Shown here: positions 1-30,825 of the stretch, piece after piece
How positions within the stretch are numbered: position 1 is the first letter of the stretch
Layout: each line of letters begins with the position of its first letter
IMG/VR virus record: IMGVR_UViG_3300042340_000084
Coordinates: 1 to 30,825 of that record
Source of the DNA: a virus
Direction: 5' to 3' (one strand)
Length of the DNA stretch: 30,825 nucleotides
Notes under the pieces: generated by a model
The model's database searches: none
The model's input: only the letters and a program-made list of their open reading frames with translations
What the model was told of the DNA's origin: nothing
Made by a program: the position numbers and the translations under genes

Positions 1-247
1 CGCCTCGACGATGTCCGAGCCGCGCTCGAAGCGATCGAGCATCCCGTCAACATTCGCGCGCAGCACGCCGCGCACGAAGGTGCTCGACGGGGCCACGACC
101 TTGCGGCCCAGTTGCTCGCTCGCCATGGCGAGGAGCGCAGGCTCCACGACCGAGCCGATCTTCGCGGCCTCGCTCGGGTATCCCGCTTCAAGCTCCACGC
201 GACCAGTCTTCTCGGCCCACACATCGACGGCCGACTTCCAACGCGAC
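1..247. repeat. Terminal redundancy, left copy
   Basis: This stretch matches 30579-30825 over 247 bases with six mismatches (window positions 127, 151-153, 186-187). It marks the overlap produced when a circular or circularly permuted genome is assembled as a line. The mismatches fall in three clusters, each within one or two adjacent codons of the yqaJ-like gene. The copies therefore look like two strain variants rather than an identical physical terminal repeat. Confidence 0.95.
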
Positions 248-321
248 ACGCCGAAGATGGCGGCCATGTCGCTACTTCCGAGTCCGCGAGTCCTTGCCTC
301 GCGCTGCTTGTCCGTAATCAT
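1..321 (-). CDS. YqaJ-family viral recombinase (5'-3' exonuclease), N-terminal 107 residues; continues at 30578
   Basis: This is the N-terminal part of a lambda-exonuclease-like YqaJ nuclease, which resects dsDNA to give 3' ssDNA for a partner annealing protein. The reading frame runs off position 1 and resumes in frame at 30578, ending at 29994, giving 301 residues across the circle. Visible motifs are GSSDMAAIFG (residues 15-24), GSVVEP with E60, NVDG with D92, and the ExK pair E106/K108 spanning the junction; E, D and ExK form the metal site of this fold. The ATG at 321 has an AGGAGA ribosome site five bases upstream. It overlaps the CsrA-like gene by 50 bases, and the ERF annealing gene follows it. 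Confidence 0.93.
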   Translation of the reverse strand, partial: MITDKQREARTRGLGSSDMAAIFGVSRWKSAVDVWAEKTGRVELEAGYPSEAAKIGSVVEPALLAMASEQLGRKVVAPSSTFVRGVLRANVDGMLDRFERGSDIVEA

Positions 322-475
322 TACGGTCTCCTGTCTCGATTCGCTCGACCTTGAGTGAACGAGGCCCGATGCAGTCGAGCGTGCACCGTGTCTCCGTGAT
401 CTTGCCGATCACGATGTCGATTGATTCCCCGCCGCACGACACGCGGATGCCTTCGCCCTCGCGCCTAACGATCAC
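272..475 (-). CDS. CsrA-like post-transcriptional regulator
   Basis: This 67-residue protein resembles CsrA/RsmA, dimeric RNA-binding proteins that bind GGA motifs in mRNA leaders and block or promote translation. The match is in pattern: REGEGIRV near the N-terminus, a short turn (CGGES), the strand IDIVIGKI, then CTLDCIGPRS and LKVERIE, the last matching the APxxVxVxRxE end of CsrA. The 20-residue C-terminal tail is basic and variable, as in CsrA. The GTG start at 475 overlaps the upstream stop as GTGA; an in-frame TTG slightly upstream is less likely. Its end overlaps the start of yqaJ, so the two are probably coupled. A generic small beta protein remains possible. Confidence 0.6.
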   Translation of the reverse strand: MIVRREGEGIRVSCGGESIDIVIGKITETRCTLDCIGPRSLKVERIETGDRNDYGQAARGKDSRTRK

Positions 476-672
476 GAGCGGCAAGCGTGACCGCCTTTCG
501 GTGGCCGGCCGCGCGGCCTGCGCGCGAATCGCGGGAAGTCCTCCTCGCGCCAGAGCAGCGTCACGGCTCGGTGCTGCGGGATGATGATGCGCTCGCGCGC
601 CAACTGGAGCACGCGGCCGGGAGTCACGCCGAGCCGCTCGGCGACCTGGCGGGTCGTAAGTAGGTCGGTCAT
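472..672 (-). CDS. Helix-turn-helix DNA-binding protein with AT-hook-like tail
   Basis: This 66-residue protein begins with an excisionase/MerR-type helix-turn-helix (LTTRQVAERLGVTPGRVLQL, residues 5-24), followed by a short wing ending in a WREEDF segment. A basic tail at residues 51-58 contains RPRGRPPK, which matches the AT-hook core that inserts into the minor groove of AT-rich DNA. It is probably a small transcription factor or architectural DNA binder. It is coupled by ATGA overlap to the gene upstream and by GTGA overlap to the CsrA-like gene downstream. With no integrase present, an excision role is unlikely. Confidence 0.75.
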   Translation of the reverse strand: MTDLLTTRQVAERLGVTPGRVLQLARERIIIPQHRAVTLLWREEDFPRFARRPRGRPPKGGHACRS

Positions 673-1166
673 TCGGAGTGCTCCATCGAGCAGAAGGCGC
701 ACATCGCATGATCGCTCGGCGACGGTTTCGCGTGCACGACCTCGCGGTAGTCGCAGTACGGGCAGGTGAGCGTCGTGGTCTCGGGAGCCGGCACGGGCCA
801 CCCTCGCGCGGCCCAGAGGTCGGCGTGCTTTGCGGTCGCGTCCTTGCACCAGTCGGACTCGATGACGAGCCGGCGGGCCTCGTCGCGCTCGCGCTGCATT
901 GCGTCTCGATCTACGCACGCGAGGCGATGCTCGTGCGTCATCACATCTAGTTCCCGCCTCGCCTCGTCGCGCTCGGCGGTGAGGCGTTCGATGGCGTTCG
1001 GATCGGTGAGTGTTTGCACCGCAGCCTCGACATCGAAGAAGGTACGCCGACCGATCTTCTTGGTCGGCATCCTGCCGGCTTCGGCCTCCGTGTTCAGGAA
1101 CGAAACTGGCAACCCAGTACGCTCGGACAACTGATGCACCGTCACGAATATCGTCGTTTCGCTCAT
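669..1166 (-). CDS. HTH / coiled-coil / zinc-ribbon protein
   Basis: This 165-residue protein has three parts. Residues 8-52 form an excisionase-like winged helix-turn-helix (VHQLSERTGLPVSFLNTEA, then KKIGRRTFF). Residues 58-102 are a charged, Arg/Glu-rich coiled coil that would support dimerisation. Residues 135-159 carry two CxxC pairs (C135/C138, C156/C159) that look like a zinc ribbon. It is most likely a sequence-specific regulator. It lies in a run of four genes joined by 4-base overlaps (1555, 1166, 672, 475), so it would be made with the second HTH protein and the CsrA-like protein. The exact family is not recognised. Confidence 0.7.
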   Translation of the reverse strand: MSETTIFVTVHQLSERTGLPVSFLNTEAEAGRMPTKKIGRRTFFDVEAAVQTLTDPNAIERLTAERDEARRELDVMTHEHRLACVDRDAMQRERDEARRLVIESDWCKDATAKHADLWAARGWPVPAPETTTLTCPYCDYREVVHAKPSPSDHAMCAFCSMEHSE

Positions 1167-1555
1167 CGCCTCGCCTCCACTTCGCACGGGATCGACCTGG
1201 CCTCGCGCACGAGGGACTCCATCGAGGAGAGCAGCGTGAACGCGCGCTCCGTCCACTCGTCGCCGACCTCGCCGGAGATCGGCTCGGCCTCCTCCCGGCA
1301 CTCGGCGAGGCACGCCGCGTAGCCGGCGATGTCGAGCGGGTTGTCGGCCTTCGGCGTGTGCTGCTCGCGCGCCAGTTTGTCGAGGATCATCATCGTGGCC
1401 CAGTCCGCCGGCGTGAGCGGCGCGGCCAGTTTGTGCCCAAGCACGGCGTTGATCGCGCCGACCGTGCGCGCGAAGTGCCGCGCTGGAGGCCCGTAGGAGT
1501 CGCCGCGCTCCTCGACGATGCGGAGAGCCTGGCGGAGTAGTTCTGCCTTGTTCAT
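1163..1555 (-). CDS. DUF6378-like phage protein
   Basis: The 130-residue protein has the hallmarks of the DUF6378 phage family: a helical start (LLRQALRIVEERGDSYG), a central segment LTPADWATMMILDKLARE (residues 47-64), and the closing motif KADNPLDIAGYAA (69-81). These families resemble all-alpha MazG-like folds, but no pyrophosphatase residues are certain here and no activity is assigned. The ATG at 1555 overlaps the upstream stop as ATGA. I am fairly sure of the family pattern; the function is unknown. Confidence 0.75.
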   Translation of the reverse strand: MNKAELLRQALRIVEERGDSYGPPARHFARTVGAINAVLGHKLAAPLTPADWATMMILDKLAREQHTPKADNPLDIAGYAACLAECREEAEPISGEVGDEWTERAFTLLSSMESLVREARSIPCEVEARR

Positions 1556-1938
1556 GTGGTGCTCCCATCTAGTTCGCTGAAGATGTAGAGCACAGTCTTG
1601 GGATGCCAAGGGCCGATTCCGCAGTTGGTCACACGGCAACCGATCACCGATGCCAATCGGCTAGCCTCATCGTCCCTCTCTAGGTATGGCATCGCGAACA
1701 TCACGCGCTTCTCGTCGATCACACAACTGCCCCAATGGTCGAATACGGAAGAATCAGCCACGATCTCCATCGTTTCGAGCACCCCGTGATAGTCAGATGT
1801 ACCCTTTGTCCACAGTCCGCGCTTCATTGCAGCGATCCGCACGAGCTTCTTGAACCACATCGGGAGATGGTGATGTTTCGCGGTCGGGTTCCACGCGTGA
1901 ACGGCCGGCCATCCTTCTCGATCACATTGCGTTGTCAT
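1552..1938 (-). CDS. Hypothetical protein, 128 aa
   Basis: The family is not recognised. The protein is soluble, with a His-rich segment (HAWNPTAKHHHLP, residues 14-26), a basic helical part (WFKKLVRIAAMKRG) and scattered cysteines (C5, C72, C101, C106). The ATG at 1938 has a GAGGAG ribosome site, and the stop overlaps the next start as ATGA. The gene looks visibly less GC-rich than the genes on either side, with many A/T-ending codons, so it may be a recent arrival. No function can be proposed. Confidence 0.7.
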   Translation of the reverse strand: MTTQCDREGWPAVHAWNPTAKHHHLPMWFKKLVRIAAMKRGLWTKGTSDYHGVLETMEIVADSSVFDHWGSCVIDEKRVMFAMPYLERDDEASRLASVIGCRVTNCGIGPWHPKTVLYIFSELDGSTT

Positions 1939-1951
1939 GGTGCTCTCCTCG

Positions 1952-2200
1952 TCAGAATGGGAAGTCAGCTTCTGGGATCGGCGCAGGCGCGGCCTTCGGT
2001 GCGGCATCGCGCTCGCGCGGTTCTTGGAACTTGAGCGAGAGGAACTTCTTGCCGCTCGCGGATTCCTTCACCCATGCGGCGATCTCGACCTTCACGCCGT
2101 TCACCATCGCGTCGCCGCGATAGTCCGGCGTGCGTTCGCCTGCCTGCTTCTTGTCGTTGCGGAATAGTGCTCCGGTGTTCTCGCGTTGCTCGTAGGTCAT
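1952..2200 (-). CDS. Putative small ssDNA-binding-like protein with SSB-type C-terminal tip
   Basis: This 82-residue protein has a compact beta-rich body: NTGALFRNDKK (8-18), PDYRGDAMVNGVKVEIAAWV (25-44) and GKKFLSLKF (50-58). This resembles small OB-like phage proteins of the DUF736 type. A Pro/Ala linker follows, and the chain ends IPEADFPF. An acidic residue followed by a terminal hydrophobic Pro-Phe is the hallmark of the SSB C-terminal tip that recruits host repair proteins. It probably coats ssDNA produced by the YqaJ exonuclease. The start is chosen for the AAGGAG site upstream of the ATG at 2200. The body match is weaker than the tail match. Confidence 0.6.
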   Translation of the reverse strand: MTYEQRENTGALFRNDKKQAGERTPDYRGDAMVNGVKVEIAAWVKESASGKKFLSLKFQEPRERDAAPKAAPAPIPEADFPF

Positions 2201-2216
2201 GTGGTGCTCCTTCTGG

Positions 2217-3485
2217 TTAGCGGTTGTAATTCTCATAGGCGGCGATACGCTCGCCGATCCATGCCATGCAGTTGCAGGCCATCGAGTTCCCGAGTGCCTT
2301 GTACCGGGGGCCGTCCGGGCATTGCTCGGCAGGCTTGCCACGGTACGGGATCATCGTCCAGTCATCCGGGAAACCTTGAAGTCTCTCGCACTCTCGAGGC
2401 GTGAGACGGCGGACAGTCATCGACTGCGCCACCGCGATAGTCGCATCGCCACGGCTGCTGCCTGTCCCCATGCAATGGGTCGATCCGTCCGTGCTGCTGA
2501 TGGGATCCTGCGTCGGGTGGAACGCCACCGCCACCGTAGTCGCCCGCGTATCACCCTGATCAAACAGCGACAGCGTCGGGTTCACCTGGCCGTCCACCCA
2601 TGTCTCATCGTCGCTAGTTGACTGGGCGCGCTTCGCCTTCGTGAACGGGACGGGCTGCGCCACCGGGATGTACGCACCGTGCCCATCTAGCTCGGTGTGC
2701 GACCGCAAACCGCGATTGCCAAGCGTTCCGGCGGTCGGCTGCAAGACCGCAAACATCCTTTCCTTGTCAGGCATCCGATCATCGCAGCCCTTGCGAGTCA
2801 GGGTTGCTGCGACCTGTTCTCCGTTCCAGTAGCAACCGCCTCGAGCGCCGCCTTCAGCATCGGCGGCAAAGCCTTTCCCCTTCGCTCGGCGCGAGCGCAG
2901 ATACCCCTGCAAGCCCTCGGCGAGAGCGAGTACTTCTCCGGGAGCGGCCCAGTCTCGAGCACCTCGCTCAATGAGGCGACCAACGACGAAGACCCTGCGG
3001 CGACGTTGCGGGACGGCTCTGGGCCATCCCCCCACTCGCAGGTACTGAGCGTCAAGCACCCGATAGGCCCACCCATACCCGAGTTGCCCCAACGCGCCGA
3101 GGAAGGTGCCAAAATCCCGTCCTCCGTTGCTCGACAGAACACCGGGGACATTTTCCCACACGAGCCATTTCGGGCGCAGTCGATCAGCGATCGCCAGGTA
3201 GGTGAGCATGAGATTGCCTCGTGGGTCGGCGAGTCCTTGCCGTAACCCCGCGACTGAATATGACTGGCATGGCGTTCCGCCCACGAGAAGGTCGATTGAT
3301 CCGGGTCGAAGTGGCCATTGCTCATGCTGCGTCATGTCTCCGTAGTTGGGGATGTTTGGGAATCGGTGCGCTAGCACCGCCGCCGGGAAGGGTTCGATCT
3401 CCGAGAAGCCTACGGGTTGCCACCCGAGGTGATGCCACGCAACGCTCGCCGCCTCGATTCCGCTGCACACGCTCAAGTACCGCAT
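2217..3485 (-). CDS. DNA (cytosine-5) methyltransferase
   Basis: This 422-residue enzyme methylates C5 of cytosine in DNA using S-adenosylmethionine. The motifs are in order: SAM-binding SVCSGIEAASVAW (5-17), catalytic GGTPCQS with Cys73, ENVPG (111-115), PQRRRRVF (159-166), a long variable target-recognition region (about 180-365), then RRLTPRECERLQGFPDDW and the final KALGNSMACNCMAW helix. It looks intact and active. The start at 3485 overlaps the lysozyme gene end by 13 bases and has a weak ribosome site. No restriction nuclease neighbours it, so its likely role is protecting phage DNA from host restriction. Confidence 0.93.
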   Translation of the reverse strand: MRYLSVCSGIEAASVAWHHLGWQPVGFSEIEPFPAAVLAHRFPNIPNYGDMTQHEQWPLRPGSIDLLVGGTPCQSYSVAGLRQGLADPRGNLMLTYLAIADRLRPKWLVWENVPGVLSSNGGRDFGTFLGALGQLGYGWAYRVLDAQYLRVGGWPRAVPQRRRRVFVVGRLIERGARDWAAPGEVLALAEGLQGYLRSRRAKGKGFAADAEGGARGGCYWNGEQVAATLTRKGCDDRMPDKERMFAVLQPTAGTLGNRGLRSHTELDGHGAYIPVAQPVPFTKAKRAQSTSDDETWVDGQVNPTLSLFDQGDTRATTVAVAFHPTQDPISSTDGSTHCMGTGSSRGDATIAVAQSMTVRRLTPRECERLQGFPDDWTMIPYRGKPAEQCPDGPRYKALGNSMACNCMAWIGERIAAYENYNR

Positions 3486-3889
3486 CGTGCGTACACCTTT
3501 GCGACCTTGGCCGCGTAGCCGTCCGTGGCTCTCCGGCGCGTCCCGACTGCGCCCCGTGGCCCTCCGTTGTGGGTTCGTGCGATGGTGTCGATCGACCAGT
3601 CCCTCGCGTAGCGCGAGAGGTACGCGAGCACGACACGCTCGGCGTAGGCCCGGTCGGTCACGGCCTCGTAGCCGCGCGCCTTGAGGCTCGGCTCGTGCTC
3701 GACGGCATCGAGCCAGTAGACGCGGTGTATTTGGTACGCGCCGAGCGCGCGGCCATCGTCGCCGACGGCGCGGTCTGGGTCGCGCGAGCCGCCAGTCTCA
3801 ACCTGGCGGAGCGCGTCAAGGATTCGGCGGGTGTCCGTGCCGGCGGGAGGTGGCACGACGAGCGCAACGGCGAGGAGGGCGGCGATCAT
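3473..3889 (-). CDS. Secreted lysozyme-like endolysin
   Basis: This 138-residue protein starts with a hydrophobic segment (residues 1-14, then VPPPAG) that could be a cleavable signal or a signal-anchor-release helix. The body is lysozyme/transglycosylase-like: LRQVETGG with candidate catalytic Glu31, then ALGAYQIHRVYW (48-59), and a late TIARTHNGGPRG segment, followed by a YAAKVAKVY helix. It would cleave the glycan strands of peptidoglycan at lysis. The ATG at 3889 overlaps the upstream stop as ATGA. If the N-terminal helix is a SAR domain, export would not need a large-hole holin. Confidence 0.82.
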   Translation of the reverse strand: MIAALLAVALVVPPPAGTDTRRILDALRQVETGGSRDPDRAVGDDGRALGAYQIHRVYWLDAVEHEPSLKARGYEAVTDRAYAERVVLAYLSRYARDWSIDTIARTHNGGPRGAVGTRRRATDGYAAKVAKVYARCGT

Positions 3890-4149
3890 TCGTCTACCTC
3901 CTCGAGGATCACGAGGTCGGTCAGGTCGACGATCATCGGTTGCCCCGTGATCGAGTACCCCGCGCGCACCTCGATCATCCCGGTCTCCTCGACGATCCCG
4001 TAGACATCGGCCGACGAGCAGCACGAGGAGAACATATGCGCGAGGGCATCGTCGAACGCATCGGACTGCGCGTCGATGTGCTTGGGGTCGATGTGCGCGA
4101 GGATCGTGCGGGAGGCTTCGGCCTCGGCTTCGTGCGGGAGGTAACTCAC
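3886..4149 (-). CDS. Hypothetical protein, 87 aa
   Basis: The family is not recognised. The protein is strongly acidic, with a helical N-terminal half (HEAEAEASRTILAHIDPK), a CCSS cluster near residue 45, and a beta-rich C-terminal half ending in LVILEEVDE. No membrane segment is visible. It is read from a GTG at 4149 that forms a GTGA overlap with the previous stop, and its own stop overlaps the endolysin start. Position suggests co-expression with lysis, but I see no lysis feature. Confidence 0.68.
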   Translation of the reverse strand: MSYLPHEAEAEASRTILAHIDPKHIDAQSDAFDDALAHMFSSCCSSADVYGIVEETGMIEVRAGYSITGQPMIVDLTDLVILEEVDE

Positions 4150-4337
4150 GCGCGGCCTCCGATCTCTTCGGCCGTCCAACGGTAGTGGCCGAGTTCGTGC
4201 GTGTATTGCTTGCCATCGAACCGCACGATCTCCACGCGGCCGTCGAGATGCTCGATTGTTGCATCGACTGGGGCGTGTTCCTGCGCGTAGCGTCGCTTCA
4301 GCTCGGCCCAAACCTTGCGGCGGATGTGGTCGCTCAC
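4146..4337 (-). CDS. Hypothetical protein, 63 aa
   Basis: The small protein starts with a basic helix (RRKVWAELKRRYAQEHA) followed by an EHLDGRVEIVRFDGKQY beta-hairpin-like part. There are no cysteines, membrane segments or known motifs. It starts at a GTG at 4337 in a GTGA overlap with the upstream gene and ends in a second GTGA overlap, so it sits in a coupled set of four. Its reality rests on this spacing and on the intact frame. Confidence 0.65.
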   Translation of the reverse strand: MSDHIRRKVWAELKRRYAQEHAPVDATIEHLDGRVEIVRFDGKQYTHELGHYRWTAEEIGGRA

Positions 4338-4585
4338 GCGCGGCCTCCCTCGATCATCGCGCGGATCTTTGCTCGCTTGAGCTCCGCGCTCTTCTCGAAG
4401 CGAGCGATCGCATTCATCGCTTCTTTTTGGCTCGCATAGCCTTCGCCGTTATTGATTGGCCCGTTGAATCCCGCGTTACCGCGCGTGATGTACCAGCGCG
4501 TGTGAGTGCCAAACTGCGCCGGCGCGACGCGCACGCCTTCGGCGAACAATGCATTTTGGATGATCGTTGCGTTCGTTTCGTTCAC
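4334..4585 (-). CDS. Hypothetical protein, 83 aa; first gene after the origin-like region
   Basis: The family is not recognised. The protein begins with a helix (NETNATIIQNALFAEGV), passes through a beta part (HTRWYITRG) and ends in a basic helix (RFEKSAELKRAKIRAM). The GTG at 4585 is chosen because an AAGGAA ribosome site stands seven bases upstream; longer readings run into the regulatory stretch. It is the first gene transcribed after the 4586-4757 non-coding region and heads the coupled set that leads to the endolysin. Confidence 0.7.
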   Translation of the reverse strand: MNETNATIIQNALFAEGVRVAPAQFGTHTRWYITRGNAGFNGPINNGEGYASQKEAMNAIARFEKSAELKRAKIRAMIEGGRA

Positions 4586-4624
4586 GGTCGGTTCCTTTCG
4601 TCGGGATCCATTCCCGACCCACAC

Positions 4625-4652
4625 ATCATCGGCCAGAATCGCCGCGAGTCAA
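4625..4652 (-). promoter_or_regulatory. Candidate promoter for the 4585-to-lysis gene set
   Basis: Read on the minus strand, TTGACT (4652-4647, five of six consensus bases) is followed after 16 bases by GATGAT (4630-4625, four of six). Transcription would start near 4617, about 30 bases before the GTG at 4585. The AT-rich inverted repeat abuts the -35 element, a usual place for an activator or operator. This is a sigma70-type match by eye only. Confidence 0.35.
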
Positions 4653-4674
4653 TAGGATATCCAAGATATTCTAT
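4652..4674. promoter_or_regulatory. AT-rich inverted repeat, operator-like
   Basis: ATAGGATATC and GATATTCTAT form 10-base arms separated by CAA, with one mismatch. The AT content stands out from the GC-rich surroundings. It touches the putative -35 element of the leftward promoter and lies between that promoter and the DnaA boxes. The AT-hook HTH protein encoded at 472-672 is one possible ligand; no direct evidence supports that. Confidence 0.45.
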
Positions 4675-4728
4675 CGGCTCGCGCAAGTATCCACGGGAGC
4701 GGGACTTACGCGCGCGGAGTTATCGGGG

Positions 4729-4745
4729 GTGGCAACCGTTGCCAC
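4729..4745. promoter_or_regulatory. 17-bp palindrome, copy 1 (shared with the ParB-like gene)
   Basis: GTGGCAACCGTTGCCAC is a perfect palindrome with a single central base. The identical sequence occurs at 28382-28398 inside the ParB-like coding region; the identity extends one more base (T) to 18. Here it directly abuts the DnaA box at 4746-4754. Two identical palindromes, one beside an origin-like site and one in a DNA-binding-protein gene, suggest a specific binding site, perhaps parS-like. Confidence 0.7.
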
Positions 4746-4754
4746 TTATCCACA
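4746..4754 (+). promoter_or_regulatory. DnaA-box-like sequence
   Basis: TTATCCACA equals the high-affinity bacterial DnaA box. A weaker copy (GTATCCACG, two mismatches) lies at 4687-4695 in the same orientation, 59 bases away. A single 9-mer can arise by chance in 30 kb, but its position in a non-coding gap against the palindrome makes it worth recording. Confidence 0.45.
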
Positions 4755-4757
4755 AGG

Positions 4758-5069
4758 TTATGCGCCGCGCTTGCCGCAGCATCCGCGCTTCTTCGGCGGG
4801 TCGGTCGGCTCCGCGCCGGCGATCGTCACGGCGACCCATCGCGCCTCGGGGCACGCGCTGCTCGCGAGCCTGATCTTCGCGCCGACGAAGCATCCGCAGG
4901 CGGTGCACACGCCCCGGTCGTGCTTCTCGCACGCGAGGCACGAGTCCCATCGCGCGGTGATCGCGTCCTCGGGAGCGCGGTCGCGCCCGAGCGCGGCCTT
5001 CGCCACGCCGACGGCACCGCGCGCGAGGTCGGCGATTCCGTTCGTGTAGACCACCACTCGCTCGCTCAT
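4758..5069 (-). CDS. Small zinc-binding protein, 103 aa
   Basis: The protein has an Ala/Gly-rich helical first third and a cysteine module at residues 44-77: CLAC, then CTACGCF, then CPEARW. This CxxC, CxxCxC, CPxxxW arrangement is a small zinc-finger pattern seen repeatedly in phage proteins encoded near tail genes. A basic, Cys-containing tail (PKKRGCCGK) ends the chain. The ATG at 5069 overlaps the stop of the Cys-rich protein as ATGA. Zinc binding is likely; the role is unknown. Confidence 0.75.
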   Translation of the reverse strand: MSERVVVYTNGIADLARGAVGVAKAALGRDRAPEDAITARWDSCLACEKHDRGVCTACGCFVGAKIRLASSACPEARWVAVTIAGAEPTDPPKKRGCCGKRGA

Positions 5070-6169
5070 ATCCGCTGAACCTCGATCACCGTCGGGATCG
5101 GCCCCGCGTATGCCGCCGAGTACCAGTTCGTGAACGACAGCGTCACGCACGGAGCCGGGAAGTTGTCCGTGATCACGACGATCGGCGCGGCACTAAATGT
5201 GATAGTCCCACCAGTTCCGGGATAAGCCGTCGCATCGCACGGCCCGAGCACCGTCGAGGATGTAGCACCGCTGTCCCACGGGCCGAACGAGACCCCTGGA
5301 GTCCACGATGTTGCCTGACCGATCGGTCGCCACCTATCGAGAGTGAACTTCCTAACCTCGTAGACGGTCGAGGATCCCTGATCGTAATCATGGCAGCCGT
5401 AGTAGATCGCTTCGGCCTCCTCGTATGAGTCGTACTCATACGGCGATCCCCAAGTTGCTGACGGGTCGGAGCAGTTGTCGCCAGGTTCAACGCGAGTAGG
5501 GAATCGGAAGAGCACGCGCAGACGGCTCACGCAGTTGCACGGAGGCGTTCCGCAAGCGTGCGAGAAGGTCGTGCCTGCACCGCACGGAGGCGTGCCGCCG
5601 CTCTGGGTTCTGACGCTCGGCGTGTACCACGCTGCGATCGATGCGAGTCCGCCCGTCACCGTGGTTCCAGAGTTGAAGCTCGCAGATATCTCGGTGCTGT
5701 TGATACCGCCCACAGTCCATTGGAGGATGGCGGCCGGATTCCCGTTCGGTCGCGCGATCTGCTTGGTGATACCTGTCAGAGCTCGACCAGTACCGGGAGA
5801 GTCAGACTGGCATAATGGATCATCGCCGGAGCCAGGTCGGCATACCTGATCGAACGGAGACGAGATGATGTACGAGGCGACAAGTTGCTCCGAAGACACC
5901 CAAGGCGAAACGCTGATCTTGTCGCTGCCTTGATACAGCCGCCGAGGAGGTTGAAGCGTTGAGTTTGGACAACCGAATCCACCGCAAGATTCGACCTGAT
6001 CTCCCGTGACCACATAGCCGGCCGCGCCCTCGATGTGCCACGCCATCTCGCCGGCATCGAGTTTGATCTTGTAGGTTCGATTGGGAGGTACGGGTGCAGG
6101 AGGCCACGAGCACGCATCGCAGGGCGTGGATGATCCGGTGCAGCAGCAGGCACGCGCCGGGTTCAGCAT
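5066..6169 (-). CDS. Cysteine-rich protein of unknown function, 367 aa
   Basis: I do not recognise the family. The chain opens with a cysteine cluster (MLNPARACCCTG, then CDAC, residues 1-20) and carries more than fifteen cysteines, many in pairs such as CGGFGC, CGTPPCNC and CGAG. The rest is Ser/Thr/Gly/Pro-rich and beta-like, with repeated short WxxGV and GG-T strands. Disulfide bonding suggests an exposed or exported structural protein such as a tail tip or adhesin. No signal peptide is evident from the chosen ATG at 6169, and the ribosome site is weak. Composition is somewhat less GC-rich than the head genes. Confidence 0.7.
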   Translation of the reverse strand: MLNPARACCCTGSSTPCDACSWPPAPVPPNRTYKIKLDAGEMAWHIEGAAGYVVTGDQVESCGGFGCPNSTLQPPRRLYQGSDKISVSPWVSSEQLVASYIISSPFDQVCRPGSGDDPLCQSDSPGTGRALTGITKQIARPNGNPAAILQWTVGGINSTEISASFNSGTTVTGGLASIAAWYTPSVRTQSGGTPPCGAGTTFSHACGTPPCNCVSRLRVLFRFPTRVEPGDNCSDPSATWGSPYEYDSYEEAEAIYYGCHDYDQGSSTVYEVRKFTLDRWRPIGQATSWTPGVSFGPWDSGATSSTVLGPCDATAYPGTGGTITFSAAPIVVITDNFPAPCVTLSFTNWYSAAYAGPIPTVIEVQRI

Positions 6170-6170
6170 C

Positions 6171-6287
6171 TCACTTCTTGAGCCACTTGGACAGCAGGCC
6201 GAAGTGACCGACGATGAAGCCGCCGACGAGGCAGAGGCCGCACGCCCAAACCGAGCCGAGGAACGATTCAACGCTTGCGAGCACCAT
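6171..6287 (-). CDS. Single-helix membrane peptide, 38 aa; holin-type candidate
   Basis: This short protein is almost entirely one membrane helix (FLGSVWACGLCLVGGFIVGHFGLL, about residues 9-32) flanked by an acidic N-terminus (VESF) and a basic C-terminus (SKWLKK). The ATG at 6287 has an AAGGGA site eight bases upstream. It overlaps the lipoprotein gene by 20 bases, and only one base separates its stop from the Cys-rich gene. Size, charge layout and neighbour fit a small holin or antiholin, but single-helix peptides have many roles. It falls below common gene-calling length limits. Confidence 0.6.
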   Translation of the reverse strand: MVLASVESFLGSVWACGLCLVGGFIVGHFGLLSKWLKK

Positions 6288-6846
6288 GTGTAGATCCCTT
6301 CTTTCGATTCTTCCGGACGGGTTGAGGTGGCGCGGTGCGCCGGAAAGCCTCGTCAAACATCCTATCGCGCTCACGCATCTGCCACACTCGAGCGCGCGCA
6401 TCGTCCCCGCCGACCTCGATGAGTTCGGCCGCGAGTTCGGCGTTGCGACGCTCCGCCGGCGTGATGAGTCCGAGCCAACCGCGCACGAACTTCCCGAGGC
6501 CCAAGTGCCACACGAGGAAGGCGATCCCTGCGATCGAGAGCGCGAGTAGGCCGTAAGTCACGACCTCGGCCCACCACGGCGTGATATTCGTCGTGCCCAT
6601 CAGGTAGACCTGGACGGCATCGACAAGCCCGAGGATCTGCTCTTGTTCCACGATGCCTCCTTCGGCCTGCGTGCGGATCGTCGGGATCGAGGGATCAGGC
6701 TTCCCCGTCTCGGCGTGTATCGTCTCGAACCGCCGGCCGCTCGACCTCGCGAGCGTGCCGATCTCGTTCGAGCTCGTGGCGATCTTCTCCGTGGCCGTCG
6801 AGCATCCGACGAGCACGGCGCACACGATCACGAGCGCGCGCGTCAT
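6268..6846 (-). CDS. Lipoprotein with a membrane helix; possible spanin-type lysis protein
   Basis: This 192-residue protein has a lipoprotein signal (MTRALVIVCAVLVGC, lipobox LVGC, lipidated Cys15), a periplasmic-looking stretch to about residue 90, a strong transmembrane helix (VVTYGLLALSIAGIAFLVW, about 95-113), and a basic, helical tail of about 75 residues ending KNRKKGSTHGARKR. An N-terminal lipid anchor plus a C-terminal membrane helix is the layout of unimolecular spanins, which fuse inner and outer membranes at lysis. The long charged tail after the helix is atypical. The ATG at 6846 overlaps the upstream stop as ATGA. Confidence 0.72.
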   Translation of the reverse strand: MTRALVIVCAVLVGCSTATEKIATSSNEIGTLARSSGRRFETIHAETGKPDPSIPTIRTQAEGGIVEQEQILGLVDAVQVYLMGTTNITPWWAEVVTYGLLALSIAGIAFLVWHLGLGKFVRGWLGLITPAERRNAELAAELIEVGGDDARARVWQMRERDRMFDEAFRRTAPPQPVRKNRKKGSTHGARKR

Positions 6847-7052
6847 GGTTCCCCCGCTAGCAGTCGCCATGCGTCCAACTCTTCCTGGCTGCTGTTTGCG
6901 ACCAAGTCGGGATCCTCAAGCATCGTGAGCAGGTGCGATTTTGCTCGCGCAATTCGATCGGCTCGCTCCAACGCATCGGCTGGCAAGTTGAAAACTTCGG
7001 CGTTTTCGGCCATTCCACGACGGATCATAGAGATGTATTCGGCGGGATCCAT
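6843..7052 (-). CDS. Hypothetical helical protein, 69 aa
   Basis: The small acidic protein is almost all helix (NLPADALERADRIARAKSHL, then DPDLVANSSQEELDAWRLL), with no cysteines or membrane segment. I chose the ATG at 7052 because it forms a TAATG overlap with the fibre stop; longer readings start inside the fibre gene without a ribosome site. Its location suggests a fibre chaperone or small structural protein, but that rests on position only. Confidence 0.62.
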   Translation of the reverse strand: MDPAEYISMIRRGMAENAEVFNLPADALERADRIARAKSHLLTMLEDPDLVANSSQEELDAWRLLAGEP

Positions 7053-8116
7053 TACCACGTCGCGTGTGCCACGCGCCTCCATGTATTTGTAGCCGTGCAT
7101 ATGTAGAGGTACGACGCATCCCAACAGATATCGCCAGTCGTGCCCGTGTCGGTCGCGCTGCTCGGTGTCTTCGCCGTCACGATGCGAAGACGGTTGCCCG
7201 AGATGATGCCGACCGATGTGCTCGTGCCGTGCAGTTTCGTCTGGGTCGTGCTTGATGTCCCGAGGACTGTCGTGTTTGCCCCGTCGCCGATTGCGTCAGC
7301 GCCGATCACGGTGGAGTTGCTGTCGCTGTTGTTCTTCCCTCGACAACGTGAGCCGATATAGGTGCTCGACTGTGCCCCGGTAAGGGCCGTTGATCCGTCG
7401 GCGTGATAGCGTGCCGCCTCGAATCCGATCGCCGTGTTGTAGCTCACCGCGGCTAGGTTCTTGCCAGCGAATCCACCGATGGCCGTATTGAGTCCGTTCG
7501 TGGCGAACTCAAGCGCCTCGGTGCCGACTGCTACGTTATGGTTTCCGGTGCTGTTCGTGAAGACGGCACGAGATCCGAGTCCAAAGTTGCCACTCCCGCT
7601 AGTTAGTGCAGCTAGGGAATCTTTGCCAAGCGCTACATTCAAAGTACCGCTGGTCAAAAAGTAGCCGACTTGGTAGCCGATCAGCGTGTTTCCGTTGCTG
7701 CTCGAGTTGAGGACTCGTCCGGCAGTAATACCGAGCACCGTATTGTGGACGATTCCCGCGTTGCCTTTTCCAACACGCAGGGAGTTTATGTACGCGTCGT
7801 TGGCGATCCCCGCCCCGCCAGCGACGATCAGCGCCCCGGTCGTGCTCGAGGTCGAGGCCGTCGTGCTCGTGCCCTCGATCGTCGTAAACCGACCGCTGGC
7901 CGCCGTGGTCGCGCCGACGGTCGCCCCGTTGATCGTGCCCCCGGTGATAGCCGCCGCCGCGTCGTTCGACCACCTGAAGACCGTGCTGCTATCGGCCTTC
8001 TCCGTGAAGAGTTTCCCGTCGGTCGTGTTCATCGCCAACTCGCCGACGATCAACTCGCCGACGGTCGGGACTTCGCCCGTGTCGCTACTGCGCTTGTGTT
8101 TAATGATGTCAGCCAT
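7052..8116 (-). CDS. Tail fibre / host-recognition protein with YadA-like repeats
   Basis: The 354-residue protein starts with the phage fibre motif GELIVGELAMNTTDGKLFTE (residues 20-39). Residues about 125-290 form successive repeats of roughly 20-24 residues built around N-T/V-A/L-I/L-G, such as NTLIGYQVG, NVALGKDSL, NTAIGGFAG and NTAIGFEAA. These are typical of trimeric left-handed beta-rolls in YadA-type adhesins and many phage fibres. The C-terminal part ends in a GDICWDASYLYICTATNTWRR strand typical of fibre tips. It probably binds the host surface. Its ATG shares bases with the upstream stop (TGATG). Composition is less GC-rich than the head genes. Confidence 0.82.
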   Translation of the reverse strand: MADIIKHKRSSDTGEVPTVGELIVGELAMNTTDGKLFTEKADSSTVFRWSNDAAAAITGGTINGATVGATTAASGRFTTIEGTSTTASTSSTTGALIVAGGAGIANDAYINSLRVGKGNAGIVHNTVLGITAGRVLNSSSNGNTLIGYQVGYFLTSGTLNVALGKDSLAALTSGSGNFGLGSRAVFTNSTGNHNVAVGTEALEFATNGLNTAIGGFAGKNLAAVSYNTAIGFEAARYHADGSTALTGAQSSTYIGSRCRGKNNSDSNSTVIGADAIGDGANTTVLGTSSTTQTKLHGTSTSVGIISGNRLRIVTAKTPSSATDTGTTGDICWDASYLYICTATNTWRRVAHATW

Positions 8117-8640
8117 CAGGAGACCCCATACTCGCCGCCGTCGAGTTCCTGCACGAGTCCGCTCGGGCAGGAACCGAAGATGCGGTTCGGAGCAATGAAC
8201 TCATACCCTAGCGAGCCATCGGTCGCGCGTCGCATGATGATCTCGACGATCGTCCCGGTCGGTACTGCGCCGACATAGAAGCCGTCGGCATCGTCGAGCT
8301 CAAGCGAGGTCACCGCGAAGCCGTAGGCCGTCGTGCTCGTGTTCGCCATCTCAAGGAGGTTGATCGCGTAGCCCGTCGAGGTCGTGCCCGAGCGACCGCC
8401 CGAGACCGTCGAGAAGGTCGCCGAGGTGTTCGTCGCGAGTCGAACTTCAGTCCACGCATATTTCCACTTCGCCGTGCCGGCCGTCACGATCGCGCTGCTG
8501 TCGATCTTCGCCGTGAATCGTTGGAACGATCCCGACTCGCGCGTTCCCTCGCCAGTCTTCACGGACTCGACCGTCTGGTAGAGTTCCTTCCAGGTATCTG
8601 GCGTGAGAGCGCCTAGTCCTCGTGAGATCGACGGCTTCAT
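8116..8640 (-). CDS. Putative tail structural protein, 174 aa
   Basis: The family is not recognised. It is a beta-rich, Thr/Ser/Gly-rich protein with a helical N-terminus (PDTWKELYQTVESV) and a Trp-Tyr segment (KWKYAWTEVRL). It lies between the 267-residue tail protein and the fibre and is coupled to the fibre by a one-base overlap, so a tail-tip or fibre-attachment role is reasonable. The ATG at 8640 follows the upstream stop by two bases, and the ribosome site is weak, which suggests reinitiation. Confidence 0.7.
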   Translation of the reverse strand: MKPSISRGLGALTPDTWKELYQTVESVKTGEGTRESGSFQRFTAKIDSSAIVTAGTAKWKYAWTEVRLATNTSATFSTVSGGRSGTTSTGYAINLLEMANTSTTAYGFAVTSLELDDADGFYVGAVPTGTIVEIIMRRATDGSLGYEFIAPNRIFGSCPSGLVQELDGGEYGVS

Positions 8641-8642
8641 GG

Positions 8643-9446
8643 TCAGTATCCGGGGAGCGTCGTGAAGTCGCCCGTGCTCGGGAAGGGTTGCTTCCAGTAG
8701 ACCTCGTACGCCTTGTTCGCGTATGCCCCCGTGCCGCGCTTGGTCTGGAGATCGGAGTCGCGCGCCGGGACTTGGCGAAGGTGCGCCCACTCGTCCCAAG
8801 TGAAGACATAGGTGACATCGTAGAGATTCGGCCCGATGCGCGACTGGCGGAAGCCGTGGAAGAGGACATAGCCGGCCGTTCCACCGAGGAAGGTCGCGTT
8901 GTTCCGCTTGCCGATCAGGTTGAGGATCGTGGTCTTGTTGATCGACGCACTCGCGAGGCGCACCGTGAAGGTCATCTCCTGCTTGCGGCGCATGACCGAG
9001 AGCGGCTCGCCCATCGTGTCGATCGGAGTCCCGCCGATGTCGGTCTCGGCCGGAGTGTTCAGGCTCGCAGGCGCGCTAGGACTCACGCGCCACGCATCGA
9101 CGAACTCGACCACGACGCTCGCCTCATGCTTCGAGTATTGCGCGCTCGCGTCGATGCCACCGCTCGATGTGGTCGTGCTCGATGACTCGACCGCGTTCGA
9201 GTAGGTCGCCGTGGCCGTCCAAGTCTTGCCGCCGCTCCCGTCCACGGGCGCGTATGAGAGCGACCGCATCGTCGCGTTAGGGACATTCGTCGAGCCGCTG
9301 TAGGCCGAGCCGAGCGTGTACGAGGTCAACTGCGAGATGCATCCTGCGGCGGTCTGCGGAGAGACCTCCGTCACGATGAGCCGCACCGACGCGCCGCTTG
9401 AGTCGGTCGCTCGCGTTTCCTCGACGCTCTGGGTGATTACTGCCAT
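8643..9446 (-). CDS. Putative distal tail protein, 267 aa
   Basis: No family is certain. The protein is beta-rich, Ser/Thr-rich in the middle (NAVESSSTTTSSGG, about 85-98), and aromatic-rich at the C-terminus (LYDVTYVFTWDEWAHL, then YEVYWKQPF). It follows the tape-measure gene, where siphophages encode distal tail and baseplate hub proteins, so it probably builds the tail end. The ATG at 9446 has a GAGG site, seven bases after the tape-measure stop. No large host-specificity protein of the gpJ type is present, so this protein may serve part of that role. Confidence 0.68.
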   Translation of the reverse strand: MAVITQSVEETRATDSSGASVRLIVTEVSPQTAAGCISQLTSYTLGSAYSGSTNVPNATMRSLSYAPVDGSGGKTWTATATYSNAVESSSTTTSSGGIDASAQYSKHEASVVVEFVDAWRVSPSAPASLNTPAETDIGGTPIDTMGEPLSVMRRKQEMTFTVRLASASINKTTILNLIGKRNNATFLGGTAGYVLFHGFRQSRIGPNLYDVTYVFTWDEWAHLRQVPARDSDLQTKRGTGAYANKAYEVYWKQPFPSTGDFTTLPGY

Positions 9447-9453
9447 GCGTGCC

Positions 9454-10875
9454 TCATTGGAGGAGTGCTTCTTGGTTCCCGATCTTCTCGTTCAGTTTGC
9501 GGAGTTCTGCCGTCTGCAACTTGCTCTCGTCCGCGATTCGCTTCTGGATGTCCACGGCATCCGTGATCCCGGCGATCTTGAACTCGCCGATCGCGGTGTC
9601 CAGACTCTCGGTGAACTGCTGCCGCTTCACATCGTCGGCCAGAGCCTTCGCCGATGCTTCGGCCACGGTCTGCGCGATCTTCTCTTCGAGTTCCGCACGC
9701 TGCTCGACGAGCGTCTTGAGATCGTCCTCGGCCTTGTTGCGAGCCTCGTCAATCTTCGCGGCCGCTCGCTCCTCGTCACGACGCAGCATGATCGCTTGGA
9801 CTTGGCCGCTCTCCAGTCCCATCGCTTCGAGTCGGCGGCGATAGATCCGATCTTCGAGCGCATCTTGCCCCTGAAGCCGTCCGATCATCTCGTCCTCGAT
9901 GGCGAGCATCTCCTGCCGGAATGCAGCGTCGGCTTCCTGCTTGCGAGCCTTCTCGTCGGCAATGCGAGCCGCCTCGGCCTCGCTCTTCCGCAAGGCTTCG
10001 GTCGCGGCAATGTCGCGCGAGGTCAGCGTCGAGGATTCTTGGGCGGTCTTGAGCGTGTCCTGTCGCACCTTGAGGATCGACTTCTCGTCGGCGAGCGTCT
10101 TCTCAAGCGCGTCGGCCATCTGCTTCGCCACGATGAAGCGATCATCCTCCTCATCGACTCCGGCCGCTTGGAGGTTCAGAAGTTGCAACTGGTACTTCAC
10201 AAGATCGGCCGTCGTGGTCTTCACATTGGCGCGAGCCTGGAGCACGCCGTACTCCGCATCGCGCACCCTCTGGGCCGCTTCTGCGAGCGTGTTCGAGTTC
10301 GAGATCGCGCGTGCCTCGGCATCGCGCTGCGCCGCCGGAACGGCTAGGAGCCTCTCCTTGGTCTGCACGCCCTGCCGGAGTTTGTCGGCCTGCTTGGACA
10401 TCGACTCCTCGTCGGCCCGTGCTCCCTTCAGAGCATCCATCGTCGACTTGATTCGCTCCTCGGCGTACTTCGCGTAGCCCTCGATCATGTTCTTCGAGGT
10501 CTCGGCGGCATCCGAGTACGCCTTGTAGATCATTCCTCCGATGCCTGCGAGCGCGCCGACGATCAGCGTGATCGGCCCACCGATCCCCATGATGATCCCC
10601 TTGAAGAGCGAGGCCGCTGCGCTCATGCTCGAGAATCCCTTGATGATCGACGGGATGCCCTTCGTGAGGACATTCACCATGCTCTGGGCTGTGTCGAATA
10701 CGCCCGTGGGGATGCCGACCGTCGAGAGCGTGTTCTGGAGACCGCCGAATCCTTGGTTCAGGTCGTTCAGTTGCTTCTTGGAATTGTCCACGAAACGGCC
10801 GAGCGACTGGCTCCCGGCATCCAGTCCCTCCTTACGCACCTTGAAGTTGATGAAGAGATCACCGACGGTCGCCAT
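9454..10875 (-). CDS. Tail tape measure protein
   Basis: The 473-residue protein has the tape-measure layout: an N-terminal VGDLFINFKVRKEGLDAGSQ segment, hydrophobic helices at about residues 88-116 (FKGIIMGIGGPITLIVGALA, then GIGGMIYKAYSD), and then some 350 residues of charged coiled coil rich in Ala, Glu, Arg and Lys. Tape measures span the tail lumen and fix its length; at about 0.15 nm per residue this one predicts a tail near 70 nm, short for a siphophage. The ATG at 10875 has a GGGAGG site and overlaps the chaperone frameshift product by 17 bases. Confidence 0.92.
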   Translation of the reverse strand: MATVGDLFINFKVRKEGLDAGSQSLGRFVDNSKKQLNDLNQGFGGLQNTLSTVGIPTGVFDTAQSMVNVLTKGIPSIIKGFSSMSAAASLFKGIIMGIGGPITLIVGALAGIGGMIYKAYSDAAETSKNMIEGYAKYAEERIKSTMDALKGARADEESMSKQADKLRQGVQTKERLLAVPAAQRDAEARAISNSNTLAEAAQRVRDAEYGVLQARANVKTTTADLVKYQLQLLNLQAAGVDEEDDRFIVAKQMADALEKTLADEKSILKVRQDTLKTAQESSTLTSRDIAATEALRKSEAEAARIADEKARKQEADAAFRQEMLAIEDEMIGRLQGQDALEDRIYRRRLEAMGLESGQVQAIMLRRDEERAAAKIDEARNKAEDDLKTLVEQRAELEEKIAQTVAEASAKALADDVKRQQFTESLDTAIGEFKIAGITDAVDIQKRIADESKLQTAELRKLNEKIGNQEALLQ

Positions 10876-11553
10876 CCGAGCCTCCCGTGAGTGACTTGAG
10901 CATAGCGATCATGGCCTCTGGATCGCTTGCCTTCGCGGCAGGCTTGTTAGCGATGAACGGCATGAAGTCCGTGATCTTGGCCGGCGCGTCGCCCTTGCGG
11001 CGGTGGCTGTTAGCGTACAGCGTGGCGAGCATAGCGAAGCCGTAGTCGGTGCGGATGTGCCCGATGGGTTCGAGCGCGTCGAACGCCTGCCACTCGGCGA
11101 GCTCGCGCGCGCTCATGCGGCCCTCAAGTTCCTCGACCGTCATCCCGAGCGCGAGAGCGAGGCGGAAGAGGAACCGCCGTAGCCCTCGCTCGGTCAGTTT
11201 CCCGCGAGGGTCTCGATGTCCTTCGATCCCATCCCGGAGAGCCTCTGGGCGACCTCAAAGAGCGGGTCGATCACGCGCGCCGGGAGCGCGGCGATCTGCT
11301 CGACATCCCCGTCGGCGAAGAGCCGCTTGCCATCCGGCGAGCAGATCGAGCGCACAAGGAGCCGAGCGCGGAGGTTGACGAAGTTCATCTCCTTGCTCGC
11401 GCCCTTGCCGACGAAGCACGCGGCCTCAAAGGCATCGCGCTCGCCGGCCGTAAGGCCGCGCACCGAGATAGGCTCGGCCACGCCGGGAATGCTCACGGCC
11501 TCGACTGGGATCGAGGTAGCAAGCGACAGAATGAAGTCCTTCGAGGCGGTCAT
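10859..11553 (-). CDS. Tail assembly chaperone, long form by -1 frameshift (gpG-T type)
   Basis: Ribosomes starting at 11553 would slip -1 at GGGAAAC (11203-11197), skip the stop at 11196-11194, and continue to 10859, giving 231 residues (119 plus 112). After the slip the frame reads KLTERGLRRFLFRLALALG, then MTVEELEGRMSARELAEW, the DUF4035-type C-terminal domain found in second tail chaperones. The homology extends upstream of the internal ATG at 11143, with no stop back to the slip site, which argues that the second domain is made as a fusion and not alone. The fusion links tape measure and tube subunits during assembly and is not kept in the virion. Confidence 0.82.
11194..11553 (-). CDS. 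Tail assembly chaperone, short form (gpG type)
   Basis: This 119-residue product is the main translation product of the chaperone locus. It has the common pattern PVEAVSIPGVAEPISVRGLT (16-35) followed by GERDAFEAA and a helical C-terminal half ending GMGSKDIETLAGN. Position between the tail-tube and tape-measure genes is diagnostic. The last codons before the TGA carry the slippery heptamer for the long form. A GGAG site lies twelve bases upstream of the ATG, rather far, so initiation may be moderate. Confidence 0.85.
   Translation of the reverse strand: MTASKDFILSLATSIPVEAVSIPGVAEPISVRGLTAGERDAFEAACFVGKGASKEMNFVNLRARLLVRSICSPDGKRLFADGDVEQIAALPARVIDPLFEVAQRLSGMGSKDIETLAGN
11197..11203 (-). 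promoter_or_regulatory. -1 ribosomal frameshift slippery heptamer GGGAAAC
   Basis: In the zero frame it reads G GGA AAC directly before the TGA stop, matching the X XXY YYZ rule. Lambda uses GGGAAAG at the same place in its G-T genes. Re-pairing of both tRNAs one base back gives GGG AAA and opens the frame that encodes the DUF4035-type domain down to 10859. Confidence 0.85.
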
Positions 11554-11585
11554 GGTGTGTGTGCTCCGAGATGTGCGAGGCTAGA

Positions 11586-12020
11586 TCACCCAGTCCAGGT
11601 GAGCGCGCCCTTGATGCGGATCGTCAGGTCGGCGGTCACGGCCGCGTCGATGCCGGCCGAGACATTGAGCGAAGTCACGAAGCCGTCGAACTTCATCTCG
11701 CTCCCGGTCGAGGTCGAGCCGCCGAAGGTGATCTTGAAGTTGCGATAGGTTCCGTTCACGAAGCCGGCAGGCTTCAGGTAGCCGAGGAGCGTATTGTCGC
11801 TCGGCGGGAGGAAGATCGACAGAGAGACCGTGCCGTTGTCCACTTGGCCGATGACGGCCTTGCGTGCGCTGTCGGTGAGCGCGGTCGTGTCGATCGTCGC
11901 TCCGGTGATGCCGGAGAGTGAGATGTCGGTGACCTCGATCACGCTCGCGTAGGTTGCCGGCGAGGAGGTGTTCGTGGTCGTGCCGACTTCTACCGTGGTT
12001 CCGTTTGCGACATATGCCAT
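11586..12020 (-). CDS. Major tail tube protein, paralogue A
   Basis: The 144-residue beta-rich protein has the tail-tube pattern: VIEVTDISLSGITGATIDTT (27-46), TDSARKAV, DNGTVSLSIFLPP, then FKITFGGS and EMKFDGFVTSL, ending TIRIKGALTWTG. It shares order and key residues with paralogue B immediately upstream: IDxx..DSAxK, xxGTVSLxxF.P, xIxFG, FDxxxxS and a TWxx end. Tail-tube rings stack on the tape measure. It has its own GGAG ribosome site eight bases before the ATG and ends just before the chaperone gene. Confidence 0.85.
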   Translation of the reverse strand: MAYVANGTTVEVGTTTNTSSPATYASVIEVTDISLSGITGATIDTTALTDSARKAVIGQVDNGTVSLSIFLPPSDNTLLGYLKPAGFVNGTYRNFKITFGGSTSTGSEMKFDGFVTSLNVSAGIDAAVTADLTIRIKGALTWTG

Positions 12021-12021
12021 G

Positions 12022-12423
12022 TCAGTTGCTCCAGGTGATCGTGCTCGTGAGCTTGAGAGTGACGGTCGAGCGGACTCCCGTATCCATCGCGGCGGCGATC
12101 GCGTGCGAGACGATCAGCGCGTCGAAGGTGGCGGTGATGTACGCGCCCGACGGGTTGCCGAAGTTGATCACACACGACGAGGCGGTCGTGGTTCCCGCAG
12201 TCGGTACGAGTGCCGCGATTCCGCCGGAGTAGTTCGCAGGCGTGAAGACCTCAAGCGAAACCGTGCCGCCGTCCTCGATGCCAGTCGTGAAGGACTTGGT
12301 CGCTGAATCGATAGTGCTCACATCGATCTCGGCGACGCTTGAGCCGCCGACGGAGAGCGAGATGATCTCGGAGACGCTGCTACCGCCGATCGTGAGAGTT
12401 GAGCCGTAGGAAGAAAGTGCCAT
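12022..12423 (-). CDS. Major tail tube protein, paralogue B
   Basis: The 133-residue protein aligns along its length with paralogue A: VSEIISLSVGGSSVAEIDVS against VIEVTDISLSGITGATIDTT, EDGGTVSLEVFTP against DNGTVSLSIFLPP, and the STITWSN end against GALTWTG. It contains more Ala/Gly/Ser and has a shorter N-terminus. A GAGG ribosome site precedes the ATG at 12423, and one base separates its stop from the A start. It may be a second tube subunit, an initiator or terminator ring, or a diverged duplicate. Confidence 0.8.
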   Translation of the reverse strand: MALSSYGSTLTIGGSSVSEIISLSVGGSSVAEIDVSTIDSATKSFTTGIEDGGTVSLEVFTPANYSGGIAALVPTAGTTTASSCVINFGNPSGAYITATFDALIVSHAIAAAMDTGVRSTVTLKLTSTITWSN

Positions 12424-12433
12424 GTGTGCCTCG

Positions 12434-12880
12434 TTAGTTCGTGTGGAAGCAGGTTACTTCGACTGTGCTCACGAACAAACCGTAAGTAGCACCATCTGTC
12501 GGGGCGAGATAGTCCGTGGTGATCGTGCTCGTGCGGCCTCCGCTCACCGTGAGTTTGAGCGTAGCCCCGTCGTACCATGTGCCGCTCCAGTCCTGAAACG
12601 CATCCTGCACCTTGCGCGCCAGGTTCACGGCTTGGATCTTGGTATCGCCCATGCAATGGATCGCGATCGTCGAGAAGATCAGGGTCGGCGATCCCGAGAG
12701 CGTCTGGAACGGCCGGGACGAGGCCAACTCGTACACGATGCACGGGCGCACGGCCCCGTCGAAGCGCACCTCGGGGAAGGCTCGCGACGAGTTGCCCTTG
12801 CCGACGAGGGTCGTGATCGCGCTCGTAGCGTCGATCTTGTCCCAGACAGCCGTTTCGATGTTCCACACGGTCTGCGGCAT
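12434..12880 (-). CDS. Tail terminator / DUF3168-like tail completion protein
   Basis: The 148-residue protein starts with a helix (IETAVWDKIDATSAITTLVG), then RPCIVYELAS and a FSTIAIHCMGDTKIQAVNLARKVQDAF segment, and ends TVEVTCFHTN. This is the fold order of the DUF3168 tail-terminator family, hexameric rings that cap the tail tube and join it to the head. It lies between the gp10-like gene and the tube genes, where this protein is always found. The start shares one base with the upstream stop (TAATG). Confidence 0.78.
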   Translation of the reverse strand: MPQTVWNIETAVWDKIDATSAITTLVGKGNSSRAFPEVRFDGAVRPCIVYELASSRPFQTLSGSPTLIFSTIAIHCMGDTKIQAVNLARKVQDAFQDWSGTWYDGATLKLTVSGGRTSTITTDYLAPTDGATYGLFVSTVEVTCFHTN

Positions 12881-13446
12881 TAGGGGATCCTCGGGGTGAT
12901 GCGCTTGCCACCGAGCGAGTCGATCAGATCAGCAAACTGCCGGATCGCTTCGAGTTGCATCTCGGGGCGCAGTTTGCGGAAGGCGCGCGACATCGGCCAC
13001 TTCCCCGGAACTTCCTTCGGGTTCTTGATCTTCTCCCCGTAGTAATACTTCACCTTGAAGCCGCGCTCGATCAAGCGACCATAGAACTGGCCGCTCTGCC
13101 CGACGATCGCCAAGCGTCGGCCGACAAAGTGCCGATCCTGCTTCGAGCCGAGCGGCATCGTCTGGATCGCCGAGGCGACCTTCTGCCGCTGCGTTCCGGT
13201 CGGGTGACGGTAGTACCACCATCGCTCGCCGGGTGTCTTCGATCCCGGCTTCTGGTCGGTGTCGGTCAGCGTCGGCACGGAGAGCACCGCGTCGGCGATC
13301 GCGACCGCGATCTTGCGGAGCACGGCCTCGCCGACCGCCTCGTTGGCCGACTGCTTGATCTCGGAGGCCATGCCGCGATACGCCGCGAGCAACTCGGGGC
13401 CACCGTAGAACTCGATCGCCGACTCAAAGGCTATGGCCTTGCTCAT
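12880..13446 (-). CDS. HK97 gp10-like neck/tail protein
   Basis: The 188-residue protein fits the HK97-gp10 family, small tail-completion proteins at the head-tail joint. It has a helical N-terminus (ELLAAYRGMASEIKQSANEAVGEAVLRKIA), a basic middle with GERWWYYRHPTG and VGRRLAIVGQSGQFYGRLIERG, and a KWPMSRAFRKLRPEMQLEAIRQF helix at the end. That alternation of a long helix, a Tyr/Gly-rich loop and a late helix is typical. The ATG at 13446 overlaps the previous stop as ATGA. It is longer than the usual 120-150 residues. Confidence 0.75.
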   Translation of the reverse strand: MSKAIAFESAIEFYGGPELLAAYRGMASEIKQSANEAVGEAVLRKIAVAIADAVLSVPTLTDTDQKPGSKTPGERWWYYRHPTGTQRQKVASAIQTMPLGSKQDRHFVGRRLAIVGQSGQFYGRLIERGFKVKYYYGEKIKNPKEVPGKWPMSRAFRKLRPEMQLEAIRQFADLIDSLGGKRITPRIP

Positions 13447-13781
13447 GTCGCCTCCTGCACGGTCAAGGTAATCGTCTGCTGCCGATCGTCCACGCGCAGC
13501 ACCGAGATGATCTCAAGCGTCATAGCGTCGCCCACGAGCCGATTAGACGGCGTGAGCCATTGCTCATCCTGCGCTCGGCACATGATCGTGAACGATCGCT
13601 CGTGCGTCATGCCGCGCTTCTCCATCGTCTCGCCTGCGCTCTGGCCTTGGATGTAGCCCCACACGATCTGCCCGGCCGTCAGATACGAGAGCGTCTTCGA
13701 GTTGAACTCGTCCGAGGTGGTCGCAGTCCGGATATAGACCGTGAACGGTGTCCGCATCAGGCCCGAGCGGACGCGCCTCAT
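13443..13781 (-). CDS. Head-tail adaptor / head closure protein
   Basis: The 112-residue protein is a small beta-barrel type: MRTPFTVYIRTATTSDEFN, GQIVWGYIQGQSAGETMEKR, RSFTIMCRAQDEQW, and VLRVDDRQQTITLTVQEA. This pattern, with the EWQxxxxxxWGxIxP-like centre and THxxxxR segment, matches the SPP1 gp16-type head closure family. It follows the connector gene and precedes the gp10-like gene in the standard head-tail order. The ATG at 13781 overlaps the connector stop as ATGA. Confidence 0.8.
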   Translation of the reverse strand: MRRVRSGLMRTPFTVYIRTATTSDEFNSKTLSYLTAGQIVWGYIQGQSAGETMEKRGMTHERSFTIMCRAQDEQWLTPSNRLVGDAMTLEIISVLRVDDRQQTITLTVQEAT

Positions 13782-14398
13782 GCGAACCTCGGGATCGAGT
13801 AGAGGCGAGCGAGCGACTCGACACCGTGCGGAACCTCGGCGAGGTTGACCTCGCTCCCGGTCTCCTTCGCGATGTCGTACCAGTAGGCCACGGCCATGAG
13901 CACGGCCTGCCGAAGTGCCTGCGGGACATTCGCCGCCGCCGCGCCGTAGCCGGCCGTATAGCCGATCGTCACGCTTGAGATGCTCGCGTAGTACCGCGTG
14001 CTCGGCCACGCCGAGATCGTGCTCGGGTTGATGACGATCGAGCCTGGGAGCCTCTGGCCTTCGAGCGTGTACGCGCTTGCGCTCAAGGTCTGCGTCGAGC
14101 CATCCGTGTCCACATAGGTGATCGAGGACACCGCCGAGACCTTGCCGGCCGGGAGGATGATCTCATAGCCGCCGGGGAAGCGATCGAGCTTCAGAGTATA
14201 GGTGCGATTCACGAGCGGCCGATTCGCCAGTCCCTCGACATAGTTGCGAGCCGCCACGATGAGCGAGGTGATCAGCGTATCCTCGTCCGTGTGCGTGACG
14301 CGCATATGCGCCTTCGCCTCGGCAATCGTGACAGGCTCGACCGCCGGCGAGGTGGCCTCGACATTCGAGAGGTAGGTCGCACCGTCAATCGCCAGCAT
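13778..14398 (-). CDS. Head-tail connector protein (gp6-like)
   Basis: The 206-residue protein opens its domain with EPVTIAEAKAHMRVTHTDED and TLITSLIVAARNYVEGLANRPLVNRTYTLKLDRFP, the hallmark of the phage connector family that forms a ring below the portal. The middle is beta-rich, and the C-terminal helix QALRQAVLMAVAYWYDIAKE is also typical. The ATG at 14398 has a GGAGG site seven bases upstream and overlaps the small upstream gene by 14 bases. Confidence 0.88.
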   Translation of the reverse strand: MLAIDGATYLSNVEATSPAVEPVTIAEAKAHMRVTHTDEDTLITSLIVAARNYVEGLANRPLVNRTYTLKLDRFPGGYEIILPAGKVSAVSSITYVDTDGSTQTLSASAYTLEGQRLPGSIVINPSTISAWPSTRYYASISSVTIGYTAGYGAAAANVPQALRQAVLMAVAYWYDIAKETGSEVNLAEVPHGVESLARLYSIPRFA

Positions 14399-14588
14399 CG
14401 CTCGCCTCCTTCGTCGCCTTGCGGAGCCGCACGCGGCCTCGCTCGGGAGTCTCGATCTTCGGCTCGTCGCGCTCGACCAAGCCGGACGCAATGTATCGCA
14501 CAGCGTCGGAATCTGGAATCTCGCAGCGCATCCCTGCGGCGTACGCCGCCGCGCTCGTCGAGAAGGTCTTCAGAATGTGGACTCTCAT
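14385..14588 (-). CDS. Small head-region protein, 67 aa
   Basis: The protein reads MRVHILKTFSTSAAAYAAG, then EIPDSDAVRYIASGLVERDE, and ends in a basic tail. Very small proteins with this strand plus A-xx-I-xxG-L/AE pattern often lie between the capsid and connector genes. Its role is unknown. The ATG at 14588 has a strong GGAGGAG ribosome site, and it is the first gene after the capsid terminator. Confidence 0.75.
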   Translation of the reverse strand: MRVHILKTFSTSAAAYAAGMRCEIPDSDAVRYIASGLVERDEPKIETPERGRVRLRKATKEASDAGD

Positions 14589-14605
14589 GTCTCCTCCAAA
14601 GGAAA

Positions 14606-14631
14606 GAGGGCGAGCCTTGCGGCCCGCCCTC
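14606..14631 (-). terminator. Hairpin terminator after the capsid gene
   Basis: Arms GAGGGCG (14606-14612) and CGCCCTC (14625-14631) pair fully. After one mismatch, GCC/GGC continues the stem, with a TTGC loop. On the minus strand the stem is followed by CTTTCCTTT. The site lies between the capsid stop (14654) and the next ribosome site, a common place to lower transcription after the highly expressed capsid gene. The T-tract is broken, so it may only attenuate. Confidence 0.65.
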
Positions 14632-14653
14632 ATTTCATCCGACCATCCACCTA

Positions 14654-15922
14654 TCAGGTGTTGTCATCCTTCAGAGCGCGGAACGCATCGGAGCGAACGA
14701 CCTTCGCGTCGAGGCGCATCTCGCCGAGGTAGCCGATCTGGCCGTTGCCGGCGTACAGTTCGTTCAGCACCTGCACGCTCATGCCCGTGCGCTGCGCGAC
14801 CACCATGTGCTGGAAGTCGCCGATCACCGCGTGGATCTGGTCGTTGACATTGCCGAGCGTGGGTGCCCACGGCGTGACATAGACCGGGATTCCGAGCAGA
14901 CGGTCGGGCGTGCCGGCCTGGAAGGAAGGCTCCCAGAGGTAGGCCACCGAGGCAGCACCAGAGGTCGTGGTCGTGATCTTCTCTGTCAACTTGCGGACGG
15001 CCGTCAGGAACGACTGGCTCGTGACGATCGCGCACGACGGGCTCTTCAGATACTTCATCGGCAGGCTGTAGACCCAGTCGATGAGTTCGTCGGCGGTGAG
15101 CGTGCCGTCGGTCGCGAGCGTGGTAGCGGTGCCGAGCGTGGCGCTCTTCAGACCTTGCGGCTTGTTGGTGCCGTTCCCGTGCCACAACTGGTACTCGATC
15201 GACTGGCCGAAGAGGCGACCCATGCGCTGCGCGACCATGCTCTCGACGCTGAAGTCAGCACCGCGAGCAGGAGCGTCCTGCACGAGTTCGCGCGAGACCT
15301 TGACCACGCGGCGCAGCGAGTTGCCCGTGAAGGTCGTGTTGGTGAAGTTCGGCGTGTACTCATCGACCGAACCCGCTTCGCCGGCCCAACCTTCGGTGTC
15401 CAGTTCGCTCGAGGCGAAGTCGCCCTCGAGCGTGAAGTTGGTCGTGAAGTTGCCGACATCGATCTTGCGGCAGAGGTTGTAGATCGCGGTCTCGAGTTCC
15501 ACGCTCTTCTGCAACTGCGCGTAGAAGCCGGCCGACGGGAGGTACTGGCCGTCGCCCGAGCCTGCGGCGATCGCGCGAGTGTCGAAGTCGCGGCGGTGGC
15601 CGTTCTTCAGGTAATCGGCGAACCGAGCCTCGTACTGCTCGCCGATCTGCGGAGCGAACGAGCGAGTCTCGACGCGGGCCGGAGCCTCACGCTCGACCAC
15701 GACCACGCCGTGCGAGCTCTTGGCGGCGCGCGAGTTCAGGTCGGCGATCATGTCGCGACGCTTGGCGAGAGCGTCGTACTGCTTGCTCTTCTCCTCGTAC
15801 TTGGCCGACATCTTGGCCGCGTCCTCTTCGGTCGCGCCCTCCATGCCTGCCACCATCTCCTGCATCTCCGCGTAGAGGGCACCCATCTTCTCGACGAGTG
15901 CCTTGTAGGTATCACCTTCCAT
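14654..15922 (-). CDS. Major capsid protein, HK97 fold, full-length form (MCP2)
   Basis: The 422-residue protein has an N-terminal coiled-coil delta/scaffold domain (about 1-75: MGALYAEMQEMVAGMEG, KYEEKSKQYDALAKRRDMIAD), a linker where the prohead protease would cut, and the HK97-fold body from about residue 88 (QIGEQYEARFADYLKNG). Body features include SVELETAIYNLCRKIDVG, SRELVQDAPARGADFSVESM, GNGTNKPQGL and the late VQVLNELYAGNGQIGYLGEMRLDAKV. A strong AAAGGAGG ribosome site precedes the ATG, fitting high expression. A second HK97-fold protein lies immediately upstream. Confidence 0.92.
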   Translation of the reverse strand: MEGDTYKALVEKMGALYAEMQEMVAGMEGATEEDAAKMSAKYEEKSKQYDALAKRRDMIADLNSRAAKSSHGVVVVEREAPARVETRSFAPQIGEQYEARFADYLKNGHRRDFDTRAIAAGSGDGQYLPSAGFYAQLQKSVELETAIYNLCRKIDVGNFTTNFTLEGDFASSELDTEGWAGEAGSVDEYTPNFTNTTFTGNSLRRVVKVSRELVQDAPARGADFSVESMVAQRMGRLFGQSIEYQLWHGNGTNKPQGLKSATLGTATTLATDGTLTADELIDWVYSLPMKYLKSPSCAIVTSQSFLTAVRKLTEKITTTTSGAASVAYLWEPSFQAGTPDRLLGIPVYVTPWAPTLGNVNDQIHAVIGDFQHMVVAQRTGMSVQVLNELYAGNGQIGYLGEMRLDAKVVRSDAFRALKDDNT

Positions 15923-15948
15923 GTGTTGCCTCCTTTAGGCGTTGGTGA

Positions 15949-16998
15949 TTAGTTGCTCACGACCTGGATCAGCGACCGAGGGTCGATGATGTTTCCGCCC
16001 ACGCGGACGGAGGCTCGTAGCACGACTTGTCCGGTGGCCGCAGCCACCTCGTTCAGACGCTCGACCTGCACACCGTCGCGGTGCATGGCGAGCACATATG
16101 AGTCGAAGTTCACGAGGAAGCAGAGGACGTCGCCTGCGGTGCTGTGCGTGAAGTGCGGCGTGTAGATCGCATGGCGACCGAGGATCTTGGCGAATGCCTC
16201 GGGCGTGCTCTCGTCGGGAGCGTGCACCGCTGCGCTGTTCGCGCTCTGGTGCAGGAAGTCTGCGATCGACTCGTCACCCATCACCCAGACAGCCGATGGG
16301 AAACTCGACGCTCGAATCTTCTCGACACAACGAGCGAGCGACGAGTAGTTGATGTGATCGACCGCGCTCGATCCGCCATCGATGACGATCTGTGAAGTGT
16401 TCTGCGCGTAGTAGTAGATGCCTTGGCACTCGCGACGATTAGCGACTGTCGAAGTAGCAGGGCGACCGACGATGATCTGCCTCTCGATCTCGCTCGTGAG
16501 CTTCTTCGAGAGAAGGTCGGCGAGCATCGCTTCGACCGATGCGCTTCCCATCGATTCCTCGATGAGTTCCTTCGAGACCGTGACATTCACGCCGACCTCG
16601 TGCAGCGTGATCTTCGCGTTCTCGTAGTTGTAGGAGTAGCCGGCCGGAGCAGTACCAGAGACCGTGAAGCGAGGCAGAGCGAACGCCGCGCTAGCAAGAT
16701 CAGCGCGCGTGCCTTCCTCCTTGTAGGTGATCCGGTTCGTGGTCTCGTTCGATTCGGTGTATCCAGTCACCGACAGCGTCGGCCCGTTCACCGTCACCTT
16801 GCGGCATCGCTTGATGATGTAGTTGGTGTCGAAGCCATCGCCGATGATCTCGCTCCAGTTGTCCGGAGCGATGTTCGAGGCCGAGTCAGTCACGCCGCGC
16901 TTCTCCGCGAGGATCTGCGCGTCCTCGCTGCTGATGCCGTGAGCACCTCGCAGGAGGTAGCGGTAGAAGGCTTGCCGATGGGCCGACTTGAAGTCCAT
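15949..16998 (-). CDS. Second HK97-fold capsid protein (MCP1), lacks a delta domain
   Basis: The 349-residue protein starts at the capsid body: FKSAHRQAFYRYLLRGAHG (3-21) with an ISSEDAQILAEKRG segment, both usual just after the HK97 delta domain. It continues with HEVGVNVTVSKELIEESMGS, a SVEAMLADLLSKKLTSEIER helix and a C-terminal VERLNEVAAATGQVVLRASVRVGG, matching the order in MCP2. No scaffold-like coiled coil precedes it. The ATG at 16998 is preferred (GAGGAT seven bases upstream); a TTG at 17034 would add twelve residues. It lies between protease and MCP2 and may form vertices or co-assemble with MCP2. Confidence 0.85.
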   Translation of the reverse strand: MDFKSAHRQAFYRYLLRGAHGISSEDAQILAEKRGVTDSASNIAPDNWSEIIGDGFDTNYIIKRCRKVTVNGPTLSVTGYTESNETTNRITYKEEGTRADLASAAFALPRFTVSGTAPAGYSYNYENAKITLHEVGVNVTVSKELIEESMGSASVEAMLADLLSKKLTSEIERQIIVGRPATSTVANRRECQGIYYYAQNTSQIVIDGGSSAVDHINYSSLARCVEKIRASSFPSAVWVMGDESIADFLHQSANSAAVHAPDESTPEAFAKILGRHAIYTPHFTHSTAGDVLCFLVNFDSYVLAMHRDGVQVERLNEVAAATGQVVLRASVRVGGNIIDPRSLIQVVSN

Positions 16999-17030
16999 GT
17001 CCTTATCCTCGCATCTTTGAGTGTCGAAGG

Positions 17031-17918
17031 TCAACGCTTGGGGCCAAGCCAGATACGCCGACGAACCATCGCCGGCACGGGCGCGCTCGCCGTCCAGAGG
17101 TCGAACGAGCGGCGATCGACCACGAGGTCGGTAGCCGGGTTCGCCGGGAAGGTCACGGCCGAGACCTCGTGGAGTTCGAGATCCTCGATCATCCGGTGCA
17201 CCTTGCCGTCCCGCTCCTCGAAGCGATCCGAGCGCACGATGAAGCCGAAGGACATCGCCGAGACCACGCCCGAGCGCACCGCGACGCGAGCGTCCCGGCC
17301 GACCTGGGTGTCGATCGGCTCCATCTCGACCACGAGGCCGTGCTCATCCTCGGCGAGCCGGAGGCTCCCGGCCGTCGTGCGAGCGATCGGCATCGATGCG
17401 TCGTGGTTCCAGAGGGCGACCACATCCGGCTTCTCCCGGAGCGTCCGCTCGAACGCGCCGCGCACGATGATCTCGTGGGCGTATCCGATCGGATACGGGG
17501 TCTCGGTCACGCTCGCGTAGCCGCGGAGGATCTCCCGGCCATCGTCTGCACGCACTTCCATCGCCTGCCCGTAGCGTCGCTCCATGATGTCGCCTCCTGC
17601 GCGGTCTACGCGCTCCAGAATGTTTCGAGCAAAGGCCCATCCGGGATCTCCGCCCCAGAGTGCCCACGCGATCCGGCCGGCCGATGGGAAGCCCTCTTCA
17701 CCCGGCCCCCACCCTTGGCCCTGCTTGTCCACCTCGTGTCGCGCGAAGTACGAGGCCATGCGCTGCACCGTGTCGATCGAGAGCGCGCGACCGTTCGCGA
17801 TGTCACGCGCTCGGGCGACCCCGACCTCCGTCCCGCCCCGCCCGTGCTCGCGCCGCCACGCGAGGCCACGGTCGGCCTCCTCGCGCATCGAGGCGTTAGG
17901 CTCGAAGGAGTCAGCCAC
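17031..17918 (-). CDS. Prohead protease with N-terminal extra domain
   Basis: The 295-residue protein has two parts. Residues 1-105 are a phage domain of unknown function with the motif VGVARARDIANGRALSIDTV and KQGQGWGPGEEGFPSAGRIA. Residues 112-295 are an HK97-type serine protease that matures the capsid: RGYASVTETPYPIG, candidate catalytic His172 in ALWNHDASMP and Ser223 in SAMSFGFIV, then LHEVSAVTFPANP. A ribosome site (AGGAGG) lies eight bases before the in-frame ATG at 17585, so a separate 184-residue protease, the usual family length, could also be made. The start at 17918 overlaps the portal gene by eight bases. Confidence 0.88.
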   Translation of the reverse strand: MADSFEPNASMREEADRGLAWRREHGRGGTEVGVARARDIANGRALSIDTVQRMASYFARHEVDKQGQGWGPGEEGFPSAGRIAWALWGGDPGWAFARNILERVDRAGGDIMERRYGQAMEVRADDGREILRGYASVTETPYPIGYAHEIIVRGAFERTLREKPDVVALWNHDASMPIARTTAGSLRLAEDEHGLVVEMEPIDTQVGRDARVAVRSGVVSAMSFGFIVRSDRFEERDGKVHRMIEDLELHEVSAVTFPANPATDLVVDRRSFDLWTASAPVPAMVRRRIWLGPKR

Positions 17919-19389
17919 CCTCGGCCTCCGTGCACATCGAGATCGCGATCGCGACCGCCTGATCCTGATCGTATCCCTCGTCGAGGAGCCGACCGATCTT
18001 GCCGCTCACGCACTCCTGAACCTCGGGCGAAAGGTCGGCAAGCCGCTTTGACTTGCGCTTCGCGTAGCGGCCCCTCGAGTCCCGAGCGGTCGGAGCCGTA
18101 GCCGGCACGGGAGCCGGGGCCGTGAGCGGCGACTGGTCGCCCGACTTGCCGGCGTTCGGATCGACGATCGCCAGGTTCACGGGCGCGCGAGCCGCATCGC
18201 CGCCGTCGATCGGCGCGTAGTTCTCACGCTCGCGCACCTCATTGATAGTTAGGAAGCCATTGTTGAGCGCGGTCGAGTACGCCGCGAATCGCGACGCTAG
18301 GTCGCCTCGGAGGAGCGCGTCGAACGAGATGTGCGTCTCGATCGGCTCGCCTTCGCGCACGAGCTTGCGCGCGCACTCCTCCTCAAAACGCGAGGCCCAG
18401 TTCGCAAGGCAATGCTTCACGAACTCGGCATCGGCCTGCTCGGCACTCGCGTACGAGGTCTTCGTCGCGTCGCCGACCATGTGCACCGGGACGTTGAACG
18501 CGGCCGCGATCTGCGATCGACAGAACGAGCGCAACTCGACGAGTTTCGCTTCCTCGGGATCGACCGAGACCTTCTCCCACGAGTAGCCGCTTTCCAGGAT
18601 CGCCACGCGGCCGGCGTTCTCCGCCCCGCCCGTGATCGACTGCCACGACTGGCGGAGCCGCTTGAGTGCTTCCTCGGTGAGCGTGCCCGTCACCTTGATG
18701 AGGCCCGCCGGCCGTGCGCCGTTTCGGAAGAACGAGGCGACGAACTTCTCCGCCTCGAGTTCCACGCCGATGATGTTCCGCACGAGGTAGATCGGAGTCT
18801 CGCCGAGGAGACCGTCGAGGCTCGGCGCGCGGAGGTGGAAGATGTCGTACGCCTGCCACACCTGATCGGTGCTCTTCGCGATGCCCCACCGAGACGATGT
18901 GTACGAGTAGACGGGCATCCCGTCCGGGCCGCGCGAGACCTCGACCGAGTCCGCGCGCAACTTGTGCAGGCCGACCACGCGGCCGACAGCATCGCGCTCG
19001 ATCACGGCATAGGCGTTCCCGTAAAGGAGGCAGTCGAGGAGCATCGACTCGCGCCAGACCATCGCACCCATGTACGGGTTCGGCTCGATGTTCAGGAGCC
19101 GATAGAGCGGATGCTCGCGAGCGGGAACCGGGATCCCTCCCTCCCGGCGCATGACTCGCCACTCCATCCGCGCCACGCTCTGGGAGATGAGCCGCGTGCA
19201 GGCGTAGACCGTCGGAGCCTCCCTCGCGGCCTCCGGCGTGATCGAGCGGCCCGTGTCGGCGTAGGTCGAGATGTACGCCTGCGCCCCGCCCGGAGGCTGT
19301 CCGATCGGCGAGCGGTCGATCACCGCGCGCTCTTCGAGCGTCGGCTCGGGAGTCGGGGCGGGTCGGCGGAACCAGTCGATCAGAGCCAT
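17911..19389 (-). CDS. Portal protein, HK97 family
   Basis: The 492-residue protein forms the dodecameric DNA channel at one capsid vertex. Family signs include SITPEAAREAPTVYACTRLI near residue 50, LLDCLLYGNAYAVIERD, GLLGETPIYLVRNIIGVELE, FFRNGARPAGLI, LVELRSFCRSQIAAAFNVP and FLTINEVRERENYAPIDGGD. The C-terminal part is Pro/Ala-rich and then carries the helical segment LSPEVQECVSGKIGRLLDEG. The ATG at 19389 has a GAGAGG site and overlaps the large terminase stop by ten bases. Confidence 0.94.
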   Translation of the reverse strand: MALIDWFRRPAPTPEPTLEERAVIDRSPIGQPPGGAQAYISTYADTGRSITPEAAREAPTVYACTRLISQSVARMEWRVMRREGGIPVPAREHPLYRLLNIEPNPYMGAMVWRESMLLDCLLYGNAYAVIERDAVGRVVGLHKLRADSVEVSRGPDGMPVYSYTSSRWGIAKSTDQVWQAYDIFHLRAPSLDGLLGETPIYLVRNIIGVELEAEKFVASFFRNGARPAGLIKVTGTLTEEALKRLRQSWQSITGGAENAGRVAILESGYSWEKVSVDPEEAKLVELRSFCRSQIAAAFNVPVHMVGDATKTSYASAEQADAEFVKHCLANWASRFEEECARKLVREGEPIETHISFDALLRGDLASRFAAYSTALNNGFLTINEVRERENYAPIDGGDAARAPVNLAIVDPNAGKSGDQSPLTAPAPVPATAPTARDSRGRYAKRKSKRLADLSPEVQECVSGKIGRLLDEGYDQDQAVAIAISMCTEAEGG

Positions 19390-21044
19390 AGGATTCCTCT
19401 CTCGGCGTACGGTGTCGCTTGTGATACCGTCGGCGCGGCATCGAGTGCTACCGCGAGTGCCACGATTCCCGCGACCACGGGGTCGATCTTCTCCGTCGAG
19501 CGTCGCTTGCTCGGTCGCGGGTTCGAGTTCGCGTCGAGTTCCACGACGCAGTTGGACATTGCCCAAGTGAGAACCGGGTTGCCGTCGTGCCGGAGCCGAT
19601 GGTTCGTCACCATCGCCTCCCATCGCTTCGTCGGCTCGGCCATGTAGTAGTACGACTGGGGCACGCGCTTGAGCCGCAGGCCGTCGGCCTCGAGTTGCTG
19701 CGCGAGGCCGCTCGCGTTGTACGGGTCGTACCCGACCGCCTGCACCTTGTGCTCGCCGACGATCCGCAGGATCTCCCGCCGCACGAACTCGTAGTCGGTC
19801 GCGTCGCCCGGTGTAAGCCTCATATGCCCCTGCCGGCTCCAGTCGAGGTAGGGCACCTTGTCCCGCTTCTGCCGACGCTGCGCGCCTTCCTCGGGCGCGA
19901 AGGCCCACGAGCGCACCCACGCCTCGTCCTTGTCGAGCCATACGGCCGTGAGCGCGGTGAGGTCGCTCGTCTCGCCCAAGTCGATCCCGAGGTAGCACGG
20001 GAGGCCGGCGAGCCGGGACTCGTCGAATTCCAGTCGGCACTTGTCCCAATCCGCCATGCGGAGCCATCGGTTCGAGGCGGAGACGTGCTGGCAGAGGTAG
20101 TAGGTTCGGAACGGGGTCTCCATCGAGGGTTGCTCCTGCGCCTCCTTGCACTTCTCGGCGTAGTACCCCTCGTGCACCGTGTGCCCGAGACTCGGCGCGC
20201 ACTTGCGCCAGGTCTCTGGACTCGTCCAATCGTCTCCATCGCTCGCCGAGTAGACCACGGGCAAGAAGTACGGGTTGTCGATCACGCGGTCGCGCACCTT
20301 GCACGCATAGTCGTACATCTCGAACTCAAGACTCTCGCGGAGCGTGCCGGCGGTCGTGATCGTCACGAGCATCGGTTGCCGACGCGCGCCGACGCTCGTC
20401 TCGATCGCCTCCCACAGCTCGCGCCGATTCTCCATCGCGTGCACCTCGTCCGCGATGCACGCGCTCGTATTCAGGCCGTGCGCGCTCGGAGCCTCGCTCG
20501 ACATCACCTTGTAAACGCCGGCCGTGCTCGGCACGATCACTCGGTGCTGATAGACCTCGGTGCGGCTCTCGAGCATCGGCTCGGCGCGCACCATGCGCTT
20601 CGCCGCCTCGAGGCATCGGCCCGCCTGCGCGCGGTCGGCCGCGATCGAGATCACCTCGGGCGTAGGCTCATCGTCGGCGAGAAGGTGATACAGCGCGAGG
20701 GCCGCTCCGAGTTCGGTCTTGCCACACTTGCGCGGGACAAGGATGTGCACGCGACGATACCGCCTCGTGCCGTCCGGGCGGATCCATCCGTAAGCGTTGG
20801 CGATGAGTGCCTTCTGCCACGGGAGCAGCGTGAACGGTAGGCCGGCCCAAGTGCTCGTGGTGAGTTTGCACGCGGTCTCGATGAACCGGATCACATGGAG
20901 CGCGGCCTGCTCGTCGAATGTGCAGTTGCCTGCGGTCGCGATCGCGTCATAGCCGGGGATCGTGTTCCACTTCGCGGCCGGGTGCTCGGCCGACTTCTTC
21001 GGCTTACGCGCGACGCTTGGTAAAGATGTCTTCTTGCGGGGCAT
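19380..21044 (-). CDS. Terminase large subunit
   Basis: The 554-residue packaging motor has an N-terminal ATPase: Walker A PRKCGKTE (104-111) and Walker B ACIADE (195-200), with a coupling TITTAGT segment near 228-234. The C-terminal RNase H-like nuclease shows YLGIDLGETSDLTALTAVW (351-369) with metal-binding Asp355 and Asp361, and a final EKIDPVVAGIVALAVAL segment. It is the YmfN/HK97-like type that pairs with P27 small subunits. The ATG at 21044 follows an AAGGAGC site and overlaps terS by 41 bases. Confidence 0.95.
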   Translation of the reverse strand: MPRKKTSLPSVARKPKKSAEHPAAKWNTIPGYDAIATAGNCTFDEQAALHVIRFIETACKLTTSTWAGLPFTLLPWQKALIANAYGWIRPDGTRRYRRVHILVPRKCGKTELGAALALYHLLADDEPTPEVISIAADRAQAGRCLEAAKRMVRAEPMLESRTEVYQHRVIVPSTAGVYKVMSSEAPSAHGLNTSACIADEVHAMENRRELWEAIETSVGARRQPMLVTITTAGTLRESLEFEMYDYACKVRDRVIDNPYFLPVVYSASDGDDWTSPETWRKCAPSLGHTVHEGYYAEKCKEAQEQPSMETPFRTYYLCQHVSASNRWLRMADWDKCRLEFDESRLAGLPCYLGIDLGETSDLTALTAVWLDKDEAWVRSWAFAPEEGAQRRQKRDKVPYLDWSRQGHMRLTPGDATDYEFVRREILRIVGEHKVQAVGYDPYNASGLAQQLEADGLRLKRVPQSYYYMAEPTKRWEAMVTNHRLRHDGNPVLTWAMSNCVVELDANSNPRPSKRRSTEKIDPVVAGIVALAVALDAAPTVSQATPYAERGILWL

Positions 21045-21486
21045 CCTTCGCTTGCTCCTTCGCCGCGCCGATTCGGGCACGACCGACTGGGGTGAGTCCG
21101 AACTCGCTCATCATGCGCCGGAGTCGATCACCATGCTCGGCGAGCACCGCACTCCACGGGTTTCGCTTCACGGTCACGCGGTCGCCTCCCTCGACTCGGA
21201 TCACCTCGCCCTCCTCGGCGAGTCGCTTGCGAGCCTCCAGGTAGCGCGACCATGTGTCGCACATCAGAGCGAGCGCGTCGCGGTCTCCGCTCGAGATGAT
21301 CTTCATCGCGGCCACGCGCGGAAGCCAGTCGGCCCACGCAGCACGACCGACCTCATCGAGCCAGTCGGGGCATTCGGGTAGCACCTCGTCGGCCGGCGGC
21401 TCGGACTTGGCTCGACCGGACGCGCGCCAGTTGCCGGACAACTTCAAAGCCGCCGAAGGTTTAGGGGCAGGGCCGCGTAGTCCCAT
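21004..21486 (-). CDS. Terminase small subunit, P27 family
   Basis: The 160-residue protein starts with the P27 signature MGLRGPAPKPSAALKLSGN, then ECPDWLDEVGRAAWADWLPRV and SGDRDALALMCDTWSRYLEA, and ends with a NPWSAVLAEHGDRLRRMMSEF helix followed by FGLTPVGRARI. It recognises phage DNA at the packaging site and recruits the large subunit. The ATG at 21486 is preferred over the adjacent GTG; GGGAGG lies eight bases upstream. The 193-base gap before it holds the phased repeats, the likely recognition site. Confidence 0.93.
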   Translation of the reverse strand: MGLRGPAPKPSAALKLSGNWRASGRAKSEPPADEVLPECPDWLDEVGRAAWADWLPRVAAMKIISSGDRDALALMCDTWSRYLEARKRLAEEGEVIRVEGGDRVTVKRNPWSAVLAEHGDRLRRMMSEFGLTPVGRARIGAAKEQAKDAPQEDIFTKRRA

Positions 21487-21679
21487 CACAAGCCTCCCTT
21501 TGGGCCGAAAAATGGGGGACGCGCGTACGAGCCTGTGGGGGGGGATATCACGCCGTCCCCTTTCAAACTTTTATGACCCCTACCCCATCTTACGGCATCT
21601 TGCCGCGATCTTGCGCGATCTTGCGGCCATCTCCGCGATCTTGCACGCATTCTCGGGCCAGAATCGGGCCTCGCGTGGC
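21487..21679. other. Non-coding gap before terS: candidate cos/packaging region
   Basis: This is one of only three sizeable non-coding gaps. It contains a G8 run (21537-21544), an AT-richer patch (21560-21575), and a block of ten-base repeats (21587-21655). Lambda and HK97-like phages place cos directly upstream of terS, and the preceding gene here is an HNH nuclease, as in cos-type relatives. I see no start codon with a ribosome site apart from that of terS. The exact cut site cannot be read from sequence alone. Confidence 0.5.
21587..21655. repeat. Helically phased ATCTTGC iterons
   Basis: On the plus strand ATCTTAC/ATCTTGC units start at 21587, 21597, 21608, 21618 and 21638, with degenerate units at 21629 (ATCTCCG) and 21649 (ATTCTCG). 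Successive spacings are 10, 11, 10, 11, 9 and 11 bases, close to one DNA turn. On the minus strand the core reads GCAAGATCGC. Such phasing puts all copies on one face of the helix, fitting cooperative binding by a small-terminase ring. Confidence 0.8.
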
Positions 21680-22393
21680 TCATAATGCGTCCTCGCGATC
21701 GATCCCGCTCGCGTCGATGCTCGCTGCGATGTTCCGCGCTGCCCCGAGCATCTCGACCATGCGCTCGCGCGGCAGCCGGCGCGCCTCGATGCGCTTCGCG
21801 AGATCGTCGAGGCTCGCGCGCACCACGAGCACGCGCACGCTCGGGAACTCGTCCCGGATCGCGCGCGCCTCGTCGGCGTTCGTCGTGATCCACCAGAGCC
21901 GACCTGGGATCCACCCATCTCGCCAAGCCTCAAGCACCGAGCGTCGCAGGCGCACCATGAACGCGAGCGCGCCCGTGTCGCCGTCTGGCTCGCCGTTCCA
22001 GTCCCGACCGCGCATCGCGGCGAGCACACGGTCGTGATCCCACACGAAGTCGCCATCGGCCTTGTGCGCGTTCACGAGCGTGGTCTTCCCCGATGCCGGC
22101 GCGCCGAGCACGACCGTACCCTCGGTCGGGAACCGTCCGCGTTCGGCCTGCCGCTCGCGCCCCTCGATCGCGCTCTTCTTGCGGTGGCACACGGCGCACA
22201 ACGGCTGAAGGTTCTCGGGGTCGTGGAGCGAGCCGCCGTTCGCGATCGGGATCTTGTGGTCGATGCACACCGCATCGGTGAGCCGTCCCGCCGCCTTGCA
22301 CATCCGGCAGAGCGGCTCGCGCTCGCGCTCGTTCACGGACTGGAGCGTCCATGCGCGGTTCTGATGCTTCACCGTTGGCGGCTTGCGCGGCAT
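21680..22393 (-). CDS. HNH endonuclease fused to a P-loop NTPase/kinase-like domain
   Basis: The 237-residue protein joins two domains. Residues 20-80 are a zinc HNH nuclease: CRMC (C29/C32), AVCIDHKIPI with Asp45-His46, NLQPLCAVCHRKKS with Asn61 and C66/C69/H70. Residues 91-220 are a P-loop domain: TVVLGAPASGKTTLVNAH with Walker A 97-105, DFVWDHDRVLA, GRLWWITTNADEARAI, and a late basic KRIEARRLPRER resembling the lid of polynucleotide kinase-like enzymes. HNH proteins next to terminase stimulate cos cleavage in HK97-like phages. The ATG at 22393 gives a weak ribosome site and a 25-base overlap with the upstream gene. Confidence 0.87.
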   Translation of the reverse strand: MPRKPPTVKHQNRAWTLQSVNEREREPLCRMCKAAGRLTDAVCIDHKIPIANGGSLHDPENLQPLCAVCHRKKSAIEGRERQAERGRFPTEGTVVLGAPASGKTTLVNAHKADGDFVWDHDRVLAAMRGRDWNGEPDGDTGALAFMVRLRRSVLEAWRDGWIPGRLWWITTNADEARAIRDEFPSVRVLVVRASLDDLAKRIEARRLPRERMVEMLGAARNIAASIDASGIDREDAL

Positions 22394-22575
22394 AGTTCTT
22401 GCTCGAGGTAGCGGGTAGCGAAGAGGCCGAGATCGACCGGGAGATGCTTGCACACGGCGCGCGCCCGCAGGCGCACGGCACGCGGTACGCGCGGCGTGGC
22501 CTTGGGGTCGAGGAGGTCGTAACAGAATCGACGCACGGCCTCAATCGAGCGAGCCTCTTCTTCGGTCGTGCTCAT
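22369..22575 (-). CDS. Hypothetical helical protein, 68 aa
   Basis: The family is not recognised. The sequence is largely helical (TEEEARSIEAVRRFCYDLLD, then VPRAVRLRARAVCKHLP and LFATRYLEQELCRA), with three cysteines and no membrane segment. Its ATG at 22575 overlaps the membrane-protein stop as ATGA, and its end overlaps the HNH gene start. It is one of a string of small coupled genes between the replication and packaging blocks. Confidence 0.65.
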   Translation of the reverse strand: MSTTEEEARSIEAVRRFCYDLLDPKATPRVPRAVRLRARAVCKHLPVDLGLFATRYLEQELCRASRQR

Positions 22576-22772
22576 GGGCGGTCGATCATAAAGACGAGTC
22601 CGATCAGCGAGGCCGTCGAGATCAGTCCACACGCGGCCGCGAGGAGTCCGGCGGCCCCTGCGCCGAGATAGGCGGCGAGCAGCATCACGCACGAGAGCAC
22701 GATGCCGATCGCGGCTCCGGGGATCGATTGCACTACACATCGTGTCAAAGGTGGCATCTTCGCTCCATTCAC
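22572..22772 (-). CDS. Two-helix small membrane protein
   Basis: The 66-residue protein has two hydrophobic helices (GAAIGIVLSCVMLLAAYLGA and AAGLLAAACGLISTASLIGL) joined by a short loop, a short basic N-terminus and an IDRP end. It could be a holin, but it lies far from the endolysin, between nuclease genes. I use the GTG at 22772 because it forms the GTGA overlap usual in this genome; the ATG at 22757, with GGAG six bases upstream, is equally possible (61 residues). Confidence 0.65.
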   Translation of the reverse strand: MNGAKMPPLTRCVVQSIPGAAIGIVLSCVMLLAAYLGAGAAGLLAAACGLISTASLIGLVFMIDRP

Positions 22773-23062
22773 GGCTCGACCTCGCGATAGCCGCACCGCC
22801 AGAGTAGCGCGGCGAGTTCGCGCGCGCTGCGAGCTACATCGGACTCCGAGCGAGTCCATGTCTGCGCGTGCAACGCCTCGTGGATCACCGTCTCCATGCG
22901 AGCCTTGCCGCGTAGAACCTGGCGCACGCGGATCTCGCGCTTGCTCGACTCGGGCGACGAGCAGTCGGCGAACCGATCGAACGGGATCTCTGCCGAGCGC
23001 ACGAACCGGATGCGGTAGCGAACGCCGGCGAGCGTGGCCCAGAACGAGGCGAACGGCTTCAC
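22769..23062 (-). CDS. HExxH metallopeptidase-like protein, 97 aa
   Basis: The short protein contains METVIHEALHAQTW (56-69), a zincin-type HExxH motif (HEALH, 61-65) with a downstream acidic helix (SESDVARSARELAALLWRCG) that could supply a third ligand. The N-terminal part is a basic beta region (GVRYRIRFVRS, then REIRVRQVL). Phage genomes often carry such small SprT-like or minimal zincin proteins, whose substrates are unknown. The GTG at 23062 overlaps the metallophosphoesterase stop as GTGA and has a GGAGG site. Confidence 0.7.
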   Translation of the reverse strand: MKPFASFWATLAGVRYRIRFVRSAEIPFDRFADCSSPESSKREIRVRQVLRGKARMETVIHEALHAQTWTRSESDVARSARELAALLWRCGYREVEP

Positions 23063-23991
23063 ATCGCCTCCATGAACTGGGCCGCGACACGCCATCGAGC
23101 GCGAGTCTTGTTCGGTTTGTCGGCCTCGATGCGCTCGGGAGCCTCGACGCGCACGAGCGAGAGCCGCATCCAAGTCGCCCCCGTCGGCTTGGGCGGCTTG
23201 CCCGTCTCAATGTGCCACCCCGAGTGTCCGTCGTTCCATTCCTGCTTGTAGGTCGGCGTGCGGATGTGCCATTGGTCGCGTAGACGGACATGGAAGCGAC
23301 CCTTCGTCGCCTCGAGCGTCTCGCGCTGTAGCCGAAGTGCCCATTGGTCGTGAGTGTGTCCGCACACGATCACATCTGCATCAGTCCATGAGGCCATGCG
23401 CCGGGTCGCGAGCGTGCCGTGGCTCATCATGCCGCCGCCGCCCGAGCCGTGGAAGTAGCGGAGCGTGAGTGCCGAGATCTCGGTCGAGTGGAACTTCACG
23501 GAGAACCGCACGAAGCCGCCGTAGCCGCCGGCATAGACCCGATGTCCGCTGATCTGGCTCATGTGCGCGGCGAGCCGCTCGATGAGATCGACCTCGTGAC
23601 GCTTCAGGATCGACTGCTCGTGATTCCCGCGCCCGATCGCGACGAGGTGCTTCGAGTACGGCGCGTAGAACTTGGCCGCGTCGCGCACGATGGCATCGAG
23701 GTAGTCCGGTGCCATCGCGTATTCCTCGCGCACCTCGCCCTTCGAGTGCCTCGGATCCCACTTCCCGCCCATCGCGTCGAAGATGTCGCCGACATCGACC
23801 CACGACGCGCCGCGCGCGACTACTTGCTCGAGGTGCTTGCGTTCGAGATCCCAATCGGCTTTCGGGTTGTCGTGGTGTCGGTCGCTCGCGAGCAGTACCC
23901 AATGCTCCCAAGTCTCTGGGTGATCGGCCTCGAGGAGCACTTGATGAATGTTCCGCGAGTGCTCGATCACTTCGTGCTTCGGGTCGCTCAT
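23059..23991 (-). CDS. Calcineurin-like metallophosphoesterase
   Basis: The 310-residue protein has the full two-metal phosphoesterase motif set: SDRHHD (36-41), GDIFD (68-72), GRGNHEQS (120-127), a His181 in YFHGSGG and CGHTHDQW (210-217). Members act as DNA exonucleases or phosphodiesterases; the closest functional analogy in a phage replication block is an SbcD/Mre11-type DNA nuclease. The ATG at 23991 overlaps the RusA stop as ATGA and has a strong GGAGGAG ribosome site. Confidence 0.88.
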   Translation of the reverse strand: MSDPKHEVIEHSRNIHQVLLEADHPETWEHWVLLASDRHHDNPKADWDLERKHLEQVVARGASWVDVGDIFDAMGGKWDPRHSKGEVREEYAMAPDYLDAIVRDAAKFYAPYSKHLVAIGRGNHEQSILKRHEVDLIERLAAHMSQISGHRVYAGGYGGFVRFSVKFHSTEISALTLRYFHGSGGGGMMSHGTLATRRMASWTDADVIVCGHTHDQWALRLQRETLEATKGRFHVRLRDQWHIRTPTYKQEWNDGHSGWHIETGKPPKPTGATWMRLSLVRVEAPERIEADKPNKTRARWRVAAQFMEAM

Positions 23992-24431
23992 GGCTCCTCC
24001 GTGTAGGGTTCGATCTTCACCCGCGCGCCGGGTTCCTCGCCCGCCCGCGCGTACCGCTTCGCCGCCGTCTGCACGATCACTTGGGCATCGTCGATCCACG
24101 CCAAGCCCGTGAGAGCGTCCTCGATGGCGCGCAGCATCTTGGTCGTGTCCGGCTTCACGATGTGGTAGCGCGGTGCACCTGTAGCCGTCGTGCCGTCCTT
24201 CTTCCGGTGCGAGAGCGGCCTCGGCATCACGAACACGACCGAGACCGCGAGCGGCCCCGTGAGCATCGCCTTGCACACCACGCCGGCGTGGTACTGGACG
24301 GCCTTGCGCCAGACCTTGCCGCCCTTGCAGTCATCGACCACGATGATGCGGCCCGTCGTGCGATGCGGGAAGGCACGCTTCGAGCCAGCGGTCTGCGGCT
24401 TGCCCGGGACGAAGAACTCGTAGCGCGTCAT
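23988..24431 (-). CDS. rusA: Holliday-junction resolvase, RusA family
   Basis: The 147-residue protein starts with FFVPGKPQTAGSKRAF (6-21), the usual RusA N-terminal strand, and contains the catalytic pattern KPDTTKMLRAIEDALTGLAWIDDAQV (93-118) with Asp95, Asp105 and Asp114/115. RusA dimers cut four-way junctions and trim branched DNA before packaging. The ATG at 24431 overlaps the previous stop as ATGA. It works with the exonuclease and annealing protein in recombination-dependent replication. Confidence 0.92.
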   Translation of the reverse strand: MTRYEFFVPGKPQTAGSKRAFPHRTTGRIIVVDDCKGGKVWRKAVQYHAGVVCKAMLTGPLAVSVVFVMPRPLSHRKKDGTTATGAPRYHIVKPDTTKMLRAIEDALTGLAWIDDAQVIVQTAAKRYARAGEEPGARVKIEPYTEEP

Positions 24432-24694
24432 GTCGGGAAACTCTCTTTCAGCTCGTGGAGCCGATCGAGGATCCGATGATGCGCCGCCGCGCCTCGACCC
24501 CGTCCGATCTCGCTCTCGATGTGCTCGATCATGGCATCGACGGCATCGTCCACTTGGATCGCGTGGTTCAGCCACCGCCATCCGCGCGTCTCGGCGATGT
24601 CCCGCTGCCGCGTCGCCTGCTCGAGTTTCGCCGTCGTGACGGCCAGAGCGTCTCGCGTGCGTCGGAGTTCCAACTCGCACGCGCTGCGGTTCAC
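24428..24694 (-). CDS. Hypothetical coiled-coil protein, 88 aa
   Basis: The protein is helical throughout, with an N-terminal coiled coil (CELELRRTRDALAVTTAKLE, continuing to about residue 36) and a second helix (VDAMIEHIESEIGRGRGAAA). No domain is recognised. It starts at a GTG (24694) in a GTGA overlap and ends in the ATGA overlap that starts rusA, so it is co-translated with RusA and might be an accessory. Confidence 0.65.
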   Translation of the reverse strand: MNRSACELELRRTRDALAVTTAKLEQATRQRDIAETRGWRWLNHAIQVDDAVDAMIEHIESEIGRGRGAAAHHRILDRLHELKESFPT

Positions 24695-24978
24695 GCCTCG
24701 CCCCTCGACGCTCGGCGGATCTGGTCGGCCGTCACCATGTGATCCTTGTGCACGGCGAGGAAGTCCGAGCCGCTCGTCACGCGCCCGTCCCGGTCTACGG
24801 TCGTGATGTAGTACGAGGGCACCTCGACCACGCGCTCGCCGGGTTCGAGTCCCTCGCGCAGGTATTCGAGTCGGTGCACATCGACCACGCGAGCCTCGAC
24901 GCGCGCTCGGATGTATACGAGGTCACCGACTTTGATCGTCGGCGGTTCCGCCTGCGTCTGCGCTCCGGTCTGGCTCAT
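24691..24978 (-). CDS. Hypothetical protein, 95 aa, beta-barrel-like
   Basis: The chain has a KVGDLVYIRARVEARVVDVH strand pair, then RVVEVPSYYITTVDRDGRVT, resembling small KOW/SH3-like barrels. This is an impression, not a family match. It ends in an acid-poor helix (VTADQIRRASRG). The ATG at 24978 has a GAGG site and overlaps the upstream gene by 56 bases, one of the longer overlaps here. Confidence 0.65.
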   Translation of the reverse strand: MSQTGAQTQAEPPTIKVGDLVYIRARVEARVVDVHRLEYLREGLEPGERVVEVPSYYITTVDRDGRVTSGSDFLAVHKDHMVTADQIRRASRGEA

Positions 24979-25213
24979 CCGTTCGCCTCGTTCTGATCAT
25001 GTGCTCCAGTAGGCCGCAGTCGGCCAGCAGCGCGAGCATCCGTGCCTGCGCCGATCTCGTTTCGTCCTCGATCATATCGTCGATCGTGTCGGAGATACTT
25101 TGGAGAATCTTGGCCCCCCGAGGCTGCTCCGAGATCCATGTCCAGTAGTCCCGTACCTCGGCGCGCCTCTGGTCAAGTTGGCTCACGAGCAGGAGCCGAG
25201 TCTTGCGATCCAT
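24923..25213 (-). CDS. Hypothetical protein, 96 aa
   Basis: The family is not recognised. The sequence is helical (KTRLLLVSQLDQRRAEVRDY, then SISDTIDDMIEDETRSAQAR) with a disordered acidic tail (DEPDRSADAGGTADDQ). The ATG at 25213 is chosen for the GGAGG site five bases upstream. It overlaps its neighbours on both sides (41 and 56 bases). Confidence 0.65.
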   Translation of the reverse strand: MDRKTRLLLVSQLDQRRAEVRDYWTWISEQPRGAKILQSISDTIDDMIEDETRSAQARMLALLADCGLLEHMIRTRRTDEPDRSADAGGTADDQSR

Positions 25214-25448
25214 CGATGCCTCCGATCTGGGGTCGCCCCCAGTAGTCCGCGATGTACCGAACGGCCGACAGGTAAGCACCCCGTAGGATTGCGCGCTTGA
25301 GCGGGTCGGTCTCCGTGGCGATCGAGAGCCGAAGTCCCGAGACCATCGAGGCCATGCGGTCAGTCCCGAGCCGCTCGAAGTCGGCGAAGAGCCGAGCCTC
25401 CTCGTGCTCGGCCCATCCTGTGATCTTCAACCTGGACTCGTCACTCAT
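25173..25448 (-). CDS. Hypothetical protein, 91 aa
   Basis: The family is not recognised. The protein is mainly helical (WAEHEEARLFADFERLGTDR, then DPLKRAILRGAYLSAVRYIA) with a disordered end (GSQDSAPAREPT). A GAGGAG site precedes the ATG at 25448, and eight bases overlap the small upstream frame. Nothing in it suggests a function. Confidence 0.65.
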   Translation of the reverse strand: MSDESRLKITGWAEHEEARLFADFERLGTDRMASMVSGLRLSIATETDPLKRAILRGAYLSAVRYIADYWGRPQIGGIDGSQDSAPAREPT

Positions 25449-25560
25449 CACGCCGCGCTCCTCGTGCTCGAGGCCGACAGGGGTTGCCCCCTGCCGCCCC
25501 GAGCACCACACCAGATGCGCGCATGGTACGCCGCACCCGATGCGCCTCGCGATCGCTCAT
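25441..25560 (-). CDS. Possible 39-aa basic peptide
   Basis: A short frame begins with an ATG that overlaps the helicase stop as ATGA, the coupling used throughout this genome, and ends eight bases into the next gene. The peptide is very basic (SDREAHRVRRTMRASG, then GNPCRPRARGARR). Without it there would be an unexplained 108-base gap between coupled genes. There is no homology argument, and a coupling-only function is possible. Confidence 0.45.
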   Translation of the reverse strand: MSDREAHRVRRTMRASGVVLGAAGGNPCRPRARGARRDE

Positions 25561-27197
25561 CGCATTCCGCGCTCGCGCTTCGCCTTGCCAAGATCGCGCA
25601 TCGTCGCCGTGTCCGGGAGCGAGATTCCATCCTGCGCCACGCGCCGGCGGAGCCACGCCGGCACGACGGTCTTGTCGATGATCGCTGCAAGTTGCCGACG
25701 GCCGTAGCGGTCGGCGTTCTTGATGCCCAACTTGTAAGCAAAACTTACCTGTTTCTCTGACGGCGGATCCGCGAGCGTGACGGCGCGACGCTCGGTCGCG
25801 ATCGCACCCGAGCCGTAGCCGTAGGGATCCTCGTCCTGCACCGTGAAACGAGCCAGAGCGCGGAGCGCGCGGTTCTTCTCTGCCTCACGCTTGCGCTCGA
25901 TCTCGCGCTCGGCCTCGTCGATCTCGGCCATGACATCGCGCTCGACGAACTCGCCCGCCTTCGCGTCGCGCTCGCCGTCCCGACGCATCGCGTCGATCGC
26001 CTCGAGGCGGTCAGTCGAGGCGTTCTCGTCGCCGCCGAGCACATCGCCAGCGTGCACGAGTTTGTGCCGGCCCGCGTTCCCGCAGAAGTCGATCACGAGC
26101 ATCGACGGCTTCGAGCTACGGGCGATCGCCGCAGTCCGATCCGCCGGCGTGGCGAGGCCATCGATCACACCTGGGAGCGTGCGAGTGCCGCGCCCGACGA
26201 TCTGGGTGTAGAGCGAGCGCGACTTCGTGGGCCGCATCATCGAGATCACCTCGATGCCGGGATCGTCGAAGCCTTCGGTGAGGACGGCGCAGTTGCAGAG
26301 GTAGCGGAATCGGCCCGTCTTGAAGCCGTCGAGGATCTCGCGCCGCTGCTCCGGCGGAGTCTCGCCCGACACGATCGCCGCGCTACCCGGCTCGTGGCGA
26401 TCGAGGATCTCGGCCGCGTGGCGAGCCGTCTCGACCGTCGCGCAGAAGCACAAGGTGCGCCGCCCCTTCGCGATCTGGATCGTGGCCGACACCATGCCGT
26501 GCAGCACGGCCTCGCGCTCGAGCACGGCCGCGAGGTCGCCGGCGTTCAGGTCGCCCCCAGTCGTGCGGATCGTCGATAGGTCGAGATCCTCGACCCACAC
26601 GACCGACTGCCGAACCGGGCAGAGCCACCCGTCGAGCACGCCCTCGCGGATCCCGTAGTCGAACACGCACTCGTCATACAGCGCGCCCAGCGCGCTCCCG
26701 TCCGTGCGGTCGGGCGTGGCCGTCACGCCGAGCCGCTTGACTCGGTCGCTCTGGTCGAACCATGCCGCGACCTTGCGCCACGAGGCGGCGACGGAATGAT
26801 GCGCTTCGTCGAAGATCACGAGGCCGAAGTCCTCCGGCCTGAACTTGTGCACGCGCAGTCCCTTGCCACGCTTGGCCGTGAGCGTCTGCACCGTGCCGAC
26901 CACGATCGGCGGCGGGAGCGTCACGAGCGAGTGCTCGGGACTCGCCTCGTCGGCCATCTCGACACCGACCTCGCACGCGCACACGCGCTCGAGCGCGCGC
27001 ACCGCCTGCTTCACGAGTTCCTGCGTGTGAGCTACCACGAGGACTCGACGCTTGCGCTCGATGACGGCCTTGGCGATGTGGGCGAAGGTGACGGTCTTGC
27101 CGAGGCCCGTCGCCATGACCATCAGTAGCGACCTATGCCGATGCCATGCCGACATTGCCGAGGCGATCGCCTCGCTCTGGTATGGGCGAAGTTCCAT
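25557..27197 (-). CDS. SF2 DEAH-box helicase
   Basis: The 546-residue protein shows the superfamily 2 motifs in order: LRPYQSEAI (3-11), Walker A ATGLGKT (29-35), motif Ia VVAHTQELV, motif II DEAH (130-133), motif III TATPDRT (159-165), motif IV-V FCATVETARH and TEGFDDP (308-313), motif VI QIVGRGTRT (332-340). The C-terminal 140 residues are a charged coiled coil (about 415-445) followed by a small helical domain starting PSEKQVSFAYKLGI. It resembles RadD/type III-res-like helicases used in phage replication or recombination. A GGAG site lies seven bases before the ATG, just after the previous stop. Confidence 0.92.
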   Translation of the reverse strand: MELRPYQSEAIASAMSAWHRHRSLLMVMATGLGKTVTFAHIAKAVIERKRRVLVVAHTQELVKQAVRALERVCACEVGVEMADEASPEHSLVTLPPPIVVGTVQTLTAKRGKGLRVHKFRPEDFGLVIFDEAHHSVAASWRKVAAWFDQSDRVKRLGVTATPDRTDGSALGALYDECVFDYGIREGVLDGWLCPVRQSVVWVEDLDLSTIRTTGGDLNAGDLAAVLEREAVLHGMVSATIQIAKGRRTLCFCATVETARHAAEILDRHEPGSAAIVSGETPPEQRREILDGFKTGRFRYLCNCAVLTEGFDDPGIEVISMMRPTKSRSLYTQIVGRGTRTLPGVIDGLATPADRTAAIARSSKPSMLVIDFCGNAGRHKLVHAGDVLGGDENASTDRLEAIDAMRRDGERDAKAGEFVERDVMAEIDEAEREIERKREAEKNRALRALARFTVQDEDPYGYGSGAIATERRAVTLADPPSEKQVSFAYKLGIKNADRYGRRQLAAIIDKTVVPAWLRRRVAQDGISLPDTATMRDLGKAKRERGMR

Positions 27198-27200
27198 TGA

Positions 27201-27992
27201 TTACTCCGTGCAATCGCATGGGATTGTGTGATCGTCCAGATCGTCGAACAATGTCCCCTGCACGCTGATCTGAACTAACAACTGCGAGTAAGTCGGCCGA
27301 TCCTTCCGAAACCTGGCTCCGATTGCAGTCTCTTGATCTATCCACCATTGAGCCAGACTCGGATCGTGCCTAATCACTCGCTCGATTCGAGATGCACCCT
27401 TGAGGAAGCACAAGTCGCAGTTTCCGAAGGCGGGATCATCGTTCGGCAGCGACAAGTCGAATGGATTTGATCGCCACCAGTCAATCACCTGTTCGCGTGT
27501 CACGCCGGCATCAGCCATAGGCATTGCGATATCTCGTGTCTCATCGGCGCGAAGACGCGACACTCGCTTCGGCTCATCGGCACGAAGTCCGATGATCGTG
27601 GTGAACTCCTCGTATCTATCCGACATGAATCGATTCATCGGCTTGACCTTCAAGTCGCTAGTACAGAATCTCGCAACCGGGTTGGGTAGATACTTTCGCT
27701 TCGCTATCAAAGCTGCAAACGGAGTCCCCCTGCGATCGCCATTCTGCGGCGTAACAGTTCGATAGCCAGAATCTGCCCACTCGATCCATGTGATCGGACA
27801 CCATTCGCGCTCAACGCGCTCAATGAACTCATAGGTTGCAGGGTGTTCGCGACCAGTATTCGCGAACAGCACATGACCTCCTTTCGGAAGCGATCCGCCC
27901 CATGAGTCCAAAACATGACGAAGTAGGTAGCCGCTCGTGCGGCCGCCGCTGAAAGACACATAAAACGGAGGATCAATCTTGTATGGGTTCAT
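27201..27992 (-). CDS. PAPS-reductase / ATP-pyrophosphatase family protein
   Basis: The 263-residue protein has the PP-loop YVSFSGGRTSGYLL (11-24) and HVLFANTGREHPATYEF, standard for PAPS-reductase-like enzymes that activate a substrate with ATP. Other signs are RFCTSDLKVKPMN (108-120), GLRADEPKRVSRL, and GNCDLCFLKG with C192/C195, perhaps with C259/C261 forming a metal or Fe-S site. Relatives include DndC-type DNA sulfur-modification enzymes and many phage proteins of unknown role. The ATG at 27992 overlaps the ParB-like stop as ATGA. The gene is visibly less GC-rich than its neighbours, which suggests recent acquisition. Confidence 0.85.
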   Translation of the reverse strand: MNPYKIDPPFYVSFSGGRTSGYLLRHVLDSWGGSLPKGGHVLFANTGREHPATYEFIERVEREWCPITWIEWADSGYRTVTPQNGDRRGTPFAALIAKRKYLPNPVARFCTSDLKVKPMNRFMSDRYEEFTTIIGLRADEPKRVSRLRADETRDIAMPMADAGVTREQVIDWWRSNPFDLSLPNDDPAFGNCDLCFLKGASRIERVIRHDPSLAQWWIDQETAIGARFRKDRPTYSQLLVQISVQGTLFDDLDDHTIPCDCTE

Positions 27993-28855
27993 CCGTTGAT
28001 TCCCCGCAGCACCTGGGCGCGCATCTTGGAGATCCATCCGAGGTTGCCGCACGCGGGACATCCGCCGCCCTTGCACTTGGGGCACGGCCCCGCCGGCCGA
28101 GCGCGGTCGATCGAGAGCCGGAGGTCTCGCCAGTATTGATCCATCGTGCCGATGTGGATCCCGGATCCCGCCTCCTCGGCGGCGATGCGGTCGGCCTCGG
28201 CACGCCACCGCTCCAGTCCCTTGAGCAGCACCCCGATGCGGGCGCGTGCGTGCGCGATGCGCTCGTCGAGCGTGACGGGTGCCCCTACGGGAGCCTCGGA
28301 GTCGGAAGGCTCCAGATCGTCTCCTAGTGGCTCAATATCGGCGACCTCGTCGGCGTGGAAATCCTCCTCGACCCCGTAAGAGTGGCAACCGTTGCCACTC
28401 TTCTCGGCTTCAATAGGTTTCCCGCTCGCCGCATCGTCGATCGAGCGGCGCATCTTGGCGACCATCGTGTGACTCACGCCGACATGGGCGGCGACCTCGC
28501 GGTCGCTCGATCCGGGTCGCAGCATGAGCGCGGCCTCGACCGCCAGACGCTTGGACTCGTTCGAGCGGCGCAGGCCGTGCGTGGAGTTCGCCGCGCAGGC
28601 GATCCATTGCGCCTCCTCGATCGTGCCCGAGCCGATCACCGTCGCGAGGATGTCACGAGCCTCCGCGCGAGAGTGCGCGTAGTAGCGATGGAATCCATCG
28701 ACGAGCACGAACCGACGGCCGACCGCGTACACGGCCACCGCCGGCAACTGGTCGAGTACCTCGGCGTACTCCGCGACCACGGACTCATCGATCCGCTCGC
28801 GCATCTGCGTCCCTGCGTCCAACACAATCTTCGATAGTTCGATTCGATCCGGCAT
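27989..28855 (-). CDS. ParB-like DNA-binding protein with C-terminal zinc ribbon
   Basis: The 288-residue protein has a ParB/sulfiredoxin N-terminal domain (about 6-95) with LVDGFHRYYAHSRAEARD (51-68), the conserved ParB box. A helix-turn-helix follows (SSDREVAAHVGVSHTMVAKM, 116-135). Next come a linker, an acidic stretch (DIEPLGDDLEPSDSEAP) and a C-terminal zinc ribbon, CPKC (C258/C261) and CPAC (C266/C269). The linker codons at residues 152-159 carry a perfect palindrome identical in core to the site at 4729. No ParA partner is present, so it may act as a regulator or origin-binding factor. The AAGGAGA ribosome site fits the ATG at 28855. Confidence 0.87.
   Translation of the reverse strand: MPDRIELSKIVLDAGTQMRERIDESVVAEYAEVLDQLPAVAVYAVGRRFVLVDGFHRYYAHSRAEARDILATVIGSGTIEEAQWIACAANSTHGLRRSNESKRLAVEAALMLRPGSSDREVAAHVGVSHTMVAKMRRSIDDAASGKPIEAEKSGNGCHSYGVEEDFHADEVADIEPLGDDLEPSDSEAPVGAPVTLDERIAHARARIGVLLKGLERWRAEADRIAAEEAGSGIHIGTMDQYWRDLRLSIDRARPAGPCPKCKGGGCPACGNLGWISKMRAQVLRGING
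28378..28402. promoter_or_regulatory. 25-bp palindrome inside the ParB-like gene (core shared with 4729-4745)
   Basis: The 17-bp core GTGGCAACCGTTGCCAC (28382-28398) is identical to the copy at 4729-4745. Here symmetry extends four bases further on each side, giving 25 bases around a single central base. It encodes only linker residues (KSGNGCHS), so the DNA may be conserved for binding rather than protein. ParB systems often keep their centromere-like site within or beside parB. Confidence 0.7.
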
Positions 28856-28878
28856 GGTCTCTCCTTGGTGCTAGTGCC

Positions 28879-28895
28879 TCGTGCATCCTGCACGA
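28879..28895. promoter_or_regulatory. Palindrome in the leader of the ParB-like gene
   Basis: TCGTGCA and TGCACGA form perfect seven-base arms around TCC, 24 bases upstream of the ParB-like start and between its candidate promoter and ribosome site. It could be an operator for autoregulation or a hairpin in the mRNA leader. Its sequence differs from the shared 17-bp palindrome. Confidence 0.5.
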
Positions 28896-28905
28896 CGCGA
28901 TCCCT

Positions 28906-28934
28906 ACTCTACACGACTGCTCCCGATGTGTCTC
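28906..28934 (-). promoter_or_regulatory. Candidate promoter for the ParB-like gene and downstream block
   Basis: GAGACA (28934-28929) and TAGAGT (28911-28906) each match four of six sigma70 consensus bases with 17-base spacing, placing transcription start about 45 bases before the ATG at 28855. The match is modest and judged by eye, but the location after the largest non-coding gap fits. Confidence 0.3.
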
Positions 28935-29273
28935 CGGCTACGACTGCTGTTCAGAGCCAGAGCCGGAGCCACGCGACCCAAGTCTCCTCAAGTCGCGCGT
29001 GGTTGGGGACTGCTGTTCGTCGCCGTCGCCGTCGCCTTTGCGCGTGCCAAGTCTCTCATCCTGTCTGGCCGGGACATCGGCGCGGGTAGGACTTGGCCTC
29101 TCCCCAAGTGCATCGAGTGCACCTGGCTCCCGCGTGGTCAGCGCGGAAGACTCTCGACTCGCTTCTCGATCGGAGCGTGCTTTGCCGCGCCGACTGCCCC
29201 GCACAAGTGCGGAAGGCGAACCGATCCTCGTATCTCCTCGGGCCTACAGAGCCGCCCGTGCTGCTTTGCTCGG

Positions 29274-29290
29274 GCCTCCTTCGCGGAGGC
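29274..29290. other. Stem-loop in the ERF downstream region
   Basis: GCCTCC and GGAGGC pair perfectly around TTCGC. It lies about 85 bases beyond the ERF stop. No T-rich tract follows on either strand, so a classical intrinsic terminator is not supported. Confidence 0.4.
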
Positions 29291-29320
29291 GCACCGCCGA
29301 GCGCGGTCTAGTCTTTGAAG

Positions 29321-29350
29321 GCTTCGCGCCGATTGTCACCGACGCGAAGC
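29321..29350. other. Stem-loop just downstream of the ERF gene
   Basis: GCTTCGCG and CGCGAAGC form a perfect eight-base stem with a 14-base loop, 24 bases past the ERF stop in the direction of transcription. A CTTCAAAG stretch follows on the minus strand rather than a T-run, so it might protect the mRNA end or act as a weak terminator. Confidence 0.4.
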
Positions 29351-29373
29351 ACGGGAGAGAAACAGGAACCGAA

Positions 29374-29997
29374 TCACGCGCTCGTCGTGAGCGCGGCGGC
29401 GATGCGTGCCGCTGCTGCTGCGGGCCACGATACAGGATCCTCCCCGAGCGTCAAGCCGTCGGCGGCAAGTCTCTCGCGGAGTTGCGCGATCGTCACGCCG
29501 GCCTTGGTCGCCTGCGCGCGGAGCCGACCTGCTCGCGCGATGCCGAGCACCTCTGGATCGTGCGCCCGATCGTCGCGCTTGTCCATCTCCTCGTCATCTC
29601 GAGGCACGAGCAGGAGATCGCGGAGCCAGTACCCGAGCGACGAGGTGAGCGCGCCGGCGAGAGCCTTGTCGAGCGGCCTGCCCTTCTCCTCGGCGAACGG
29701 CCACTTCGTCGCCATCGGGTAGTGCTCGACCTCCCCGGACTCGTGGGCAAGCTCGTACGAGCACACGAGCCAAGTGTGCGTCTCGCTCGACTCCGTGCTC
29801 CACCTTGTGCGCCGCGCCGAGAGTCCGTTGGCGTGGAGTGCCTGCCGGCACGCCGACATCATGTCCTCGGCCGAGGCGTAGCGGTAGCGATGGAAGGCGT
29901 TCTCGCTGCCCTTGTGCACGGCCTTCAGGTCTCTCTGGGCGGTGATCAGCGCGCGGCGCAGGCCGACGGGCGCGTCGGTCTTCGTTGGCTTGGTCAC
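29374..29997 (-). CDS. erf: ERF-family single-strand annealing protein
   Basis: The 207-residue recombinase anneals complementary ssDNA exposed by the exonuclease. It has the ERF core: LRRALITAQRDLKAVHKGSE (13-32), NAFHRYRYASAEDMMSACRQ (33-52, the conserved F-x-Y-x-Y-A segment), LHANGLS, and KALAGALTSSLGYWLRDLLL. The C-terminal 70 residues are charged and variable, as usual. The GTG at 29997 overlaps the exonuclease stop as GTGA, so the two partner enzymes are translated together. A longer in-frame reading upstream is a shadow of the exonuclease gene. Confidence 0.9.
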   Translation of the reverse strand: MTKPTKTDAPVGLRRALITAQRDLKAVHKGSENAFHRYRYASAEDMMSACRQALHANGLSARRTRWSTESSETHTWLVCSYELAHESGEVEHYPMATKWPFAEEKGRPLDKALAGALTSSLGYWLRDLLLVPRDDEEMDKRDDRAHDPEVLGIARAGRLRAQATKAGVTIAQLRERLAADGLTLGEDPVSWPAAAAARIAAALTTSA

Positions 29998-30825
29998 GCG
30001 CGGCCCCCTTCCGGTCGAGCGTCGAGCACCCGGAAGGTCGTGCGCGTCGCGTACCGCTCGGCGAGTTCCGGGTTGTCGGCGAGCAGTCGCTTGGTGTCCA
30101 CGCCCGACCGCGACCGCTCGCGGTAGGAGACGCGCCACCCGCCGCCGGCCCCGATCTCGGCCTGCCCCAGAGCGGTGAGGAGCATCGCCTTCGCATTGTC
30201 GAGCGCGCGATCCGCCGCCGTCGCCGACTCGCGCGCCACGATGTACGCCTCCATGATCTCGCTCGGGATGTGCGTCGCCGCGCCCGACTGCCGGGTAATG
30301 CGCGCCGCCGTGTCGAGCGTGAACGCGCCCTCGGGTTGCGTGTCGCCGACGATGTGCTTCTCCCACCACTCGGCCGCTCTGGCCTCGATCTCGTGGCAGT
30401 AGCCCTCGTCGCGCGGAACCTCGTACAGCGAGAACGAGAGATGGCTCCCGTCCAGCACGGCCACATAGGCGCGTTGCGACTCGGCGCAAAGCATCTGATG
30501 CTGAACCTGGAGCATGACGGCCTCGGGCACGGCCGAGGATCCGGGCGCGCCGTAGCCGACGGGCGATCCGTGGCACTTCGCCTCGACGATGTCCGAGCCG
30601 CGCTCGAAGCGATCGAGCATCCCGTCAACATTCGCGCGCAGCACGCCGCGCACGAAGGTGCTCGACGGGGCCACGACCTTGCGGCCCAGTTGCTCGCTCG
30701 CCATCGCGAGGAGCGCAGGCTCCACGACGCTGCCGATCTTCGCGGCCTCGCTCGGGTATCCCGACTCAAGCTCCACGCGACCAGTCTTCTCGGCCCACAC
30801 ATCGACGGCCGACTTCCAACGCGAC
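29994..30825 (-). CDS. YqaJ-family viral recombinase (exonuclease), C-terminal part; N-terminus at 1-321
   Basis: This copy covers residues 26-301 and runs open to the window end, because the ATG lies in the other terminal copy (position 321). It includes all nuclease motifs: GSVVEP, the NVDG aspartate, VEAKCHG (E106/K108) and VMLQVQHQM (about 127-135), with a late helical domain. It differs from the left copy by one residue (Ser for Ala in LESGYPSE), plus synonymous changes. Its TGA overlaps the ERF GTG. Exonuclease plus annealing protein is the classic phage recombination pair. Confidence 0.93.
   Translation of the reverse strand, partial: SRWKSAVDVWAEKTGRVELESGYPSEAAKIGSVVEPALLAMASEQLGRKVVAPSSTFVRGVLRANVDGMLDRFERGSDIVEAKCHGSPVGYGAPGSSAVPEAVMLQVQHQMLCAESQRAYVAVLDGSHLSFSLYEVPRDEGYCHEIEARAAEWWEKHIVGDTQPEGAFTLDTAARITRQSGAATHIPSEIMEAYIVARESATAADRALDNAKAMLLTALGQAEIGAGGGWRVSYRERSRSGVDTKRLLADNPELAERYATRTTFRVLDARPEGGRA
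30579..30825. repeat. Terminal redundancy, right copy
   Basis: This 247-base stretch repeats positions 1-247 with six mismatches, all inside the exonuclease gene. Joining 30578 to 1 keeps the reading frame intact, so the genome closes as a circle of 30,578 bp. Confidence 0.95.

Follow-up and report, generated by a model that had tools for sequence, protein, structure and literature searches.

Head genes and the tandem capsid pair

The stretch of DNA analyzed here (the window), a 30,825-base virus record, has all of its head genes on the minus strand. In the direction of that strand, genes for the terminase small and large subunits (the latter at 19380-21080; PF20441/PF03354) are followed by those for the portal protein (17911-19389; PF04860, 2e-100), a prohead protease (17031-17918), MCP1 (15949-16998; 349 aa) and MCP2 (14654-15922; 422 aa), and then by a small gene, a head-tail connector (13778-14398; Ad1-like, PF05135 and phrog_442) and the tail genes. 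The protease is of the S78/HK97 type (PF04586, 3e-39; TIGR01543) and has an extra N-terminal region; the first ~110 residues (17587-17918, minus strand), ahead of the S78 domain, match phrog_2859, a family of unknown function. Elsewhere on the minus strand, the window encodes a C5 cytosine methylase (2217-3485), a PAPS-reductase-like protein (27201-28208) and an ERF recombinase (29374-30576).

An earlier note, made from the sequence alone, had described two tandem HK97-type capsid genes at 14654-16998, only one of them with a scaffold (delta) domain, and each with its own ribosome site. All three statements were borne out, the coordinates exactly. MCP1 and MCP2 matched PF05065 (Phage_capsid) at 6e-21 (75 bits) and 6e-41 (141 bits), respectively, above a cutoff of 24 bits, and the entire record contained no third PF05065 gene. 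In Pfam, PHROGs and NCBIfam, neither protein matched the T4 gp23/gp24 families; the matches were to HK97-type families only. The NCBIfam model for HK97 major capsid proteins, TIGR01554, aligned with MCP2 from model position 10 (1e-59) and with MCP1 only from position 86 (1e-17), indicating that the delta region is present in MCP2 and absent from MCP1. Joint alignment placed residue 10 of MCP1 opposite residue 100 of MCP2; the start of MCP1 therefore corresponds to the start of mature MCP2, and MCP1 is without the ~95-residue delta/linker region. Identity between the two proteins was 22% over 215 aa (E=3e-5). The delta coiled-coil of MCP2 spans approximately residues 1 to 78 (15689-15922, minus strand), within which residues 6 to 69 were modeled as two helices (6-27 and 32-69). 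The variable linker that follows (approximately residues 79 to 95; 15638-15688, minus strand) is the likely region of cleavage by the protease.

We used structure prediction to check the fold of MCP1, as the earlier note had proposed. An AF2 monomer model, built from an alignment of 32 sequences, was of modest confidence (pLDDT 65, pTM 0.66), and its N-arm and E-loop were poorly resolved. With this model, Foldseek returned 350 PDB chains at E<=0.001, and the top 50 were all HK97-fold shells, the best matches being to RcGTA (2e-13), HK97 Prohead II (8e-10) and mature HK97 (1e-8); a direct sequence search of the PDB with MCP1 gave no match. The MCP2 sequence alone found the RcGTA capsid in the PDB (1e-9), so no fold search was required for it, and its monomer model (pLDDT 49; most reliable over the delta helices and a portion of the A domain) was dropped from fold searching as too low in quality. 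MCP1 and MCP2 are two intact HK97-type capsid genes, with delta in MCP2 alone. MCP2 combines a profile match above the cutoff with an N-terminal delta domain and an adjoining S78 protease; MCP1 combines a profile match above the cutoff with a predicted HK97 fold and lacks delta, which is common in the family models but not required by them.

The Shine-Dalgarno sequence of MCP1, GAGGA (17006-17010, minus strand), is located 7 nt before the start codon, and that of MCP2, AAAGGAGG (15929-15936, minus strand), is located 6 nt before. For the identical upstream regions in L003, duplex energies were -11.6 kcal/mol at the MCP2 site and -6.0 kcal/mol at the MCP1 site. A stronger MCP2 site was seen mainly in clade A, in most of its members, and outside that clade the two sites were similar; Shine-Dalgarno strength was therefore set aside as a general clue to stoichiometry, and the MCP1:MCP2 ratio is not settled by it. 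Codon usage in the window was better for MCP2 (0.734, the best among 16 genes tested) than for MCP1 (0.652), which fits with MCP2 outnumbering MCP1.

Relatives and history of the pair

Relatives keeping both genes, for which the earlier note had suggested a search, were gathered by five scans of viral contigs and by running MCP1 and MCP2 profiles over all open frames. MCP1 was directly followed by MCP2 in 96 distinct IMG/VR contigs, a conservation that excludes chance, and the protease was nearly always found upstream of MCP1 where the contig extends that far. The sole exceptions to the pairing were contigs cut at that point: 14 further contigs with MCP1 end within it or 0 to 426 nt past it, and six start inside MCP1 or just ahead of MCP2. 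When eight representative whole records were searched independently with Pfam, the number of PF05065 genes was exactly two in every case. Across clades, identity fell to 31 to 35% for MCP2 and to ~25% for MCP1. Delta was nonetheless absent from all 87 MCP1 proteins with a visible start, each of which begins a few to ~24 residues from a Y/F-L-x-x-G motif, and the adjoining MCP2 has delta except for copies cut by contig ends and one off-frame N terminus (L147:7099-8389). In that case, as in a frameshifted MCP1 (L017:1245-2290; 252 plus 115 aa), sequencing error and decay are indistinguishable.

Thirteen loci (L069-L071 from INPHARED and L132-L141 from IMG/VR) had one capsid gene only. Their proteins matched the MCP2 profile at 1e-59 to 1e-75, compared with 1e-7 to 1e-19 for the MCP1 profile, and three annotated INPHARED phages showed matching synteny around the single gene. 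In no INPHARED record did either MCP1 or MCP2 match at two separate places, a search that a divergent second copy could escape. The only match in a cellular genome (L020:3673-4107) was on a 4.1-kb contig in a Rhodobacteraceae MAG; too small to trust, it is at most a weak hint of the host or else a binning error.

In a maximum-likelihood tree of 33 MCP1/MCP2 pairs and 11 single capsids, every MCP1 fell in one clade (SH-aLRT 100) and every MCP2 in one group (78). The single-capsid phages branched beside MCP2, which makes MCP1 the extra paralogue. MCP1 is connected to the remainder of the tree by long branches, which leaves the date and donor of the split uncertain, but nothing in the tree pointed to repeated recent duplication. 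On this tree, the pair stems from one old divergence that predates several clades. Purifying selection acts on both genes in each of the three clades tested, in agreement with the earlier impression that neither is decayed: median dN/dS values within allotypes for MCP1 and MCP2 were 0.27 and 0.20 in clade A, 0.11 and 0.16 in clade B, and 0.16 and 0.23 in clade C. These values were recomputed within allotypes, the all-pairs value for clade A being inflated by deep allotypes.

Exchange of allotypes and predicted roles in the shell

Compared with the window, L005 was 97% identical in MCP1, 67% in MCP2 and 98% in the protease, and L024 was 44% identical in MCP1, 96% in MCP2 and 98% in the protease, showing that MCP1 and MCP2 have been exchanged separately. 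The difference between the window and L024 allotypes of MCP1 was concentrated in the A-domain region (approximately residues 181 to 299; 16102-16458, minus strand), which was 22% identical, compared with 70% in the spine block and 83% in the C-terminal P-domain block; MCP2 of the same two records was 96% identical overall and 94% identical in the A domain. Between MCP1 allotypes generally, identity was 18 to 25% in the A domain versus 62 to 83% in the P-domain blocks, with block limits that are approximate, set by the secondary structure of the model and by what is generally known of the HK97 fold. MCP2 allotypes kept a delta domain 92% identical and diverged from approximately codon 79 on, with 18% identity in the linker; comparison of the window (15638-15922, minus strand) with L005:4115-5380 suggests recombination where the delta region meets the mature domain.

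Within an HK97-fold capsomer, subunits meet through their A domains, while the P domain, E-loop and N-arm reach neighboring capsomers. Free change in the MCP1 A domain alongside a constant MCP2 therefore fits with homotypic MCP1 capsomers set in a constant MCP2 lattice. The sequence pattern of a divergent MCP1 A domain with a conserved MCP2 and a conserved MCP1 P domain thus favors separate capsomers, although fast A-domain divergence could equally come from outside selection on an exposed surface.

We hypothesize that MCP1 and MCP2 are specialized HK97-fold shell proteins of one capsid. The earlier note had raised a mixed shell, with MCP1 at the vertices or relying on MCP2 for scaffolding, and the comparative results support that idea in part: of the outcomes that would have spoken against it, a non-HK97 fold for MCP1 was not seen in prediction, and relatives keep both genes. 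That the two proteins assemble together we consider probable. Delta is missing from every MCP1 with a visible start and carried by MCP2, so MCP1 would have to enter a prohead scaffolded by MCP2. In the mechanism that we propose, delta-bearing MCP2 would form the hexamer lattice and supply the scaffold, MCP1, made without delta, would be recruited to the MCP2/scaffold prohead and form pentamers at the eleven nonportal vertices, as gp24 does in T4, and the neighboring protease would remove the scaffold supplied by MCP2. Placement of MCP1 at the vertices draws on the comparative pattern and on the T4 precedent, and we lean toward it only modestly; the AF2 models are of monomers and do not discriminate between 5-fold and 6-fold assembly. 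The overall reading, with MCP2 as scaffolded hexamers and MCP1 as delta-less vertex pentamers, is the best explanation of the data and, in our judgment, somewhat better than an even bet.

In T4, the vertex pentamers are formed by gp24, which shares ~20% identity with gp23 and has only 10 residues removed, and some of the mutations that let gp23 replace gp24 lie in an A-domain contact (PMC9958956, PMC3012670). The likeness to the pair described here extends to two HK97-fold paralogues of similarly low identity, to a protease-processed head (predicted here) and to a minor paralogue whose propeptide is short (10 residues in gp24) or missing (no delta in MCP1). MCP1 has the features of a gp24-type protein, namely, an HK97-fold paralogue about 20% identical to its partner (22% here) with a short or absent propeptide. 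T4 differs in having the gp23 family and a separate gp22 core, where the present phages have PF05065 proteins with delta inside MCP2; they also differ from T4 in their record size (25 to 32 kb), their tandem protease-MCP1-MCP2 order and their pentamers, which are predicted. Capsids of the HK97 gp5/TIGR01554 type, including that of RcGTA, share the fold, the portal-protease-capsid synteny and, with MCP2, the N-terminal delta, but those systems have a single capsid gene, and MCP1 here is an additional, delta-less paralogue.

Among other explanations, the one that survives best, although we regard it as unlikely, is that MCP1 and MCP2 mix within capsomers in variable composition, with MCP1 tuning stability or lowering the delta load of the prohead. 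Such mixing has a precedent in the two-component Family 2B encapsulin of Streptomyces lydicus, Sl-Enc1/Sl-Enc2, in which one of the HK97 proteins does not assemble by itself and the two mix irregularly into variable shells (PMC12407261). As with Enc1/Enc2, synteny and separate clades have been kept for the tandem pair here; the encapsulin, in contrast, is a cellular compartment with no protease or delta and with irregular tiling, not a phage head. Mixed capsomers should also couple both A domains, whereas the MCP1 A domain drops to ~20% identity while MCP2 stays 92 to 96% identical, and just 22% identity between the two proteins likewise argues against them.

HK97-fold proteins can be redirected to different shell sizes in satellite systems, and MCP1 could accordingly be an assembly factor, a size-switching subunit or the shell of a separate particle type rather than a standing part of the capsid. 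We consider this slightly less probable than mixing: in every lineage MCP1 immediately precedes MCP2, following the protease wherever contigs extend that far, its loss was never seen, and it has kept the HK97 fold, P domain included. Less probable again is a reversal of roles, in which the hexamers are made of MCP1, and MCP2 builds only the pentamers or a ring that nucleates assembly at the portal. Delta would then be required solely at nucleation points, and no result here fixes the position of either protein, but in profiles and tree MCP2 groups with the sole shell protein of single-capsid phages, and its codon usage is the better of the two. That MCP1 is a functionless recent duplicate or recombination relic, as the disrupted frames in L017 and L147 might suggest if they are not sequencing errors, is very improbable given a single origin older than several clades, purifying selection in three of three clades and 96 contigs with both genes.

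Implications and accessory features

T4 has been described as the single virus known to have two HK97-fold proteins in separate roles (Dutcher et al. 2025; PMC12407261). Our literature search, whose coverage stopped short of subscription papers and bioRxiv, found no report of a PF05065 phage with HK97-type capsid genes in tandem, which suggests that a two-protein shell in this group is apparently undescribed, with T4 as the known precedent. Sequence comparison suggests a two-protein shell, as in T4, built from a pair kept in nearly a hundred environmental phages. More tentatively, and with the odds somewhat against so broad a claim, these small tailed phages may represent a large undescribed lineage with a delta-less HK97-fold vertex protein that arose independently of T4 and is exchanged as a module between lineages while the hexamer protein stays fixed. 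If our reading is correct, the pair would be a second case of role division between HK97-fold proteins, found in small PF05065 phages and represented by many natural variants. It would offer a route to how pentamer and hexamer roles divide after duplication, why one partner needs a delta scaffold and which shell surfaces must match between partners; the natural allotype swaps (MCP1 44%/MCP2 96% and MCP1 97%/MCP2 67%) would be ready tests of the important interfaces.

In clade C, MCP1 (L062:4629-5876, L064:4712-5959 and L066:4714-5961) has an insertion of ~75 residues at the E-loop, a Gly/Thr/Ala-rich repeat with the motif GGSGYTSAPTV. The insertion is absent from MCP2, and its confinement to MCP1 is a hint of a separate surface role. 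Clades B and C also encode, between MCP2 and the head-tail connector, a protein of 400 to 440 aa that starts near FMLRRGDGSTLSLDF (L066:7526-8857, L064:7472-8722 and L045:1892-3106) and is possibly a head decoration or fiber. Farther downstream, the window has two tandem lambda-like tail tube genes (12022-12423 and 11586-12020, minus strand; 27% identical, E=5e-12). Clade A has two to three copies of this gene and the other dual-capsid clades have one; since the extra copies are confined to clade A, the tail tube duplication is later than the capsid duplication.

Follow-up and report, generated by a model that had tools for sequence, protein, structure and literature searches.

A putative HK97-type cos site with a helically phased repeat array on its HNH side in the genome of an uncultured virus

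The gap between the genes for an HNH endonuclease and for the small terminase subunit (terS) of an uncultured virus contains short repeats at helical spacing, which raises the question of what this array belongs to and which protein, if any, would recognize it. The window, that is the whole stretch of DNA analyzed here, comprises 30,825 nucleotides (positions 1 to 30,825 of IMG/VR record IMGVR_UViG_3300042340_000084). Its two ends (1-247 and 30579-30825) carry a shared stretch of about 247 bases that is nearly, not fully, identical, and this imperfect circular overlap indicates one genome of about 30.6 kb. The gap extends from 21490 to 21679 and, in agreement with the original prediction, the array has as its neighbors terS (21004..21489, PF05119 Terminase_4, phrog_83) and the HNH gene (21680..22453), both on the minus strand; terL, encoding TerL_ATPase and TerL_nuclease domains (phrog_9), follows terS on the same strand at 19380..21041. 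The HNH motif of the gene adjoining the gap is intact, and the protein carries a fused P-loop domain that, in its predicted form, most resembles polynucleotide kinases and related small-molecule kinases. This protein, called HNH-kinase in the following, is predicted to be the right-end packaging nuclease, which we regard as likely. Farther along the minus strand, each of two adjoining genes (14654-15922 and 15949-17034) has a match to phrog_10, the family of major head proteins.

The array occupies 21587..21655, and its unit in the sense of the genes (minus strand) is G(C/T)AAGAT(C/G), or GYAAGAT(C/G). As originally predicted, five exact ATCTTRC units, all on the plus strand (starting at 21587, 21597, 21608, 21618 and 21638), are accompanied by two degenerate ones, ATCTCCG at 21629 and ATTCTCG at 21649, with successive spacings of 10, 11, 10, 11, 9 and 11 bp. 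The array stands out in comparison with shuffled sequences, and its register is found again in relatives. When the region was dinucleotide-shuffled 2000 times, four identical 6-mers or 7-mers never formed a helically spaced chain, and 20 whole-window shuffles gave no such chain of 6-mers. A four-unit chain of 6-mers or 7-mers is also absent from every other 81-bp tile of the window. ATCTTRC itself occurs 12 times in the window compared to 4.3 ± 2.1 expected, a number reached in 0 of 100 shuffles, with scattered single matches and no second cluster elsewhere in the window. The period of the GAT cores is 10.25-10.5 bp with a mean resultant of 0.95-0.96, which bears out the phasing on one face of the helix that had been proposed. 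A coding origin of the repeats was rejected, since a period of 10-11 bp is not a multiple of three. Likewise, a small gene running through the region was rejected: the open reading frame of 65-71 codons that leads from the HNH stop codon (ATGA overlap) to terS has variable sites spread evenly over the codon positions (10/9/8), in contrast to 4/3/23 in the HNH gene, non-synonymous variation affects 16 of its codons and synonymous variation 4, and the frame is shifted in one relative (L028). Judged by this pattern of variation, the array region is non-coding. Phased short direct repeats are also a feature of the iterons at plasmid and phage replication origins; however, the array described here lies at a packaging cut with a fixed register to it, and its neighbors are the HNH-kinase gene and terS rather than an initiator gene.

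The nature of the gap became apparent from the ends of related contigs. A search of IMG/VR for terS relatives gave 32 loci, and many of their contigs share a homologous first base about 45 nt ahead of the terS start. Fourteen contigs with a TerS at least 70% identical start no more than 2 nt from the inferred left end, which lies about 45-100 nt before terS, 12 of them exactly on it. L001, which has the sequence of the same species as the window, begins with GGCTCGTACGCG, corresponding to window position 21533 on the minus strand; L013, L020, L022, L023 and L026 begin with TGCGCGTACGCG (in L023 as the variant TGGGCG), and L006, L008 and L009 with GGTTGATAAGCG. In L006-L009, L014-L016 and L029, for which there are no crossing contigs, the cut base was placed by agreement between contigs and by motif geometry. 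At the right end five contigs stop at GAT, one of them with one extra base: L008 and L009, contigs of 29,807 and 31,132 bp that each have both chromosome ends, terminate in GGACGGAT, L045 (32,174 bp) in GTGCGAT, L044 (29,101 bp) one base further, and L125, from a further lineage, in GGCCGAT. Contigs crossing the site read GGACGGAT-ATCCCCTCGCGCC-TGCGCG, and the window reads GTGAT-ATCCCCCCCCACA-GGCTCG at the junction. The middle 13 bases are thus kept in the crossing contigs and the window and are missing at both ends of the linear contigs. During library preparation 3' overhangs are trimmed and 5' overhangs are filled. Since the missing bases show the pattern of trimmed 3' overhangs, the comparison of contig ends with crossing contigs suggests that ATCCCCCCCCACA (21534..21546, minus strand) is very probably a 13-nt 3' cohesive end, with the top strand cut between 21534 and 21533 and the bottom strand between 21547 and 21546.

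Virion ends are reflected only indirectly in contig ends, which might instead represent assembly breaks at a strain-variable spot, as the variation of the left-flank sequence between lineages and the crossing of the site by some contigs could suggest. However, base-exact ends recur in many metagenomes and in several lineages that differ in sequence at this place, the 13 bases are missing without any k-mer overlap although ordinary breaks leave overlaps rather than a gap, and the geometry matches that of phages whose deposited records end there. Moreover, positions 1-31 of the public contig L032, a distant relative, are Illumina adapter and mark a physical DNA end; this junction falls at the predicted base, exactly 53 nt after the G-tract of a sister contig. 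Assembly breaks are therefore a very improbable explanation. A headful (pac) site was rejected as well, because the ends are unique in 14 left and 5 right contigs and not permuted. The gap almost certainly contains a cos site, and the candidate packaging site of the original prediction is upheld by contig ends that map to this gap and by its G8 run (21537-21544), which is located inside the inferred cohesive end. As read from these sequences, it appears to be a cos site of the HK97 type with fixed ends between HNH and terS.

A second element of this site is a G-tract, GGGGTAGGGG (CCCCTACCCC on the plus strand), at 21577..21586 (minus strand), which adjoins the array on its 3' side and whose first base lies 53 nt before the top-strand cut. 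Next to it an AT-rich patch, ATAAAAGTTT (21565..21574, minus strand), is conserved as NNNAAANTTT in most lineages of the clade. In other lineages of relatives the distance from the G-tract to the right contig end is 39-40 nt, which puts the tract at the same place as in the window once the 13-nt overhang is added. A similar arrangement was found in named phages when the ends of their deposited records were taken as chromosome ends, with a G-rich tract whose start is 53 nt away from the right end in D3, RootBeer and Chymera. The corresponding distance is 51-56 nt in HK97, HK022 and Zirinka and 45 nt in phiC31, and at a similar position the tract of ArV2, Sfi21 and A2 is C-rich. When IMG/VR was searched with the DNA motif GGGGTANGGGGNNNNAAANTTT alone, which includes the AT patch, 36 stretches were obtained, of which 14 belong to this clade. 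In at least nine of the remaining 22, terminase genes are located directly downstream (L195, L196, L201, L204, L210, L211, L214, L218 and L225, the call for L218 being based on sequence likeness to L211). These loci represent three TerS/TerL combinations, characterized by Terminase_4, by Terminase_2, or by a small LexA-like ORF together with a TerL of the Terminase_6C type. Since the terminase families downstream differ, the G-tract follows no single TerS family, and it is possible, as far as motif matches can indicate, that GGGGTANGGGGNNNNAAANTTT represents a general cos marker. In the open literature, which defined the scope of our search, no description of the G-tract or of the cos element was found. 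In HK97 (L052), HK022 (L189), D3 (L190) and mEp235 (L056) an AT-rich block resembling AATGAGAA..AT..CATT is present just upstream of the G-tract, where it occupies the place of the window's array.

On the other side of the cut, a candidate recognition element for TerS, CCCCCATTTTT (C5AT5), is located at 21508..21518 (minus strand), i.e. at +16..+26, with terS starting at +45. The comparison is with HK97, whose TerS threads DNA through its ring and has a minimal site at +15..+29 downstream of the cut (PMC11331095); this HK97 site has C3GA and a T run. In L006, L014-L016, L029 and L097 a run of C4-6 followed by an A/T-rich run at +15..+26 is comparable to HK97 CCCGATTTTTTT, and in L010-L028, where the N-terminal segment of TerS also differs, GAACGGTTTT or GGACGGTTTT is found at the position of the element. 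The predicted structure of the window TerS, a helical protein (pLDDT 74), has HK97 TerS as its best match, with a Foldseek probability of 0.99 but an E value of 0.1, and VIA-align gave a Z of 9.3 and an rmsd of 3.2 over 96 residues. A phmmer comparison of TerS with solved structures gave no direct sequence match, and the structural match comes only via the predicted model, in which the fold of the window TerS bears a moderate resemblance to that of HK97 TerS. Among bacterial sequences TerS has a single, distant match (35% identical), in a Phycisphaerae MAG.

The resemblance to HK97 TerS bears on the proposal that the repeats wrap around a small-terminase ring, for which we found no support. 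The GAT cores lie at -56, -66, -77, -87, -98 and -107 from the top-strand cut, so that the array, about 55-110 bases from the inferred cut, is on the HNH side and thus opposite to the side that a DNA-threading ring like that of HK97 reads. TerS could still bind the array besides or instead of the +16..+26 element, with DNA curved around the ring as in lambda cosB or SPP1. Phasing on one face over about five turns is what such wrapping needs, and other TerS proteins have been modeled with DNA wrapped around them ('nucleosome' models; PMC9611059). However, we consider this unlikely given that HK97 TerS, the closest fold, passes DNA through its ring and recognizes the terS side (PMC11331095), that the element at +15..+26 depends on the TerS type, and that the presence of the array is independent of this type, being absent in lineages with a TerS 70-81% identical to that of the window.

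The distribution of the array points to its other neighbor. It is present where the HNH protein is 86-89% identical to that of the window, including L010-L028, in which TerS has a different N-terminal type and an identity of no more than about 70%. L044/L045 (TerS 80%, HNH 57-60% identical) and L097-L099 (TerS 70%, HNH 39-46% identical) lack the array, and it is reduced in L046/L047. Over the six lineages on which this comparison is based, the co-occurrence is suggestive at most of an array that tracks the HNH-kinase gene and not TerS, and since the two are adjacent, plain linkage could explain it. The GAT cores are found at -57, -67, -77, -88 and -98 in L010/L012 and at -78, -88, -99 and -108 in L046, so that in three lineages, the window's included, their register to the cut is kept within about 1-2 bp while the flanking bases change. 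This constancy argues against a neutral origin, in which slippage in the tail of cos on the HNH side would have produced an array that has no binding partner. Such an origin would agree with the confinement of the array to one clade, its absence from sister lineages and its reduction in L046/L047, but in view of the fixed register between variable flanks it appears quite unlikely. A host HU/IHF-like bending or nucleoid protein bound to the array might in turn bend cos, which is the role of IHF in lambda. This would suit the phasing and have a counterpart in the AT-rich block upstream of the G-tract in HK97, HK022, D3 and mEp235. However, predicted intrinsic curvature, calculated from wedge angles, does not reach consistently high values among the lineages that have an array, and the conserved core is a specific GAT rather than an AT tract, which makes a host bending protein decidedly unlikely. 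Intrinsic curvature as a conserved property was rejected in its own right, since it is high in places in the window but not in its relatives.

Taken together, the array is probably a part of cos function, and we consider it fairly likely that the repeats form one arm of an HK97-type cos site, the arm on the HNH side, at which HNH-kinase would dock, with TerS on the other side. The end positions, the missing 13 nt, the constant register, the G-tract at fixed distance and the element on the TerS side are the sequence features consistent with this arrangement. Whether HNH-kinase itself binds the array appears evenly balanced. HNH-kinase is favored over TerS as the partner of G-tract and array, in keeping with its position, with the co-occurrence and with the reported finding of Garcia and colleagues in 1997 that gp3 of phage A2 binds its downstream cos region. 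In packaging orientation (minus strand) the proposed site would consist of the HNH-kinase gene, the array (-107 to -56), the G-tract (-53) and the AT patch, followed by the bottom-strand nick GAT^ATC, the overhang ATCCCCCCCCACA, the top-strand nick, the TerS element (+16 to +26) and terS (+45). An HK97-like TerS ring would read the element on the terS side and bring in TerL, and HNH-kinase would dock on the G-tract. In this clade it would also dock on the phased GAT cores, whose placement on one face of the helix could let several protein units line up toward the nick. Docking would place the nuclease at the nick sites, and concatemers would be cut leaving 13-nt 3' overhangs. The Lactobacillus phages A2, Lrm1 and LF1 provide counter-evidence, since a homologous HNH-kinase gene is found directly before cos at their right ends (split into ORF60/ORF61 in A2), but a C5-6...G5-6 (C-rich/G-rich) pair takes the place of GGGGTAGGGG and the GAT array, both of which are lacking; the phiC31 tract at 45 and the C-tracts of ArV2 and Sfi21 also count against the scheme.

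To our knowledge, the TerS site is the only one that has been defined in HK97 cos. We tentatively propose, as a possibility that these sequences would allow, that cos sites of this type are two-sided, with TerS reading the terS side and the packaging HNH protein reading a G-tract at about -53 that is common to phages with unrelated TerS families, and that the phased GAT array extends the HNH-kinase site in this clade. If true, packaging HNH proteins would have a specific DNA address, and the cos ends of uncultured phages could be located by a sequence rule; the same geometry would predict cos ends and overhangs of metagenomic phages from sequence alone, and the G-tract at fixed distance together with a clade-specific array that follows HNH would be a testable address for HNH positioning at cos.

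The window shares with HK97, HK022 and D3 the gene order HNH-cos-terS-terL, the probable 3' type of overhang and a G-rich tract at a distance of 51-56 nt from the right end; its predicted TerS fold moderately resembles that of HK97. It differs from these phages in its probable overhang of 13 nt (10 nt in HK97; PMC9410871), the kinase-like domain of its HNH protein, its TerS of the PF05119 family and the additional phased GAT array between HNH and G-tract. The cosQ-cosN-cosB site of lambda is similar in having recognition elements on both sides of the cut and repeats near the nick. However, the lambda TerS repeats (R1-R3) are on the terS side together with IHF, and those of the window are on the other side, its overhangs are very probably 3' and an HNH gene adjoins. 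A cosB of the lambda type, with TerS repeats on the terS side, was accordingly rejected for the window, where the array extends from -56 to -107 on the HNH side. According to its record, phage Sfi21 (L192/L193) also has conspicuous repeats at cos, together with double dyad symmetry and a 3' overhang of 15 nt.
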